Source of the DNA: Brasilonema angustatum HA4187-MV1
GTDB taxonomy: Bacteria; Cyanobacteriota; Cyanobacteriia; Cyanobacteriales; Nostocaceae
DNA length: 64,000 nt
Reading direction: 5' to 3'
NCBI GenBank assembly: GCA_019359695.1
Contig: JAHHGV010000022.1
Span: 1-64,000 of the forward strand
The notes below the pieces were generated by a model, which saw only the letters and a program-made list of their open reading frames with translations, was not told the origin of the DNA and ran no database searches. Both the position numbers and the translations under genes were made by a program. The first letter of the stretch is position 1; each line of letters begins with the position of its first letter. This document shows positions 1-64,000 of the stretch, piece by piece.

Positions 1-39
1 TCGCTGCAACAAACATAAGAAATATTTATTAGAATTCTG

Positions 40-78
40 TGGCGATACGCCCTTGGCGTCTGCGCTCCGCGCAATCGC
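40..78. repeat. GC-rich dispersed repeat copy
   Basis: A GC-rich patch in AT-rich DNA reading GGCGATACGCCCTTGGCGTC and continuing into GCGCTCCGCGC. The reverse complement of 38893-38930 is nearly the same, with the CCTTGG-type centre flipped. It belongs to the palindromic repeat family found at many intergenic places in this window. Confidence 0.7.
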
Positions 79-132
79 CTGTAAAAACTCTCCCACTTTA
101 TTATCTCTGACTTTTGCAAGAGGTCTAATAAG

Positions 133-234
133 TATACTATTAAGCTAGAACAGGAGCGCTTTACCATAGGACGAAGCAATGGCAAGGATATAGTGCTTCC
201 TAACCCAGATAAAACAATCTCACGGGATCATTAG
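133..234 (+). pseudogene. FHA-domain remnant
   Basis: Reading in frame to the stop at 232-234 gives a peptide with RFTIGRSNGKDIVLPNP followed by ISRDH. This is the hallmark of a forkhead-associated phosphothreonine-binding domain (GR-S, then a D-I-V-L strand, then S-R-x-H). An FHA domain should continue for about 50 more residues, but a stop follows the H and I found no start codon with a ribosome site upstream. It is therefore a fragment. FHA domains bind targets phosphorylated by Ser/Thr kinases, and a broken kinase lies 100 bp downstream, so both are probably pieces of one former signalling locus. Confidence 0.65.
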
Positions 235-331
235 CCTATCCCTTATAAATAGATTTACCCCCTCATGTGGTATGAGCGATCGCAAGCGTAAAGCTGCTGG
301 CTTCTAATCAATCAAATTTGGGATAGGCATT

Positions 332-991
332 ATGGATCGAGAGCATCCTAGCTTCAATAACAATGGTAAGTCAAGTGACCCGACAAACAAAATTGCAGAA
401 GAGGAAATACAACACAGATTAGAGAGACAAGCGCAAGACCGGGAGAAGATAATGAATTGCTGGCAGCCAGGTCATCAGTTGAAAAATGGTCGATTTATTA
501 TAAAGCAAATTTTAGGACAAGGGGGCTTTGGTGTTGCTTACCTTGCTAGTGATCAAAAACTCAAACGAGACGTTGTTATTAAAACTCTCAACGAAAGAAT
601 ACAATGTGAACCAAATTTTGAGAAATTGAAAGAAGATTTCAAAAAAGAGGCGGAACGGTTAAGCCAATGTCGTCATTCTAACATAGTAGTAATTTACGAT
701 TGGTTTGATGAGGATCAGCTGCCGTGCATAGTCATGGATTATATTGCTGGTGAAACTCTTGCTCGACGACTAGAGCGAGGCGTTTTGAAAGAAGAGGAAG
801 CTTTACATTACATCCATCAAATCGGTGAAGCTCTAAAGGTCGTTCATACAAATAATTTGGTACACAGAGATGTAAAACCTGGTAATGTTATGATTCGAGA
901 AGGTACACAGGAAGCTGTATTGATTGATTTTGGAATTGCCCGTGAATTTCATCATAATAAGCTAATACTTCAAATTCTTGAAAGGACGTAG
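332..991 (+). pseudogene. truncated Ser/Thr protein kinase (Hanks type)
   Basis: The 219-residue product begins a eukaryotic-type kinase domain near residue 50. The glycine loop (LGQGGFGVAY), the Lys of VVIKTL, the catalytic loop HRDVKPGNVMI and the Mg-binding IDFGIAR are all present. The reading frame stops about 15 residues after DFG, so the activation segment, the APE motif and the whole C-lobe substrate-binding half are missing. Cyanobacterial kinases of this type normally have about 270 residues in this domain plus C-terminal domains. The ATG follows GGGATAGG, a plausible ribosome site. Without the C-lobe it is unlikely to be an active kinase, so I treat it as decayed. A short product acting as a dominant regulator is possible but unsupported. 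Confidence 0.8.
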
Positions 992-1190
992 AACTGAGCA
1001 ACTTATTTATTTGGTTATTATTTCTGTAATTCCTACGTTAATCTTTTTTATTTTTGTTCCTGCATTGCGAACATGGACAATACAAAGCGGTGGAATAGTT
1101 TGTTTGTTATTAACTGTTTTAGCTATTTTACTTGGATTCTATCTCATGAAAATATACCCAAGAATTTATCAGCTAATTTGTCGTTCCTAA
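978..1190 (+). pseudogene. small membrane ORF, possible kinase-tail remnant
   Basis: A 70-codon frame starting at TTG that overlaps the last 14 bases of the truncated kinase in another frame. The peptide has two hydrophobic stretches (about residues 9-28 and 37-57) separated by a short charged turn, so it would be an integral membrane hairpin. Hanks-type kinases often carry transmembrane segments after the catalytic domain. The simplest reading is a displaced C-terminal piece of the same locus joined after a deletion. There is no clear ribosome site and no family I recognise. An independent small membrane protein is the alternative. Confidence 0.35.
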
Positions 1191-1351
1191 TGATATAAAA
1201 CTCCTATTTTATTTTTGAATAAGCGCTAAATCACAAGTCCTGTCTGGCAAACAATAAAGTATCTGTATACTTAAAAAAATTAAGTATAATTCCTAGAGTA
1301 TTCAGATGAAACTTGTAGTTGATGTTATTACTAAAAAAAAGATAAGTGTTT

Positions 1352-2344
1352 ATGAAAAAAAATCCTTACATAATCATATTCTTGGTGACTCCCTTCGTTT
1401 TGTGGGTCGCAAATATACTATCACCAGGAGCAACTGTCAGTAATCAATTTCAAAGGTTTATAGATGTGCCGAATATTCCCCAAGGAGAATTCAAATATGG
1501 TGGTAGCACAACCTGGGCACAGATTCGGAAAGAAGTTGATCCAGAAATTAAATCTGCGCTATCAAATAATTTCAGGTTAACCTATATTGATCCGCCCCCA
1601 AAAGAAACACCTGGCTCTTATACAGGAATTAGAATGCTGTTGGAGAATCAGCTTGATTTTGCTGTTTCTTCTCATCCACTTACAGAGAATGAAAAAAAGC
1701 AAGGTTTGATGGAAAAGGAGGTGGCTATTGATAGCATTGCAATTGCAGTTAATCCAAAGTTGGTACTGCAAAAACAAGGTTTGACAATAGATGAATTAAA
1801 AAGCATATATACAGCTAAAATTACTAACTGGAAACAACTTGATGGTCCAGACGAGATAATTAAACCCTACACTCGCGATCCGAAAGATGGAGGTACGGTA
1901 GATTTCTTTTTGAAAGAAGTCTTAAAGATTGAGGTTGGGCAATTGCAAGCTGACTTTGTTGAGGATACAACTAGGGGTATACGCGAAGTAGTGAGTCACT
2001 TAGGCGGTGTATATTATGCCTCATCACCAGAAATTGTAGGACAATGTGAAATTAAGCCCTTGCCTTTAGGACTGACAGCAGAAAAATTTATTCCTCCGTA
2101 CATACCGCCTTATCTTCCGCCTAAGCAATGCCATCGTTTTCAAAGCAAGGTTAAGGTTAATACCCAGGAACTTCGCAGTGGGAGCTACCCTATTAAGCGT
2201 AAGTTGTATGTCATTATCAAGCAGGACGAGCCGACAAAGCAACAAGTCGGGGAAGCTTATGCAAATTTGCTACTGACTGCCGAGGGTCAACAACTGCTGG
2301 AAAAAGCTGGATATGCTAGTCTATATGATACTCAAGCTAATTGA
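1352..2344 (+). CDS. PstS-like periplasmic substrate-binding protein
   Basis: A 330-residue secreted or anchored protein. The first 20 or so residues (KKNPYIIIFLVTPFVLWVA) form a signal or anchor segment. The body resembles phosphate-type binding proteins of ABC transporters: YGGSTTWAQIRKEVDP near the start of the mature part, a central SSHPLTENEK loop, and IYTAKITNWKQLDGPDE, which corresponds to the I(F/Y)xGxxxxWxxL motif of PstS. I use the ATG at 1352 because it directly precedes the signal segment; a GTG two codons earlier is possible. No permease or ATPase genes are adjacent. Since it follows an FHA/kinase remnant, it may be a sensor-associated binding protein rather than a phosphate importer. 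The ligand is unknown. Confidence 0.7.
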   Translation: MKKNPYIIIFLVTPFVLWVANILSPGATVSNQFQRFIDVPNIPQGEFKYGGSTTWAQIRKEVDPEIKSALSNNFRLTYIDPPPKETPGSYTGIRMLLENQLDFAVSSHPLTENEKKQGLMEKEVAIDSIAIAVNPKLVLQKQGLTIDELKSIYTAKITNWKQLDGPDEIIKPYTRDPKDGGTVDFFLKEVLKIEVGQLQADFVEDTTRGIREVVSHLGGVYYASSPEIVGQCEIKPLPLGLTAEKFIPPYIPPYLPPKQCHRFQSKVKVNTQELRSGSYPIKRKLYVIIKQDEPTKQQVGEAYANLLLTAEGQQLLEKAGYASLYDTQAN

Positions 2345-2469
2345 GTACTGTAAGTTCAGCATCAATCACAACCTGTTCTACAGACAAAGCAAAGTGCTAT
2401 TCGCCCTCTTGCTTAAGATTGACTATCATGTAAAGCAGGCACAATGCCTCCTTTGCAACACAGTCACTT

Positions 2470-4626
2470 ATGTCACAAAATCCCAATTTAGAACAAGCGC
2501 TAAAATATTACTTTGGCTACGATAGCTTTCGCCTCGAACAGCGACAAATCATTGAGCAAGCGCTACAAAATCGGGATTTAATGATTGTCATGCCGACTGG
2601 TGGTGGAAAGTCGCTGTGTTTTCAACTACCAGCATTGTTAAAAAAAGGTTTAACCGTGGTGGTGTCGCCGCTGATCGCCTTGATGCAAGACCAAGTGGAA
2701 GCACTGCGAGATAATGGAATTGCCGCAACATTTCTTAATAGCAGTCTTAACGCTCATAAAGTGCGATCGCGCGAAGAATACATCCTCACTGGTAAAGTAA
2801 AACTCCTCTACGTCGCCCCAGAACGCCTGCTGAGTGAAAGATTTCTCCCCTTTCTTGATTTAGTACATCACCAAGTTGGCATTTCAGCCTTTGCGATTGA
2901 CGAAGCACACTGCGTTTCTGAGTGGGGACACGACTTTCGTCCAGAATATCGCCAATTGAAATCAGTACGAAAACGCTACCCAGATATTCCCGTCCTTGCG
3001 TTGACTGCGACAGCAACTGAGCGTGTCCGTGCTGATATTATCCAACAACTTGGGTTAAAGCAACCAAGTATCCATCTCGCTAGCTTCAACCGCACAAACC
3101 TTTACTACGAAGTCCGTTCTAAAACGAAGTATGCCTACGCCCAATTATTGGAACTCATTCGGGAAACAGAAGGTTCAGCAATTGTCTATTGCTTGACACG
3201 CAAAAAAGTTGATGAACTGACTTTGAAGCTGCAACACGATAAGATTTCAGTCTTGCCTTATCATGCTGGATTAACTGATGAAGAACGCACCAAAAATCAA
3301 ACTCGATTTATTCGAGATGATGTGCGTGTTATGGTGGCAACAATTGCCTTTGGCATGGGAATTAACAAACCAGATGTCCGGCTAGTCATTCACTTTGATA
3401 TCTCCCGTAATTTGGAAAGTTACTATCAGGAATCAGGTAGAGCTGGCAGAGATGGAGAACTATCTCGCTGTACACTCTTCTACAGTTACGGTGATGTCAA
3501 AACTATTGAATTTCTGATTAACCAAAAACCAGACCCTCAAGAACAGTTGATTTCCAAACATCAACTGCGGCAGATGATAGACTACACGGAAGGAACAGAT
3601 TGCCGACGGACAATTCAGTTAGGTTATTTTGGGGAACGTTTTGCAGGTTCTTGTGGGAACTGTGACAACTGTCGTTATCCCAAACCAGTAGAAGATTGGA
3701 CAATTGAAGCCATGAAGTTTTTATCTTGTGTGGCTCGATGTAAAGAAAGATTTGGCATGGGTCATATTATAGATGTTTTGCGAGGAGCAAAAACCCAGAA
3801 AATCACTCAATACGATCACGACAAACTTTCCACCTACAGTATTGGTAAAGATAAAACTACAGATGAGTGGCGAATGCTGGGGCGTTCTCTGTTGCATCAA
3901 GGGTTACTAGAACAAACTGCTGACGGTTATGCTGTGTTGAAACTCAACGCTTTAAGTTGGGAAGTGATGCGGCGACAGCGAACAGTTTCTATTGCAGTTC
4001 CTGTAGTACAAAAGATAACTTGGGACGAAGGAAATGAAAAAGCAACAGAGGTGGAAATACTGTTGCAAAGGTTGCGTGCTTTACGCAAACAAATTGCTGA
4101 TGCGCAGTCCGTTCCACCTTACGTCATCTTTGCTGATTCTACTCTAAAATTAATGGCGCAGGTGCAACCCCAAACCTTAAAAGAATTCAATAAACTTTCT
4201 GGCGTAGGTAGCCAGAAAGTTTCCAATTATGGTGAAAAATTTATTGCGGAAATTCGCACCTACCGCCAAGAGCAAGGTTTGCCAGAGCAACAAGATAATT
4301 CTACTCCTTTTTTAGGCTTACCTTCCGAAACTGAATTATTGACTTTACAGTTACACCAACAAGGTCTTAGTGTGACAGAAATTGCTGTAAAACGTAATCT
4401 TCGCCCGACAACAATTATTCGTCATCTTTCCGATTTAATAGAGAAGAATCAGTCAGTAGATTTTAATTTGTTAGTTCCTATAGAAAAGCAGCAAAAAATT
4501 TTGCAAGTCTTAGAAATTCTTGGTGATATTTCCCTAACACCCATTAAAGAATATCTAGGTGATAACTATAGTTTTGATGAAATTCGCTTGGTAAGAGGAA
4601 AATGGCGACGGGAAAGTCAAAAATAA
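2470..4626 (+). CDS. recQ: ATP-dependent DNA helicase RecQ
   Basis: A 718-residue superfamily 2 helicase that unwinds DNA 3'-5' in recombination and fork repair. Walker A is MPTGGGKS (GGGK 44-47) and the DEAH box is at 144-147, followed by [13 protein letters not shown]. Motif VI is [10 protein letters not shown]. The zinc-binding cysteines of the RecQ C-terminal region are at 378, 395, 398 and 401. An HRDC-like segment (about 545-600) and a C-terminal helix-turn-helix repeat (about 625-665, with [21 protein letters not shown]) follow. Length and domain order are those of full-length bacterial RecQ with the extra HTH. It looks intact. Neighbours suggest no operon. Confidence 0.95.
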
Positions 4627-4764
4627 TATGCGTGTTATTTTTTTAGTATATCAGTATAAACCCGTAGACTTAATTCTTGTCTTTATAATAATCTTTACGT
4701 TTTTTTTGCCCAAGCATTTATAAAAGCTGGGTACAATTGCGTATAATCAAGTAAGTAACAGGAT

Positions 4765-6222
4765 ATGTTCAACCAAATATTTACGGGTTTTGCTGATTAT
4801 GAAAGTGTCAACGAGAGTTATCTTAGGCAAAGGCAACTCAGAGGAAATACGGGTTTTTGGCTGTTATGGAGCTATGGAGTCGGCGTTGTCATATCAGGTA
4901 ATTTCACTGGGTGGAACTCTGGTTTGATAGCAGGCGGCTTTTGGGGGATGGCAATTGCTACCCTGCTAATGGCAATCATGTATATATGCCTAACCTACAG
5001 TCTGTCTGAAATGTCAGCGATGCTCCCGTATACGGGAGGGCTTTACTCCTTTACGCGCACTGCCTTTGGTCCGTTTTGGGGCTATATATGCGGTGTAGCC
5101 ATGATTATTGAGAACGTACTTGCTCCAGTTGTAGCTGTGATTGCTGTCACCAGTTACTTAAAACCGTTAATTCCTGGTGTACCGACCTATCTTGTGTGGG
5201 TGGTGATCTACGCTATTTTCACAGCGATTAATATCTGGGGGATGGAACAGACTTTCAATCTGGGTTATGTGATCACGCTCATTGCGCTGATAATCTTAAC
5301 AGTATTCTATGTATTAATACTGGCATTGGGCATTTTCAAAATGAACCTTCTTTTCAATGTTCCTGCTAATACAGGGCAATTGGCAACGTGGTTGCCCAAA
5401 GGTGTGTCAGGGATTTTCGCCGCGATTCCTTATGCTATCTGGTTTTACCTGGCAATTGAGCAACTTCCACTAGCTGCTGAGGAAAGCCGTCACGCCTCTG
5501 AGCAGATTCCTCGTTCTCTGATAGCAGCCATGTTCACTCTGGTTGTCCTTTCAGTATTTACCTTGGTATTAAATTCTGGCGTAGGCAATGGTGCTGTTGC
5601 TGTTGGTCAATCAAGCGCTCCATTGGGATATGGGTTAGAAGCTTACTTTGGTAAAGGTCCGGTTACTACCTTTTCCACAGCAGTCTTAATGTCTTGTGGC
5701 TTGCTCGCTAGCTTCCATTTTACGATCTACGCCTATGGACGAACATTCTTCTCTCTTGCCCGTGCTGGATACATCCCGCGCTGGCTAGCGGTTACTGGCA
5801 AAAGTTATACCCCTTACAGGTCATTACTTTTGGGTACGGTAGTTGGATTGATTTGTGCAGTTACTATTGATGTTTTAGGGGGTTCAGTCAAAGATGTCAT
5901 GTTAAATATGGCAGTTTTTGGGGCATTAATCATCTATATTTTGGTGCTATTGAGCTATATCAAGCTCAAGAGTACTCATTCCAATTTACGAAGACCGTAT
6001 CAAAGTCCACTAGGGATTTGGGGTGCGGCTGTTGGTGCTTTACTGGCAATCGTTGCCTTGCTTGCTTGTTTGTGTGTACCCGCATACCAGCCTGGTGCTT
6101 GGGGTGTTGCTACCTTCATAGTCATAGCAATTCTGTACTTCTTGTTTTACAGCAGAAATCACTTAGTTGCTCAGGCTCCCGAAGAAAAGGCAGCACTCAC
6201 AATAATCAAACAGCAAGTTTAA
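4765..6222 (+). CDS. APC-family permease, ethanolamine-permease-like
   Basis: A 485-residue integral membrane protein with about 12 hydrophobic segments. The opening LRGNTGFWLLWSYGVGVVISG and the later YSLSEMSAMLPYTGGLYSFTRTAFGP are close to the ethanolamine permease (Eat) branch of the amino acid-polyamine-organocation superfamily. The conserved EQLPLAAEE helix is also present. It would import ethanolamine or a small amino compound by proton coupling. No ethanolamine ammonia-lyase genes (eutBC) are in the window, so the substrate is uncertain. It stands alone with 138 bp upstream and a repeat-filled gap downstream. ATG with AGGA just upstream. Confidence 0.8.
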   Translation: MFNQIFTGFADYESVNESYLRQRQLRGNTGFWLLWSYGVGVVISGNFTGWNSGLIAGGFWGMAIATLLMAIMYICLTYSLSEMSAMLPYTGGLYSFTRTAFGPFWGYICGVAMIIENVLAPVVAVIAVTSYLKPLIPGVPTYLVWVVIYAIFTAINIWGMEQTFNLGYVITLIALIILTVFYVLILALGIFKMNLLFNVPANTGQLATWLPKGVSGIFAAIPYAIWFYLAIEQLPLAAEESRHASEQIPRSLIAAMFTLVVLSVFTLVLNSGVGNGAVAVGQSSAPLGYGLEAYFGKGPVTTFSTAVLMSCGLLASFHFTIYAYGRTFFSLARAGYIPRWLAVTGKSYTPYRSLLLGTVVGLICAVTIDVLGGSVKDVMLNMAVFGALIIYILVLLSYIKLKSTHSNLRRPYQSPLGIWGAAVGALLAIVALLACLCVPAYQPGAWGVATFIVIAILYFLFYSRNHLVAQAPEEKAALTIIKQQV

Positions 6223-6820
6223 TAGTTATCAGTGAGCCAGCGCTCTTTGGAGGGTCTCCCGCTCTCACAGCGACTGCGTATGCGCAAAGCGCACGCCCAG
6301 AGATCTAAAGCGCAGCGGAACCGGAGGTTCTCCCCGATAGCCGTAAGGCGTGGCCGTTCCCACTAGGGTTATAACTTTGAGTTATCAGCCATAGCAGTCC
6401 TAAATAATTCATAAGAATATCTTTTTGTGTCTTCCCTACATTTCCTTTGTGGTAGCCTGCGGTAAGCCCGGCTCGTCACAAAGCGACACCCTACATTTGA
6501 CGCATCTACATTTAACGCATCTACCATTTAAAAAAAACTTACAACTCAAATTGGATTGCGATATTAGTTTTCTCGGTTGGATAACGGTTGGAATATCAGT
6601 TGATAGTGCTTGATGAATTACGTAATGACTTCTTGGTAATAGATTTAAAATTCAAAAACCATTAATTATTTTGAATTATGAATTTTGAATGGAAGCGATT
6701 TGCGTGAGTCATAACCTGTTTAATCTTTGCCCAACACTCCTAGCGTGTTAGGGCAAGATTTTCATATCTTTGTACAGCCAATATTTGATATGAGTCACAC
6801 AAAATAAAGGAGGATTTATC
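6223..6820. other. intergenic stretch with dispersed GC-rich repeats
   Basis: No gene seen. 6239-6372 is GC-rich and its last part (GGTTCTCCCCGATAGCCGTA, then AGGCGTGGCCGTTCCCACTA) is the reverse complement of repeat copies at 54985-55035 and 32553-32590. A terminator-like hairpin lies at 6726-6756 (TTGCCC... GGGCAA). The ribosome site of the following NRPS gene, AAAGGAGG at 6806-6813, ends the gap. Confidence 0.7.
6806..6813 (+). promoter_or_regulatory. strong Shine-Dalgarno site of the NRPS gene
   Basis: AAAGGAGG lies 7 bases before the ATG at 6821. It is one of the best ribosome sites in the window and fixes the NRPS start. Confidence 0.8.
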
Positions 6821-9800
6821 ATGACTAGTTTAGTTAGCAATCTAGTACAGCAACCTTTAGACTTGTCAGTTCTGACCACACCAGAATCGCATTTGTTGCT
6901 TAAAGAGTGGAATCAAACTCAAGCAGATTTCCCAAAGAATTTATGTATTCATCAGTGGATTGAATTACAAGTAAAGGTGACTCCTGATAAAGTCGCAGTC
7001 ATTTTTGAAGACGAACAGCTGACTTACAGGGAACTGAACCGCCGCGCAAATCAGCTAGCTGATTATTTGCGGAGTTTGAATGTAGAACCGGAAGTTTTGG
7101 TGGGAATTTGCTTAGAGCGAGCCTCCTACGGAGGAGCTACGCTAACGCTAAATCTTTTGATTGGGCTTTTAGGTATTCTCAAAGCTGGTGGAGCGTATGT
7201 GCCATTAGATCCTGCATATCCCCAAGAGCGCTTGGAATGGATTTTAGAAGATTCACAGATCAAGGTGCTATTAACCCAACAGAATCTACTTGAGCGGCTG
7301 CCAAAACATCAAGCGCAAGTCGTTTGCATTGACACTGACGAAGAAATAATTGCGGTAGCAAGCGAGGAAAACCCTAAAACACAAGTCACTCCTGAAAATT
7401 TGGCTTACATACTGTATACTTCTGGCTCTACTGGTAAACCCAAAGGCGTGCAAATTGAGCATCGCTGTGTTGTCAATTTCTTAAATTCGATGCGTAAAGA
7501 GCCAGGACTGACACAGGAAGATGTACTCCTGGCGGTGACAACTATCTGCTTTGATATTGCTGGACTCGAACTTTACTTACCATTGATTGTAGGCGCTCGG
7601 ATTGTATTAGCAAGCCGTGAAGTTGCGAGTTCTGGAGAACAACTAAGCAAGCTTCTCGCAAAATCTGGCGCTACAGTTATGCAGGCAACTCCAGCGACTT
7701 GGCGACTGCTTTTAGCAGCAGGGTGGCAGGGAAATAAACAGCTCAAAATTCTTTGTGGTGGCGAGGCATTAACTCCAGGACTGGCAAATCAGCTGCAAGA
7801 ATTGGTTCACTCCCTGTGGAATATGTACGGACCGACGGAAACCACCATTTGGTCCGCTGTTTACAAGGTAGAGCCTGGGAACATCCAAGTACCAATCGGC
7901 AGACCTATTGACAACACGCAAGTTTATTTGGTGGAACCTCAGCTACACGGTAAGTTAGATCCATTAAAACCTGTGCCTATTGGTACTGCGGGAGAGTTAT
8001 TGATTGGTGGTGCTGGTTTGGCTAGGGGATATCGCAACCGACCAGAATTAAACAGCGAAAAATTTATTCCCAATCCTTTTAGCGACAAGCCAGGAGAACG
8101 TCTTTATAGAACTGGAGACTTGGCTCGCTATTTGCCAGATGGCAAGATTTTGTTCATCGGACGGATTGATGATCAAGTAAAAATTCGCGGTTTCCGTATT
8201 GAGTTGGGAGATATTGAGGCAGCCCTTAGCCAGTACTCAGGCGTGAGGGAAGTTGTGGTTGTAGCAACAGAAGACAATCCACCAGACAAACGCCTGGTTG
8301 CTTATCTGGTGAGAGAACCTAGCACCCAGAGATTATGTCTGAGGAACTTGCGCTCTTTTCTACAAGAGAAGTTGCCCAAATACATGATTCCGTCTGTTTT
8401 TGTCTTGATAAACTCTTTGCCACTTACGCCCAATGGTAAAGTAGATAGGCGATCTCTATCGAGAAGCCGCTTCGCGTCTACGCTATCGAGAAGCGGCTAC
8501 GCGTCTACGCTCCAACCACCCAATCAAGATACACCTGTTTTAAACGACGCATTCGTTGCACCCCGTACCAAAGTCGAGAGACAACTCGCTCAAATTTGGA
8601 CTCAGGTTCTGAGCATTAACTCAATAGGAATACATGACAACTTCTTTGAGTTGGGAGGACATTCTTTACTACTAGTGCAGATGCTGGCTAGGGTGCGAGA
8701 AACTTTCCAACTGGAGTTACCTGTGTTGAGTCTGTTCCAAGCACCTACTATTGCTGGACTAGCTGAAGCTATAGAAGGGCGAGGGGATTCTACAGATTTA
8801 TATGCTGAAGCCGTTTTAGATCAGGCAATTCGTCCTGTAACTGAACCCCAACGGCTTTTCTTAACTGGGGCAACAGGTTTCATCGGAGCTTTTTTATTGT
8901 GCGAATTACTGCGAGAGTTCCCTCAAGCCAAGATTTATTGTTTGGTTCGTGCGACTAGTGCTTATGTCGGCAAGCAGAAAATTCGCCAAAACCTAGAGCG
9001 CTATTTACTCTGGAATAACGAATTAAACTCCCGGATTATTCCAGTTGTTGGGGATTTATCACAACCACTTTTCGGGTTAAATGAACAACAGTTTGGCGAA
9101 TTGACAAGGGAAATTGATGTTATTTATCACAATGGGGCGTTTGTTAATTTAATTTATCCTTATGCTGCACTACGAGCAGTTAATGTTCTGGGAACCCAAG
9201 AAATTCTTAGATTAGCAAGTCTTTTCAAAGTCAAACCTGTACATTTCATCTCTACCTTGGATGTTTTCCAATCACCCGCCTATCAGGAAATGAAGGTGAT
9301 TTTGGAGTCAGACGAACTCGCTGATTGTGAAGGACTCTCTAATGGCTACGCCCAAAGTAAATGGGTGGCGGAGAAGTTGGTGATGACAGCAAAGGAACGC
9401 GGCATTCCTGTGTGTATCTACAGATTAGGCACGATTGTAGGGCATAGTCAAACAGGTGCTTCTCCAACCAATGATCTGATATCCAGAATGCTCAAAAGCT
9501 TTATCGATCTTAAGATTGCTCCTGATTTGGATTTAACCCTCAACTTGACTCCTGTAGATTATGTGAGTAGGGCGATCGCCTACTTGTCAAGACAAAAAGG
9601 GTCTGTTGGGAAAGTTTTTCATATAGGAAATCCTCAACCGTTGCCTATGCGCCAGCTAGTGAGGAGTATCAACGATCTCGGTTATTCTGTCCGCTTCATC
9701 AGCTATGAACAGTGGCAAACAAAGCTGTTAAATAGTAATATTTTTCAAGACACTGCTTTGAGTCCTGTTGTATCTCTATTTACTGAAAAAATGTCTCCCA

Positions 9801-9955
9801 AACAACAGACTTATTTAGAGACATCCGCACTTGTGTGCCAAACATTCGACTATCAAAACACCTTGAATGGACTGGCAGGTACTTCCATTGCCTGTCCACC
9901 AGTCAGTTTAAAATTGGTGAACTACCTACACCTGTCTGAGACAGACAAGGTGTAG
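6821..9955 (+). CDS. stand-alone NRPS, adenylation-thiolation-reductase (A-T-R)
   Basis: A 1044-residue single-module nonribosomal peptide synthetase. The first 40 residues (ending LLLKEWNQTQADFP) resemble the tail of a condensation domain, but no condensation domain precedes it. The A domain spans about 45-545, with TSGSTGKPKG, YGPTETT, YRTGDLARY and PNGKVDRR. The carrier serine is S615 in FFELGGHSL. The terminal reductase domain starts near 677 (LFLTGATGFIG) and has Y843xxxK847 (GYAQSKW). The ten-residue specificity code reads D-I-L-Q-L-G-M-I-W-K, which I recall as close to glycine codes, so glycine is inferred. The module should load an amino acid and release it reductively, as an aldehyde or alcohol. 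In-frame repeat insertions occur at residues 101-111 and 546-563. The last dozen residues are encoded by a hairpin. Confidence 0.9.
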   Translation: MTSLVSNLVQQPLDLSVLTTPESHLLLKEWNQTQADFPKNLCIHQWIELQVKVTPDKVAVIFEDEQLTYRELNRRANQLADYLRSLNVEPEVLVGICLERASYGGATLTLNLLIGLLGILKAGGAYVPLDPAYPQERLEWILEDSQIKVLLTQQNLLERLPKHQAQVVCIDTDEEIIAVASEENPKTQVTPENLAYILYTSGSTGKPKGVQIEHRCVVNFLNSMRKEPGLTQEDVLLAVTTICFDIAGLELYLPLIVGARIVLASREVASSGEQLSKLLAKSGATVMQATPATWRLLLAAGWQGNKQLKILCGGEALTPGLANQLQELVHSLWNMYGPTETTIWSAVYKVEPGNIQVPIGRPIDNTQVYLVEPQLHGKLDPLKPVPIGTAGELLIGGAGLARGYRNRPELNSEKFIPNPFSDKPGERLYRTGDLARYLPDGKILFIGRIDDQVKIRGFRIELGDIEAALSQYSGVREVVVVATEDNPPDKRLVAYLVREPSTQRLCLRNLRSFLQEKLPKYMIPSVFVLINSLPLTPNGKVDRRSLSRSRFASTLSRSGYASTLQPPNQDTPVLNDAFVAPRTKVERQLAQIWTQVLSINSIGIHDNFFELGGHSLLLVQMLARVRETFQLELPVLSLFQAPTIAGLAEAIEGRGDSTDLYAEAVLDQAIRPVTEPQRLFLTGATGFIGAFLLCELLREFPQAKIYCLVRATSAYVGKQKIRQNLERYLLWNNELNSRIIPVVGDLSQPLFGLNEQQFGELTREIDVIYHNGAFVNLIYPYAALRAVNVLGTQEILRLASLFKVKPVHFISTLDVFQSPAYQEMKVILESDELADCEGLSNGYAQSKWVAEKLVMTAKERGIPVCIYRLGTIVGHSQTGASPTNDLISRMLKSFIDLKIAPDLDLTLNLTPVDYVSRAIAYLSRQKGSVGKVFHIGNPQPLPMRQLVRSINDLGYSVRFISYEQWQTKLLNSNIFQDTALSPVVSLFTEKMSPKQQTYLETSALVCQTFDYQNTLNGLAGTSIACPPVSLKLVNYLHLSETDKV
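7121..7151 (+). repeat. repeat inserted in frame in the NRPS A domain
   Basis: CCTCC-TACG-GGAGG-type palindrome followed by GCTACGCTAACGCTAA, the signature of the dispersed repeat family. It encodes residues 101-111 (ASYGGATLTLN), between the usual GICLER and LLGILKAGGAYVPLDP motifs. In typical A domains only about 6 residues (like SLEMVV) separate these motifs, so the insert adds several residues without breaking the frame. Confidence 0.7.
8456..8509 (+). repeat. two 27-bp in-frame tandem repeats in the A-T linker
   Basis: Two 27-bp units encode LSRSRFAST (546-554) and LSRSGYAST (555-563). They sit right after the A-domain end motif PNGKVDRRS and before the carrier domain, i.e. in a flexible linker. 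The DNA (AGAAGCCGCTTCGCGTCTACG type) is the same repeat family seen intergenically, for example near 63260. Confidence 0.8.
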
Positions 9956-9964
9956 GTAGTTCAC
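9917..9964 (+). terminator. perfect hairpin overlapping the NRPS stop codon
   Basis: Arms of 17 bp (GTGAACTACCTACACCT and its complement) around an inner GTCTG/CAGAC stem. The stop codon at 9953-9955 lies inside the right arm. It probably acts as transcription terminator or mRNA 3' end, although no long T run follows. Confidence 0.6.
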
Positions 9965-10007
9965 TTACCTTAAAAAAGGGGTGCGTTAGCGAAAAGAGCC
10001 ATTATCA
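9965..10007. repeat. 43-bp direct repeat, copy 1 (partner at 11016-11058)
   Basis: 39 of 43 bases match 11016-11058. The pair brackets about 1 kb with the EF-hand gene and the double-glycine peptide gene. Read on the minus strand, both copies end in the same peptide ANAPLF followed by a stop. Confidence 0.8.
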
Positions 10008-10170
10008 TATTTTACGTTGTCTAACACTAGGGTTTTTAAACTCCTCATGAGTGCGCAAATATGCCTTATCGCACTATTTAGAACATTTTTGATATTGGAA
10101 CAATAAAACCCGCCACTGGGGACAGGTTGAAGTCATATTGGTAATGTAAAACAGTATTAGAGTCTAGCTG

Positions 10171-10398
10171 CTAGTTAAAATTACTTGCTTTTTTAACTGC
10201 TTCCTTTAATTCTTCAAAGGTAATACCACCGGCGGAATTATACTGTGCTAGTAACTCTTGAGGGCTACTCGCACCTGTTTCTGCCAAGATAACCGCACTT
10301 AAGCCAGGACTGGAAAAAAGCTCATTAAGGGAGACTTTGCCATCTTGATCGGTATCTAAACTATTAAAAAGAGATTTCAGCTCTTGCTCGGTTGCCAT
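10171..10398 (-). CDS. small EF-hand calcium-binding protein (CSE-like)
   Basis: A 75-residue soluble protein. Residues 15-26 (DTDQDGKVSLNE) form a canonical EF-hand loop with D15, D17, D19, K21, S23 and E26 in ligand positions. A second, shortened loop near residues 50-62 (YNSAGGITFEE) lacks the usual acidic residues and is probably silent. Length and start MATEQELKSLF resemble the Ca2+ sensor EF-hand proteins (CSE) of filamentous cyanobacteria, where two loops are expected; this is from memory. It would sense Ca2+. It faces the NRPS gene and lies in the repeat-bracketed segment. No good Shine-Dalgarno site is visible. Confidence 0.75.
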   Translation of the reverse strand: MATEQELKSLFNSLDTDQDGKVSLNELFSSPGLSAVILAETGASSPQELLAQYNSAGGITFEELKEAVKKASNFN

Positions 10399-10646
10399 AA
10401 GTATTTATCGGAATTAATTTTTCAATTTAATATCTCAAAATCTTGACAAAGACGCAAGGACAATCAAGGTGTACGCTGTGATACAGGGTGAACAGTATGC
10501 CAATGAAAAACGAATTGGCTCGGTTGAGCCAAGATTCTTACGCACTCAGAAATACCAACACAGCGCCCGACGAGATGGGCGTTTTTCAAGCCCGGACATA
10601 TTGCGATAATGTACCTTTGAGCATTACCTGTAGAGCATTTGAACTC

Positions 10647-10847
10647 CTAGCCATCATATTCGAGTGGAAATGCCTTAATCTCATCGGATTTTTGCGGAGG
10701 TGGAGGAGGAGGATTCCCGGCTCCTCCCCAGACGACATTACCGCCATTTATTTGTCGTAGTTCTTGGTTTGTTAATTCATAGGCTGTTGACGCGATCGGG
10801 CTATCGACTGGGTTTTTAGCCTGTCTCTTACTTTGTTTGTTGATCAT
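10647..10847 (-). CDS. double-glycine leader peptide, candidate RiPP/bacteriocin precursor
   Basis: A 66-residue peptide. Residues 1-36 look like a leader, ending YELTNQELRQINGG, which is the double-glycine cleavage pattern (ELT-x-x-EL-x-x-I-x-GG) read by C39-peptidase exporters. The predicted core of 30 residues starts NVVWGGAGN, then six prolines, then QKSDEIKAFPLEYDG. There is no Cys and only one Ser, with no Thr, so lanthionine-type chemistry is unlikely. No modifying enzyme or C39 transporter is adjacent. The frame on the opposite strand (10488-10760) has no recognisable motifs. A small protein merely using this export signal is the alternative. Confidence 0.6.
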   Translation of the reverse strand: MINKQSKRQAKNPVDSPIASTAYELTNQELRQINGGNVVWGGAGNPPPPPPQKSDEIKAFPLEYDG

Positions 10848-10901
10848 GATTTAAGCTTTTGCAACTTCGCTGCCATCAGAAGCTTACATCATAAAGTGCC
10901 C

Positions 10902-10944
10902 AAAAAAAGCCCCTTTAGAATCGCCTTGGAGGGCTTTGTTTTTT
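10902..10944. terminator. rho-independent terminator
   Basis: A-rich run, AAAGCCCC, loop, GAGGGCTTT, then GTTTTTT. It could serve transcripts from the minus-strand flavoprotein gene (stop at 11213) or plus-strand transcription. Confidence 0.6.
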
Positions 10945-11015
10945 GTGTCTGGGGTGATTGTACCTTTGGTAAAAAATCAATAAATAATACATAGGTACTA
11001 AAAAAAGAGATTTAG

Positions 11016-11058
11016 TTACCTTAAAAAAGGGGTGCGTTCGCGGAAATATCCATTATCA
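11016..11058. repeat. 43-bp direct repeat, copy 2
   Basis: Partner of 9965-10007 with 4 mismatches. On the minus strand it forms the end of a 62-codon frame (11021-11209) finishing LLLIMDISANAPLF. I do not count that frame as a proven gene. Confidence 0.8.
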
Positions 11059-11212
11059 ATAACAATATACTGAATATGAAAACTACTAAGTAACTATTTC
11101 TCTTTCTACACTCGTAGCGGCTTCCTACCCGCTGGGACTTTGCAAGGTTCAGAGGTGCCATCAAAAACTGCAGTAAACTTACCCGGTAGCAAAAGCAAAA
11201 GTATTTCATCTG

Positions 11213-12337
11213 TTATCTAGAGCGGTGCTTTTCGCAAAATAACAAACTAGAGTCAATCTTTTCCAAACTTGCACAACCACTGAGCGCCATAGCCACATCT
11301 AATTCATCTCGGAGAATATCAATGACATGAGCAACACCAGCTTCTCCTGCTACGGCTAATCCCCACAACACAGGACGTCCCACAAGCACTGCTTTTGCTC
11401 CCAGTGCTAGTGCTCTAAGGATATCAGTACCTCTACGGATACCACCATCTAATAATACTTCAGCGCGATCGCCCACAGCATCTACCACCTCAGCCAAAGC
11501 ATCAATAGATGCGACGGCTCCATCTAATTGACGCCCACCGTGATTAGACACAACAACTGCCTTTGCTCCAGACTCGACAGCACGAACAGCATCATCTGCC
11601 CGTAAAATTCCTTTCACCACCAAGGGGAGCGGACATAAAGACTCAAACCATTCTAAATCTTGCCACGTAACTGCAGGGTCAAGTTGCTGAGCAAAATAAG
11701 TAAACAATCCAGATTCCCCTTGTTTTTGAGGAATGTTCAACCCTGATAAATTTGTGAGATTAGCCAATTGCATATCTGGTGGTAGAGCAAACTCATTGCG
11801 CTTGTCTCGTTCTCGCCGTCCCAAAACAGGAGCGTCTACAGTTATACAAAGTGCTTTATAACCCGCAGCATAAGCCCTTTCAACCAAGGCACGAGTTAGC
11901 CCTCTGTCTTTGTGGATGTAAAGCTGGAACCATTGGGGAGTTTGAAGATTTGTGTCGTGACACACTGCTGCTACTTCTTCTATGCTTTTGGTAGAAAGAG
12001 TACTCAACACCATGCCAACACCAGCAGATGCAGCGGCTGTTGCTGTTGCAACTTCTCCTTGTGGATTGGCAAGACATTGAAACGCCATCGGAGCAATCAA
12101 CAAAGGTATTTGAAGCGGTTGAGCTAAAACCTCAGTTGCTAGGTTGCGCTGACTGACATCTACAAGCGATCGCGGACGAAGTTTAAATTTTTCAAAAGCA
12201 GCGCGGTTATCCCGCAGTGTTACCTCATCCCACGCACCACTAGCATAGTAGTCCAAAGCCATTTTAGACAGAGATTTGGTCGCTAGCTGTTCGTATTCAA
12301 ATAAGTTAAGTGGTTTAAACGATTTTTGTTTTTCCAT
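11213..12337 (-). CDS. FMN-dependent L-lactate oxidase-like alpha-hydroxy-acid oxidase
   Basis: A 374-residue flavoprotein of the glycolate oxidase/lactate oxidase family, which oxidises L-2-hydroxy acids with O2. Family features are LNLFEYEQLA at the start, LIAPMAFQCLAN, STLSTKSIEEVA, WFQLYIHKDRGLT, VVSNHGGRQLDGA with the catalytic base His, and LLDGGIRRGTDILRALALGAKAVLVGRP for FMN phosphate. The sequence strongly recalls the Nostoc/Anabaena lactate oxidase linked to oxygen scavenging under nitrogen fixation; that link is from memory. The start at 12337 gives MEKQKSFKPLNL; an upstream extension of 17 residues is unlikely. Its own terminator-like hairpin lies downstream. Confidence 0.9.
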   Translation of the reverse strand: MEKQKSFKPLNLFEYEQLATKSLSKMALDYYASGAWDEVTLRDNRAAFEKFKLRPRSLVDVSQRNLATEVLAQPLQIPLLIAPMAFQCLANPQGEVATATAAASAGVGMVLSTLSTKSIEEVAAVCHDTNLQTPQWFQLYIHKDRGLTRALVERAYAAGYKALCITVDAPVLGRRERDKRNEFALPPDMQLANLTNLSGLNIPQKQGESGLFTYFAQQLDPAVTWQDLEWFESLCPLPLVVKGILRADDAVRAVESGAKAVVVSNHGGRQLDGAVASIDALAEVVDAVGDRAEVLLDGGIRRGTDILRALALGAKAVLVGRPVLWGLAVAGEAGVAHVIDILRDELDVAMALSGCASLEKIDSSLLFCEKHRSR

Positions 12338-12386
12338 GACCGCTTCATTGTCACAACATAGATAATTATGTTTTATTGTGCCAACC

Positions 12387-12439
12387 ACTCAGCATCCATC
12401 AGATGCCTGTTCTTGTTCAAGGTAAGCAAAGTAATCAAT
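12387..12439. repeat. 53-bp copy of the lysR 3' end
   Basis: 51 of 53 bases match 13980-14032, which is the end of the LysR-type gene (stop complement at 13982-13984). The copy has the same orientation and sits just before the oxidoreductase fragment, so the methyltransferase gene is flanked by direct repeats. Confidence 0.85.
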
Positions 12440-12466
12440 TAATTGGGAGCCGAAAAGAAAACCGTC

Positions 12467-12628
12467 ATGAAAGCAGCAATCGTTCGGGAAATCGGGCAAA
12501 CGCCCGTCTATGGGGATTTCGCAGAGCCAGTGCCGTCCTCAGGCGAGAACCGCATCACAGTCACGGCCGCCGCCATCAGCCATGTCGTCAAAAAAGGGGA
12601 TGATATGATGTGCGATTACGACAATTGA
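12467..12628 (+). pseudogene. N-terminal fragment of a zinc-type (MDR) oxidoreductase
   Basis: From the ATG at 12467 the frame reads MKAAIVREIGQTPVYGDFAE then PVPSSGENRITVTAAAISHVVKKGDD. This is the first 40 or so residues of a medium-chain alcohol dehydrogenase/quinone reductase, a family usually of 310-350 residues. It then runs into unrelated codons and a stop at 12628. The substrate and NADPH domains are absent. The composition (ACCGCATCACAGTCACGGCC) is richer in GC than its neighbours. It is a broken gene left at the rearrangement boundary next to the lysR fragment. Confidence 0.75.
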
Positions 12629-12643
12629 TAATTAAGGTTTTCT

Positions 12644-13666
12644 ATGTCCAACTACTCTCAAACACCATCACCTGCACTATTTTTAAATACAGTCAACGCT
12701 TATCAGCGTACGGCGGCAATTAGAGCCGCAATTGAACTTCAAATTTTTACTACCATTAGTGAAGGAATTGAGTCCGTTCAATCACTGGCACAAAAATGCC
12801 AAACCTCCGAGCGAGGGATGCGGATTTTATGCGATTATTTAGTTATCATTGGCTTTTTAGCTAAGGAAGCCCAAGGCTACAGACTCACGCCTGATACAGC
12901 CATGTTCTTGGATCGACATAGCAAAGCTTACATAGGGGATGGAATTGAGTTTTTATTGTCTGGCTTCATAACTAATGGATTCAATGACCTTGCTGCCGCT
13001 GTTCGCCAGGGTGGAACCGTAGTATCCTCCGAAGGAACTTTATCGCCCGAAAATCTAGTATGGGTAAAATTTGCTAAAGCCATGTCACCGATGACGGCAA
13101 CGCCAGCACGATTAATCGCTCAAATGGTGAATGGGGATTCTCAAGAGCGTATGAAAGTGCTGGATATTTCCGCAAGTCATGGTTTATTTGGTATCGCTTT
13201 TGCTCAGCACAATCCTAATGCTGAAATTTATGCGGTAGATTGGGCACCTGTTTTAGAAGTAGCTAAAGAAAACGCACAGGTGCAAGGTGTTAGTGATCGC
13301 TACCATATAATTCCTGGCAGTGCATTTGACGTAGATTACGGTAATGATTACGACCTAGTTTTACTCCCAAATTTCTTGCATCACTTTGATATGGAGACGT
13401 GTGAGAAGCTTTTAAGAAAAATTCATCGGAGCTTGAGTGTTGATGGAAGAACCATCGTGTTTGAATTTATTCCTAACCCTGACCGCATTACACCACCATC
13501 AGTTGCTGCTTTCGCTTTAACAATGTTAGCGACAACACCAAGTGGTGATGCCTATACTTTTGCAGAATACGAACGTATGTTTAACAATGCAGGTTTTTCC
13601 CATTGCCAACTTCATTCACTTCCACCTACTGAGCAGCAGGTAGTCATTGCCAGTAAAGCGCGATAG
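12644..13666 (+). CDS. SAM-dependent O-methyltransferase (two-domain type)
   Basis: A 340-residue class I methyltransferase. Residues 15-95 form a winged-helix dimerisation domain (AIRAAIELQIFTTI, SERGMRILCDYLVIIGFL, YRLTPDTAMFL). The catalytic domain from about 165 has motif I KVLDISASHGLFGIAF, the acidic loop AEIYAVDW and motif III LPNFLHHFD. Motif I has S-A-S-H where most relatives have A-G/C-G, which may affect SAM affinity. Such enzymes methylate small hydroxylated metabolites, and the substrate is unknown. The gene starts 15 bp after the MDR fragment and lies between the 53-bp direct repeats. It may belong functionally with the nearby NRPS, but nothing proves it. Confidence 0.85.
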   Translation: MSNYSQTPSPALFLNTVNAYQRTAAIRAAIELQIFTTISEGIESVQSLAQKCQTSERGMRILCDYLVIIGFLAKEAQGYRLTPDTAMFLDRHSKAYIGDGIEFLLSGFITNGFNDLAAAVRQGGTVVSSEGTLSPENLVWVKFAKAMSPMTATPARLIAQMVNGDSQERMKVLDISASHGLFGIAFAQHNPNAEIYAVDWAPVLEVAKENAQVQGVSDRYHIIPGSAFDVDYGNDYDLVLLPNFLHHFDMETCEKLLRKIHRSLSVDGRTIVFEFIPNPDRITPPSVAAFALTMLATTPSGDAYTFAEYERMFNNAGFSHCQLHSLPPTEQQVVIASKAR

Positions 13667-13979
13667 TACTTTTGGCGATTTGCAATGATTAGAGGCTAAA
13701 GTTAGAACACCGATTCAGTAATCAGACAGAAGCAGAGGCAACCTCAGTAGTGTTAGTCAAAAATTTTGCAAGGACATGAAGATTATGAACAACAGCGGTA
13801 CGGCGATGGCATTTTTCCCTGATTATACTCTTTTCCCAAGATCCCAAATGGGTTCTATACGAAGCTCCAGTTTCAGTCGGGTTTGAAATCCCCATTTTAA
13901 ACTGTCTTCAATTTTGAATTTTGAATGTTAGCGTAGCGTGCCGTAGGCAGCGAATTTTGAATCGTTAATGTGCGGACTT
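13667..13979. other. intergenic region with repeat pieces
   Basis: No gene seen. 13703-13721 carries a single arm (TAGAACACCGATTCAGTAAT) of the element found complete at 18564-18688. Two TTTTGAAT-type repeats flank a GTTAGCGTAGCGTGCCGTAG patch at 13927-13950 belonging to the dispersed repeat family. Confidence 0.6.
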
Positions 13980-14032
13980 ACTCAGCATCCATCAGATGCC
14001 TGTTCTTGTTCAAGTTGAGCAAAGTAATCAAT
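13980..14032. repeat. direct-repeat partner inside the lysR 3' end
   Basis: This is the authentic copy, because it continues into the coding sequence for the LysR C-terminus (FAQLEQEQASDGC). The partner at 12387-12439 is the truncated copy. Confidence 0.85.
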
Positions 14033-14896
14033 CAAAAACTGGCGAAATAGTCGCGCTGCCGATGATAAGTAATGTTCTTCTCGCCATGCAACACCAATTG
14101 TTCGCTGACAAAGCGGATTTGTAATGCGCAACTTGACTGGGATTAGTTCGTCAATACAACGCCACGCAAGTGCTGGAATCAATCCAACGCCGAGTCCCTT
14201 TGCCACTAAACCACGGACGATCGTTAACTCGTCACCTTCAAAAGTGACTGTTGGTTCAAATCCTGCTTGGCGACAGAGTTGATCAATCTGTTCCCGTAAG
14301 CTATAACCTGATTTCAAACTAACAAAGTCTTCCTGCGCCACTTCGCTCAAGCAAACATCAGCAAGTCCCGCCAAATGATGTCCGGGGGGAACTGCCAGAA
14401 AGATTTCTTCTGTCATTAACGAGATCCATCCAATTCCCTCATGCTTAGGCAAAAAAGACGTGATACACAGGTCGATATCACTTCTTGTGAGTTGGTTTAG
14501 CATCGTCAGAGAGCCGTTCTGGAAGAGACGGAATTTGACGGCAGGATGCTTCCGTCGATAGACACTGATGAGTTCCGGGAGCAATTGCGCACCAATAGTA
14601 TGCAAAACGGCCAACCCGATTTGTCCCTGTTCTGGTCCTGCCATGTCGTCGATCTCGCGCTGTCCCTTCTCCAACTCATCAAAGATTCGCTGCACCCGGT
14701 GCAGATAAGCACGGCCGAACTGATTGAGTTGGATATGTCGTCCTACACGGTTGAATAGGGGAACTCCAAGTTCTTTTTCTAGGCGTGCGATCGCTTTACT
14801 AAGAGCGGGTTGCGCGATAGAGAGTTCCTCGGCTGCCTTTCTCATATGTTCCAGTCGAGCGACGGCTTGAAAGTAGCGCAGCTGTTGCAGGTCCAT
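13982..14896 (-). CDS. LysR-family transcriptional regulator
   Basis: A 304-residue regulator. Residues 1-60 hold the winged helix-turn-helix (LQQLRYFQAVARLEHMRKAA, then LSIAQPALSKAIARLEKELG). The rest is the periplasmic-binding-like effector domain (IGLAVLHTIGAQLLPELISVYR, GYSLREQIDQLC, VAKGLGVGLIPALAW). It is divergent from fumC across 509 bp, the usual arrangement for a LysR regulator and its targets, so fumC and the malic enzyme gene are the probable regulon with a C4-dicarboxylate as possible effector. This is inference. It resembles regulators of malate or citrate use in Firmicutes only in a general way. Confidence 0.9.
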   Translation of the reverse strand: MDLQQLRYFQAVARLEHMRKAAEELSIAQPALSKAIARLEKELGVPLFNRVGRHIQLNQFGRAYLHRVQRIFDELEKGQREIDDMAGPEQGQIGLAVLHTIGAQLLPELISVYRRKHPAVKFRLFQNGSLTMLNQLTRSDIDLCITSFLPKHEGIGWISLMTEEIFLAVPPGHHLAGLADVCLSEVAQEDFVSLKSGYSLREQIDQLCRQAGFEPTVTFEGDELTIVRGLVAKGLGVGLIPALAWRCIDELIPVKLRITNPLCQRTIGVAWREEHYLSSAARLFRQFLIDYFAQLEQEQASDGC

Positions 14897-15405
14897 TGTT
14901 ATCTCTTCTTTCTATTAATAACCATCAAGCATCAGAATGATAACAAGTTGTGTCTTGAAATTATCAAAATTCCACAGTAGACTCAGGCGTAGAAAAACGC
15001 AGGAAAAGTTGCTTTGAATAATGACCACTGCTCAAATGGAAATCGGTTTGTTTCGCTTTTGAAGTTTTGTTGAAAAATGATTGAGTTTGGGATCGTTTTT
15101 TATTTAGATTTTTTCCTCTAAACTAAGGGCTTTAAGTGTGAGACTGAGTGATGAAATGTTATCAACTGTTTTTGGTGCAAGATGTCAGCCTCTTACGGGC
15201 GCGGCAATCGCTCCCGTTACATATGGAAGAAACACAATGTCTCAAAATTCTTGCTAGATAAGGGTTTGAAAATGTGTTTCTTAAGAGTTAACAGATATAA
15301 ATCAGGTTTTTGGGTTTTGAAGTTTTGTTGATAAGTAGATGCGCTAAACATGGTTAACATACCAAATACAAAAGAAACTATTGAGCTTGAGGTCGTTGCT
15401 ATCTT
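14897..15405. promoter_or_regulatory. divergent lysR/fumC intergenic region
   Basis: No gene seen. Holds the promoters of lysR (minus) and fumC (plus). TTTTGAAGTTTTGTTGA occurs twice (about 15056 and 15314). I could not single out a LysR box. Confidence 0.5.
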
Positions 15406-16809
15406 ATGACTGATTTCCGTGTTGAAACCGATAGTCTCGGTAAAGTGCAGGTGCCTGCTGACAAGCTTTGGGGAGCACAAACCCAGCGATCGCTAGAACA
15501 TTTCAGCATTGGGGATGATTTGATGCCCCGCGAAATGATTCTTTCCTATGCAGTACTCAAAAAAGCCGCCGCCCTGGTCAATCAGCGGGGTGGACACCTG
15601 GAAAACCAGCAAAAGGATTTAATTGTTCAGGTTTGCGACGAGATTCTTGGCGGACAGCATCACGAGGAGTTTCCCCTGCATGTCTGGATGACGGGGAGTG
15701 GCACACAGTTCAACATGAACGTGAACGAAGTGATTTCTAACCGCTGCTGCCAACTTGCTGGAACGTCGCTAGGAAGTAAAAAACCCGTCCATCCGAACGA
15801 TCACGTCAATATGTCGCAGTCGTCGAATGACTCGTTCCCCTCAGCAATGTGTATCGCTGCTGCACAAGGGACGAAGCAGCGTTTACTGCCAGTGGTACAG
15901 CAGTTGCGAGATGCGATCGCCAAAAAAGCGCAGGAATGGCAGGACATTGTCAAAATCGGTCGTACCCACATGCAGGATGCTACACCACTCACGCTTGGTC
16001 AGGAGTTCTCTGGCTACGTGGGGATGTTGGACGATAACTTGGAGCGTCTAGAGCAGAGCTTACAGGGTGTTTATCGATTGGCGTTAGGCGGTACAGCTGT
16101 GGGCACAGGCATCAACACCACGCTTGGGTTTGACAAAGAAGTTGCTCAGGAGATCGCCAATTTGACTGGTCTACCGTTTGTCACGGCTGCGAACAAGTTT
16201 ACAGTTCAAGGCTCCCACGATGCCCTGGTTCAGCTTAGCGGTACTCTCAAGACGCTTGCCACTTCGCTTTATAAGATTGCCAACGACATTCGACTGCTTA
16301 GTTGTGGACCACGCTGCGGGTTTGCTGAACTCCACATTCCAGAAAATGAGCCAGGTTCATCGATTATGCCGGGTAAGGTGAACCCAACTCAGTGTGAAGC
16401 GCTGGCGATGGTGGCAGTGCAAGTCATGGCAAACGATATGGCTGTAACCTTCGGTGGTGGCGGTGGTTATCTGGAGATGAACGTTTACAAGCCGCTGATT
16501 ATTTTCAATATCCTGAAATCCATCCGGCTGTTACACGACAGTTGCCATAACTTCCGGGTTTTTCTGATTGAAGGAACCCAACCCAACCACAAGCAGATGG
16601 ATAACTTCTTGCAGCGATCGCTCATGCTGGTAACGGCACTCAGTCCGGTTATCGGTTACGACAAGGCGTCGCAAGTCGCGCACTATGCCCTTAACCACGA
16701 TCTAACTCTTCGAGAAGCAGCGCTGAAGTTGGAATTTGTTAGCGCTGAAGAATACGACCAAATTGTCGATCCGAAAAAGATGGTTCAACCCAGCGATACT
16801 AAGAGCTAA
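15406..16809 (+). CDS. fumC: fumarate hydratase class II
   Basis: A 467-residue homotetrameric enzyme converting fumarate to L-malate. It shows the fumarase/aspartase signature [11 protein letters not shown] (from residue 317), the substrate loop [17 protein letters not shown], and [22 protein letters not shown] with the active-site His. The start [29 protein letters not shown] and the length are those of class II fumarases. It is followed 37 bp later by the NAD-malic enzyme gene, so fumarate could flow via malate to pyruvate. Third-position GC looks higher than in the genes on either side, which suggests transfer together with lysR and maeA. Confidence 0.95.
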
Positions 16810-16846
16810 ACAACGAATAATAACACTCAAGTTAAATAAAAATTTT

Positions 16847-18487
16847 ATGTCAGACAAATCGTTCAACAATAAGCGCGGAATTGATATCCTCCATGATTCG
16901 ACCATCAACAAGTCTACCGCCTTCACCGATGAGGAGCGGGAAAAACTTGGACTCGTGGGGTTGGTTCCTGATGTTACCGAGTCAGAAGATTTGCAATTGC
17001 GCCGGGTGATGCAGCAGCTTGGGCACAAGAGTAGCGACCTTGATCGCTACATTTACCTCGTCAACTTGCTCGATAATGACGAGACGCTGTTCTACCGAGT
17101 TCTGATGTCCGACCCAGTACGGTTCCTGCCGATTGTCTATGACCCCACCATCGCCGAAGCTTGCCTTAAGTTCGGTCATATTTTCCGCCGTCCTCGCGGT
17201 ATGTATCTGTCAATTGCCCGCAAAGGGCGTGTGAAGGACATCCTCCGCAATTGGCCCGTTGAGGATGTGCGCGTCATCTGCGTCACAGATGGCGGTCGGA
17301 TTCTGGGACTGGGTGACTTGGGCGCGAACGGCATCGGTATCCCAATCGGCAAACTCCAGCTTTACACGGCGGCGGCGGGTGTGCCTCCCCAAGGTCTTCT
17401 GCCCTTGTATCTCGACGCAGGAACGAACAACGAGTCGCTGCTCAACGATCCGCTTTACCTCGGACTGCGCAAGTCACGACCTGCGACCGAAGAGCTTTAC
17501 GCTTTTGTGGACGAGTTTGTTGACGCAGTTCAAGACGTGTTCCCGCTGTGCTGCATTCATTTTGAGGACTGGACGGGTAGTGATGCTGTTAATTTACTCG
17601 CCCGATATCGCGATCAAGTCAGCTGCTACAACGATGATATCCAGGGGACTGCCGGAATCGCACTGTCGGGCATTATCAGCGCTTTAAAGGTTACAGGCGG
17701 CAAACTCAAAGACCAGCGCATTCTATTTTTAGGAGCAGGTTCCGCTGCCATTGGCATCGCCAACTTGATTGCTAGCGCCATCACTCAAGAAGGACTCTCG
17801 ACTCAAGCAGCGCAGGGACAGATTTCCATGTTTGATGTCAACGGGTTGCTCGAACCAAGCCGCAAGGACTTGTTCGAGTTTCAACAGCCATACGCCCATC
17901 CTCATGAACCCACCAAAGATTTTGTAGAGGCGATCAAATCGCTCAAGCCGACTGTCATTATCGGGGTGAGCACGGTGGGCAAAGCCTTTACTCAGCAAGT
18001 AGTCGAGGTTATGTCCCAAATCAACGATCGTCCGATTATCTTCGCGCTTTCCAACCCGACAGATCATGCAGAGTGTTCGGCTGAGCAAGCTTACAATTGG
18101 TCGAAGGGCAAGGCGCTTTATGCAGCAGGTGTGCAGTTCCCACCAGTCCACTATGGTGGACAGATTTTTTTGCCAGGTCAAGCAAACAACTCGTACATCT
18201 TCCCGGCAGTTGGGATGGCAATTTACGCGACTCAAGCCAAGCGAGTCACTGATGAAATGTTTACCGAGGCAGCCCGAGCCGTCTCAGACCAGGTAACGCC
18301 CGACCAACTCAAGCAGGGACTCCTTTTCCCGCCACAATCAAGCATCCTCGAAACCGAGATCAAGACCGCTGCACGGGTGGCAAAGGTGGTTTTTGACACT
18401 AACCTGGCTCGTGTCGAGCGACCAGCTGACGTAGAAGCCTTCATCCGTAGCCACGTCTACAAGCCGGAGTATCGCTCGCTTACTTGA
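16847..18487 (+). CDS. maeA: NAD-dependent malic enzyme
   Basis: A 546-residue enzyme that decarboxylates malate to pyruvate with NAD+ and a divalent cation. The N-terminal catalytic domain has PTIAEACLKFGHIFRRPRGM, VCVTDGGRILGLGDLGANG-type sequence (here VICVTDGGRILGLGDLGANG) and the metal-binding YNDDIQGTAGI. The Rossmann site is FLGAGSAAIGIANLI. Length matches the large, eukaryote-like/SfcA type. The ATG at 16847 is chosen because a longer frame would overlap fumC by 74 bases. Probably co-transcribed with fumC. Confidence 0.95.
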   Translation: MSDKSFNNKRGIDILHDSTINKSTAFTDEEREKLGLVGLVPDVTESEDLQLRRVMQQLGHKSSDLDRYIYLVNLLDNDETLFYRVLMSDPVRFLPIVYDPTIAEACLKFGHIFRRPRGMYLSIARKGRVKDILRNWPVEDVRVICVTDGGRILGLGDLGANGIGIPIGKLQLYTAAAGVPPQGLLPLYLDAGTNNESLLNDPLYLGLRKSRPATEELYAFVDEFVDAVQDVFPLCCIHFEDWTGSDAVNLLARYRDQVSCYNDDIQGTAGIALSGIISALKVTGGKLKDQRILFLGAGSAAIGIANLIASAITQEGLSTQAAQGQISMFDVNGLLEPSRKDLFEFQQPYAHPHEPTKDFVEAIKSLKPTVIIGVSTVGKAFTQQVVEVMSQINDRPIIFALSNPTDHAECSAEQAYNWSKGKALYAAGVQFPPVHYGGQIFLPGQANNSYIFPAVGMAIYATQAKRVTDEMFTEAARAVSDQVTPDQLKQGLLFPPQSSILETEIKTAARVAKVVFDTNLARVERPADVEAFIRSHVYKPEYRSLT

Positions 18488-18563
18488 TGCTGGGTTTATC
18501 ACAATAACCAAACAGTGCGATCTGCAAAGGAGCGCAGAGCCCCATATCGCCCGTAAATATTAC

Positions 18564-18688
18564 TAGAACATCGATTCACTAATCCCAAAAACCCGGTTTA
18601 TTCTTATTGAGTCAACGAAATTTCGGTCTTCCCAGTAACAGAAACCGGGTTTTTTAGTCACAATTATCAATACTGAATCGCTGTTCTA
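18564..18688. repeat. inverted-repeat element, copy 1 (MITE-like)
   Basis: 125 bp with outer arms TAGAACATCGATTCACTAAT / ACTGAATCGCTGTTCTA and inner arms AAAAACCCGGTTT / AAACCGGGTTTTT. A second copy at 19243-19364 lies in the opposite outer orientation. The inner stem followed by T's could also terminate maeA transcription. Confidence 0.7.
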
Positions 18689-18823
18689 GGGTTGGCAATA
18701 TACGGGCGTTAAGCGTAGCTCTCCGTAGGAATCGCCTGCTACTATTTATGCTGCGATGATTCGTTTAATATTTAAGTAGGTTGCGTGATTAAAATTACTT
18801 TTCCAAAACTTTCCAGACATCCT

Positions 18824-18991
18824 CTAAGAAAAACTTGGCACATCAGATTTCGCATTGGTTGAGGACAAAGTAGCCTGTGATGCTTCTAAGCGTTTATTTT
18901 TAAAATTCAAAATCACAGATAGTAACTTGGGAAACGCAAGACAGACTACAACGTTTATCAAAGTTAGGAATAGACCATCCATCAAATTCAT
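18824..18991 (-). CDS. small membrane peptide, paralog A
   Basis: A 55-residue frame starting MNLMDGLFLTLINVVVCLAF then PKLLSVIL and a polar tail ending VPSFS. AAGGGAG lies 6 bases before the ATG, a strong ribosome site. One membrane helix (about residues 5-29) is evident. Residues 1-28 match the N-terminus of the peptide at 19491-19736 (MPLIDILLLTVINIVACLAF then PKLISVIL), with the divergence concentrated in the tails. Conservation of the hydrophobic part between two copies is the best evidence of coding. I do not recognise a family. Confidence 0.6.
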   Translation of the reverse strand: MNLMDGLFLTLINVVVCLAFPKLLSVILNFKNKRLEASQATLSSTNAKSDVPSFS

Positions 18992-19490
18992 AGATAACTC
19001 CCTTCTTCATAAAGGTGTTCTTTATATTTTCTTATTGTTAAACAAAATTCGTTAAAATTACGCAAAGCCAAATTTGAATTGATTGTTATGTCTATAAGTA
19101 ACTTTTAATATAAAAGTTTTTGATGATAACCATAGAGGGAATAATTATTTCAGAAATAGGAATCCTCCGCAGATTTTTGCGAAGCTTCGTACATATTTAT
19201 TGCTTCTTAAGCGTTAAGCGTTAAGCGTCCTGACTTTGTTAGTTCACTGATTCAGTATTCACCAATTGTGATCAAAAACCCGGTTTTTTATCATTGAGAT
19301 AACGAAATATCAGTCTTTCCACCAACATAAACCGGGTTTTTGGCATTAATGAATCGGTGTTCTAGGCTAACTCTGGAAAATTAGATGTGGTTTATGTTAT
19401 CAGTTAACAGTTAAGATTTATAACAATTATAAAAATAATACACTTTTGATGTAGAGATTTACGCATAAGTTAACCGATAACTTTACCCTG
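18992..19490. other. intergenic region between the two paralogs
   Basis: AT-rich. Contains the second inverted-repeat element and a short GCGTTAA tandem repeat at 19211-19228. No other gene seen. Confidence 0.6.
19243..19364. repeat. inverted-repeat element, copy 2 (MITE-like)
   Basis: Inner arms AAAAACCCGGTTTTTT / AAACCGGGTTTTTGG and a shared core (CATTGAGATAACGAAATATC versus TATTGAGTCAACGAAATTTC in copy 1). Its outer flanks match the reverse complement of copy 1 (GATTCAGTATT on the left, TGAATCGGTGTTCTA on the right). It lies downstream of small paralog B, as copy 1 lies downstream of paralog A. Confidence 0.7.
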
Positions 19491-19736
19491 TTAACCAGGA
19501 GAACACCTGTCACAAAAACTGGGACGGAATTTACAAAACGGTTCTTTTGTCAAGGTGTAACTTGTGCAATACGGAAAACTGGTAATTGAAATTACCTCTT
19601 TTTGCCTTGTTAAGGTACTCTGCAATAACTGATTCTGCCTAGTTAAAGTAGCCAGAATGACAGATATGAGTTTAGGAAATGCAAGACATGCAACAATATT
19701 TATTACCGTCAACAGCAAAATGTCTATCAAAGGCAT
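19491..19736 (-). CDS. small membrane peptide, paralog B
   Basis: An 81-residue frame with the same membrane N-terminus as paralog A, followed by two LTRQ-containing repeats (LATLTRQNQLLQ, STLTRQKEV) and a Cys-containing tail (C58, C68, C75, C78 approximately). The helix covers about residues 5-29. The ribosome site is weaker than for paralog A. The tail differs fully from paralog A, so it may be an unselected extension. Function unknown. Confidence 0.5.
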   Translation of the reverse strand: MPLIDILLLTVINIVACLAFPKLISVILATLTRQNQLLQSTLTRQKEVISITSFPYCTSYTLTKEPFCKFRPSFCDRCSPG

Positions 19737-19999
19737 AGGTCGTCACTTTACTTTTACAAATGAGGTGCTTGTTGCTTTTATTCAAAAGCAATATTTCTGT
19801 AACAAGTTAAAAGCAAAATTTGGCCTTGCTTCTCTCTCAGATAAATTCACTATAACATAAAGTTTTGTTAATCAATAGATTCATCAAATTTTGAGCATTG
19901 CTATAGACAAAATAAAATGTGTCATTTTCAATTTACTATTTGAACCACAGATCGGAATATGCTGGAGATATAATAAACTTTCTATTTGGGAGATGTGTT

Positions 20000-21994
20000 A
20001 TGTCGAAAACATACGATATTTCTTCTATAATATCTAACCTTTCTGAGCTAGAGCGCAGAAATTTACAGCGTTTGGCAGATTACTCGAACTTGAATTCACT
20101 GCCAGAAATATGGCCGTTGGTAGCAAAGCGATGTGGTGATACCGTCGCTCTTCGCGATCCTCATGCTAAACCAGAAGTTGTTATTACATATACGCAACTC
20201 TTTCAAAAAATTCAATATTTTGCTGCAGGATTGCAAGCATTGGGGGTGAAACCAACAGAACGTGTCTCCCTGATTTCGGATAATAGTCCGCGCTGGTTCA
20301 TTGCAGATCAGGGCATTATGACTGCTGGAGCGGTTGATGCAGTTCGTAGCTCCCAAGCAGAACGAGAAGAACTTGTATTTATCTTGGGAAATAGTGGTAG
20401 TACAGCGCTGGTGGTGGAAGATTTAAAAACTTTCAACAAGCTTAAACAGCGTCTTGGTGATTTGCCAATTCAATTGGTCATCTTGCTGAGTGATGAAGCA
20501 GCACCAACAGATGAAACCCTGAAAATAGTAAACTTTACTCAATTGCTTGAAATTGGGACAAACCATAGCTTAACGCCAGTTAAGCAAAATCACGATACTT
20601 TGGCAACACTTATATATACTTCTGGTACTACAGGGAAACCCAAAGGGGTGATGCTTTCTCACGGTAATTTGATGCACCAACTGCTAATATGTGGGACGGT
20701 ATTGCAACCAGAACCAGGAGAAGTTGTTCTCAGCATTCTCCCCAGCTGGCACAGCTATGAACGCACTTGTGAATATTTCTTACTGTCTCAAGGTTGCACC
20801 CAAATTTACACTAACCTGCGGTTTGTGAAGGGGGATTTGAAAGAATTTAAACCCAATTACATGGTAGGTGTACCACGTCTATGGGAATCAATTTATGAAG
20901 GAGTGCAAAAACAGTTCCGCGAGCAAAGCGCAAACAAGCAACGCCTGATTAACTACTTTATGGGCGTTAGCCAGAAGTATATCAAAGCGCGGCGAATCGC
21001 CCAAGGATTGAGTTTAGAGAATTTAAACCCCTCAATCATCGAGCGATTTGCAGCTAGTATACAAGCATCAGCTTTATTCCCTCTCCACGCTTTGGGAGAA
21101 CGGCTTGTTTATGCCAAGGTACGGGAAGCAACGGGGGGAGAAATTAAGCAGATGATTAGCGGTGGCGGTGCACTTCCCAAGCACATAGATGACTTTTTTG
21201 AAACTATTGGTGTAGAGATTTTGCAGGGCTATGGCTTGACGGAAACTTCTCCCATCGTCCATGTGCGTCGTCCTTGGCATAATGTGCGCGGTTCATCTGG
21301 GGAAGCAGTACCAGGTACAGAAACGAAAATACTAGATCCGGAAACTCGCAAACTTTTGCCAGTTGGGGAGCGAGGTTTGGTGATGCTGCGAGGACCGCAA
21401 ATTATGCAAGGCTATTACCAAAATCCTGAAGCAACAGCCAAAGCAATTGACAAGGAGGGTTGGTTTGATAGCGGTGATTTGGGTTGGGTGACACCACAAA
21501 ATGACTTAGTTCTGACCGGACGAGCAAAGGATACGATTGTATTAACCAATGGGGAAAATATCGAGCCGCAGCCAATTGAAGATGCGTGTTTGCGATCGCC
21601 CTACATAGATCAGATAATGCTTGTTGGACAAGACCAACGCAGTCTCGGTGCATTGATAGTCCCCAATTTGTTAGCCCTAGAAAAATGGCTTCAAACTAAA
21701 AATCTGCATCTACGTCTGCCGGATGAAGCCGCCAAACAAATAAGTACTGAAGATCCCGCAGGTAAGACGGAAGTCACCTTGGAGAGTAAAATAATTCAGG
21801 ATTTATTTCGGCAAGAATTGATTCGGGAAGTGCAAAACCGTCCAGGCTATCGACCGGATGACCGCATTGGTCCGTTCAAGCTCATTCTAGAGCCGTTTTC
21901 ACCAGAAAATGGCATGATGACACAAACACTGAAAATTAGGCGACAGGTCGTGATGGAGCGCTATCACGATATTATTAACCCAATGTTTGCCTGA
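20000..21994 (+). CDS. aas: long-chain acyl-ACP synthetase (AMP-dependent, Aas type)
   Basis: A 664-residue ATP-dependent fatty acid activator. Cyanobacteria use this enzyme to recycle free fatty acids onto acyl carrier protein at the membrane. AMP-binding motifs are TLIYTSGTTGKPKGVMLSHG, LQGYGLTETSP and GWFDSGDLGW; TGRAKDTIVLTNGENIEPQPIE is the C-terminal hinge. LPEIWPLVAKRCGD and SDNSPRWFIADQGIMTAGAV recall Synechocystis slr1609-type proteins. The ATG at 20000 has GGGAGA upstream; the frame extends 27 residues further but without a ribosome site. RSSQAEREELVFIL is as expected, with GAVDAVR in place of the usual GAVNVVR. Acyl-CoA synthetase activity is the alternative. Confidence 0.88.
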   Translation: MSKTYDISSIISNLSELERRNLQRLADYSNLNSLPEIWPLVAKRCGDTVALRDPHAKPEVVITYTQLFQKIQYFAAGLQALGVKPTERVSLISDNSPRWFIADQGIMTAGAVDAVRSSQAEREELVFILGNSGSTALVVEDLKTFNKLKQRLGDLPIQLVILLSDEAAPTDETLKIVNFTQLLEIGTNHSLTPVKQNHDTLATLIYTSGTTGKPKGVMLSHGNLMHQLLICGTVLQPEPGEVVLSILPSWHSYERTCEYFLLSQGCTQIYTNLRFVKGDLKEFKPNYMVGVPRLWESIYEGVQKQFREQSANKQRLINYFMGVSQKYIKARRIAQGLSLENLNPSIIERFAASIQASALFPLHALGERLVYAKVREATGGEIKQMISGGGALPKHIDDFFETIGVEILQGYGLTETSPIVHVRRPWHNVRGSSGEAVPGTETKILDPETRKLLPVGERGLVMLRGPQIMQGYYQNPEATAKAIDKEGWFDSGDLGWVTPQNDLVLTGRAKDTIVLTNGENIEPQPIEDACLRSPYIDQIMLVGQDQRSLGALIVPNLLALEKWLQTKNLHLRLPDEAAKQISTEDPAGKTEVTLESKIIQDLFRQELIREVQNRPGYRPDDRIGPFKLILEPFSPENGMMTQTLKIRRQVVMERYHDIINPMFA

Positions 21995-22036
21995 TTATAT
22001 CCCACCTGCAAATTATAGAGTGAACGTGAAACATTT

Positions 22037-22486
22037 ATGGATGCCTCGAAATCTCAACTGCTGCTAAAACGCGTTGTTAACGTCAAAGCGATCGTAACTC
22101 CCCTTTGGAAAGAGGAAGTGCAGCAGCAACTGCAAACGCAAATTAATCAAATTGACCAGCAACTGCAACAAATCGACATGGAAGGACAGCGGGCGATTTC
22201 AGCAGTTCAAAAGCAGAGTCTGCAACCACCTGGTCCCCAAACCCTGCAACAAATTGAGAATATTCAAGGTCAAGTTAATCAAAAGAAAAGTGAACTCTTG
22301 GAGCAAAAAAATCAAAGTCTGCAAAATCTCCAGCAAGTCCAGTTTTTAGAGTTGGATCAAGAAGTTAACCAATTTCAAATGGAAAGCTTTTTTCATGTGG
22401 AACCAGGTGATAACTTGATTGGCAAATTGCAGGTAGAAGTTGTACTACGTGATGGTGTTGTAGAAGAAGTTCGCGGTGATATTTAA
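22037..22486 (+). CDS. YlqD-family protein
   Basis: A 149-residue soluble protein. The first part (LLLKRVVNVKAIVTPLWKEE) and the last (FHVEPGDNLIGKLQVEVVLR then DGVVEEVRGDI) form the small beta domain, separated by a long Gln/Glu-rich coiled coil (about residues 28-112, heptads with QQQLQTQINQIDQQLQQI). This architecture fits the YlqD family of unknown function (PF11068 as I recall it). It follows the acyl-ACP synthetase by 42 bp and may share its transcript. Confidence 0.75.
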   Translation: MDASKSQLLLKRVVNVKAIVTPLWKEEVQQQLQTQINQIDQQLQQIDMEGQRAISAVQKQSLQPPGPQTLQQIENIQGQVNQKKSELLEQKNQSLQNLQQVQFLELDQEVNQFQMESFFHVEPGDNLIGKLQVEVVLRDGVVEEVRGDI

Positions 22487-22539
22487 ATTTGTCCTTTGTT
22501 CTTGGTTGTTATAGAGTGACTAAGACTAAGAACAAATAA

Positions 22540-23064
22540 CTATTGACAGGTTTGGGTTGACTGTGGTTTGTGAGGGCTGCTTCCAGGTATACATTGTACC
22601 TGGGAGCCAGCCCAAATAATTTGCCACACACGAGGGGAACTCACAAAAAGCGATCGCCCAAAGGTTGTCAGTTCAACTCGATATTTCAGTGCTTTGAGAA
22701 AATTCTTTGCTGGCTCTATTTGCGTAATTGTTACTAACGCTTGATTGGGGTAGGGATAAAAGACCTCAACCTTGCGAGTTTCTAAGGTTGAATCCATGTT
22801 ATCAAAGGCATTGAGCGCAAGATCTGCTGGATCACTACCTTGAAGAGGAGAGTTAATACTTTCCAGAGGCACAGTGTGATAATTTGCCCGCTCCGAGTTG
22901 ACAATTTCTTGTGCTATGTTGACATCTGAAAACTGAGGTATTTGCCTATTGTTCATACTAGAAACCGCTTCAGATGGCTGGCGCTGAATGATGTAAACAC
23001 CAGTAGCAGCGGTGGCAAAGATACTGAATATCACAATCAAAAACAACTTCAACTTTGCCGACAT
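22540..23064 (-). CDS. membrane-anchored hypothetical protein
   Basis: A 174-residue protein with one N-terminal membrane segment (KLFLIVIFSIFATAATGVYI) and an extracytoplasmic domain. The latter has FYPYPNQALVTITQIEP and KALKYRVELTTFGRSLFVSS followed by RVWQIIWAGSQVQC, which read like a compact beta domain. I recall similar uncharacterised cyanobacterial proteins but no function. A well-formed start (ATG preceded by TAAATTTT, no clear SD) and a full-length frame favour a real gene. Confidence 0.6.
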   Translation of the reverse strand: MSAKLKLFLIVIFSIFATAATGVYIIQRQPSEAVSSMNNRQIPQFSDVNIAQEIVNSERANYHTVPLESINSPLQGSDPADLALNAFDNMDSTLETRKVEVFYPYPNQALVTITQIEPAKNFLKALKYRVELTTFGRSLFVSSPRVWQIIWAGSQVQCIPGSSPHKPQSTQTCQ

Positions 23065-23431
23065 AAAATTTAACAGCCAATTAAAATCAGGTTAAATATT
23101 AATTTTGAATCTTAGATTAAGGTATGGTTCTTCTTCTTACTTATGAGTGGAATTTAGATTTTGACAGTCGTGATGAGAAATACAAATAAATAGACCTTGT
23201 GGTCTTAATATAGTTCCTCACCACTATTGAGCAACTAGAGGTATCAAAATGTAAGGGTATCAAAAAAATAAGAATGTTATTTATTACCTGGTCAAATTTT
23301 AATAATGACTGTCCTACACCCAAGATCTATGTTTCCCAAAACTGCGCCCCTAGGGTAGCGAGGTCAAGATACAATTCGATCTGACACAAACTGTAAAAGT
23401 CCATTAATTATCGATTCACCAAACCACTTAT
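23065..23431. other. intergenic region upstream of the E2 gene
   Basis: AT-rich, with no gene. Presumably contains both the promoter of the hypothetical gene at 22540 (minus) and that of the E2 gene (plus). Confidence 0.4.
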
Positions 23432-24757
23432 ATGAGCATTTACGAAGTATTTATGCCGGCGCTAAGTTCCACCATGACCGAAGGTAAAATCGTCTCGTGG
23501 GTAAAATCTCCTGGAGATAAAGTGGAAAAAGGCGAAACAGTGGTGGTTGTCGAGTCAGATAAGGCAGATATGGATGTGGAATCCTTTTATGAAGGATATC
23601 TTGCTCACATCATCGTGCAAGCTGGTGAAACAGCCTCCGTTGGAAGTGCGATCGCTTTGTTGACGGAAACCGAAGCTGAAATCGAAACTGCATCTCAAGC
23701 TAATTCTGGGAGTACTGCGGCTATTGATGAAGCAACTGCAGCTATTAAGAGCCCAAAAATAGCAGAAACAACCACAGTCGCAACACCCCCTGCTTCTCAA
23801 AACGGAACTACCAGCCATACAAATGGTCGGCTAGTAGTTTCACCCCGTGCCCGTAAATTAGCTAAGGAACTGAAAGTTGATTTAAGTGGCATCTCTGGTA
23901 GTGGCCCCCACGGTCGTATTGTCGCCCAGGATGTAGAAGCAGCAGCAGGAAAGTCTAGCAAACAAGCCGCCACAGTGACTCCTGTCCCACCTCCACAACC
24001 AACGCCAACCATAACCCCTGTTCCACCTACACCCACTAAAGTTGCTCCTGCACCAGCACCTGCGCCGGCGATCGCTGCACTACCAGGTCAAGTAGTACCT
24101 TTTACTACTCTGCAAAATGCTGTAGCACGCAACATGGTAGCCAGTTTATCCGTACCAGTTATCCATATAGGTTACACAATTACCACTGATGCGCTTGACA
24201 ACCTTTATAAACAAATTAAGTCTAAAGGCGTGACTATGACAACCCTTCTGGCAAAAGCTGTAGCGGTGACATTGCAAAAACACCCACTCCTTAATGCTAA
24301 ATATTCTGAACAAGGAATTGTGTACCACTCTAGTATAAATGTTGCCGTAGCGGTGGCAATGGATGACGGGGGATTGATTACACCAGTATTACAGAATGCA
24401 GATATGGCGGATATATACTCTCTATCCCGCGATTGGAAGTCTTTGGTAGATCGCGCGAGAGCGAAAAAGCTCCAACCAGAGGAGTATAACAGCGGTACCT
24501 TTACAATATCGAACCTAGGAATGTTCGGTGTAGATAGATTTGATGCAATCCTACCACCCGGACAAGGTTCTATTTTGGCAATTGGCGCATCTCGTCCGCA
24601 AATCGTAGCAACACCTGAAGGTTTATTTGGCGTCAAGCAACAGATGCAGGTGAATATAACCTGTGATCACCGCATTATCTATGGTGCTGATGCTGCGGCG
24701 TTCTTGAAAGATTTGGCGAAGTTGATTTCGACAAATCCTGAATCTTTGATGTTGTAG
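23432..24757 (+). CDS. pdhC: pyruvate dehydrogenase E2 (dihydrolipoyl acetyltransferase)
   Basis: A 441-residue core subunit of the pyruvate dehydrogenase complex that moves the acetyl group to CoA. The lipoyl domain is at 1-80 with the lipoyl-lysine K44 in ESDKADMD. A Thr/Ala-rich linker leads to the E3-binding domain (about 131-170, SPRARKLAKELKVDLSGISG, then SGPHGRIVAQDVE). A Pro/Ala linker then leads to the catalytic domain, ending NITCDHRIIYGADAAAFLKD with the DHR active-site pattern. Length and domain order are normal for cyanobacteria with a single lipoyl domain. Monocistronic, with a terminator immediately after. Confidence 0.95.
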   Translation: MSIYEVFMPALSSTMTEGKIVSWVKSPGDKVEKGETVVVVESDKADMDVESFYEGYLAHIIVQAGETASVGSAIALLTETEAEIETASQANSGSTAAIDEATAAIKSPKIAETTTVATPPASQNGTTSHTNGRLVVSPRARKLAKELKVDLSGISGSGPHGRIVAQDVEAAAGKSSKQAATVTPVPPPQPTPTITPVPPTPTKVAPAPAPAPAIAALPGQVVPFTTLQNAVARNMVASLSVPVIHIGYTITTDALDNLYKQIKSKGVTMTTLLAKAVAVTLQKHPLLNAKYSEQGIVYHSSINVAVAVAMDDGGLITPVLQNADMADIYSLSRDWKSLVDRARAKKLQPEEYNSGTFTISNLGMFGVDRFDAILPPGQGSILAIGASRPQIVATPEGLFGVKQQMQVNITCDHRIIYGADAAAFLKDLAKLISTNPESLML

Positions 24758-25647
24758 TTCGGATGAAAATCAAACCGCCTTGGCTCACAATTGAATCAAG
24801 GCGGTTTACAGTAGGTAAAAAATTTGAAGATCGTTTTTGTTTTGATCTCGTTTTCAGGCACAGCCTGAAAACGATTTCACTGTCTGCAAGCCGAGTAGTA
24901 AACCGTAATCCAGCACTAGGGTTAATAGGGTAATTACAAGAAATAACAGCAGCACTGGGGCTAATTCTAAAGTTTGACTCAGTGTATGGACACGACCAAG
25001 CAATATCAACTGTATTGGACAATAAAGTATCCTAAGTCTTTGTAGCAAGGTATATCAAAGCTTGTGAAATACTTGGAATTGAATGAATAACTCCATAAAA
25101 CCCAGCCGCCTGTCATTTAACTTATCAAAAAATCGCCTAAACAAAGCCCTCACTGCTGCCAATATTTCTATGGTGATACAGAACCTAACCGAGACATTAC
25201 GATTATGGCGAGGGTAGTAACTCCAAATTGCGCCCACCGTTTAAAGCGGTACCCAATCAGTCGTCACAACTCTTACACCTACAATTACCAACGCTAGCAC
25301 AAGCACCTGCAAGGTCATCAACTTTCCACTTGCATCAACGGCGACTCCTGCGTATTTTGCCGCCAGAAAAGACTTACAGGTAGACGCTAACTTCATCCTG
25401 GCTCCTAGATCTGTTAAACATCTTAATGAGAAAGCAGTCTATGGGTATATGAGTCAAGCAATGATATGGACGCCACAGATAGAAAACGAGTCGGTAAAAC
25501 GAAACTCGCCAGTGTCTTCCTCACAACAGCTTTCTGTAGACGCCCTAATGATCGCTTTTGTAAAAATGGGGAATTTTTCAAAACCAGGACATTCATTTTA
25601 TATCAATCGCGTTTATCAACGTGGATTGCTAGCGATGGCAAGCTTAT
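24758..25647. other. 890-bp gap, no convincing gene
   Basis: After the two hairpins there is a minus-strand frame at 24854-25048 (64 residues, hydrophobic LELAPVLLLFLVITLLTLVL) that could be a small membrane protein, but its end is formed by the hairpin and it has no clear ribosome site. The plus-strand frames at 25449-25826 overlap the patU 3' end and look like noise. Confidence 0.4.
24772..24807 (+). terminator. terminator of the E2 gene
   Basis: AAACCGCCTTG and CAAGGCGGTTT arms 15 bp downstream of the stop codon. A second perfect hairpin, CGTTTTCAGGC-ACA-GCCTGAAAACG, follows at 24849-24873. Confidence 0.75.
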
Positions 25648-26628
25648 TTATAAAGTGGGAACAATCACAAATACAAGCGGTTGTTGGTCTATTTCTTTTA
25701 ACTCAACTTCCAAGGTATAAGTCTGGTTTGGTTGGGTGTTGTGTAATTCTACACTTAGACATCCCGGACTCGATGACTCAGCTGTTGCTTGGGCAGCATC
25801 TCCTTGAAGCTTCACAATCGCTTTAGAGGGCAATTCAGTTTCAACTCTTAGCTTCGTCACTTGAGCTTGAGTTTGGTATTCTACCTTTAGGGTCAAAACA
25901 CCTGCACTTGTAAGCCATTGCCTTTCTACTACTGGGTTGGTAGCTGAAACTGGCAGAGTTAGATTTTCTATTAGCTGTTTTGCAGCCAGCAACGAAAGCG
26001 CCATCTGTTGCTGTGGCTGTAAGTCTGAGTAATCACTCTCTAAATTCGGCATACTTTCTAGAGCATCCACAGAACGAGAGGGAGTTCTTAGCACTATTCC
26101 TGCTAAGTCATTCAATGTTTGATATTCTTCAGGAAAGAGGCTCTCCACAGCCGCAACGAGTTTTGCCCCTAACGGTATAGAAGAGGCAATCATCGCCTGA
26201 CACTTCTCCAGCAATTGCTGGAAAATTCTTTCCGGCAGTTGAATCGGCAGATTCAGCTTAGATTGCTGTACTGCCCAGCCCCAAACCGGAACCAACTCAA
26301 GCGCTGGCTTGTCTAGACATTCGGGATACTCTATAAGCTGAGCTTCCCAAGGGAATAATGGTGGATGATTTTGAATTTGAGTTTGTAACCGACGTTTAAG
26401 GACGGCTTGGAAACGTTCTTGCACAGTAGGAATTTCTCCCAGTTGAATAGTTCGGGGTAGACACCTTAACTCAAAAGCGCCACCGTTTAAGGCGGCGGCT
26501 GTTTCATTAATATGTTCTACCCCTTCATTTTCCTCACAATTGACCAATTTTGGATCGTTGGTTTGGGCATTTTTTGCCAACAACCAAGCGATTAATTGGT
26601 TTTGTAAGGATTCTGAGTCACTATTCAT
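25648..26628 (-). CDS. patU: PatU-like heterocyst pattern protein
   Basis: A 326-residue protein directly downstream of hetZ. Its ATG lies in ATGAATAG, overlapping the hetZ stop by 8 bases, so translation is probably coupled. The N-terminus (MNSDSESLQNQLIAWLLAKN) and the size fit an undivided PatU. In Anabaena PCC 7120, as I recall, the gene is split into patU5 and patU3, with the PatU3 product antagonising HetZ. The C-terminal part (VNPVVERQW-like: TNPVVERQWLTSAGVLTLKVE) forms a predicted beta-rich domain similar to DUF1822 proteins. The family call rests mainly on synteny and on memory of the sequence. Confidence 0.7.
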   Translation of the reverse strand: MNSDSESLQNQLIAWLLAKNAQTNDPKLVNCEENEGVEHINETAAALNGGAFELRCLPRTIQLGEIPTVQERFQAVLKRRLQTQIQNHPPLFPWEAQLIEYPECLDKPALELVPVWGWAVQQSKLNLPIQLPERIFQQLLEKCQAMIASSIPLGAKLVAAVESLFPEEYQTLNDLAGIVLRTPSRSVDALESMPNLESDYSDLQPQQQMALSLLAAKQLIENLTLPVSATNPVVERQWLTSAGVLTLKVEYQTQAQVTKLRVETELPSKAIVKLQGDAAQATAESSSPGCLSVELHNTQPNQTYTLEVELKEIDQQPLVFVIVPTL

Positions 26629-27811
26629 GGGTAGATGCACCTGATCCGGAAATTAGAGAGTTACGAATTTCCCAAGCTTGTTCAAGAATTTTAAACCACC
26701 GTTTTTGCATTTGTGCCATCGATAATCCTAAAGTTTTGGCAATTTTTTCATCCGGATGACCTTGTTGTTTCAACTCTAGTAAAGACTGTTGTTTCTCGTC
26801 CAGTTGAGCCGTATACACTTCCCATTGCTGAGGAGTTAAGCCCAAATTTGTCTGTAAATCTGCTTCTAGCCACTCGTGAACCAATTCCCAGCGATGCAAT
26901 AAGGCAAACCGGATTAAATGGTATTTAAAGCGCTGCTGCAAATAATCCCGCTGGCGAGCAGTTAAGCCCAAGATCGACTCAATTTCCTGCGCTGATAAAT
27001 CCTGGAGGCGCAAAGCAAAGTAATCAGCACAATCTGATTGTTGCCGCTCTTCCAAATAATTCATGAGTTCAGTAATCACGACAGAGCGTAACGTATCTTC
27101 TTGAGGTTCTGGCTCTGGTTGTGTCGCCATCGCACTTCGCAACTGCTGCACTGCTGGATCTTCCCAAGAGCCATCAGCTTCGTTGCCACTACCTTCTGCT
27201 GCTTGTTCTATGTCTACGCAGGTTTCCGGCGGTTGTTGTTGAGAAAATGTTTGTGCTCGGAGAATAATCAACTGTTGTTGACGCCCTGGTAAAGGAATCC
27301 TTCGCTTAGCATAGCGTTCTGTGAATGCCATGTATTCTGCTAATTCCAAAAGTGTTTGAGGACGGTAGGTAGTGCCTAGTTGATTCTCCCGTCGGAAGGC
27401 GTTTAATGCCTCTAGGTAAAAACTCTGCAAGAAATCTTCGATGACGACGAGCCGCCCTTGATAACTCAATTGTCTTTGGGGAGGATTGATGTAGCGATAA
27501 ATAATCGCACTCAAAGTACTGTGTAACTCTACTCTGCCCCGATTGGAACCCAACTCGTAGTACCTCAAACACTGTTGTAAGCGATGTCGGGCAAGGGTCA
27601 TTGCAGAATTTTCTACAGTCCCAGCAGCTTGGATGCGCTTGCTTTCACTGCAAATTCTATTAACTTCGGCAGCAATTCGTGTTGCCACATCGCGGCAATT
27701 TTGCTCCGAAGCTTTGGTTGATTGCTGAAGCTCCTTGAAAAGGAGTTGAAATATCGCCTCCACGCCGATAGAACTTACTCCCTGAATTGTTATGGTTGCG
27801 GCTGAATTCAT
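26621..27811 (-). CDS. hetZ: HetZ heterocyst differentiation regulator
   Basis: A 396-residue protein starting MNSAATITIQGVSSIGVEAI. The N-terminal half has CRDVATRIAAEVNRICSESK and SYQGRLVVIEDFLQSFYLEA then LNAFRRENQL. The middle is acidic and Gln-rich. The C-terminal half has two sigma-region-4-like helix-turn-helix segments (LSAQEIESILGLTARQRDYL; PDEKIAKTLGLSMAQMQKRW). HetZ is a DNA-binding regulator of early heterocyst differentiation whose gene is activated by HetR. I looked for a HetR-type palindrome upstream (27812-27960) and did not find a clean one. The neighbourhood (amidases, murI, sds, hetZ, patU) is as I recall it from Anabaena. Confidence 0.8.
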   Translation of the reverse strand: MNSAATITIQGVSSIGVEAIFQLLFKELQQSTKASEQNCRDVATRIAAEVNRICSESKRIQAAGTVENSAMTLARHRLQQCLRYYELGSNRGRVELHSTLSAIIYRYINPPQRQLSYQGRLVVIEDFLQSFYLEALNAFRRENQLGTTYRPQTLLELAEYMAFTERYAKRRIPLPGRQQQLIILRAQTFSQQQPPETCVDIEQAAEGSGNEADGSWEDPAVQQLRSAMATQPEPEPQEDTLRSVVITELMNYLEERQQSDCADYFALRLQDLSAQEIESILGLTARQRDYLQQRFKYHLIRFALLHRWELVHEWLEADLQTNLGLTPQQWEVYTAQLDEKQQSLLELKQQGHPDEKIAKTLGLSMAQMQKRWFKILEQAWEIRNSLISGSGASTHE

Positions 27812-28016
27812 AGTCTGGTGTTTAGAAAGACCCTAACATAGTTATGTACCACCTGTAAGACTGAGAGTATTGGGTTGAGGATTTTGCGTACAACTCAAAC
27901 GTGCCGAAATCGTGTGTTATGGAATAAATCGGAATTTAATCTTGCCAAATTTTGTTTGATTGTTCGCTTTTGATAGATGTTATTGCCACTACCCATTCAC
28001 CAGTTTACAGGTCATT

Positions 28017-28490
28017 ATGGACTTAAAAGCACAAATTCAATTGCTAATTGACAATGCACCCCAAGATGGTGTTACTCCGCAACTTGTCACAGCAATCGCT
28101 CCTGTCCTCAGCGCGATCGCTCGGAAATTACGCCACTCCCAGTACTATATTCTTCAGAACATGGAACAAAGCTGGGTTTTGACTACCTACCGCGATCGCG
28201 CAAATCCACAGTTGGAAAAGCGCGTTATTTATGCTTTCCCTAGAATACAGGATGTCCCACTGGGATCATCTGCTGGGCTTGACCCTCAATTGATAGCTGC
28301 ACCAATCCCTGTCACTCACATTTTGTTCCAACTGGTAGCAATGGAACCCGTAGATAGTATAGTTTTTTTTGAAACCCCTGGCATCACCACCAACTCAATC
28401 GAAGTTCGACGAGCCCAGGTGCAACACTTAATTCACCAACAGTTACAGCAAAACCGAGTAAAAAAACAAATTCCTCCAGATATTGCCTGA
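28017..28490 (+). CDS. conserved cyanobacterial protein of unknown function
   Basis: A 157-residue soluble protein (MDLKAQIQLLIDNAPQDGVT start). It includes YYILQNMEQSWVLTTYRDR, KRVIYAFPRIQDVP and SIVFFETPGI, with a Gln-rich C-terminus (VQHLIHQQLQQNR). It is divergent from hetZ, 205 bp apart, so both may share a regulatory region. The frame extends 19 residues upstream, but the internal ATG after GTCATT is the more natural start. No function can be given. Confidence 0.7.
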   Translation: MDLKAQIQLLIDNAPQDGVTPQLVTAIAPVLSAIARKLRHSQYYILQNMEQSWVLTTYRDRANPQLEKRVIYAFPRIQDVPLGSSAGLDPQLIAAPIPVTHILFQLVAMEPVDSIVFFETPGITTNSIEVRRAQVQHLIHQQLQQNRVKKQIPPDIA

Positions 28491-28563
28491 CAACAGGAGT
28501 GCAGGGCGAGGAAGATAAGGAAAAAACACATAGAATTCTTCCTACTTAAGTTCCTCGTTTCCC

Positions 28564-29535
28564 CTAATAGAGCCTACTCAATACGTAATCAGCTATCTTC
28601 ATCAGGGTTTGCCAAGATTCAGAGGATGGAAGATCCGCAAGATGCTCAACAGCTAGCTTCGCATGATGTTCAGCTAAGTCTCTTGAGCGCTGAATACCTT
28701 GACTGTCGTGTATCAAGGATATAGCTTGCTCTAAGTCCCCTTTCTGGGCAAACTCTCTGTCTATCAGGACTTCTAAATACGGCTTTTCTTCCAATGCGAA
28801 TAAAACTGGCGCAGTTAAATTACCACTTTTCAAATCCGACCCTGCTGGCTTACCCAAGGTATCTGTCGAACTTGTGAAATCTAAAATGTCATCTACTATC
28901 TGGAATGCTAAACCAAGGTGACGTCCGTAGCTATACAAATGTTCGGCTGTTTCTTGGGAAACATTGCTAAGTAATCCAGCTGATTTTGAACTATTAGCAA
29001 TTAATGACGCTGTTTTGTAGTAAGTTTTTTTGAGGTAAGTGTCAATCGATATATTTGTATCGAAGCGATTCAATCCCTGCTGAATCTCGCCACTGGCCAG
29101 ATCCATAATTACCTCCGACAGCAGTTTCACTACCTCCAAATTGTCCAGATTGGCTAGATACCAGGAAGATTGAGCAAACAGAAAATCTCCTGCTAATATT
29201 GCTATTCTGTTGCCAAATAAACTGTGAACAGTGGGAACACCACGTCGCATCTCGGATTCATCTACCACATCGTCATGTACTAAGCTTGCTGTGTGAATCA
29301 TTTCTGTAATCTCAGCTAAGCGTCGGTGACGAGGCGTAATGTCTTGTTCGAGCATGGTCGCCCGCGATATCAGCAGAACGATCGCCGGTCTTATGCGCTT
29401 TCCCCCAGCTCCAAAGAGATGTTCGGCTGCTGCACAAAGGATCGGGTGACCGTTTCCAACTAGCTGTTTCAAGTTGTCTGCTAGTATTTGCAGGTCGGCT
29501 TCCACTGGGGAAAAAAGGGAGGTGGCTGGGGTCAT
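28564..29535 (-). CDS. sds: solanesyl diphosphate synthase (long-chain trans-prenyltransferase)
   Basis: A 323-residue enzyme that extends allylic diphosphates with isopentenyl diphosphate to make the C45-type side chain of plastoquinone. The first Asp-rich motif is LVHDDVVDES and the second is FQIVDDILDFT. GAGGKRIRPAIVLLISRA precedes them. Small residues upstream of the first motif allow a long chain product. Length and motifs are complete. It is convergent with the gene at 28017. Confidence 0.92.
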   Translation of the reverse strand: MTPATSLFSPVEADLQILADNLKQLVGNGHPILCAAAEHLFGAGGKRIRPAIVLLISRATMLEQDITPRHRRLAEITEMIHTASLVHDDVVDESEMRRGVPTVHSLFGNRIAILAGDFLFAQSSWYLANLDNLEVVKLLSEVIMDLASGEIQQGLNRFDTNISIDTYLKKTYYKTASLIANSSKSAGLLSNVSQETAEHLYSYGRHLGLAFQIVDDILDFTSSTDTLGKPAGSDLKSGNLTAPVLFALEEKPYLEVLIDREFAQKGDLEQAISLIHDSQGIQRSRDLAEHHAKLAVEHLADLPSSESWQTLMKIADYVLSRLY

Positions 29536-31551
29536 GGATGGGCAGACTCTGGCTTTAGTTACGAAAGTTTACATATCCTACACTTATTCTAAGATAACCC
29601 TGTCTTAGCGGAAAGTTTTCATGAGTCATTAATCATTAGTTTTCTGCATGCACTCGTGCGCCAGTTGTACAGACGCTTTTTCAACAAGCAGGTCATTTGA
29701 CGGCAGCTTTGCTCCAGAACTTGATACACTACTTGCACTTAACGAGGAAACCCCAACGCCCTTACTTTGTATATCACTCACTTGTGGCACGGCTGTGGTT
29801 GGGTAAAAATAGCAAAAAATCTGCACAAGGGAGAGGAAAAATTGCCCAATGGATGATATTTTTTGTATATAAGTTAACATTTTTGTGATTTTTCGGTCAA
29901 GGTCGTGGACTTCTTAGCCGTTAACTTGTAATTAGGTGAGTCCAGCACAGGGCAGTCCTTGTTTCCCGACAGAGGCGACTGGTGAGGCAGTGCGCTCTCA
30001 TGGCAACTGCGCTCTATGGCTGACGCCATAGGGCTCTGCTGTTGGGCACTGCAGTTTTTCAGTACGAGAGATGAAACGCCTGTAGCGTGCAACCCCTTCC
30101 CCCCCCTACACCCCAGGACTGTTTCATTCCCTCAAAGGCTCATCACGTCAAGGGTTAATGTTGGCAATAGCTCCTTACTTCCTGGAGAAAAATTGAATTT
30201 TCTGGGTTCAAATGTAGATTTTCTATCACTTGTGCCCCAAAAATCATCGCGCTACCTATTGACAAATGCTCGCTACTTATCGAATGAAACAGCCCTGCCC
30301 TACACCCCTAGTTCCGGTCAACGAAACTTTTATTTTTGTATAAAATTATAAAAAAACGTATGCAAATGCTAGTATATTCTTTGATTTATATGATGTTTTT
30401 CATACTTCGCTTGATCAGACAATACCCCTGATCCAGTTAAGAAAATTTCTGTATCTTAAGCAAAACTTTATCTTAGACCGGAGATTCTTGAAGTAAAGAT
30501 GAAAACGAGCCAGGAAAAGTCCCACATCTTTTACTCATCACTTATTATACAAAATTTATCTTTTTGGAAAAATTATAAGCCAGATCTTGTATAACCTACA
30601 GTAGAAAATTTCAAATTTAGCAGAAAAAATAGCCAAAAACTTAGGGTCGTTGTGTTACGCTAACATAAAGGGATTTAAATTTTTCGAGATATTCACATTA
30701 CCAGAGAAAAATGCAGTTAAGTGTTTTTACTTATTAAGTACTGTGATTTTGAATATAGTACTGTAGGCTACATTCAGTGAATATATCTCATTGATTATAG
30801 TCTCAGTACGTAAGCCTATACAGTTAGAGCCGTACGCTTCCCCATAAAGGGATAATGCTGTGCTTGCTTAGTATAGCAAAAGTGCATACCTTGGACAACA
30901 AAATAAAGTGTTTGCGCAAAAATGCAGACTAGGTAGACTGCTCAGGTTGTAGTTAAAAATTGCTTTTTAGGAATTTTTAACTACTATTGTCGGTATAGTT
31001 TGCAACATAAATTGAATAAAAATACATTTAGGAAAGAGAGATAGCTCTCTACCTATAGTTTTGCAGTGTCAAAAACAGCTATCAAAAGTAAGTTTGTGTA
31101 GTTGTGACTCTGCTAAATCTTATTGGATTTTATATTTCTTATACACAAGTGTTAGTAAAAAATGGTTTACGGGAAAATGCCTATGATAGTTTTTATATTA
31201 GCTTCTGGTTATTTGTTAGCAGTTTATCTACTATTAGCTCTAGCAAAGAGAACCGGAAAAAAAACTACTGCCACAAATGTTTCTTTAGGGATGCACTCCA
31301 AACGGGGCGCGCATAATGTCAAGTCCGGATAATTAGTAACGATAAACACAGAGTATACAAATATAACCAAGACCTAAATAAATCACCCATGTTGCCTGAG
31401 AATTGGGTGTAGGATTTAGAAGAATACCAACAAGCGTGTTTCTATTTCGTTGTGTCGTATTCGCAATAGGGTAGTGTCAACTAACCTTCATCACTCATTA
31501 ATCATTTAGTCAAGGTTTTTTCCCTTGACTAAATGATTAATTAACGAGATA
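29536..31551. other. 2-kb gap with hairpins and repeats
   Basis: No large gene. A minus-strand frame at 29629-29880 (83 residues, hydrophobic start, Ser-rich centre) is possible but weak. 29945-30090 holds dispersed-repeat sequence (CGACTGGTGAG, TGGCTGACGCCATAG). An inverted repeat GGACTGTTTCATTC / GAATGAAACAGCCC brackets 30117-30298. A hairpin with 13-bp arms (GTAGTTAAAAATT) is at 30949-30984. The rest is AT-rich without recognisable RNA genes. Confidence 0.5.
31498..31540 (-). terminator. 18-bp-arm hairpin after murI
   Basis: TTAATCATTTAGTCAAGG and its exact complement around a 7-base loop containing T6, 12 bp beyond the murI stop. Unusually long and perfect for a terminator. Confidence 0.75.
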
Positions 31552-32412
31552 TCATAGGCTAGAAAAAGTGACATTTGTCAACTGTACTGCCTCAGTAGCT
31601 GGAGTATAACCCAACCACTGTAAAGAGGACTGCGCAAATTGTTGTGGACAACCACTGACCGCAAAGCGAGTTGGCAAAGGTGGGTAGGTATTTCTCAAGC
31701 CCAAGATATCTAAATCCTGAGCACAAGCAGCAACGACATATTGTGCGGGATCAACTAGCTTGACGTGGGAGGGGAGGAGCGATCGCAAAACTGGTGCCAA
31801 CAGAGGATAGTGAGTACAACCATACACTAATGTGTCGATTTCATGGTGCAATAGTGGTTCTAGATATGAGCGTACCACTTGTACTGTGTAGGGTTCATAA
31901 ATGCGGTTTTGTTCAATTAGCGGTACAAACTCTGGGCAACTCACTTGCCAAACTTGTACATCGGGGTTTATCTCTAGGATAGCATGGCGATAGGCATTGC
32001 TTTTCGCTGTTGCAGCAGTGGCAATCACACCAATGCGCTTTCCACTGTTAACTGCTGCTCTTGCTCCGGGTAAGATCAGACCGAGAATTGGCACAGAGAA
32101 TTCCTCACGTACCGCCTCCAGTGCTAGGGCTGAACTCGTGTTACAAGCCATAACTACCATTTTGACATGCTGTTGTTGCATCCAGGTGAGAATTTCACGC
32201 GCAAACTGTAAAATTTCTGTTTGCGAGCGAATCCCATATGGAAGTCGAGCTGTATCCCCAAAGTAAATAATCGATTCATTTGGGAGTTGACGGTAAAGTT
32301 GGTGTAGAACTGTTAAACCACCTACACCACTGTCAAAAATACCAATTGGGGCACGTTGCGGTGCTTCAGAAAAATCATAAAGATTACCTTCAAAGGTAAA
32401 AGATGGAAACAC
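31552..32412 (-). CDS. murI: glutamate racemase
   Basis: A 286-residue enzyme making D-glutamate for peptidoglycan. The two catalytic cysteines are C90 (MACNTSSA) and C199 (YGCTHYPLL). The N-terminal motif GIFDSGVGGLTVL and FGDTARLPYG are present. The start is a GTG (MFPSFTFEG); no ATG lies before the domain, so this or a slightly later non-ATG start is used. Located in a cell-wall block with two amidases. Full length. Confidence 0.93.
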   Translation of the reverse strand: MFPSFTFEGNLYDFSEAPQRAPIGIFDSGVGGLTVLHQLYRQLPNESIIYFGDTARLPYGIRSQTEILQFAREILTWMQQQHVKMVVMACNTSSALALEAVREEFSVPILGLILPGARAAVNSGKRIGVIATAATAKSNAYRHAILEINPDVQVWQVSCPEFVPLIEQNRIYEPYTVQVVRSYLEPLLHHEIDTLVYGCTHYPLLAPVLRSLLPSHVKLVDPAQYVVAACAQDLDILGLRNTYPPLPTRFAVSGCPQQFAQSSLQWLGYTPATEAVQLTNVTFSSL

Positions 32413-32749
32413 AGGCGGATATCGTTAATTTGATAGTTGTTAGTGGTTAGTTGTTAGCTACTAGTGATGAATCGTTAATGGTTAGTTGGTAGTTCTCAAC
32501 GCTTGGTTGTTAGTGTGTTAATTGTTTCACTCACGACTACCCACTACCCACCCTAGTGGGAACGGCCACGCCTTAGAGCTATCGAGTATGCAAGCAAGTG
32601 CACGCCTTACGCTTATCGGGAAGCGTCTGGTAGAGGAGATACGCCACTTTGCTTATGCTGCGGAACCATGCACAACGGTTCCACAATGAACGTGGAAATC
32701 ACCAAGACCTCGCTCGGCGACTACCCACCGCAAGTGGCTCACTATCTAC
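32413..32749. repeat. repeat-rich gap between amiC and murI
   Basis: 32440-32530 is a run of degenerate GTTAGT/TTGTTAG units. 32553-32640 carries the dispersed repeat (CTAGTGGGAACGGCCACGCC; CTTACGCTTATCGGGAAGCG). No gene. Confidence 0.6.
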
Positions 32750-34768
32750 TTACCTTTGCCGCAAGTACAGTAATATACCGTTAGCAATTGCTTCTGCCAT
32801 TCGATTTTGGTATTCAGGGCTTCCCAGCCTAGGATTATCCTCCTGACCAGTCATGTAACCTGTTTCTACTAGAATCGAGGGTATAGAATTTTTTCTGAGA
32901 ACATAGAATCTTGCTTTGCGTACTCCTCGATCTTTGATGGTGGGGATAGTTCGGAGAATATTACTGTGGACAACACGAGCCAGATCTAGCCCACTGTCAA
33001 AATAGTAAGTTTCCAATCCATTCACGTCTGGGCGACGATCAACAGAATTAGCGTGAACGCTGACAAATAAATCAGCATTTGCTTGAACTGCTATGTCCAC
33101 CCGTCCCTGAAGGGTAACAAAGTAGTCAGTATCACGCGTGAGTGCAACCTGTATGCCATTTTGCTGTAAGATGCTCGCTATTCTTCTGCCAATAGGTAAA
33201 ACAACATCTTTTTCCAACAGTCCACCCAAACCAGGAGCGCCAGAATCGTGACCGCCATGTCCTGGATCAATAACGATGACAACGCGTCCATTAGGCACGC
33301 GGGGACGCGGCATTGGCTGCGGTATCGTCTGCGGCATCGGCAGCGGATTGTTCGTCATTGATCCTGAGGATAATGGTTGTGGGTTTGATCGTGGTAAGGG
33401 AGGTAAACCAAAACGGGGAGTTAATGGAGAAAACGAGCGTTGTAATTCTAAAGACAAAAGCTGACTACTTAGTTGATTGAGTTGTCCAATTCGCACTCCT
33501 CCTGCTGGTTGGATGTAGACGGCAACACTACGGGGGTCTTGTTGTTGCAGGCGTACGCGCAGAACTGGACTACTGGCGTCAAATCTTGGTCCTCTAACGC
33601 TACCTGCCAACTTAGCATTGGGAATGATGATCCGATATAGACCAGAAGCTCTATCCCAACCACTGTTAGTAGATGAGAGAGGTTGGTCGCCTCTAATAAG
33701 GAGTTGCCCACCACTAGCAGTCAGTTCTACAGACTCAATTGTAGATAGTGAGTCACTTGCTGGCGGGGTTTGGTTGGAGCTTCTCTGGGTGACATTCCCA
33801 GCTATGTCTGAATTAGGAAGATTACTACTATTACCCGTAATCTCTCTGGACAATTTGCTTGCATCACCATTAGGCAGAAGTACCAAACCGCCGAAGCTAC
33901 TCATGCTTGCTCGCCAGTCAGGGCTATTTTTGTCTACCCACAACGTCATACGAACACCAGTAGCTGTTGTTCTTAGTTGAGTGAATTCAATACGTTTTAT
34001 ACCAAACTTATTGACTGCTATATTCTGCTGTGAAAAACGTGGTGACAAAGATGCACCAAGTATATCGATATTAAAAGCACTCTTGTCACTGCTGCGAAAT
34101 GTCTGGATTTGAGGATTTGGACCATTTGTGCGGACAAACAAACCATCACCTGTAACACGTAAACTCTCAATTTGAGTCAATCCTTGAGCATTGCTGATAA
34201 GTGTTTGTTTTTGCGTTGACCTATCAGTAGGATTAACAACTAAATCTTTACTTGGTGTTGAATCAGTATTGACAATTACGTCTTTATTAGCTGTGGAGTT
34301 GTCAGGCTTTACCACACTATAGACATTAAAAGAACTGTTGCCAGAAGATGAAGGAACTTGTTCAACTTGTGGAGTTGGTAACTGTACTGTCCAACGATTA
34401 GAACTTTTGCCTTCAAATTTCACCTGCTTTGGATCAAGGCTATAACCTGGACTAAGTTCAATGACTATACGAGTTGTTTGTCCATCAAACTGACCGACAC
34501 GAACGTTACGAATTGCAGTACTATTCACTTGCTGAATCAACTGCGAACGTCCAAAGTCGGTTCCAGGCAAATCAATAACCACTCGCGTGGGGTTGAACAG
34601 GAGTTGCGCTTGGGGTTGAACAGCACCTTCTGTGTTGATTTCTAATCGGTTTTGACTGGCATCAAAACGCCAAAATTGTAGTTTCGCAGCTTGAGCGTGC
34701 GATTGTAGCATGAAGACAGTAGTAGTTGCAACAGTAACAGGTAATAACCAGTTCATTTTCACAGTCTT
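32750..34768 (-). CDS. amiC2: AMIN-domain N-acetylmuramoyl-L-alanine amidase, second of the pair
   Basis: A 672-residue periplasmic cell-wall hydrolase that cleaves the amide bond between MurNAc and L-Ala. A signal peptide (LLPVTVATTTVFMLQSHAQA) is followed by a first AMIN domain (about 30-125, LEINTEGAVQPQAQLLFNPT), a linker, a second AMIN domain (about 345-445) and a Pro-rich stretch. The catalytic Amidase_3 domain is near 495-670. Zinc ligands are in IDPGHGGHDSG, LLEKDVVLP and VSVHANS, and the catalytic Glu is in ILVETGYM. A GTG at 34768 is preferred: GGAGA precedes it and the paralog uses the same site. In Nostoc, AmiC-type enzymes perforate septa for cell-cell communication. The symbol follows gene order and is tentative. 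Confidence 0.88.
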   Translation of the reverse strand, partial: KTVKMNWLLPVTVATTTVFMLQSHAQAAKLQFWRFDASQNRLEINTEGAVQPQAQLLFNPTRVVIDLPGTDFGRSQLIQQVNSTAIRNVRVGQFDGQTTRIVIELSPGYSLDPKQVKFEGKSSNRWTVQLPTPQVEQVPSSSGNSSFNVYSVVKPDNSTANKDVIVNTDSTPSKDLVVNPTDRSTQKQTLISNAQGLTQIESLRVTGDGLFVRTNGPNPQIQTFRSSDKSAFNIDILGASLSPRFSQQNIAVNKFGIKRIEFTQLRTTATGVRMTLWVDKNSPDWRASMSSFGGLVLLPNGDASKLSREITGNSSNLPNSDIAGNVTQRSSNQTPPASDSLSTIESVELTASGGQLLIRGDQPLSSTNSGWDRASGLYRIIIPNAKLAGSVRGPRFDASSPVLRVRLQQQDPRSVAVYIQPAGGVRIGQLNQLSSQLLSLELQRSFSPLTPRFGLPPLPRSNPQPLSSGSMTNNPLPMPQTIPQPMPRPRVPNGRVVIVIDPGHGGHDSGAPGLGGLLEKDVVLPIGRRIASILQQNGIQVALTRDTDYFVTLQGRVDIAVQANADLFVSVHANSVDRRPDVNGLETYYFDSGLDLARVVHSNILRTIPTIKDRGVRKARFYVLRKNSIPSILVETGYMTGQEDNPRLGSPEYQNRMAEAIANGILLYLRQR

Positions 34769-35526
34769 TTCTCCTGATTCGTACTTCTGAGATCTATCAA
34801 GATGTCAAAGTTTAGGGAAATCCTCACACTAGCACCGCTCAAATCTTAGCTGCAAATACGTTATTAACTCGTAGAAAGATCTTAATAGCGCTCAACTGTG
34901 GCATGCCCTCTTAGTTTTTGTATGCTTTTTTGGCACAGAAAATGCAGTTTGCAAAGCATAGTCATCACACCAATCTAAAAATAATAGAGTAGTCAATCTT
35001 GGTCATTTTTTCTTAACTTTGTGAGAACTTTATATTAATTTGTCTGATTCCTAGATATCTTAGACTGTGTTCACTGATGTGGTAAACAGAGCACACTCTC
35101 TAGAGTACAATCTAGGGCTTAAGGCGAATCGCCCTCTGAAGTAGCCCAGACGCTACGCGCCACATTGGAGTTCTCTGCAAAACTTAAGGTAGTGGGTAGA
35201 CTTGGACTTTGGCATTAACATAAGACTCATGTTGTCAAAAATTATATTTAATATTGAAACAAAATAGTAGTTTTAGATCAGATGGTGTTCCGGTGTCAGC
35301 GATTACCAGACTCCAGACATAATTTCTTACATCTCAGCACAAGAAAGTATTTTATAACACTAAATGTATGATTTGTGACAAAAAAACCGAAACTGATGTT
35401 TCGGTAAAATAGTTTACTTAATGATATTTTAACTACTTAGGCAGTTATCAAGGTTTCAGACACTGACAACTGCCTAAGTAGTTGTTTTAAGGCAGTACCA
35501 ATTGGTACTCTGCGATTTCAAGTATT
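34769..35526. other. gap between tandem amidases
   Basis: 34801-34850 (GTCAAAGTTTAGGGAAATCC...) resembles 37607-37655 upstream of the other amidase, so the gene duplication included the 5' region. A GC-rich repeat remnant is near 35125-35165. A hairpin ACCGAAAC/GTTTCGGT is at 35388-35407. Confidence 0.6.
35431..35483 (-). terminator. 16-bp-arm hairpin after the first amidase
   Basis: AACTACTTAGGCAGTT and its exact complement separated by 21 bases, about 44 bp beyond the amidase stop. Probable terminator or mRNA 3' stabiliser. Confidence 0.65.
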
Positions 35527-37485
35527 TTACTTTTGCTTTAAGTACTGAAGAACACCATCAGCGATCGCCTTTGCCATTTGATTTTGATACAGTCGGTTGG
35601 ACAACTTAGCAGCGTCCTCACGACCAGTTAAATACCCTGTTTCCACCAAAATTGCTGGCATAGAATTTTTTCTTAAGACATAGAATCTGGCTTTGCGCAC
35701 ACCACGATCTTTCACATTGACACTTCGGAGAATGCTTTTATGAACGATCTGAGCTAAGCTCAAACCACTGTCAAAATAATATGTTTCTAGACCACTCACC
35801 TCAGGACGATCATCACCTGCAGAGTTAGCATGGACACTGACAAAGACATCAGCATTGGTTCGCTGTGCTATGTCTACCCGTCCTTGAAGAGTCACGAAAA
35901 AGTCCTTGTCACGAGTTAGTATTGCCTGTAAACCATTTTGCTGTAGAATTTCTGCCACTCTTTTGCCTATTGGCAAAATAATATCTTTCTCTTGAATACC
36001 CCCAATACCCAATGCTCCAGAGTCATGACCGCCATGTCCTGGATCAACAACGATGACGACTCGCTTGCTCCCACGAGGCTTCTGGGCTACAGGCTTGCTT
36101 GCTGGGATCGCTAATGCCGAAGGTTGTGGGTTTGTTCGTGGTATGGGTGGTAAAGCAAGTGGCGGTTTGATTGAAGCGTTACGTTCTAATCCCAAAGACA
36201 AAACCTGACCATTCAGTTTGTTGACTTGCCCAATTCGCACTCCCAATGCTGGTTGGACATAGACAACAACAGTACGGGAGTCTTGTTGTTGCAAGCGTAC
36301 GCGCAGAACAGGGCTACTAGCATCGAAATTTGGACCTTTGACTGAAGAAGCCAACTTAGCATTGGGAATGGTGATGCGGAATTGATTAGATGACTGATCC
36401 CAACTAGTACTAGCAGATGAGAGACGTTGATCTGCTCTTATCAGCAGTTGCGTACCACTACTAGTCAGTTCTACAGCCTCAATTGTGGAGATTGCATCGC
36501 TTTTTGGTGTCTCCACAGCAGGAGTGGGAGGATTATCTGATGGAGTGCTGGAATAATAATTTCTGGGCGGCTCACTCGCATAACGATTATTCGGTAGAAC
36601 GACTAAACCATTAGAAATGTCAGAACTGCTTGTGCTTATGAGCCAATCAGGGGTATCTTTATCTACTCGCAACGCCATGCGAACAGCAGGTGGTGTTTTT
36701 TGCAGTTGAATCATTTCAACTCGCTTGACACCATGCTTATTTATAGATCTATCGCGAGCGCCAAAATTAGGTGACAAAGTAGCACCAGGAATGTCAACAA
36801 AGATGGTTTTGCGATCGCGGCTGCGAATGATCTGAGTCTGAGGATTTCCACCACTGGTGCGCAGAAAAAAACCGTCCCCTGTAACTTGCAGACTCTCAAC
36901 TTGAATTGTTCTTTCTGCAACGACAACAGCCTTAGAAAACTCAGGTTTTTTATCAGCGTCAGAATCTACTCTCAGCACACTGTTGTAAACATTTGTTGGC
37001 TGTGGGATGACCACTTCTTCACTTTTTGGGCTTGGTGGAGCTTTTGGGGTTGGGGATGGTGGTGAGGAGGCAACTCCCTCAGCTTGTGGTGTTGGTAATT
37101 GTACTGTCCAGCGACTGGCACTTTTCCCTTCAAATTTTACTTGCTTGGGGTCGAGGGTATAACCAGGATTCAGTTCAACAACTATACGAGTTGTTTGTGG
37201 GTCAAATTGACCAACACGAACAGAGCGAATTGCACCGCCTACTGACTCCGTCAACTGCGGACGTCCAAAATCAGTTCCTGGTAAATCAATAACCAACCGC
37301 GTAGGGTTAAATACGAGTTGCGCCTGGGGTTGAACTGGACCTTGAGTATTGATTTCTAATCGGTTTTGATTGGCATCAAAGCGCCAAGATTGCAATTTCG
37401 CGCCTTGTGCTGCTTGAGCAGGCGACGATAGCATCAACAGACTAGTCGTTACAAAAGTACCAGGTAGTAACCAGTGGGTTTTCAC
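35527..37485 (-). CDS. amiC1: AMIN-domain N-acetylmuramoyl-L-alanine amidase, first of the pair
   Basis: A 652-residue paralog of the downstream amidase with the same plan: signal peptide (TTSLLMLSSPAQAAQ), two AMIN domains (first about 35-130, second about 325-425), Pro-rich linker and C-terminal Amidase_3 domain. IVVDPGHGGHDSG, IQEKDIILP, VSVHANS and ILVETGYL are all intact. The start is the GTG at 37485, preceded by AGGAGA; an ATG further upstream gives a Cys-rich extension that does not fit a signal peptide. AMIN domains localise the enzyme to peptidoglycan. By position this matches Anabaena alr0092 (amiC1/hcwA), as I recall it. The tandem arrangement is shared. Confidence 0.88.
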   Translation of the reverse strand: MKTHWLLPGTFVTTSLLMLSSPAQAAQGAKLQSWRFDANQNRLEINTQGPVQPQAQLVFNPTRLVIDLPGTDFGRPQLTESVGGAIRSVRVGQFDPQTTRIVVELNPGYTLDPKQVKFEGKSASRWTVQLPTPQAEGVASSPPSPTPKAPPSPKSEEVVIPQPTNVYNSVLRVDSDADKKPEFSKAVVVAERTIQVESLQVTGDGFFLRTSGGNPQTQIIRSRDRKTIFVDIPGATLSPNFGARDRSINKHGVKRVEMIQLQKTPPAVRMALRVDKDTPDWLISTSSSDISNGLVVLPNNRYASEPPRNYYSSTPSDNPPTPAVETPKSDAISTIEAVELTSSGTQLLIRADQRLSSASTSWDQSSNQFRITIPNAKLASSVKGPNFDASSPVLRVRLQQQDSRTVVVYVQPALGVRIGQVNKLNGQVLSLGLERNASIKPPLALPPIPRTNPQPSALAIPASKPVAQKPRGSKRVVIVVDPGHGGHDSGALGIGGIQEKDIILPIGKRVAEILQQNGLQAILTRDKDFFVTLQGRVDIAQRTNADVFVSVHANSAGDDRPEVSGLETYYFDSGLSLAQIVHKSILRSVNVKDRGVRKARFYVLRKNSMPAILVETGYLTGREDAAKLSNRLYQNQMAKAIADGVLQYLKQK

Positions 37486-39119
37486 AGTGTTTTCTCCTGA
37501 TTCGTATTTATGAGAGTCGTCATGAGTGGAGAAGCACCCAGAACACAAAACGCAGAATTCAGTACAGTGAATTAATAACTGATAACTGACTTGTGAGTTT
37601 TTTGCTGGTCAAAGTTTTGGTAAATCCTCAGACTATCACCGCCCACACCATTGCTTTGGTGGCACAAGCATCATTTTCTGATCTCATTAAGACACAGTTA
37701 TAGTGATTATTTTTGAATATAATCCAATTTTGGTGATAGAAAAGCGTGTCATTTACCTAATATCTATTAAGGTTTTACCATTAGGAGTAGCTGTTGTTCT
37801 GTATTAATCCTTCTCAGATACTAAATTGAATGATTGGCGTCAAATTCTAACACGCTGCCAATAGTTTTTCATGCCGTTATGGCATTTTTTGTTGTTAGAT
37901 ATTTGATTGAGACCCTCCAGACGACTTCCCGACTTCTTAGCAATTTCCATAAAACTATCCGTCGGTAGCTAAACACTTCATCCATCAAAAAGAGATTTTT
38001 TATATTGTCTGATTTGGTAGTCGTCAATGCACCAACTGATAATACTCCCACTGTTTTAAGAGGAAGCATCCCAATATATGTAAAAATACGCTTGTCATTG
38101 TGTAGACTTTTACTGCTTATTCAGGGTGTGTAAACGAAGTGCAGCGTATCTCCTGCACAAACTCTCTTACCCACAGCATGACAATGAACTTAGAGAATTG
38201 GGATGTTATACCAACTTCTCTATAAACTTGCACTTAATATAATTAATCAGAAATGACGGTAAAACCCCAGGATGTAAAACCTGATCATTGCGAAATATTA
38301 AGTGCCACTTCATGGAGATTTAGTATTAGTCTTTTCTGATGTGAACTTGACTTTTCGGTGCACCTGTTTAACTGCTAAAGAAATACCTAATTTTGGATGA
38401 GTGAGCAAGAAGGAAGATAAAACAAAAGTAACATTCCTAATAGACTTTTTTCAGAAGTAGGTAAGGGGGTAAGAGATAGGGGGGGAAATATAAAAATCTT
38501 TCCCTTTTAACCTTTTTCCTTTCCCCAAGAAGTGCAAAAGTTATTTTTGCACTCTTGTCTCATCTTGTCTAATGAGTGCTGGCATTTAGAATAAACTCCT
38601 TTTTTAGTTTAAGGAGACGAAGACTTTGGAATCAAAGTTTCCATTAGTAATAGCAAAATTACAAAATATTCATATTTTGAAGTTTTGTAGATCATGAACT
38701 TGTCGTACAGCAGTGCGGATGATTTTTTTTCATAGTAGATAAAAAACTGACTGATAAGATTTTTAAGAATCATAACAGAGTGGAGCGTTAATTATGCTAG
38801 CTAGCAAAGCACTCCTGAGCTTGCCTCCTGAAGAAAAAAACAATCAAATTGGGGAGAACGCCTTGAGCTTTGACTAACCCACTTGGGGTGCGACGGCGCG
38901 GAGCGCAGACGCCCTTGGCGTATCGCTCCTTTGAAGCGTTGTACACCTATGAGGAATAATACGAACCTTGGATGAATGTGCCCGGAAATATCAGAAATTT
39001 TGTTGCTGGTATAAACTTCAACTTAAATTAGGAAGAAGAAGATATTACTTAGACAAATTTACAACTCAGTCGTTATCTAAGTACAGACGCTCTAAATCAT
39101 GCGTCTGTACTCAAGAATT
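37486..39119. other. 1.6-kb gap upstream of the amidases
   Basis: Presumed amidase promoter region near 37500-37750. 38440-38530 is a purine/pyrimidine-skewed low-complexity stretch. 38794-38877 could encode a 27-residue peptide (MLASKALLSLPPEEKNNQIG start) behind GTGGAG; unproven. 38893-38930 is a GC-rich dispersed repeat (GGCGCGGAGCGCAGACGCCC) matching 40-78 in inverse orientation. Confidence 0.5.
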
Positions 39120-40544
39120 TTACTTATCGTCCTGAGAATCTGGTGATTCTATAGCCAACGATTTTCCGGAAGAATTATCTAAAAGCACTTCCTCTATTGC
39201 TGTAGCTGTTGTTGGTTCTGGAAATACGAACCGCAAAAGAGGAGGCGCAAGAAATGTTGTCAGAATGACCATCATAATAATAGCCGCCTCCAAAGGTTTC
39301 GAGAGAATGCCAATGGAAGAGCCAATACCAAGAAAGACTAATCCTACCTCACCTCTGGGAATCATGCCCACACCAATTGCTAAACGGTTGATTTGAGGTT
39401 GACCAAATACACTTAAGCCAGTGACAACTTTACCTAGGATGGCAACAATTATCAGAAAAACTGCCATCGCTAAACCTTCTTGGTTACTGGGAATTGCTGG
39501 GTTTAAAACTCCTAAATCAGTTTTTGCGCCAACAGTCACAAAGAAAATTGGTACCAGTATATCAGCAATAGGGAGAACTTGCTTTTGCAGTTCCACACGC
39601 TCATCTGTTTCGTCTAAGACCAAACCAGCAGCAAAAGAACCTAAAATTGCCTCTAACTGAATGGCAGCAGCAAAGTATGCCATCACAAAAGCAAAGACAA
39701 GTGCTGGTATCACTAATCCACCACGAGTTTTTAACTTGCTCGCAATTGCTACAAAGGTATTACTCAAAAGATTTCCTAGAACAATTGCGCCCACCAGGAA
39801 ACTACTGGCACTAATGATCAGATAAATAACTTTACCGACATCCACCGAACCTTCTTTTGCAAGACTAGCCACCACTGCTAAAACGATAATTCCCAATACA
39901 TCATCAATAACAGCAGCGCCTAAAATAATTTGTCCTTCTTTAGAGTTGAGACGCCCAAGTTCTGACAATACCTTGGAAGTAATACCAATACTCGTAGCAG
40001 TCAAAGCTGCTCCTGCAAAAATTGCTGGTACTGCTGGAATGCCAAACAAAGTCATCAATCCTAGCGTACCTGCAGCAAAGGGTACTGTCACCCCTACTAC
40101 TGCTACTACACTCGCTTGGATACCAACAGCTACCAAGTCTTTGATGTTTGATTCCAAACCAATTTCAAACAGCAGAATGATGACACCAAGTTCTGACAGT
40201 ACGGAAATGACCTCAGACTGCGTTTTAAACACAGCATCAGCAGCGGCTGGATTGAGACCACCAGTGGTTTGAAGGAAAGTCATGATTAAAGAGTTGGAAC
40301 TATCTGCCCCCCCTTCTGGAAACACTAACAGATGGAGGACAGAAATACCTACCACGACACCAGCTACTAGTTCTCCCAACACTGGCGGTAACCCAAAGCG
40401 GTTTGATAGTTCTCCGCCAACTTTACTGGCAAGGTAAATGACGACCATACTTAGCAGCACTGCTGCTAGTACCAGTGAACTATCTGCTGTTTCTGTCGCG
40501 GTTGCCAATAAGGGTAATGAGAAGGTTATGAGATCTAACTGCAT
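39120..40544 (-). CDS. Na+/H+ antiporter, CPA2 family
   Basis: A 474-residue membrane protein with about 12-13 helices exchanging Na+ or K+ for H+. The KefB/NapA-type core is visible: NRFGLPPVLGELVAGVVVGI, GVIILLFEIGLESN, ALTATSIGITSKVLSELG, GAAVIDDVLGIIVLAVVASL (the ND/DD ion-binding motif region, here IDDVLG) and GMIPRGEVGLVFLGIG. No C-terminal RCK/TrkA domain, so it is a Nap/GerN-like rather than a Kef-like exchanger. It could affect salt tolerance or pH balance. Followed by unrelated DNA, no operon. Confidence 0.88.
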   Translation of the reverse strand: MQLDLITFSLPLLATATETADSSLVLAAVLLSMVVIYLASKVGGELSNRFGLPPVLGELVAGVVVGISVLHLLVFPEGGADSSNSLIMTFLQTTGGLNPAAADAVFKTQSEVISVLSELGVIILLFEIGLESNIKDLVAVGIQASVVAVVGVTVPFAAGTLGLMTLFGIPAVPAIFAGAALTATSIGITSKVLSELGRLNSKEGQIILGAAVIDDVLGIIVLAVVASLAKEGSVDVGKVIYLIISASSFLVGAIVLGNLLSNTFVAIASKLKTRGGLVIPALVFAFVMAYFAAAIQLEAILGSFAAGLVLDETDERVELQKQVLPIADILVPIFFVTVGAKTDLGVLNPAIPSNQEGLAMAVFLIIVAILGKVVTGLSVFGQPQINRLAIGVGMIPRGEVGLVFLGIGSSIGILSKPLEAAIIMMVILTTFLAPPLLRFVFPEPTTATAIEEVLLDNSSGKSLAIESPDSQDDK

Positions 40545-40664
40545 CGGTTATTTTGGAAAATGCTTCCCTTTAATTTACAAGTTCGTTGAACACTACACTC
40601 ATAGAGGGGGTATAGAAAGCATTGATAAATCAATTCATGCCCCTGTTAATTTGAGAAGGCGCTG

Positions 40665-40902
40665 TCAATGAGACTCTAATACCAGGACTACAGATAGTCT
40701 GCAAGAGGCGGAGTAAGTCGAAACCGAGGTCTGCTTTATTTGGGTTAGGGTGACTGGTAATGGTACTCTTTGTACAGCTTGTAGTTGGACAACCACCCGT
40801 TTGGCATTATCTAATGCGTGGATCAGGTAATGCAAGAGTAACGACCTGGGCTACACCTATGACTCGCCGCTCTTTACCTGTGTGATAGATCAGCACCCTT
40901 AC
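40665..40902 (-). pseudogene. broken EVE-domain gene
   Basis: On the minus strand the DNA reads VRVLIYHTGKERRVIGVAQV then VTLALPDPRI in one frame. It continues in a second frame as DNAKRVVVQLQAVQRVPLPV then TLTQIK, then DLGFDLLRL in a third, and ends RLSVVLVLESH. Together these are the C-terminal two thirds of an EVE domain (typical YHTGKE... PDP... PVTLxxIK... LRxxRLSVxPV), a fold that binds modified bases. At least three frameshifts are needed and the N-terminal third is absent, replaced by repeat DNA at 40905-41000. The gene is dead. EVE proteins often accompany restriction or modification systems, but none is nearby. Confidence 0.7.
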
Positions 40903-41478
40903 GGATTCACCCTATGCCTGCGGCATAGAGCGCCAGTTCCCTAGGTCGGGAAACGCTCTCCTGCTTTCCCTGGACTCACCAGTCGCCTGGGCGTGGGAAA
41001 CCCGCTTGCGCCATCCTGGTTCATCAAATCGCCACTTTCTATCGTACGCAGAAGCTTAAGAGCCAAAAAATTATTAACTAATCCCAAACTGTATTGCTAT
41101 CCCGTTCTAAATCGCAGTAGGAATACTCTTGGTGGTTCTGTTTTCAGCAGTCAGTATCGCATAAATATTCTCCTTCAATTGTTAGCAGTTAACAGTTAAC
41201 TGCTAACTGTTAACTGTTAACAGTTAACAGTTAGCTATTTTTCAGTTACTAAAAATGTAACTGCTTAGACTTTAGACAGTAATCGTGTCAAAGTAAAAAT
41301 ACCTCCTACATAGACACACTGCCGCCTGTGTCTTCTCCAAATGGATAGGGAGTGTTAGTTGTGTGTTGTTTATTGTTAGCGATGAGTGGTTAGTTGTTGG
41401 TTCAACCTAACCACTCAGGACTTTTCACAACTTACTAGATCTTCATAGATGAATAATTTTTAGAGGAGTGAACGTTTT
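40903..41478. other. repeat-rich gap upstream of the SIMPL gene
   Basis: 40905-41000 is dispersed repeat DNA (ATGCCTGCGGCATAGAGCGC; GGACTCACCAGTCGCC). 41181-41236 consists of alternating CAGTTAA/TTAACTG units able to pair with themselves. 41384-41416 is a hairpin (GAGTGGTTAG / CTAACCACTC). No gene. Confidence 0.6.
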
Positions 41479-42228
41479 GTGAATACAAATGCTGTATTTG
41501 GTTCTCAGTTAAATGCTGGAAACCGGTGGAAATTTCTATTTTTAGCGTTGCTTGTATATATAAGTTGTACCCAACCTGCTTTAGCACAGCAGAAAGAAAG
41601 AATGTTGCGTACTTTGAGTGTTAATGGTCGTGGAATGGAGACAATTCCTACAACTTTGTCTCAAGTCAGTTTGGGAGTGGAGGTTCAGGGAAAAACAGCA
41701 CAGCAGGTACAACAAGAAGCTGCTCGCAGGTCATCTGCTGTGGTTGCTTTACTAAAAAGCCGTAATGTGCAAAAATTACAAACCACAGGTATTACTCTTA
41801 ACCCAGTTTACAATTACGACAATAAAGTGCAGCGCATTACAGGGTATGCTGCTTCTAACGTTGTTAGTTTTCGCATTCCCACTGAACGCGCGGGTACTCT
41901 GTTAGATGAAGCGGTCATTGCTGGTGCGACTCAAATTAACGGTATAAGTTTTGTTGCTAGCGATGAGGCGATAACCCTTGCTCAACAACAAGCATTAAAA
42001 AAAGCCACCCAAGATGCTCAACAGCAAGCTCAAGCTGTTTTGAGTACTTTGGGTTTCCAGCCGAAAGAAGTCGTCAACATTCAAGTTAATGGGGCCAGCG
42101 CACCTCCACCACCAAGACCTGTATTGCGTGCCGAATATAGTAAGGCAGCAGCACAAGATGCTGCCACCCCTATCGTTGGTGGTGAGCAGCAGGTGGAAGC
42201 TACGGTGACATTACAAATTAGTTATTAG
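41479..42228 (+). CDS. SIMPL-domain (DUF541) secreted protein
   Basis: A 249-residue exported protein. A signal peptide (WKFLFLALLVYISCTQPALA) is cleaved near AQQ. The mature part has RTLSVNGRGMETIPTTLSQV, VVALLKSRNVQKLQTTGITL, ITGYAASNVVSFRI and ALKKATQDAQQQAQAVLSTL, the SIMPL pattern (GxG start, tandem BMP26-type folds). A proline patch (APPPPRPV) sits before the final strands. The start is GTG with GAGGAG 10 bases upstream. The function of the family is poorly known (oxidative stress and envelope roles have been proposed). Confidence 0.85.
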   Translation: MNTNAVFGSQLNAGNRWKFLFLALLVYISCTQPALAQQKERMLRTLSVNGRGMETIPTTLSQVSLGVEVQGKTAQQVQQEAARRSSAVVALLKSRNVQKLQTTGITLNPVYNYDNKVQRITGYAASNVVSFRIPTERAGTLLDEAVIAGATQINGISFVASDEAITLAQQQALKKATQDAQQQAQAVLSTLGFQPKEVVNIQVNGASAPPPPRPVLRAEYSKAAAQDAATPIVGGEQQVEATVTLQISY

Positions 42229-42254
42229 CCACCTCCGCTTGACTTTTGACTAAA

Positions 42255-42617
42255 TTAGAAATTCTCAGGGTTCATATCTACGTCCGCATCTTCGGTGTCC
42301 CGTTTAGAACCTAGGAGTTGCAGTTGATCCACGATGATAACGGGTGTTGATCGATTTGCTCCGGTGGCGCGATCGCTCCAACTATCAAATTTTAAGGAAC
42401 CCTTAACAGCAATTTGTTTGCCTTTACGCACGTAATCACCTGCTACCTGCGCTGTTTTTCCCCATAATTCCAGATTAAACCAATCAGTATGTTCGCTGTC
42501 TCTTGTACGCCGATTGACTGCCAGTGTCAATTTACACTTGACACTACCTGACTCGAAATACTTCATATCCGGATCAGTTCCTACACGACCAATGAGGGTA
42601 ACAATATTTATGCTCAT
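42255..42617 (-). CDS. ssb: single-stranded DNA-binding protein
   Basis: A 120-residue OB-fold protein (MSINIVTLIGRVGTDPDMKY start) with DWFNLELWGKTAQVAGDYVR and GKQIAVKGSLKFDSW, typical of short cyanobacterial SSBs. It ends DADVDMNPENF, a weak version of the acidic C-terminal tip that docks partner proteins in E. coli (DDDIPF), so partner recruitment may differ. The ATG at 42617 is preferred to a TTG two codons earlier. Convergent with the SIMPL gene, 26 bp apart. Confidence 0.9.
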   Translation of the reverse strand: MSINIVTLIGRVGTDPDMKYFESGSVKCKLTLAVNRRTRDSEHTDWFNLELWGKTAQVAGDYVRKGKQIAVKGSLKFDSWSDRATGANRSTPVIIVDQLQLLGSKRDTEDADVDMNPENF

Positions 42618-42944
42618 GTGCAATTTTCAGTACAAATGTATTTGTATTGTGAATACCATGGTAGCGAATTGCTATGTTGTAAGCAAAGCGTTCCATAAAA
42701 AATAATTACAGTTCCCAAACACATGATATGAACACTTTGTGGAAACTCTAAAACAATACGGATAGACTTATGCAGCCTAGGAATATAGAACAATGGAAGC
42801 TTGAGACTGGTCAAAGATTACAAAAAATATATAAAAAGATAATCTACTTTACTGGACTCAGGTTAAAAAACATAATACGATCCTGCACAATTCTCATTTG
42901 TGGCAGTACTCAAAAAATATCAAAATTAGGGAGCCAAGAAACGC
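42618..42944. promoter_or_regulatory. ssb/mreB divergent promoter region
   Basis: AT-rich, no gene. GGGAG lies 11 bases before the mreB GTG. The region should hold both promoters. Confidence 0.4.
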
Positions 42945-43988
42945 GTGGGTCTTTTTAGTAAATTTTCCTTATCGCGGGATATGGGTATTGACCTTGGTAC
43001 CGCAAACACCCTTGTTTATGTATCAGGTAAAGGTATTGTTCTGCAAGAACCTTCTGTGGTGGCGATTGACCAAAACGAAAAGGTTCCAATAGCAGTTGGA
43101 GAAGAAGCAAAAAAAATGCTCGGTCGCACACCCGCGAATGTAATTGCGGTGCGCCCCTTGCGTGATGGTGTCATCGCTGACTTCGATACAGCAGAAGTGA
43201 TGCTAAAAAGCTTTATCCAAAGAGTTAACGAGGGCAAATCTCTAGTATTACCAAGAATTGTCATTGGTATTCCTAGTGGGGTAACAGGGGTAGAAAGAAG
43301 AGCTGTCATGGATGCGGCTTCTCAAGCTGGGGCAAGAGAAGTTTACTTGATTGATGAACCAGTGGCTGCAGCAATTGGGGCAGGACTACCTGTCACTGAA
43401 GCAACAGGCAATATGATTATCGATATTGGTGGCGGGACAACAGAAGTTGCCGTTTTGAGCCTTCAAGGGACAGTGCTTTCTGAATCAGTACGTATTGCTG
43501 GAGATGAACTGACTGAAGCCATCATGCAGTATCTGAAGAAAGTTCATAACCTAGTCATAGGGGAACGTACTGCTGAAGACATCAAAATTCGCATAGGTTC
43601 AGCATATCCCACTCATGATGATGATGATGCCATGATGGAAGTTCGAGGCTTGCACCTACTTTCTGGTTTACCGCGAACTGTCACAATTAAAGGACCAGAA
43701 GTACGTGAAAGTATGTCGGAACCTTTGTTGGTGATTATCGAAGCGGTGAAGCGGACTTTGGAACGCATCCCGCCAGAGTTGGCTTCAGATATCATTGACC
43801 GAGGAATTATGCTAGCTGGTGGAGGTGCGCTGCTCAAAGGAGTGGATACCTTAATCAGCCATGAGACTGGAATAGTAACGCACATCGCGACTGATCCATT
43901 AAGCTGTGTTGTTATGGGCACAGGTCGTGTGTTGGAAAATTTCAAGCAGATGGAAAGAATTTTCAGCGGGCGTTCTCGCAATATGTAA
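42945..43988 (+). CDS. mreB: rod-shape protein MreB (bacterial actin)
   Basis: A 347-residue actin homolog that directs lateral wall growth at the membrane. The N-terminal FSRDMGIDLGTANTLVY-like phosphate 1 motif (here LSRDMGIDLGTANTLVYVSG), phosphate 2 MIIDIGGGTTEVAVLSL and adenosine motif IMLAGGGALLKGVDTLI are intact. It starts at GTG (MGLFSKFSL), whose hydrophobic first residues fit a membrane-binding helix. First gene of mreBCD. Length is normal. Confidence 0.96.
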   Translation: MGLFSKFSLSRDMGIDLGTANTLVYVSGKGIVLQEPSVVAIDQNEKVPIAVGEEAKKMLGRTPANVIAVRPLRDGVIADFDTAEVMLKSFIQRVNEGKSLVLPRIVIGIPSGVTGVERRAVMDAASQAGAREVYLIDEPVAAAIGAGLPVTEATGNMIIDIGGGTTEVAVLSLQGTVLSESVRIAGDELTEAIMQYLKKVHNLVIGERTAEDIKIRIGSAYPTHDDDDAMMEVRGLHLLSGLPRTVTIKGPEVRESMSEPLLVIIEAVKRTLERIPPELASDIIDRGIMLAGGGALLKGVDTLISHETGIVTHIATDPLSCVVMGTGRVLENFKQMERIFSGRSRNM

Positions 43989-44071
43989 CACAAGCGCTAT
44001 CAGATATTGGGTTCGATAGCGTTGCGGGAATCCAATATCTTAATTTATATTACAGCTAAAAAAGGTTTCTT

Positions 44072-44881
44072 ATGTTTACGGCACGTCGGTGGTGGGAGCG
44101 CAGAGGATTACAAATAGGGTTGCTAGGTATAGTTGTTGGTGGTGCTTGGGTGCTTCGACAAACTCAAGGTGCTCTAATGTTTGAGATATATGAAGGGATA
44201 ACTCGTCCAATTCAGATGTTGCAGACACCACCTGCTCAAGAAGAACGTTTCAAAGGTGGTCAGTTTTTAGAACTGCAAACCCAGATTACAGAACTGAAAA
44301 ACCAAAATAAAAAGTTAAAACAGTTATTAGGCTACGTAGAAAAAGAACCTCCATCATCCCGCCCCATTGTCGCGCGAGTAATGACACGTGGTGCTGACAA
44401 CTGGTGGCAACAAGTAACTCTCAATCGTGGAAGCCTTGCAGGTATTCAGGAAGGTTATATCGTTAAGGCTGATGGTGGATTGGCGGGTTTAGTAGAAAGC
44501 GTAACTCCCAATACTAGCCGTGTGCTGTTAATTAGTGACCTCAAGAGTCAAGTTGGTGTAACAGTCAGCCGCACAGGGGCAAAGGGTGTTTTGCGAGGAG
44601 ATTCCTCTGCTGATGGAGTGCTGGAATTTTATGAAAAAGTCCCAAATGTAAAACCTGGAGACGTAGTTACTACATCTACCTATAGTCAGAAGTTTCCTTC
44701 GGGATTGGCTGTCGGACGAGTGAAGTCTCTAGATTTAAAGAAACTTCCAGCATCAGTGGGGAAAGTGGAACTTTTCCCGTCAATACGCTCTTTGGATTGG
44801 GTGGCGGTATATCCTAAACCAAAAACCCAGAAACCAGAAAATGTCGGTTCTGTCAATCAAAAGTCAGAAAAATCTAAATGA
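44072..44881 (+). CDS. mreC: rod-shape-determining protein MreC
   Basis: A 269-residue single-pass protein. The N-terminal helix (LQIGLLGIVVGGAWVLRQTQ) is followed by a coiled coil (LELQTQITELKNQNKKLKQL) and the periplasmic beta domain (VARVMTRGADNWWQQVTLNR, GSLAGIQEGYIVKADGGLAG, DVVTTSTYSQKFPSGLAVGR). It links MreB to wall enzymes. 83 bp after mreB; the gap contains an imperfect hairpin (CAGATATTGG / CCAATATCT) that may attenuate downstream expression. Confidence 0.93.
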   Translation: MFTARRWWERRGLQIGLLGIVVGGAWVLRQTQGALMFEIYEGITRPIQMLQTPPAQEERFKGGQFLELQTQITELKNQNKKLKQLLGYVEKEPPSSRPIVARVMTRGADNWWQQVTLNRGSLAGIQEGYIVKADGGLAGLVESVTPNTSRVLLISDLKSQVGVTVSRTGAKGVLRGDSSADGVLEFYEKVPNVKPGDVVTTSTYSQKFPSGLAVGRVKSLDLKKLPASVGKVELFPSIRSLDWVAVYPKPKTQKPENVGSVNQKSEKSK

Positions 44882-44885
44882 AACA

Positions 44886-45503
44886 ATGAGGACTCCTCAA
44901 TTACAAAGCACTAGGAAAAATAAGCCAAAACCGCCAAGACGAAAACCCAAGATTCAAATCGTCGCCCTTTCTCGTTGGCACCCGCGCTTACGTCAGTTCA
45001 CTGATTGGGCGATTATAACTGGATCAGTCATGTTATGCTTACTGATGCTGTTAATCCGAATTCCTGGTATGGAATTATTGGGAATAGGACCAAACTGGCC
45101 TGTGATTTGGGTAGTAGCTTGGAGTGTCAAGCGCTCAGCTTTGAGTGGCGCATTCGCAGGTGTTATTTTGGGTTTACTACAAGATGCTATGACATCACCT
45201 GATCCAACTCATGCTCTGAGTTTGGCGGTGGTTGGAAGTCTAACTGGTCTGTTGCAGAAGCAGCGTTTTATACAAGAAGATTTTATTTCTATTGCCTTAA
45301 TTGTCTTTGGTATGGCACTATGGTCAGAGACAATTTTTGCATCGCAGTTGATTTTAATGGGCGATCGCAATCCGGCGGATGTCTGGGCATATTTCCAAAA
45401 AGTCGCTCTTGCCTCTGCCATTCTCAGTAGCCTCTGGGCACCAGTACTTTATTTCCCCTTAAATCGCTGGTGGCAGCAACTAAAATTAGCACAACAGTCA
45501 TAA
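44886..45503 (+). CDS. mreD: rod-shape-determining protein MreD
   Basis: A 205-residue membrane protein with 5-6 helices after a basic N-terminal tail (KNKPKPPRRKPK). FAGVILGLLQDAMTSPDPTH matches the conserved G-x-x-x-D motif region of MreD. The ATG at 44886 lies 4 bases after the mreC stop; a longer frame overlapping mreC is less likely. The last gene of the operon, followed by a hairpin. Confidence 0.88.
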   Translation: MRTPQLQSTRKNKPKPPRRKPKIQIVALSRWHPRLRQFTDWAIITGSVMLCLLMLLIRIPGMELLGIGPNWPVIWVVAWSVKRSALSGAFAGVILGLLQDAMTSPDPTHALSLAVVGSLTGLLQKQRFIQEDFISIALIVFGMALWSETIFASQLILMGDRNPADVWAYFQKVALASAILSSLWAPVLYFPLNRWWQQLKLAQQS

Positions 45504-45596
45504 ATCAGTGAAGAAGAATTCACCAATTCAGAAATCTTCTAACAAAGTACCAAGTGCGGAGTGTGGATAACCTGGGTTTAAACCCACAAAGGAGTG

Positions 45597-45633
45597 AGGA
45601 GTGAGGAGTCAGATTAATTGACTCCTCACTCCT
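45597..45633 (+). terminator. mreBCD terminator
   Basis: AGGAGTGAGGAGTC and its exact complement around a 9-base loop, followed by TAAATTTTTC. Confidence 0.75.
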
Positions 45634-45733
45634 AAATTTTTCTGGAATATACGCATCCTTATAACAAAATAATTCAAGCTAGAGTAAATTCATCTTTTGT
45701 AGCTACAAAATTATTACTCTCTTGCTAAGAATT

Positions 45734-46912
45734 ATGGATAATTTACCAATGATCGCTCAACCAGATGCTTTGATTGCAGGGTCAGGATTTCAGGATGATT
45801 CACATCCAAAACAAACACTGGGAAGTGACTTTGACCACGCTATGATGCGGCGGTGTATAGAACTCGCCCGTCGCGCTTTAGGACGCACCTCCCCAAACCC
45901 AATGGTTGGGGCGGTGATTGTCAAAGATGGCGAGATTGTTGGCGAAGGGTTTCATCCGTGTGCTGGTGAGCCGCATGCAGAAGTTTTTGCCCTGAAAGCA
46001 GCAGGTGAAAATGCTCGTGGGGCAACGATTTACGTGAGCTTGGAGCCTTGCAATCATTATGGACGTACTCCCCCTTGTTCAGAAGGATTGATAGCCGCTG
46101 GGGTCGCTAAGGTGGTTGTGGGGACGGTTGACCCTAATCCGCTTGTTGCTGGTGGTGGTGTCGCCCGTCTACGGGCTGCAGGGATAGAGGTTTTGGTGGG
46201 AGTCGAAGAGCAAGCTTGTAAAAAGTTAAATGAAGGCTTTATTCACCGCATTCTGCATCATCGACCTTTTGGCATTTTAAAATATGCCATGACCTTGGAT
46301 GGCAAAATTGCGACGACGACTGGTCATAGTGCTTGGGTGACAAATAAGGATGCTCGCGGCGAAGTTCATCAACTGCGAGCAGGTTGCGATGCGGTGATTG
46401 TTGGTGGAAACACAATTAGAAAGGATAATCCTTATTTGACCAGCCATCGCGAAGGAGCACATAACCCCCTGCGGGTGGTGATGAGCCGCAGTTTGGATTT
46501 ACCTCAAAAAGCTCATATCTGGCAAACTGCAGAAGCTCCCACTTTGGTTTTCACACAAGAAGGAGCTAATCCCGATTTTCAAGAGTTGTTGCGGAACCTG
46601 GGAGTGGAAGTGGTGGAGTTAACACCACTCACACCAGATAAAGTAATGGCGTATTTATACGAGCGAGGATTTTGCAGCGTGTTATGGGAGTGCGGTGGTC
46701 TTTTAGCTGCTAGTGCGATCGCCCAAGGAGCAGTACAAAAAGTTTTTGCTTTTATTGCTCCTAAAATTGTTGGTGGTGCTCATGCTCCTACACCTGTGGG
46801 TGACTTAGGTTTGACCTCCATGACTGAGGCGCTATCCTTGGAACGTGTGGAGATACGGGTAGTTGGTTCTGACTGTTTGGTAGAGGGTTATTTGCCGAGT
46901 CAAAAGTCATAA
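45734..46912 (+). CDS. ribD: bifunctional deaminase/reductase of riboflavin synthesis
   Basis: A 392-residue enzyme that deaminates and then reduces the pyrimidine intermediate of riboflavin synthesis. The deaminase domain (about 33-180) has the zinc motif HAEVFALKAA and EPCNHYGRTPPC. The reductase domain (about 185-390) has KYAMTLDGKIATTTGHSAWV and VLWECGGLLAASAI. The ATG at 45734 is used; a TTG four codons upstream is less likely. I looked for an FMN riboswitch in the 100 bp upstream and did not see one. Single gene. Confidence 0.95.
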   Translation: MDNLPMIAQPDALIAGSGFQDDSHPKQTLGSDFDHAMMRRCIELARRALGRTSPNPMVGAVIVKDGEIVGEGFHPCAGEPHAEVFALKAAGENARGATIYVSLEPCNHYGRTPPCSEGLIAAGVAKVVVGTVDPNPLVAGGGVARLRAAGIEVLVGVEEQACKKLNEGFIHRILHHRPFGILKYAMTLDGKIATTTGHSAWVTNKDARGEVHQLRAGCDAVIVGGNTIRKDNPYLTSHREGAHNPLRVVMSRSLDLPQKAHIWQTAEAPTLVFTQEGANPDFQELLRNLGVEVVELTPLTPDKVMAYLYERGFCSVLWECGGLLAASAIAQGAVQKVFAFIAPKIVGGAHAPTPVGDLGLTSMTEALSLERVEIRVVGSDCLVEGYLPSQKS

Positions 46913-46943
46913 GTCATAAGTTATCAGTTATGACTTTTAACTT

Positions 46944-47162
46944 TTACGAATACTGACGTTCTTGAGCGAGATCACGGATCAGTGCTAGCCGAGATTTAAC
47001 GTAGTCACTGAGAAAATCGCTTTCATGACAATCTAGCAAAGCTTGGGTTTTGATTTGTTTGACCAACCATTGTACCAAGCTAGCATCATCGAGCTGCAAT
47101 AGCGTCTTCGTTTGTGTAGTTTCCACTACAGACCAAAGCTGACGCATAACTTTGGGAGTCAT
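46944..47162 (-). CDS. small conserved cyanobacterial protein
   Basis: A 72-residue, mostly helical soluble protein (MTPKVMRQLWSVVETTQTKT start; SDYVKSRLALIRDLAQERQY end). I recall similar hypothetical proteins in other cyanobacteria but no function. It is convergent with ribD. Its upstream ATTAG-ACC-TCC region contains a GGAGG on the coding strand 6 bases before the ATG, a good ribosome site. Confidence 0.65.
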   Translation of the reverse strand: MTPKVMRQLWSVVETTQTKTLLQLDDASLVQWLVKQIKTQALLDCHESDFLSDYVKSRLALIRDLAQERQYS

Positions 47163-47726
47163 TAGACCTCCATTGAAGATTAAGCTTAGCTGTTTTCAGG
47201 ATACACAATTGTGGTAGTCAGTTTCGGTCTTAATGTAGAGGCTGACACAAGTGTTATTAAAAACTTAATATATTGAGTTATAAGTTGATGATGATTAAGG
47301 ATTAATAGTTTTAAATAATACCTGAACAAAAAGTAGTATTGTTGTGCGCTGCATGAGTTTTGACTTTTTGCTTGTGTTGTTCTGCGTCTCAACGTCTACC
47401 TGTGCTGTACGTTCGCTTATTTTTCAGATTTTAGACAATTTTGTAAATACTTGTTAAGCACACAATCAATTTTATTTTGATTGAGTAGTGAAACCAAATA
47501 TGCTGATTGCTAAGTTTGAGAAACTTAGTTTTTTAAAGCTTTACTTTTGTTTACAAATAACCGATGAAGGAGATCCAAAAAAATGCTTACCCTTCAATAA
47601 TTGATTGGGCACTTTTGTACAGTGACAGATTATTTGTCATCGGTGACAGATGAGTGTCGTCACTCAAATACCAACAATTGACCCTAAGTTGGTGAAATAC
47701 CAAGGTTGGTTACGCCACTCACAATC
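47163..47726. other. AT-rich gap
   Basis: No gene. 47618-47665 contains GTGACAGATTATTTGTCATC and GTGACAGATGAGTGTCGTCAC, two short palindrome-like motifs 20 bp apart that could be protein-binding sites. Confidence 0.4.
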
Positions 47727-48049
47727 ATGAGCAATGAATACTTTCAGCTACCCATTCAACGAAATGGCTCAAAAGTGAAATGCTTACAGCAGCGTAGCCT
47801 CAAGCTAAACAAGGAAAAGCTTGCTGGTATTTCTGTTGGCAATCCGCAACGAGAAACTGTACGTCCTACTACGGAACTTCTTCTTGCTGCGTTCAAGGAA
47901 ATCACATCGCGTATTGATTGAGGTGAAAAACGAAGTTTATGCCCATTTAACTCCTCTTTTACTGTTACAGAGGGCGTATTCTTGTTTTACTTGGCTTTCC
48001 AACTACTATTTACACTCAACTTGGTGGTCGATCTTTTATCCTTGAGTAA
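47727..48049 (+). pseudogene. decayed transposase, C-terminal remnant
   Basis: Reading through two frameshifts (near 47908 and 47973) gives KCLQQRSLKLNKEKLAGISV, then GNPQRETVRPTTELLLAAFK, then EVYAHLTPL and finally RILVLLGFPTTIYTQLGGRS before a stop at 48047. The RPTTE-LL-AF and LTPL-x-RIL-LLGF patterns occur at the C-termini of several cyanobacterial IS transposases. The N-terminal catalytic part is gone. I cannot name the IS family. It lies 90 bp before the calmodulin-fusion gene, a trace of past mobility there. Confidence 0.6.
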
Positions 48050-48139
48050 ACTTTTTTCGCGCCTCCCGAAAAAAATGGGCGAACCGGGAGTTACAATACT
48101 TATGACAAACTTATTTTTATATAAAAATTGAAAAACTAT

Positions 48140-51100
48140 ATGGATACAAGTATTATAAAGCTAAAAAGAACCTTTGAAATGTTTGATAGAGATGGCAGTG
48201 GAGCGATAAGTATCAAAGAACTGAAGCAGGTTCTACAAGCACTCGGACAAAGTATTACAGAAATCCAACTACAGGAAATTATAGCCGAAATTGATACAAA
48301 TAGTGATGGTGAAATTAGTTTTGAAGAATTTTCCTCGCTCAGTATTATTTCTAGAGACACCCAAAGTCAAGAGCAAGATTTGATGCAAGTGTTTCAAAAG
48401 TTTGACAAAAATGGTGATGGCTATATCGATGTTCAGGAAATCAGTAGCGAAGCGATGTCAATCCTGAACAAAAATTTATCAGAATCAGAAATTATTGAAA
48501 TGTTTCGGATTGCCGATAATGATGGCAATGGTCAATTAGATTACGATGAGTTTGTTAAAGTCATCATGGCCAAGAGTGCGGAGGTGGTATCTTCTGACAC
48601 CCTTGAGATTTCGCCTAAGTTAATTGGTTTCCAATTTGTTCGCGACATTCCAGAACAAGCTTGGAAAATTGTCGAGCAGCTTCAACAACAAGCAAATTCT
48701 CATACAGCTTTTAATCATCCCTATCTTCAACGATTGGCAGAAGGTCATTTACCTGATGTCATGGGAGCATTACAGGATTTTGCAGTACAGTACGCTCAAT
48801 ACAGTAACAATTTCAAAACTTATCTCGATTTAACGATTTCTCAACTCACTAATCCAGAACATCAAGAATTAATTCTGGAGAATTCTCAAGAAGAGAACGG
48901 TGATTTAGACGAGTGGTCTCCAAAACAGTTAACAGATTTAGGCATTGATTTAGAGTGGGTAGACAAGATTCCTCATACCCTGTTGTTCAAGAGGTTTCAG
49001 AAGGCTTTGGGAGTAACTAAAGCAGATTTCGATCAAGTTTGCCCCGAAGCCCTACAATTCCGAAATCGGATCCAGGAGATTTGCTCGCAAAATGTTGCCT
49101 CGGCGATTGGTGCGATTGGATTAGCAGGAGAATTGGGAGTCAGCCAAATCTATACCTATATTCTTCAGGCGATAAAACGCTACACGCCCCTTGCTCCGCG
49201 TGAGTATGTCTTTTTTACTCTCCATACTCAAATGGATGACGAACATACTCAAGCTTTAAAAGCGATCGCGGCAGATTTAGCAAATACAGAAGAAAGTCGA
49301 AAACAACTTTCTCAAGCAATGACAATGGCGCTAGAAGCCCGTAATTCATTTTGGGATGCTTTGCTAGAACGGGCTTTGAAAATGCCAGAGAGCAAGAATA
49401 AATTTGTCTCTCCAGACCAATTGTACGAAACCAACAGTCAAAAATGGGTGCGAAAAGAACCCTCTTGTTTATCCGATTTTACAGCTCGTCCAGCAATTTT
49501 TGAGTTATGTGAACCAGTTAAAGATGCCGTCATCCTCGATCTCGGTTGCGGTGAGGGATACTGTGCGCGGGAATTAATGCGCCGAGGTGCAAGTAAAGTT
49601 ATTGGAGTGGATATCTCGGTTAGTTCAATCGCTGCAGCCCAAGCTGAAGAACAGCGCGAACCGAATGGTATTACCTACCTTACAGGGAATTCAACCAATG
49701 TAAGGCAATTACTGAAAAACCACCGCGTTGTGGAGGAGTCAGAAGGGTTCGATCTGATTGTGGCTGTATTTTTGTTTAACTACCTCACCTTCCATGAAAT
49801 GGTGCAGTGTATGACGCAAGTTGAGCAGTTGCTCAAACCAGGTGGGCGATTTATTTTTTCTATTCCCCATCCTAGCTTTGCTTTTTGGAGTAAACCTGAA
49901 GCCACCTTCCACTTCGATGTCGCAGCTTTCAATGGAAGTGAGAATAAGTCCTTGGGTTACTTCTCAGCTCGCGATCGCCTCTTACCAGGAACAATATCCC
50001 GTCGAGATGGTACGAAACTACCCGTGCAAGTCCGACACAAAACCATGCAGGATTACTTTGATGCCCTACGCGAGAGTGGTTTTGTAACTTTGCCTCAAGT
50101 ACAAGAGCTAAAGGTGACAGACTCACATCTTCAGCTAGATCCTTCCTTTTTTGGCAGCCTAGAAGATGTGCCACTCCACATGGCATTTAGCATTGAAAAG
50201 CCTGAATTCCCAACACCAAAACGGTTAACTCAATCCAACAAAGCAATTATTCCAGATATTCTTTGGTCGGGAATTTTCAGTGAAGAGGATTACTGCTTTC
50301 AATTTCCTTCAAAAGCTTTGGAAGAATTTTATCAAGCACGCATACAACTCCAAGCAAATAATATTACATGGGAAAATTATCACATAGGTGATGCAGGAGA
50401 ATTACCCCACTTACAAGCTTTTGCCCATAAAATGCGCGACTGCTGTTATGACACGACTGGCTTTGTTCTGATTCAAGGATTACCCCTAGAGGAATTTGGC
50501 AATAGCTACGAAGAGCGAGAAGCAACAGCCAAACTGCTCTACTATATGATGAGCGTCGAAATTGGTCTTGTTTCGGAACGAAGGAGTCGTCTTTTTGATG
50601 TGCGCGATCGCGGTTTAAATGTTGCCGATGATAATGTACTGTTTTCCGTCACCAAAGAAGCCTCTGGTTGGCATACTGACAGCACCGATAAAAACTTTAA
50701 CCCAGATATTGTTGGCTTGCTCTGCTTACAAGATGGTAAAGAAGGAGGAGTGTTACAAAACGTCAACGCCCTCAATGTTTACTACCGCCTCAAGCAGATT
50801 CTGCCCCAGTCGATTTTTGAAGAATTGGAACAACCGATTATTCGCGACCTAATTGAAAAAGGCTTAGGTAAAGATTCTGGAGATACTTGGGAGCAACTGC
50901 GACGTAGTTCTTCACTGGGCGTGCAAAACTATCGCGTGATGAATAATCGCTTTCCTATCTTCAGCCGCGATCCCTATACTAATGAGTTTACCTGTCGCTA
51001 TATGCGTTACTGGATTGAAAGTGGTCACAAGAAGGCAAATGTTCCTCTATCACCACTGTTGAAAATTGCCATTAATACTCTCGATCAAGTGATAGATAAC

Positions 51101-51277
51101 GACCCAACAATTTATCGAGTTGAAAGAAAATTATGCCCTGGAGAAATTATTTACACCAATAATCATATCTGCTTGCATAACCGCACCGCCTATGAAGAAA
51201 AAGTCGATCAGCCTCGAAGACATATGGTAAGGGTGTGGATTGACTTTAATCCCCAGTGGAGTTTAGAAAGACAATAG
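48140..51277 (+). CDS. calmodulin-like/haem-oxygenase-like oxidase/methyltransferase/TauD fusion
   Basis: A 1045-residue four-part protein with no stop or frameshift. Residues 1-145 are calmodulin-like, with four canonical EF loops at 16-27, 52-63, 89-100 and 126-137 (e.g. DKNGDGYIDVQE). Residues about 160-410 form a haem-oxygenase-like di-iron oxidase: HPYLQRLAEGHLP, GLAGELG (E331) and H362xxxD366xxH369. Residues about 420-690 are a SAM methyltransferase (VILDLGCGEGYCARELMRRG, GVDIS, LKPGGRFIFSIPHP). Residues about 700-1045 are a TauD/TfdA dioxygenase with Fe ligands H845-x-D847 (GWHTDST) and H1013, and a likely 2-oxoglutarate Arg near 1027-1031. The whole suggests a Ca2+-regulated multistep tailoring enzyme, possibly for an amino acid. 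Start ATG 48140; a TTG lies four codons upstream. No clear ribosome site. Substrate and product unknown. Confidence 0.85.
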   Translation: MDTSIIKLKRTFEMFDRDGSGAISIKELKQVLQALGQSITEIQLQEIIAEIDTNSDGEISFEEFSSLSIISRDTQSQEQDLMQVFQKFDKNGDGYIDVQEISSEAMSILNKNLSESEIIEMFRIADNDGNGQLDYDEFVKVIMAKSAEVVSSDTLEISPKLIGFQFVRDIPEQAWKIVEQLQQQANSHTAFNHPYLQRLAEGHLPDVMGALQDFAVQYAQYSNNFKTYLDLTISQLTNPEHQELILENSQEENGDLDEWSPKQLTDLGIDLEWVDKIPHTLLFKRFQKALGVTKADFDQVCPEALQFRNRIQEICSQNVASAIGAIGLAGELGVSQIYTYILQAIKRYTPLAPREYVFFTLHTQMDDEHTQALKAIAADLANTEESRKQLSQAMTMALEARNSFWDALLERALKMPESKNKFVSPDQLYETNSQKWVRKEPSCLSDFTARPAIFELCEPVKDAVILDLGCGEGYCARELMRRGASKVIGVDISVSSIAAAQAEEQREPNGITYLTGNSTNVRQLLKNHRVVEESEGFDLIVAVFLFNYLTFHEMVQCMTQVEQLLKPGGRFIFSIPHPSFAFWSKPEATFHFDVAAFNGSENKSLGYFSARDRLLPGTISRRDGTKLPVQVRHKTMQDYFDALRESGFVTLPQVQELKVTDSHLQLDPSFFGSLEDVPLHMAFSIEKPEFPTPKRLTQSNKAIIPDILWSGIFSEEDYCFQFPSKALEEFYQARIQLQANNITWENYHIGDAGELPHLQAFAHKMRDCCYDTTGFVLIQGLPLEEFGNSYEEREATAKLLYYMMSVEIGLVSERRSRLFDVRDRGLNVADDNVLFSVTKEASGWHTDSTDKNFNPDIVGLLCLQDGKEGGVLQNVNALNVYYRLKQILPQSIFEELEQPIIRDLIEKGLGKDSGDTWEQLRRSSSLGVQNYRVMNNRFPIFSRDPYTNEFTCRYMRYWIESGHKKANVPLSPLLKIAINTLDQVIDNDPTIYRVERKLCPGEIIYTNNHICLHNRTAYEEKVDQPRRHMVRVWIDFNPQWSLERQ

Positions 51278-52011
51278 ACTTTCAGCGAGAGCGAACAAAT
51301 GAGGGTAAACATTACTTAGCTACTCATAACCGCAGTCATTTAACTTGGATTCAGCAAATTCACGTTACATGAACCTATCCCACTATTCTAAAAATACCTA
51401 CTTGTTTAAGTAAAATGCATCTGAAAAGCTTAATTTCTGGTTTTTAGTTCTCAATATGCTTAAGCTTTTTAGCACAAATTCTATTAGTGGGATAAATTTA
51501 TATAACTATCGTTATCCAAAAGGGCTATTTCGTGGAACACACCCCTTGAACAGGTTATTTTCGACGGCTCGCGCACCTCGCTTGTCGAAAATAACCCGCT
51601 ATCATGATGATCATGATGGCAATTAAAATAAACGCCCTTAAAAATATTTTGTAAATCCCAACTTTTAACCGATTGTTGGTAAAACTGCATTCTGGCTGCC
51701 CTAGCGGGAATACCTACCCTTATTCTGTCGAGTTTCGCCGCATGTCTACGCTGGATACCTTCTTGTTGAATGCCCAATCATCAAAAGTTGGTAAAATGGA
51801 AAAAAGTGAACCTCCCTTCGGCGCTCTTAAATTATCTATACTCTCTGCGTACTCTGCGCCTCTGCGGTTTTTTTAATCGGTAATCTTCCGGCGAGAAAGG
51901 AGTAATGACTATGAACTAGTTCCCACTCAGGTATGATGGGCAATCTACCTCTAAGCTGACAGAATCGCAGTATATGGCGTGATAATAAAGCCATGCAAAG
52001 GATGAACAGTC
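51278..52011. other. gap downstream of the fusion gene
   Basis: Contains a perfect 13-bp-arm hairpin (GGTTATTTTCGAC) at 51553-51596 whose loop is GC-rich (GGCTCGCGCACCTCGCTT), then ATCATGATGATCATGAT at 51601. CCAACTTTT at 51659 and AAAAGTTGG at 51782 form inverted ends around 130 bp. No gene recognised. Confidence 0.5.
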
Positions 52012-52485
52012 ATGATTAAATCGTGGATGGTGATTGGGGGAGTCGCTTTTGTAGTAGCGTTGGGTGCTAACATTATTACTCCAGGCGATCGCAAATGGTT
52101 CAAACGTCTGCAACGACCGAGATGGCTCACTTTTGAAGCAGCGATTCCAGTTATTTGGACTATTATATTTATTTGCGGTGCTTGGTCTGCTTATATTGTT
52201 TGGGAACAGAACCCAGGAACCACCCCAACTTGGGTGCGCATGGGATTGTATCTACTTCTGGAAATTCTGACTATTGCGTATACCCCTGTCATGTTCAGGC
52301 TTCGCAGTCTTAAAGCTGGTACGATTCTCGGCGGCGCGGGTTTTATTGTAGGCATTATATTAACACTTGCAGTTTTACCTATTTCTGGTTGGGCAGCACT
52401 ACTCCTGGTTCCTTACTTGCTTTGGAGTCCAATAGGGACATATACCACTTGGGCAATGATGCAACTTAATCCTCAAGATGTCTAA
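52012..52485 (+). CDS. TspO/MBR-like membrane protein A
   Basis: A 157-residue, Trp-rich protein with five predicted helices. GDRKWFKRLQRPRWLTFEAA followed by IPVIWTIIFICGAWSAYIVW corresponds to the W-L-x-R-P-x-W and P-V-W-T motifs of the tryptophan-rich sensory protein family, and LLVPYLLWSPIGTYTTWAMM then QLNP to its C-terminal PYLxW-x-x-x-x-x-Y signature. TspO proteins bind tetrapyrroles and respond to light or oxygen stress. The N-terminus MIKSWMVIGGVAFVVALGAN fits helix 1. Its paralog follows. Confidence 0.75.
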   Translation: MIKSWMVIGGVAFVVALGANIITPGDRKWFKRLQRPRWLTFEAAIPVIWTIIFICGAWSAYIVWEQNPGTTPTWVRMGLYLLLEILTIAYTPVMFRLRSLKAGTILGGAGFIVGIILTLAVLPISGWAALLLVPYLLWSPIGTYTTWAMMQLNPQDV

Positions 52486-52618
52486 AGTGAGTGGAGAAGG
52501 TCACGAGGATGATACTACTTAATTTAAACATTCCAACCTACGGTTGATTAAACCCAGATGCCAAATTGTCACAATTGCCTTAAATAGATTGACAAAAATA
52601 TCAAAAAGTGCATTAACT

Positions 52619-53092
52619 ATGATTCAATCTTGGATGGTAATTGGGGCTGTGACTTTTGCGATCGCAGTTGGTACCTTTTTCATCACGCCTGGTGATGTTA
52701 AGTGGTTTGCACAGTTAACTCGCCCTAAGTGGTTGGTTTTTGAGCCGCTGATTCCGTTGATCTGGACTGTTGTATTTGTTTGCGGTGCAGCTTCTGCCAA
52801 TATTGTTTGGCAAAAAAATCCCGGAAGCTTGATCAGTTGGCTCCTGATGGGTTCATTTGTTCTACTCGAAATCATTACCGTCTCATACATTCCAGCAATG
52901 CTTAGATGGCGGAGTCTCAAAGTTGGGGAAATTCTTGGATCAGTTGGTGTGATATTAGGTGTGCTGCTGACACTCTCTATTTTGCCGATTTCTAAATTTG
53001 CAGCGCTGCTACTTCTGCCATACTTGGCTTGGAGTCCAGTGGGAACCTACACAACCGAGGAATTAATCCAGCTTAATCCTAAAGATGCGTAG
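52619..53092 (+). CDS. TspO/MBR-like membrane protein B
   Basis: A 157-residue paralog with identical length to the preceding gene and the same five helices. GDVKWFAQLTRPKWLVFEPL, PLIWTVVFVCGAASANIVWQ and LPYLAWSPVGTYTTEELIQL are present. The last motif carries Glu-Glu in place of Trp-Ala, so tetrapyrrole contacts may differ. The start at 52619 is chosen because it aligns with the paralog; the frame extends 25 residues upstream without homology. A tandem duplication that has diverged. Confidence 0.75.
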   Translation: MIQSWMVIGAVTFAIAVGTFFITPGDVKWFAQLTRPKWLVFEPLIPLIWTVVFVCGAASANIVWQKNPGSLISWLLMGSFVLLEIITVSYIPAMLRWRSLKVGEILGSVGVILGVLLTLSILPISKFAALLLLPYLAWSPVGTYTTEELIQLNPKDA

Positions 53093-53101
53093 GTGTGTTA
53101 C

Positions 53102-53809
53102 TTATATAATGCGTCCGTAGCGCGCAACCACGGAATGACTTGGGTTGGTTTCATTATTCAGCCAAGCCCACATCTGATCTCCTAGGGAAAAATGCCACCA
53201 TTCTCTAGGATTGCGTTGAAATCCGGCTTTTTCCATAACTAGGCATAATAGCTGGCGATTGTCATGATATTGCTGTGCGAGTGGATGAGAAGAATTGGCA
53301 AAGTAGTCTGGATGCGATCGCTCTGACATTTCATCTATCGGCGAACCCATCTCTACAATTTCCCCCATATCATCTACCAGTGTCACATCCACAGCAGCGC
53401 CCGTACTATGAGGAGGCGGAGTTTTTTCATCCAAACTGGGTTCAGCCCAAATTTTATAAACCTCCTCCCAGATAACTTGGCTTTTGTCTGGTGATAACTC
53501 AGCCAGAGTAAGTCCCGCCATTTCCAAAGCTTCGCCAAAAGCGTAACTCACCATAAACTTTTGCACAGCCACAGGACGATAACCATCAAAAATTTGCAGA
53601 CGCCATTGGGGACGCAGCAGTTGAAGGTAATTTTGGGCAGTTATTAGGCTTTCAACAACGCTTTGGCGGAGAAAATAAGGAGAGTGTTCACCATAAGGCG
53701 CACCCAATTTTTTATAAGGATGTGGAGATTCCACCGCGAACAGTTCCAAAGGAATCTCCACTAACAGTTCACCACACTCGATGATTGGTATTTTATGATA
53801 AGGTCTCAT
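53102..53809 (-). CDS. D-alanyl-D-alanine dipeptidase, VanX-like (M15D)
   Basis: A 235-residue zinc peptidase that cleaves D-Ala-D-Ala. The motif (S/H)xHxxGxAxD is seen as [12 protein letters not shown], and the catalytic Glu and third zinc His are in [21 protein letters not shown] holds the conserved Arg. In cyanobacteria such enzymes probably recycle wall dipeptides and do not give vancomycin resistance; no vanH or vanA is near. The ATG overlaps the yidD stop in ATGA, so translation is coupled. The longer frame starting upstream lies inside yidD and is rejected. Confidence 0.88.
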
Positions 53810-54066
53810 TCGTGATGTTGACAGCAAGACGACTGTTTTGTTGCTGTTCCTAACGCTTCCGGTACTGGATCGTAGCCACCCGGATGAAACGGATGACACC
53901 GCAAGATACGCCGAATTGCCAACCAACTACCGCGCCAGACTCCAAAACGTTCAATTGCTTCGATAGCATACATTGAACAAGTTGGTTGAAAACGACAAGT
54001 CGGAAGAAACAGCGGCGAGATAAACATTCGGTAGAAGCGAATCAGCAAAATCAATAATAATTTCAT
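53806..54066 (-). CDS. yidD: membrane protein insertion efficiency factor
   Basis: An 86-residue protein ([20 protein letters not shown] start). [20 protein letters not shown] and [20 protein letters not shown], followed by DPVP, are the diagnostic YidD motifs with conserved cysteines. It assists YidC-mediated insertion and is often near rnpA and yidC, but here it is coupled to the dipeptidase. The tail ([11 protein letters not shown]) is Cys/His-rich. ATG at 54066 chosen. Confidence 0.9.
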
Positions 54067-54836
54067 TGCTGTCACCTAGATCTAATAAAGTAGTAACAAC
54101 AGTTATAGTTATCCATTTTGTTGTATCGTTGCTGAATTCATTTTTTGATTTAGAGTCTATTCCTCCTCTGTGGCTGCAAATTGCTGCCGTGACAATTTGG
54201 GTGTCACTCACGCTTTTTGTGGCATGGATTGTCAATCGCGTCGCCGGTAAAGATCCAGAAGTTATACGGAAAATAGTTCACATTGGCACAGGTAATGTGA
54301 TTCTCTTGGCTTGGTGGTTAGATATTCCCCCAATTGTAGGTATTACGGCTTCGATTGTAGCGAGTGCAGTTACCTTATTGTCCTACCGATTTCCTATTCT
54401 CCCTGGAATTAATAGCATTGGACGCAAAAGTTTCGGGACGTTTTTCTATGCCGTTAGTATTGGTGTTCTCATCGCCTGGTTCTGGACACTGAAACAACCT
54501 CAGTATGCTGTACTCGGAATTTTAGTGATGACATGGGGAGATGGACTGGCAGCTTTGGTTGGACAGAAAATTGGTAAAAATAAATACAATATCTTTGGCA
54601 GACAAAAAAGTTGGGAAGGTTCCCTGACAATGACTGTCGTTAGTTTTATCATCAGTAGTTTGATTTTAGTGAGTGTACAAGGGAACCTTTGGCAAACTTG
54701 GCTGATATCTTTAACGGTTGCTGTAGTCGCTACTGGCTTAGAAGTTGTTTCGTTTCTTGGTATTGATAATTTGACAGTTCCTATAGGTAGTGCTGCACTG
54801 GCTTATGTTCTAAGCCAGTTGATGGCAAATGGGTAA
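54066..54836 (+). CDS. phytol/polyprenol kinase family membrane protein
   Basis: Up to 256 residues and 7 predicted helices. [20 protein letters not shown] and [17 protein letters not shown], with [20 protein letters not shown] then [14 protein letters not shown], are typical of the dolichol/phytol kinase group that phosphorylates phytol for tocopherol salvage (Synechocystis slr1652 type, from memory). The acceptor could also be another prenol. There is no ATG before the first helix. A TTG at 54066 overlaps the divergent yidD start by one base, so the true start may be a few codons later. Confidence 0.8.
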
Positions 54837-55169
54837 TTAAACCAGTGAACAGTTAACAGTGAACAGTTAACAGTCAGGGAGTCACGAGTCAGGAGGAGCC
54901 AGAAGTCGCAATTCTTTTTTCTTCCTTCTGAATCAAGAATTGCTGAATTCTTCTTCAAACTGATAACTGATAACTGTTCACCCTATAGCTAACGCCACGC
55001 CTTACGGCTATCGGGGAGAACCTTCGGTTCCGCTGCGCTAACGCCAGTCGCCTGCGGAGGAGCCAGTACTGAAGGAGGGTTTCCCTCCGTAGGTATCTGG
55101 CGTTGGAAACCCTCCCGCAGCGCTGGACTCACTGTTCACTGTTAAAAGCTGGGAAGTCTCAACACATCA
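54837..55169. repeat. repeat-rich gap
   Basis: CAGTGAACAGTTAACAGTGA-type units at 54844-54872 and again near 54960. Dispersed repeat at 54985-55090 (ACGCCACGCCTTACGGCTAT; GGAGAACCTTCGGTTCCGCT; GGAGGGTTTCCCTCCG). No gene. Confidence 0.65.
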
Positions 55170-55646
55170 TCAGTAATCGTAGCGCCCGTGACGGTAATAT
55201 CTGTACGGGTTGTGATAGATAGAGCGGTCATAAATATGCTGGGGATGGTAGCGCCTGTGTTGGTGATACCTGTTGTAATAATCATCTCGCCCACGGTACT
55301 CAATGTACTGGGGATGGTAGCGCCTGTGTTGGTAATCCCTATTGTAATAATCATCTCGTCTGCGGTAATCAATATACTCGGGATGGTGTCCGCGACGGTA
55401 GTAAGATCTGTAGCTTTGTGGGCAAGGTCTATGATAACGGTAATATCGACGAGTCTTGTAATGATGGTGTTTATGATTTTTTAGTTGTTCAGCATCAGTC
55501 TCCCAATCTTCCTGTTGAGCAACTTGCGTTCCTAATTTTTCATAGTTTGGCTGTGTTTGAATTTCTTTTTGGACAGATGCTGTGGCTACCTCTAATCCAA
55601 GACAACTGGGTAATAGTAAAGCACTAATTACGAATTTCCAAAACAT
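55170..55646 (-). CDS. secreted Tyr/His/Arg-rich repeat protein
   Basis: A 158-residue protein with a signal peptide (FVISALLLPSCLGLEVATAS). The second half is made of about 23-residue repeats, RRGHHPEYIDYRRRDDYYNR, HRRYHPQYIEYRGRDDYYNR and HRRYHPQHIYDRSIYHNPYR, each separated by 2-3 residues. Tyr, His and Arg make up most of it, and pI should be very basic. Repeats agree also at DNA level, so they are recent. No domain is recognised. Its composition suggests a wall- or sheath-bound, metal- or polyanion-binding protein; this is inference. Confidence 0.65.
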   Translation of the reverse strand: MFWKFVISALLLPSCLGLEVATASVQKEIQTQPNYEKLGTQVAQQEDWETDAEQLKNHKHHHYKTRRYYRYHRPCPQSYRSYYRRGHHPEYIDYRRRDDYYNRDYQHRRYHPQYIEYRGRDDYYNRYHQHRRYHPQHIYDRSIYHNPYRYYRHGRYDY

Positions 55647-56058
55647 TGTTTCACATTCCTTATTTCTCGTTCCCTAGCAAAACTAGGGAATGTCTACTGT
55701 GAGACTTTGGTTGAAAAAAGGATTTACGCAGTGAAACGAAAAATTAAGGCTGATTCTGCTGAAGGATAACAAAGCCTCTATAAATGCAATACCATCCGCC
55801 CAGGATGAAGGGAGTTCTTGGTGAGCGCTATCTTGATTTTTGGATAAATTTTTATTGTTTATTAAGATTTATCGCAATTATATTTTATTTGTGTGAAAGT
55901 GCCTGCGCGTAAGCGCAAAGCGGGCTGCAGGCATACGCGTAGTGGCTTTGCAGAAACTAAAAGTCAGACATAAATTCACTCCTATTGCCGAATAAGAGGC
56001 GAAATAACTACTTATCCAAGCAATTGAAGAAAAGTGGTTTTTAGCACCCACCGTAGTT
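55647..56058. other. gap with a GC-rich repeat
   Basis: 55897-55950 is dispersed repeat DNA (GCCTGCGCGTAAGCGCAAAG). The rest is AT-rich with no gene seen. Confidence 0.5.
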
Positions 56059-56553
56059 TTAGCAGTGGCAATTTTTGACGTGACTATCAAGCTTGATTAA
56101 TACAGCCCAAGTCTTGGCTGCAATGACACCATCAGCAACCAAAGAATAATGTGCTTGAAAATCTTTGACTGCTTTCTGTGTGCGATCGCTGAAGATACCA
56201 TCAATTGCACCGGTGTAGAAACCGCAATTCTTCAGTGAAAGCTGAACGGATTTAACTATATTTCCAGTGCTATTTATCCGCAAAGTAGGCAAGCTGGCAG
56301 CTCCATCACAGATAAAATTCCAGGTAGATGCATCCACAACTCCATTCACGTTTAAATAACCAAGGCATTGAAGGAATTTAATCGCATTTTCGGTTCCTGA
56401 GCCAAAGTCACCGTCAACTGTAATTTCTAAAGCTGGTGTATAAATGGATGCTAGCCGTTGGTTAAGACGTTGTTGCATCTCTTTTACATCTTGACCTTTA
56501 TTACCAATTTTCAGGGTTGGCTTGAATGTTGGGCACTGAATTGCAGTAGTCAT
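56059..56553 (-). CDS. tandem peptidoglycan-binding-domain protein
   Basis: A 164-residue protein with two PG_binding_1 domains. The first spans about 15-82 (LKIGNKGQDVKEMQQRLNQR, VDGDFGSGTENAIKFLQ), the second about 90-155 (INSTGNIVKSVQLSLKNCGF, YTGAIDGIFSDRTQKAVKDF, ADGVIAAKTWAVL). No catalytic domain and no signal peptide, although the N-terminus is short and may be secreted otherwise. It ends KNCHC. Such minimal proteins are common in cyanobacteria with unknown role in wall binding. Confidence 0.8.
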   Translation of the reverse strand: MTTAIQCPTFKPTLKIGNKGQDVKEMQQRLNQRLASIYTPALEITVDGDFGSGTENAIKFLQCLGYLNVNGVVDASTWNFICDGAASLPTLRINSTGNIVKSVQLSLKNCGFYTGAIDGIFSDRTQKAVKDFQAHYSLVADGVIAAKTWAVLIKLDSHVKNCHC

Positions 56554-56836
56554 TGCGATTTATCCGTTTGGTTTTTGATTACATAGTTAAGCTTCAATGC
56601 GTGTTGTGAGGATTACAGAAATATATTGACGCGGTGCGTCAGCGTTGCGTCACCCCTCTTTCTCCTGATCGGCAAACTAGTTCTCTACCATCCCCTGCAA
56701 CTCCATCGGAGTGTAGCGTTTGTGTATAAGGGTGTAATCATTCGCAACTCTTGATAACTCAGACAATTGGGTCAAAGCAACAAGCGACACAAGAAACTTG
56801 AGATAACAGATATAATTAAACTTTAGGAGCAAAAAT

Positions 56837-57025
56837 GTGTACGCTAAGGAAAGGCGCGAAACGCCAAGAGCCACACCTGAGCAGCTTAAACGTTTGTTCA
56901 AAATAGCTATAGACGCTAGTTTAAGTTTAAATGTGATTAACATGCTTAATTCAATTGCCGGCTACGACTGCCCGTCGGCAGAAAGGTATCTTACTTTCTG
57001 CATTAACCGTAAAAGACACGCTTAA
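56837..57025 (+). CDS. small hypothetical protein
   Basis: A 62-residue frame from GTG (YAKERRETPRATPEQLKRLF, KIAIDASLSLNVINML, CPSAERYLTF, ending RKRHA). A basic, helical N-terminus and regular codon use suggest coding, and a terminator-like hairpin (CCCCCTAAC / GTTGTGGGGG) follows at 57053-57079. The minus-strand frame at 56677-56943 over the same DNA is less regular. No family recognised. Confidence 0.45.
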   Translation: MYAKERRETPRATPEQLKRLFKIAIDASLSLNVINMLNSIAGYDCPSAERYLTFCINRKRHA

Positions 57026-57052
57026 ACCTATTCAAACTTAAAAGCTACTATG

Positions 57053-57079
57053 CCCCCTAACCCGATGTGGTTGTGGGGG
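57053..57079 (+). terminator. terminator-like hairpin
   Basis: CCCCCTAAC ... GTTGTGGGGG then ATTTTGG, 28 bp after the small gene ending at 57025. Another hairpin, AAATGACTCA / TGAGTCATTT, follows at 57102-57128. Confidence 0.55.
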
Positions 57080-57430
57080 ATTTTGGCATTTTTAAGGTCT
57101 TAAATGACTCAGTATCTCTGAGTCATTTCGTCATGAGTTAGTCTAAATTCCAGTTATAGAAAAATCCCTGGTAATCTTCAGTGATCATTTGCTGCCAAAC
57201 TTAAAAATATTGTGGCTGATGCTACTCCTCTTTTTACATGTAATATTACTTATTTTATTTCTAACTCAGTGCAAACCTTACGGTAATCTACCCTACGAGT
57301 TCTCCTACGGAGTACGGGCACCGAAAGGAGTAAGATTGGTGTTGTTGAAATTTATCCCTTGCCTCGTCTTCTTGATGATGCTTGGACGTTGAGGTTGGGT
57401 GAAACCATAGCACTCCTAAATGATTCGTGA

Positions 57431-57472
57431 AAAAAGATCCCCGACTTCGAGTCAGAAGTCGGGGATCTTTTT
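57431..57472. terminator. perfect 18-bp-arm hairpin with A and T tails
   Basis: AAAAAGATCCCCGACTTC, 6-base loop, then the exact complement and a T10 run. Bidirectional intrinsic terminator by form, and similar in type to the AAAAACCCGG elements at 18.6 and 19.3 kb. It lies downstream of the minus-strand gene at 57565-57717. Confidence 0.75.
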
Positions 57473-57564
57473 TTTTTCAAAACTTTTTTTTTGCCTTGGT
57501 GCCTTCCGCAATATGCCTCATGCCTTAGAAGGAGTGTGAGTATAGAAGTATGTCACACATTTAT

Positions 57565-57717
57565 TCACCAAATGTCTGCTGTCTTTTTGTTATAAGGATC
57601 TCCTGTAAATGGTTGTACGCCAGTATTGGGATATGCATCGTCTGATGGTGCAAAAATACGCATTGCAGCTTCAGAAATATATTGGGTGACTTTAGCAAGT
57701 ATTTCGGAGATAGCCAT
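57565..57717 (-). CDS. 50-residue conserved-looking small protein
   Basis: The frame reads MAISEILAKVTQYISEAAMR, then IFAPSDDAYPNTGVQPFTGD and PYNKKTADIW. The first half is an amphipathic helix. The IFxPSDDAYPxxGVQPFxGDPY part looks like a conserved motif that I recall from short cyanobacterial hypothetical proteins, without a known role. GGGGG lies about 9 bases before the ATG, and the terminator at 57431-57472 follows. It is easily missed because of its size. Confidence 0.6.
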   Translation of the reverse strand: MAISEILAKVTQYISEAAMRIFAPSDDAYPNTGVQPFTGDPYNKKTADIW

Positions 57718-58116
57718 AATATCAAACCCCCATTTTTTTTATCGCTTCACTTGCGATATGTCTTCTAATATATCTACTCTAGTTCTTCAAATTCTCCTTG
57801 GCTCTAATTGGCAATATATCTATATTTTCCGCAATAATCAGTGATATATAGTTGCAATACTTTAGATAAAAAAAACAATTCAAGAAACAATCAAGGATAA
57901 GGGAATGAAAGTGTCAATAATATGATTTTTTATCTTTCATCCTTCGTTTAGCATAGTTTGACATTTCACTTTACTCTTTGAGGGGTACGATCATTATTAA
58001 TAATAAGTATAACTATTAAAATTCATTAAATATTTTGCAAAAATAATAATATAGTAGCCGTCAATACTCTAGTTACAAGCACTTTTTGACAGCGCTCTTT
58101 CAATAGTTGACATTAT
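57718..58116. promoter_or_regulatory. AT-rich promoter region of the NAD cluster
   Basis: No gene. Very AT-rich from 57840 to 58060; leads to the palindrome in front of pncB. Confidence 0.4.
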
Positions 58117-58137
58117 TTATGGTAAAATTTACCATAA
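58117..58137. promoter_or_regulatory. 21-bp palindromic operator, probable NrtR-type site
   Basis: Perfect arms TTATGGTAAA / TTTACCATAA around a single A, 33 bp before the pncB ATG. Its position would block transcription or its start. The only regulator-like gene in the cluster is the Nudix/winged-helix protein at 60414, so autoregulation of the NAD genes is the likely role. This is inference. Confidence 0.65.
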
Positions 58138-58170
58138 GTCAAAGAAGTATTCTTCTAAGAGCGCTATGTC

Positions 58171-59607
58171 ATGACTAGTTTCCCAAGTTGGAACCATGCA
58201 TCTACAAATAATCAGCAACAGCAAAACACACAGAATCAAGAACTGACACTGTCTACTATTGATAACAGCCTGCTGACAGACCTTTACCAGTTGACAATGG
58301 CGGCTTGTTATGCTGGTGAAGGTGTAGAACAACGATGGGCAAGCTTTGAGTTGTTTGTCAGACGTTTGCCAGAGAATTTTGGCTATTTGATAGCTATGGG
58401 GCTGGCGCAAGTGTTGGAATATTTGGAAAAATACCACTTCAGTCCCTCTGGGATAGCGGCTTTGCAAGCAACTGGAATTTTTGCCAATGTTCCTGAGAGT
58501 TTTTGGTCACTCCTTGCTGAGGGAGGTTTTACTGGCAATGTTTGGGCGGTACCTGAGGGAACAGCAGTGTTTGCGAATGAACCTCTGTTGCGAGTGGAAG
58601 CACCTCTTTGGCAAGCACAACTGGTAGAAACTTACCTTTTGAATACCATAAATTACCAGAGTTTGATTGCGACACGTGCAGCAAGATTACGCGATGTGGC
58701 GTCTGAAAATGCAACACTGCTGGAATTTGGCACAAGACGAGCATTTAGCCCGCAAGCGTCTTTGTGGGCGGCGCGTGCAGCACTAGCTGGTGGTTTGGAT
58801 GCAACATCGAATGTATTAGCGGCGCTACAACTGGGAGAAAAACCTAGTGGTACGATGGCTCACGCTTTGGTTATGGCACTGTCGGCAATGGAAGGTAGCG
58901 AAGAGCAGGCATTTACTGTTTTTCATCGTTATTTCCCAGGTGCGCCCTTATTAATTGATACTTACGATACTATTGCAGCTGCTGAACGGTTGTCTGCAAA
59001 GGTTAATTCTGGAGAAATCCAATTAGCCGGGGTTAGGTTGGATTCTGGTGATTTGGTGTCGTTGTCAAAACAAGTGCGATCGCTTCTTCCAAATGTGTCA
59101 ATTTTTGCAAGTGGCGACTTGGACGAGTGGGAAATCGCGCGGCTTAAGGCTGCTGGTGCGCAGATTGATGGTTATGGGCTGGGAACGCGACTGGTGACTG
59201 GTTCTGCTGTTAATGGAGTCTACAAACTCGTAGAAATTGATAACATCCCCGTAATGAAACACTCAAGTGGTAAGGCAAGTTACCCAGGACGTAAGCAGAT
59301 TTTTCGCTCTTTTGAGGGAAGTCAGGTGAAAGCAGACTCTTTGGGCTTGGTGAGTGAAGAACACGGAAGATATGGAAACGAAGAATTTCCCCAATCTTCA
59401 CAAGTGCCTTTGTTGCAGTTGTTTGTTAAGGAAGGTAAACGGGTGCAACCACAACAGACTTTGGCAGAAATTCGACAAAGGACTGCCACTTCCGTTGCTA
59501 GTTTGCCAGACGAGACGCGACGTTTGGATAATCCCGTATCGGTGAAAGTTGAGATTTCTGCCCAGTTACAAGAGTTGACTCAAAAGACGAAGAACCCCCA
59601 CAGGTAG
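58171..59607 (+). CDS. pncB: nicotinate phosphoribosyltransferase
   Basis: A 478-residue enzyme that makes nicotinate mononucleotide from nicotinate and PRPP (salvage entry into NAD). LLTDLYQLTMAACYAGEGVE, ASFELFVRRLPENFGYLIAM, GTRRAFSPQASLWAARAALA, LAGVRLDSGDLVSLSKQVRS and FASGDLDEWEIARLKAAGAQ are characteristic of the PncB2-like group. The N-terminal 30 residues are Gln/Asn-rich and poorly conserved. First gene of the NAD cluster, behind the palindrome. Confidence 0.95.
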   Translation: MTSFPSWNHASTNNQQQQNTQNQELTLSTIDNSLLTDLYQLTMAACYAGEGVEQRWASFELFVRRLPENFGYLIAMGLAQVLEYLEKYHFSPSGIAALQATGIFANVPESFWSLLAEGGFTGNVWAVPEGTAVFANEPLLRVEAPLWQAQLVETYLLNTINYQSLIATRAARLRDVASENATLLEFGTRRAFSPQASLWAARAALAGGLDATSNVLAALQLGEKPSGTMAHALVMALSAMEGSEEQAFTVFHRYFPGAPLLIDTYDTIAAAERLSAKVNSGEIQLAGVRLDSGDLVSLSKQVRSLLPNVSIFASGDLDEWEIARLKAAGAQIDGYGLGTRLVTGSAVNGVYKLVEIDNIPVMKHSSGKASYPGRKQIFRSFEGSQVKADSLGLVSEEHGRYGNEEFPQSSQVPLLQLFVKEGKRVQPQQTLAEIRQRTATSVASLPDETRRLDNPVSVKVEISAQLQELTQKTKNPHR

Positions 59608-59759
59608 AAAGGGGAGTGTTAGCGCAGCGTTAACGTTTGCGCAGCGCCCCTTTTAGGGGCTAGTGGACCGTAGGTCGCCGTAGGCTGGGAGTCAGAGAGT
59701 GAGAGAGAATAATTTTTGACTACTAATGACCAATGATCAATGACTAATGACTAATAACT
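59608..59759. repeat. dispersed repeat between pncB and nadD
   Basis: GTTAGCGCAGCGTTAACGTT and GGACCGTAGGTCGCCGTAGG, followed by GACTAATGAC-type units. Insertion of repeats has widened the spacing of these genes. Confidence 0.6.
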
Positions 59760-60344
59760 ATGAAAGTTGCTCTGTTTGGTACGAGTGCCGATCCACCAAC
59801 TGCCGGACACCAAGCGGTTATTCGTTGGCTATCAGACCATTTTGATTGGGTGGCAGTTTGGGCGGCAAATAATCCATTGAAGTCGCATCAAACCCCTTTG
59901 GAACATCGGGTAGCGATGTTACATTTGTTGATTTTGGATATAGATTCGTCAAAGCATAATATTGCTTTGGAACAGGAATTAAGTTACTTGAGAACGCTGG
60001 AAACATTGGAGAAATCAAAAAAACGTTGGTCAGAGGCGGAGTTTACCTTAGTAGTTGGTTCAGATTTACTAGCTCAATTGCCGCGCTGGTATCGTATTGA
60101 AGATTTGTTGCAGCAAGTACAACTTTTGGTCATACCGCGCCCAAGATATGCAATAGATGAATCTAATTTACATATTGTGCAAAAACTCGGAGGGAAAGTC
60201 ACGGTTGCCAAGTTTATCGGTCTAGATGTGTCCTCAACAGCTTATCGTGAAAATGGCGATCGCGAAGCCCTGACACCTCTGGTCGTTGATTATATTCACA
60301 AAGAGCATTTGTACAAATGTCTACCCGAAAATTTAACTTGTTAA
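59760..60344 (+). CDS. nadD: nicotinate-nucleotide adenylyltransferase
   Basis: A 194-residue nucleotidyltransferase converting nicotinate mononucleotide and ATP to deamido-NAD. The (H/T)xGH-type motif is GTSADPPTAGH (7-17), a cyanobacterial variant of GSFDPxHxGH. FTLVVGSDLLAQLPRWYRIE follows, and DVSSTAYRENGD corresponds to the ISSTxIR motif, with YR in place of IR. Full length. Between pncB and the Nudix-type regulator, consistent with pathway order. Confidence 0.9.
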   Translation: MKVALFGTSADPPTAGHQAVIRWLSDHFDWVAVWAANNPLKSHQTPLEHRVAMLHLLILDIDSSKHNIALEQELSYLRTLETLEKSKKRWSEAEFTLVVGSDLLAQLPRWYRIEDLLQQVQLLVIPRPRYAIDESNLHIVQKLGGKVTVAKFIGLDVSSTAYRENGDREALTPLVVDYIHKEHLYKCLPENLTC

Positions 60345-60413
60345 ACTATAAGCACTTTTGCCAAGCAACTCCAAATTTAAAATTCCAAATTGCATTCAAT
60401 TGAAAACGGCTAT

Positions 60414-61160
60414 ATGCCAGGACACAACAAAATAAAGATTGTACACGCGCTAAAACAACCACCTTTAGCAGATTTCAAGGTTGGTGTTGATAATGTTATT
60501 TTCTCTGTAGATACTGCACAAAATCGACTGCTGGTTCTATTAGTGATGAGACAGCAGGAGCCATTTTTAAACTCTTGGAGTCTTCCTGGTACTTTGGTGC
60601 GTCAAGGTGAGTCTTTAGAAGATGCCGCGTATCGGATTCTGTCTGAAAAAATAAGGGTAAAAAACCTTTATTTAGAGCAACTTTATACCTTCGGAGGACC
60701 ATCACGTGATCCCCGAGAAGCAAGCGATAGTTATGGTGTACGTTATCTATCGGTGAGTTACTTTGCCCTCGTGCGATTTGAGGAAGCAGAATTGATTGCT
60801 GATGGAGTCACTGGAATCGCTTGGTATCCCGTGAAGCAATTGCCGCAACTAGCTTTTGACCATAACAAAATTTTGGCATACGGACACAGACGTTTACGAA
60901 ATAAGTTGGAGTATAGTCCAGTCGCGTTTGAAGTGTTGCCAGAAGTGTTTACTTTAAATGATTTATATCAGTTATATACTACAGTTTTAGGAGAAATATT
61001 TTCTGATTACTCTAATTTTCGAGCGCGTTTACTCAAGTTAGGATTTTTATCAGATACAGGAATAAAGGTGTCGCGTGGTGCTGGTCGTCCAGCTAGTTTA
61101 TATAAATTTGATGCGGAAGCTTTTGCTCCTTTTAAGGATAAACCTTTGGTTTTTCTTTAA
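60414..61160 (+). CDS. nrtR: Nudix/winged-helix regulator, NrtR-like
   Basis: A 248-residue protein. The Nudix fold spans about 15-150 (VGVDNVIFSVDTAQNRLLVL, LNSWSLPGTLVRQGESLEDA). A winged-helix domain follows at about 160-235 (LPEVFTLNDLYQLYTTVLGE, SRGAGRPASLYKF). The Nudix box is degenerate: the catalytic R-E-x-x-E-E is R-I-L-S-E-K, so hydrolase activity is probably lost and the domain senses an NAD-related ligand, as in NrtR repressors. Embedded between nadD and nadE. ATG at 60414 is used; the frame begins at an upstream TTG. A functional ADP-ribose pyrophosphatase is the alternative. Confidence 0.85.
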   Translation: MPGHNKIKIVHALKQPPLADFKVGVDNVIFSVDTAQNRLLVLLVMRQQEPFLNSWSLPGTLVRQGESLEDAAYRILSEKIRVKNLYLEQLYTFGGPSRDPREASDSYGVRYLSVSYFALVRFEEAELIADGVTGIAWYPVKQLPQLAFDHNKILAYGHRRLRNKLEYSPVAFEVLPEVFTLNDLYQLYTTVLGEIFSDYSNFRARLLKLGFLSDTGIKVSRGAGRPASLYKFDAEAFAPFKDKPLVFL

Positions 61161-61210
61161 TTGAAACATTGGCAAGAAAAGACGTAATTATCTATAATCC
61201 TTAATCCAAT

Positions 61211-62908
61211 ATGAAGATAGCGATCGCTCAACTTAATCCTACCATTGGTGATTTGCCAGGAAATGCCCAAAAAATTCTAGAGGTGGCACGAAAAGCAGTT
61301 GCAGATGGTGCACGTTTATTACTAACGCCAGAACTTTCTTTATGTGGCTATCCACCCCGTGATTTATTGCTTAATCCTAGTTTTGTTCAAGCAATGGACA
61401 TTGCTTTAGAACAACTAGCACAAGATTTGCCTCCAGAACTCGCTGTGTTAGTAGGCATGGTTGAAGAAAATGTAAAAGCACACAAGACGGGCGGTAAAAC
61501 TTTATTTAATAGTATCGCTTTGTTAGAAAGGGGAAAAGTCAAGCAAGTTTTTCACAAGTGCCTTTTACCAACTTATGATGTTTTTGATGAAAATCGCTAT
61601 TTTGAACCAGGTTCAGAAGCTAGTTATTTTACCTTAGATGATATTCGTATTGGCGTCACGATTTGCGAAGATTTATGGAATGATGAGGAATTTTGGGGTA
61701 AGCGAAGTTATGTCACGAATCCAATTGCTGACTTAACAATTTTGGGTGTAGATTTGATTGTGAATTTGTCGGCTTCTCCTTATAGTGCTGGCAAGCAGAA
61801 GTCTCGCGAAGCAATGCTTAAGTATAGTGCAGTGCGTTTTCAGCAACTGATTCTCTATGCCAATCAAGTCGGGGGGAATGATGATTTAATTTTTGATGGT
61901 AGAAGTTTTGCTTTGAATCGTCAGGGTGAAATAGTCTGTCGTGCCTGTGGTTTTGAAGAGGATTTGAGAGTTGTGGAATTTGATGAAGTGCAACGAGATT
62001 TGCACTCAGGTTCTATAGCGCCAGAATATGAATCTCAAGATGAGGAAATTTGGCACGCTTTGGTTTTAGGATTGCGAGATTATGTTCGTAAGTGTGGCTT
62101 TTCTAAAGTTGTGCTGGGTTTAAGTGGTGGAATAGATTCTTCATTGGTGGCGGCTGTTGCTACCGCAGCATTGGGTAAAGAAAATGTCCTCGGTATCCTG
62201 ATGCCTTCGCCCTACAGTTCTGAGCATTCTATCAGCGATGCTTTGGCATTAGCAGAAAATATTGGTATGAAAACTCATATCCTACAGATAGGGGAGTTAA
62301 TGCAAGGCTATGACAAAACGTTAGCTGAGTTATTTGCCCGAACAGAGTTTGGACTGGCAGAGGAGAATATTCAATCCCGGATTAGGGGCAATTTATTGAT
62401 GGCAATTTCTAATAAATTTGGCCATCTGTTGCTATCGACTGGTAATAAGTCAGAAATGGCAGTTGGTTACTGCACTCTTTACGGCGATATGAATGGGGGT
62501 TTGGCGGTGATTGCTGATGTGCCCAAAACCCGCGTTTATTCGATTTGCCATTGGTTAAATCGCAATGGTGAAATGATCCCACAAAATGTTTTAACCAAAG
62601 CACCCAGCGCCGAACTCAAACCCGGTCAACTTGACCAAGACTCGCTACCGTCTTACGAGGTTTTGGACGACATATTGCAACGGTTGATTCACGATTACCA
62701 ATCTCCAGAACAAATTATCGCTGCAGGTCATGACCCAGAAATAGTAAGCCGAGTGACTAATTTGGTGGTGCGTGCGGAGTTTAAGCGACGACAAGCACCC
62801 CCCGGATTGAAAATTACGGTTCGCGCCTTCGGAACTGGTTGGCGAATGCCTATTGCTAGTAAATGGGCGTCTTTGCAATTCAAAATTCAAAAAAAGATTC
62901 TTCATTAG
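61211..62908 (+). CDS. nadE: glutamine-dependent NAD+ synthetase
   Basis: A 565-residue two-domain enzyme for the last step of NAD synthesis. The N-terminal nitrilase-type glutaminase (1-270) has the triad region LTPELSLCGYPPRDL (Glu), KCLLPTYDVFDENRYFEPG (Lys) and GVTICEDLWND (Cys). The C-terminal synthetase has the ATP loop VVLGLSGGIDSSLVAAVATA and STGNKSEMAVGYCTLYGDMN. Length fits the bacterial glutamine-dependent form. It ends the NAD cluster, 50 bp after the regulator. Confidence 0.95.
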   Translation: MKIAIAQLNPTIGDLPGNAQKILEVARKAVADGARLLLTPELSLCGYPPRDLLLNPSFVQAMDIALEQLAQDLPPELAVLVGMVEENVKAHKTGGKTLFNSIALLERGKVKQVFHKCLLPTYDVFDENRYFEPGSEASYFTLDDIRIGVTICEDLWNDEEFWGKRSYVTNPIADLTILGVDLIVNLSASPYSAGKQKSREAMLKYSAVRFQQLILYANQVGGNDDLIFDGRSFALNRQGEIVCRACGFEEDLRVVEFDEVQRDLHSGSIAPEYESQDEEIWHALVLGLRDYVRKCGFSKVVLGLSGGIDSSLVAAVATAALGKENVLGILMPSPYSSEHSISDALALAENIGMKTHILQIGELMQGYDKTLAELFARTEFGLAEENIQSRIRGNLLMAISNKFGHLLLSTGNKSEMAVGYCTLYGDMNGGLAVIADVPKTRVYSICHWLNRNGEMIPQNVLTKAPSAELKPGQLDQDSLPSYEVLDDILQRLIHDYQSPEQIIAAGHDPEIVSRVTNLVVRAEFKRRQAPPGLKITVRAFGTGWRMPIASKWASLQFKIQKKILH

Positions 62909-63710
62909 GACTTACGCAAAAACTCTTTTAAACTCACTTATTTACCTATGCGCTAATGGGACTTTAGAACTTTCTGGCAGAAAAAGTGGCTGAAAGCCTT
63001 TGTGGATAAGGCAAATACGTCAACTTTGCTAAAAGTGCCTCAAACCAAGCTACAACAACACGGCGAGGCTTCATCGATCTAAAAGCCTTGCCTGTTCTAC
63101 GATTGAAAGGATTTTGAGCCTAATTTTTTAAAAAGTCCCACTACTTATATCAAGTCCGGATGATCACTTGTCATTGCGAGCGGAGCGGTAGCGTAGCGTG
63201 GCAATCTCAAACCCTTGCGATTGCTACCCTATGGCTGACGCCACGCCTTACGGCTATCGGGAAGCCGCTTTGCGTCTACGTTTCACTGCGTTCCACTCGC
63301 AATGACATACCTTTAAATTTTTACGCCGACTTACTTACATAAACAATGAAAAAAACAATTGAATAATTAAAATCTATGGAATTAGTATCTTTTATTCCTA
63401 TCCATTGTATATGTGTAAAGGAAATTATCATAGCTACTATTTCAAAGATTTGGCTTGTGCTGCGAAGATTTAGAGATAGACAATCTTGGATGTTCTACAT
63501 AAAAAATAAAGATTGTCTAATCAATTTCATCTTCTATTTAACCCTCTAAGTGCATAAGTTGATTTTCCAGAAATCTATGAATGAGTAGAAGGCGACTGAT
63601 TCAAGCTAAACATTTGCGTAAGCGTTCAGGTAGGGCTTAATTCAGACTTTTGTCAATGGGTCTACCTTGGACTACAAACAACACAACAATATTTTTATCA
63701 ATAAATAAAA
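62909..63710. other. gap with repeat and possible IS remnants
   Basis: 62909 begins GGACTTACGCAAAA, a sequence I associate with ends of cyanobacterial mobile elements. 63169-63300 is dispersed repeat DNA (ATGGCTGACGCCACGCCTTA; CGGGAAGCCGCTTTGCGTCT) framed by TCATTGCGAGCGGAG and CCACTCGCAATGAC, an inverted pair. The 60-codon frame here is repeat DNA, not a gene. Confidence 0.5.
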
Positions 63711-64000
63711 ATGACATTATCACCAGATACCCATATTGCTGCCATTTCCTTTGAGCATGACATTCAACGACTAACGGATGATTTTACTGGACGAGATTGG
63801 ATATTCAAGAGAATAGGTGAATGGTTGAAAAATAAAAGCGATCGCTTTTTTATCCTGACTGGGGAACCGGGGGTGGGCAAAAGCGCAATTGCTGCTCAAC
63901 TGATCAAAATTGACAAGAACGACATTAAAGCCTTTCACTTCTGTCGAGCAGGGGACGTGGAAACTGTTAGACCTGGGCGTATACTTCGGTCTTTAGCAGC
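63711..64000 (+). CDS. NACHT/STAND-type ATPase, partial at the window end
   Basis: The frame from the ATG at 63711 is open to the last base (96 residues). It reads FTGRDWIFKRIGEWLKNKSD then RFFILTGEPGVGKSAIAAQL, with the P-loop GEPGVGKS near residues 58-65, then AFHFCRAGDVETVRPGRILR. The (F/V)xGRxxxFxxIxxWL lead-in and the FHFC strand are typical of NACHT-type signalling ATPases, which in filamentous cyanobacteria usually carry C-terminal WD40 or TPR repeats and are often linked to defence or cell death. The C-terminal sensor lies outside the window. ATG has no strong ribosome site. Confidence 0.8.
   Translation, partial: MTLSPDTHIAAISFEHDIQRLTDDFTGRDWIFKRIGEWLKNKSDRFFILTGEPGVGKSAIAAQLIKIDKNDIKAFHFCRAGDVETVRPGRILRSLA

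Follow-up and report, generated by a model that had tools for sequence, protein, structure and literature searches.

In the 64,000-nucleotide stretch of Brasilonema angustatum HA4187-MV1 DNA analysed here (the window), one gene encodes a calmodulin-like (CaM) module followed by a haem-oxygenase-like di-metal oxidase (HDO), a methyltransferase (MT) and a TauD-type Fe(II)/2OG oxygenase, and from the sequence the four could be confirmed as parts of one real chain. HDO, MT and Fe/2OG oxygenase also form a recurrent cyanobacterial gene cassette, usually adjoining the nitric-oxide sensor H-NOX, a context that was invisible to the author of the initial annotation and is new in this analysis. We propose, with a probability of about 0.6, that the fusion condenses this cassette into one chain, which would methylate and twice oxidise an amino-acid-like metabolite, with calmodulin as the sensor. 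Because a complete sensor is joined to enzymes that in many other cyanobacteria are separate neighbours, the gene has the look of an entire small-molecule pathway placed on a single chain under calcium control.

Table 1. Positions of the fusion gene, its domains and predicted functional sites in the window.
Feature	Positions	Strand	Basis
Whole gene, CaM-HDO-MT-TauD protein, 1045 aa	48140..51277	+	Open frame; Microseira counterpart
Calmodulin-like module, residues 1-147, two EF-hand pairs	48140..48580	+	Pfam EF-hand_7 1.7e-32; calmodulin 8aht 3.0e-33
EF loop 1 DRDGSGAISIKE, residues 16-27	48185..48220	+	Pattern scan
EF loop 2 DTNSDGEISFEE, residues 52-63	48293..48328	+	Pattern scan
EF loop 3 DKNGDGYIDVQE, residues 89-100	48404..48439	+	Pattern scan
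EF loop 4 DNDGNGQLDYDE, residues 126-137	48515..48550	+	Pattern scan
Haem-oxygenase-like di-metal oxidase domain, residues ~165-415	48632..49384	+	Pfam; profile matches; all-helical model
Span with six predicted metal ligands E252, H279, E331, H362, D366, H369	48893..49246	+	Alignment columns
SAM-dependent class I methyltransferase, residues ~418-690	49391..50209	+	Pfam Methyltransf_25 3.4e-16
MT motif I LDLGCGEGY, residues 466-474	49535-49561	+	Sequence
TauD-type Fe(II)/2OG oxygenase, residues ~715-1040; H845, D847, H1013, R1027	50282..51259	+	Pfam, profile

The reading frame extends from the ATG at 48140 to the stop codon at 51275-51277, and an in-frame TTG upstream, at 48128, would lengthen the protein by 4 aa. 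The initial annotation had described one uninterrupted 1045-residue frame with a calmodulin unit and three catalytic domains; both statements were borne out by the ATG-to-stop frame and by a domain search, in which EF-hand, Haem_oxygenas_2, Methyltransf_25 and TauD all exceeded their Pfam gathering scores. It had also placed E331, H362, D366, H369, LDLGCGEGY, H845, D847 and H1013 correctly, having overlooked E252, H279 and R1027. The catalytic residues and all four EF loops are intact. Between 47000 and 52000, the 13 promoter-like and 3 terminator-like sites were near chance (shuffle means of 11.4 and 4.4, respectively), and no family reached the gathering threshold in an Rfam scan. The repeats are few, short and imperfect.

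The same domain order was found in Microseira wollei NIES-4236, with 80% amino-acid identity over 1033 codons, and among the genomes searched the fusion was present only there and in the window genome. The dN/dS ratio between the two was 0.154 over these codons and 0.09-0.19 by domain, indicating that purifying selection has acted on every domain. Because a second genome shares the architecture and all domains are under selection, we reject a sequencing or assembly artefact, the joining of two genes against which the initial annotation had warned. Two further candidates were rejected. A 1229-aa open frame in genome G301 resembled an HDO-MT fusion, but its 1090-aa upstream frame encodes a GAF/HAMP/MCP protein and its MT is in two pieces, each at the end of a contig; the one EF-hand match scanned in the family genomes was EF-hand plus Erv1/Alr, another protein.

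The calmodulin-like module matched EF-hand_7 in two stretches and EF-hand_1 in four (3.2e-29). Its four canonical loops of 12 residues, starting at 16, 52, 89 and 126, make up the two pairs of calmodulin, and residues 4-145 align end to end with residues 9-149 of calmodulin 8aht, in agreement with the complete four-EF unit noticed initially. We infer from the fused module that Ca2+ might regulate the chain. In the AlphaFold2 model, for which confidence is given as means of 10-residue blocks (pLDDT), residues 1-150 reached 49-83.

Several lines of evidence place the second domain in the HDO superfamily, with metal binding itself predicted. Haem_oxygenas_2 matched residues 213-401 (2.7e-17), and in a 22-row HDO alignment the six putative ligands fall in columns at least 90% conserved, E252 and H279 completing the predicted 3-His/3-carboxylate set of the superfamily. 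A profile of these rows matched 4-aminobenzoate synthase (CADD, 4.2e-26), 4-chloro-allylglycine synthase (BesC, 4.4e-22) and HrmI (2.7e-15), which we take to be an N-oxygenase. The model is all-helical over 160-415, with block pLDDT of 75-98 over 161-410. Because only methyltransferases were among the best 50 Foldseek matches listed for the full model, the fold assignment is based on sequence profiles and the helix pattern. The initial annotation would have been overturned by residues 160-410 lacking a di-iron fold; the Pfam match, the six ligands and the helical model all point the other way. A self-sacrificing pABA synthase function was considered, CADD being the nearest HDO, and set aside as unlikely, because Leu196 aligns, in a gapless stretch, with the source tyrosine of the CADD active site, presumably Tyr27, a placement that is alignment-dependent since Tyr195 is one residue off. 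The window protein scored 60.1 bits against the TIGR04305 cut-off of 200, and separate relatives of the fusion HDO likewise match the TIGR04305 and BesC models below cut-off.

The methyltransferase matched Methyltransf_25 over residues 465-569 (60.1 bits versus a cut-off of 27), and the glycine-rich loop LDLGCGEGY within this domain identifies it by sequence as a class I SAM enzyme. With 17 stand-alone MT genes it shares 47-55% identity. Its best solved profile match is 8rdl (1.3e-24), an entry recorded as 'ToxA protein' under the title xenorhabdin methyltransferase XrdM; Burkholderia glumae ToxA is also near, and C-methyltransferases are among the solved matches. Block pLDDT was 66-97 over 451-690.

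For the last domain, Pfam TauD matched residues 769-1033 (2.3e-19). The HxD...H triad of H845, D847 and H1013 and the likely 2OG-binding R1027 are invariant across 7 alignment rows, which argues for a TauD-family Fe(II)/2OG oxygenase. Its profile matched FrbJ (1.3e-32), 7n7v, a 'Predicted hydroxylase' (1.4e-25), and gamma-butyrobetaine dioxygenase (5.5e-13); the window protein reached 25.0 bits on TIGR02409 (gamma-butyrobetaine/trimethyllysine dioxygenase), below the equivalog cut-off of 414.75. This part of the model is unreliable because MAFFT misplaced the TauD and CaM rows of the full-length alignment; the alignment behind the model contained hardly any TauD rows, and block pLDDT beyond residue 810 is mostly below 50.

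The catalytic parts recur as separate genes. In all seven genomes examined of one other cyanobacterial genus (loci L109-L115), consecutive genes for HDO-cupin, MT and TauD are colinear with the fusion, the MT and TauD genes overlapping by 4 nt and the HDO gene lying 20-31 nt ahead of MT; at L110 they are 45, 49 and 38% identical to the respective fusion domains. A wider, non-random set of loci was picked for resemblance to the fusion, in most cases in the MT, from 16 of the 17 matching genomes other than the window's own, 40 of the 50 MT rows of a 192-genome family sample, 9 of 10 genomes new in a further search (the tenth, Microseira, was left out) and one plasmid. It comprised 63 loci with MT or HDO and 59 with both. 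At 53 of these 59 an Fe/2OG enzyme lies within 5 kb (41 of a type termed c4, 12 of TauD type), and H-NOX lies within 5 kb at 45. In the family sample, 41 of 50 MT matches lie within 10 kb of H-NOX, at a median of 1.6 kb; the 50 matches represent 49 genomes (the two halves of one G301 gene being counted separately), the window's own genome and CaM-only rows were left out, and 92 of 94 H-NOX rows were used, two short pieces of already counted H-NOX genes being set aside. A binomial figure for this proximity was disregarded because it takes no account of shared ancestry. The c4 protein, modelled with moderate quality (mean pLDDT 71), resembles Fe/2OG oxygenases in its fold, with KanJ as the best Foldseek match (7.0e-6, TM about 0.3) and VIA-align Z of 10.2-10.1 with a putative oxygenase, PHD2 and PtlH. 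Besides the HDO-cupin, HDO and c4 are fused in one frame at L117. Among the relatives, a cupin is fused to HDO at 7 loci or beside it at 1, and a DHDPS-family gene occurs at 5. The L063 cassette adjoins an ETR1_N histidine kinase; as a single case, an ethylene reading was not built upon it. The proteins at 3135-4013 of L048 and 7444-8799 of L064 appeared ATP-grasp-like by eye, and ligase identity is not claimed because they had no Pfam match.

No H-NOX (PF07700) was found in the window's whole genome, the positive control Caulobacter vibrioides being matched, nor in any of the seven genus members examined; the cupin of the nearest colinear cassette had no match in the window's genome in a search run without a positive control. 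The fusion MT and HDO cluster with cassettes lacking H-NOX (FastTree local support 0.975 and 0.972, midpoint-rooted), and the fusion HDO shares only about 24-31% identity with HDOs linked to H-NOX, whereas in the TauD tree the fusion groups with H-NOX-linked genes. Because of this conflict, the three catalytic parts point to no single history, and because the fusion MT and HDO group with H-NOX-free cassettes, sensor replacement is to be read as an analogy, not as an event followed in the trees.

In the proposed mechanism, the CaM module precedes HDO, MT and TauD, arranged as in the colinear genes of the other genus. The MT might methylate a small amino-acid-type substrate, most likely on nitrogen, and the TauD domain, given its nearest profile matches, might oxidise it, perhaps next to the methylated nitrogen. 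The HDO, nearest to CADD and BesC, could contribute desaturation, C-C cleavage or N-oxygenation. The fusion would hold the intermediate on one chain, and Ca2+ binding to the CaM module might switch or dock the catalytic part. CaM would thus have the sensor role that H-NOX with an HNOBA kinase or GGDEF-EAL partner may have beside most stand-alone cassettes; by this analogy, the product would probably be a signal- or stress-related small metabolite and not one of bulk metabolism. The earlier suggestion that the protein may work alone is doubtful: no pathway gene adjoins it in the window, but relatives add a cupin or DHDPS-family gene, so a partner or dedicated substrate may be out of view.

In a rival reading, the product of the cassette is an N-oxygenated or N-nitroso compound that releases NO, like that of SznE and SznF, with the adjoining H-NOX reading the NO and calmodulin as the activator in the window. 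H-NOX accompanies 45 of 59 cassettes and 41 of the 50 family-sample MT matches, and the presumed N-oxygenase HrmI is among the wider HDO profile matches; H-NOX, however, indicates NO sensing and not NO production, and the fusion's own group lacks H-NOX linkage. According to reviews, SznE is a guanidino N-methyltransferase and SznF an HDO plus cupin, starting from L-arginine, and the HDO-cupin with a separate MT in seven genomes is the same parts list (PMC11705231, PMC13108848). SznF nevertheless matched the 22-row HDO profile poorly (E 0.045), a profile built from the HDO group to which the fusion belongs had 8 matches with neither SznF nor HrmI among them, and in an alignment inspected by eye, disregarding the L117 row, which was the wrong half of that protein, an additional conserved Glu before H279 like the fourth carboxylate of SznF (3H/4C) was not seen. 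Among the best 25 of 39 Pfam families matching the window protein there was no cupin, and its four domains account for its length. For the missing cupin and the weak HDO match we rejected SznF membership, and we consider NO release unlikely. It is very improbable that the fusion is a bacterial counterpart of the Ca2+/calmodulin-controlled NO synthase, that is, a non-haem single chain making an NO-releasing or N-oxygenated signal from an amino acid, in which the fused calmodulin would switch methylation and di-iron/2OG oxidation and stand-alone cassettes would couple the same chemistry to H-NOX.

The chain or its relatives might also act on a protein or cell-surface glycan and not on a free small molecule. 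Around the Indioceanicola HDO-MT pair are a weak match to a glycosyltransferase, a DegT aminotransferase and a gene for a TylF-like methyltransferase, and by eye glycosyltransferase-like frames (cluster c5) and one DegT-like frame (c10) were seen near some cyanobacterial cassettes. Characterised HDOs, however, are mostly tied to amino- or fatty-acid substrates, with ribosomal-peptide modification also mentioned (PMC13108848, section 4), and such a macromolecular target seems doubtful. As for a decaying or non-functional fusion, intact by chance in the window genome, the only other full-length copy found is indeed interrupted by a nonsense codon and an insertion of about 390 bp, and the two fusions have different gene neighbourhoods; dN/dS, below 0.2 in each domain, and the intact catalytic residues and EF loops argue against it and leave it improbable.

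To our knowledge, cyanobacterial Ca2+ signalling has few known effectors. Structures of cyanobacterial H-NOX are well known, and the portions of the H-NOX literature examined state no pathway and mention no adjoining enzyme cassette. The calmodulin-fused single-chain cassette is a candidate for both gaps, namely an oxidative cassette near H-NOX in most family matches, joined to calmodulin in one intact gene. Since the fusion is a single expressible chain, the cassette, its reaction order and its Ca2+ response could be assayed together, which makes it possible to test directly what the widespread H-NOX-linked genes act on. The novelty claimed initially still stands, as neither the CaM-HDO-MT-TauD fusion nor the H-NOX-linked cassette was found in the accessible portions of the literature searched.

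Compared with known systems, the fusion HDO has its best profile matches in BesC and CADD-type enzymes and shares their six-ligand 3H/3C set, differing by the joined CaM, MT and TauD. SznE and SznF of the streptozotocin N-nitroso pathway have a methyltransferase and an HDO in common with it, and in the L109-L115 relatives also the cupin on the HDO, whereas the fusion HDO is distant from SznF, lacks the cupin, which also separates it from these nearest colinear cassettes, and is accompanied by an additional Fe/2OG oxygenase. FrbJ is the nearest solved structure to the fusion TauD, followed by 7n7v and gamma-butyrobetaine dioxygenase; two separate TauD relatives have NCBIfam matches to gamma-butyrobetaine, trimethyllysine and TmpA dioxygenases, whereas the fusion domain is far under every curated cut-off. 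The H-NOX tested beside one stand-alone cassette is closely related to Nostoc H-NOX (Alr2278; 2.9e-75), and the cassette-adjoining H-NOX has HNOBA kinase or GGDEF-EAL partners, whereas the window's genome has no H-NOX. Proteins combining EF-hands with Erv1/Alr in related genomes differ in their catalytic part, without HDO, MT or TauD, but likewise carry an N-terminal calmodulin-like four-EF module on a redox protein.

The window gene holds, in one chain and fused to calmodulin, a recurrent cassette that encodes a class I methyltransferase (MT), a haem-oxygenase-like di-metal oxidase (HDO) and an Fe/2OG oxygenase. The recurrence of this cassette, with its link to the nitric-oxide sensor H-NOX, is a larger finding than the fusion itself. 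The initial annotation had claimed a calmodulin-like module (CaM) joined to HDO, MT and TauD, the last an Fe/2OG oxygenase, and this architecture was confirmed by the Pfam order (four EF-hands, Haem_oxygenas_2, a Methyltransf domain and TauD, each above its curated cut-off), by four canonical EF loops in a pattern scan, and by aligned ligand and cofactor residues. The EF-hand module matches calmodulin along its length. Alignment with separate relatives predicts E252, H279, E331, H362, D366 and H369 as the di-metal ligands of HDO, and places the SAM loop LDLGCGEGY in MT and the Fe/2OG residues H845, D847, H1013 and R1027, their positions checked, in TauD. AlphaFold2 confidence was good for HDO and MT and not for TauD, the alignment used being one without TauD relatives. 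The modelled HDO helix is broken between H362 and H369, which fits core helix 3 of HDOs, described as flexible in PMC13108848.

Coordinates of features in the window and in loci fetched from other genomes (L-numbers)
Locus	Positions	Strand	Feature
Window	48140-51277	+	Fusion frame, 1045 residues encoded
Window	52012-52485	+	TspO/MBR-family gene, first of a tandem downstream of the fusion (Pfam 9.2e-33)
Window	52544-53092	+	TspO/MBR-family gene, second of the tandem (Pfam 2.9e-22)
Window	55170-55646	-	158-aa frame rich in His, Tyr and Arg, in which RRYHPQYI-like units recur; no Pfam match
L060	4098-5108	-	Example of the c4 family (~335 aa); relatives in alignment A2
L063	9022-12000	+	MT-TauD-HDO cassette adjoining a histidine kinase whose N-terminal domain is of the ethylene-receptor type (ETR1_N 8.8e-33)
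L064	5926-10423	+	Indioceanicola profundi, alphaproteobacterial plasmid: consecutive HDO, MT, unassigned 452-aa frame, 280-aa frame (HxD motif recognised by eye) and TylF-like methyltransferase
L101	3003-5384	+	Calmodulin-like module joined to a domain of Erv1/Alr type
L099	3937-6318	+	Same CaM-Erv1/Alr type, judged from CaM match and length only

A degenerate-pattern scan of genome contigs, which detects close relatives only, found a sole relative of the fusion in Microseira wollei NIES-4236 (L027), and the same broken gene was met again (G537) among 388 genomes drawn from the order. All four domains are present there in the order of the window gene, but the reading frame is interrupted by a stop codon and by ~390 bp of inserted sequence towards the end of HDO; the whole-genome searches and the pattern scan made yielded no intact copy besides that of the window. 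Comparison of the two copies over 1033 codons gives an overall dN/dS of 0.154 (CaM 0.17, HDO 0.18, MT 0.19, TauD 0.09). Because the architecture is the same in Microseira and dN/dS is low in each domain, the fusion was a real gene whose protein product was under selection, and the check on homologs for a sequencing fusion of two genes thus points to a real fusion. The window copy lies between a ribD-like gene upstream (by eye) and TspO genes downstream, and the Microseira copy between a panC/cmk-like gene upstream and a transposase-like frame downstream (both by eye); these different neighbourhoods suggest that the gene has moved. No such fusion appeared in titles or abstract starts of the open-access literature, among the matches listed. 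Judged by sequence, CaM-Erv1/Alr is a second CaM-redox fusion in related cyanobacterial genomes.

Whole-genome searches with the fusion protein returned mainly separate MT genes, ~46-55% identical to the MT domain, along with EF-hand-only matches, and a separate HDO gene adjoins nearly all of these MT genes. We gathered 63 loci with MT or HDO, 59 of which have both. Within 5 kb, these 59 include a gene of the c4 family in 41, TauD in 12 and H-NOX in 45; HDO is fused to a cupin in 7. A DHDPS-family gene occurs within 5 kb, without a c4 or TauD enzyme, in 5/59. At L067, L075, L094, L096 and L103 the MT-HDO pair is accompanied by such a gene (called by Pfam for L103 and by similarity for the others) in place of the c4/TauD oxygenase or H-NOX. 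The order HDO-cupin, MT, TauD, as in the fusion, was found in all seven fetched genomes of one other cyanobacterial genus (g23), among the matches listed; there MT and TauD overlap by 4 nt and HDO lies 20-31 nt ahead of MT. HDO and c4 are fused in one genome (L117). The c4 members tested have no Pfam or NCBIfam match. The model of one c4 protein (mean pLDDT 71) has a helical start followed by a strand-rich part, its structural matches are Fe/2OG oxygenases, and an HSD...H pattern is invariant across the family. The c4 proteins are therefore predicted to be a group of Fe/2OG oxygenases, and c4 and TauD seem to occupy one slot of the cassette.

In a 192-genome family sample, H-NOX lies within 10 kb of MT in 41 of 50 MT hits (median distance 1.6 kb) and MT stands beside H-NOX in 41 of 92 H-NOX hits, counts whose hits are not independent, owing to shared ancestry. 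Even so, the H-NOX-linked cassettes span at least six families (f1, f11, f17, f26, f34, f36). In the loci scanned, the H-NOX partner is an HNOBA histidine kinase or an HNOBA-GGDEF-EAL protein, and the one H-NOX tested is closely related to Alr2278, whose structure is known. No MT-HDO cassette beside H-NOX appeared in open-access titles or abstract starts, among the matches listed. H-NOX is absent from the whole genome of the window and from the six other genomes of its genus searched. One might suppose that calmodulin simply replaced H-NOX as the sensor of the cassette. This is disfavoured because the fusion MT and HDO both group with cassettes without H-NOX (L064, L109-L115 and L063 for MT, support 0.975; L064, L109-L115 and L116 for HDO, support 0.972). 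A single shared history of the three enzymes is disfavoured in turn, since the TauD tree places the fusion with the H-NOX-linked L048-L051, apart from L063 and L109-L115.

The first matches of the HDO profiles are CADD, whose active-site source tyrosine is Tyr27, a second 4-aminobenzoate synthase, and BesC. Among solved structures MT matches 8rdl best (entry 'ToxA protein', title xenorhabdin methyltransferase XrdM) and Burkholderia glumae ToxA next; further solved matches include N-methyltransferases (phosphoethanolamine, glycine) and also C-methyltransferases. For the fusion TauD profile the nearest match is FrbJ, with 7n7v ('Predicted hydroxylase') second and gamma-butyrobetaine dioxygenase third. 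In two separate TauD relatives the dioxygenase models hit are those for trimethyllysine, gamma-butyrobetaine and trimethylaminoethylphosphonate, all scoring far below equivalog cut-offs. These nearest profile matches favour a scheme in which MT would N-methylate an amino-acid-like substrate, an oxidation would occur beside the methylated nitrogen, and HDO would contribute a desaturation-, C-C cleavage- or N-oxygenation-type reaction. The interpretation in the initial annotation is supported in part; that one chain carries out two oxidations and a methylation on a small molecule is a proposal, as are the order, substrate and product.

That the cassette makes an NO-related product is worth testing, given its likeness to SznE/SznF together with the adjacency of H-NOX, but the sequence of HDO does not point that way. 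The N-oxygenase HrmI is matched by the wider HDO set and not by the fusion's own HDO group, and the same holds for SznF, which the wider set matches weakly. According to PMC11705231 and PMC13108848, SznE/SznF consist of a methyltransferase plus an HDO-cupin, the combination seen in the seven cassettes whose HDO is fused to a cupin.
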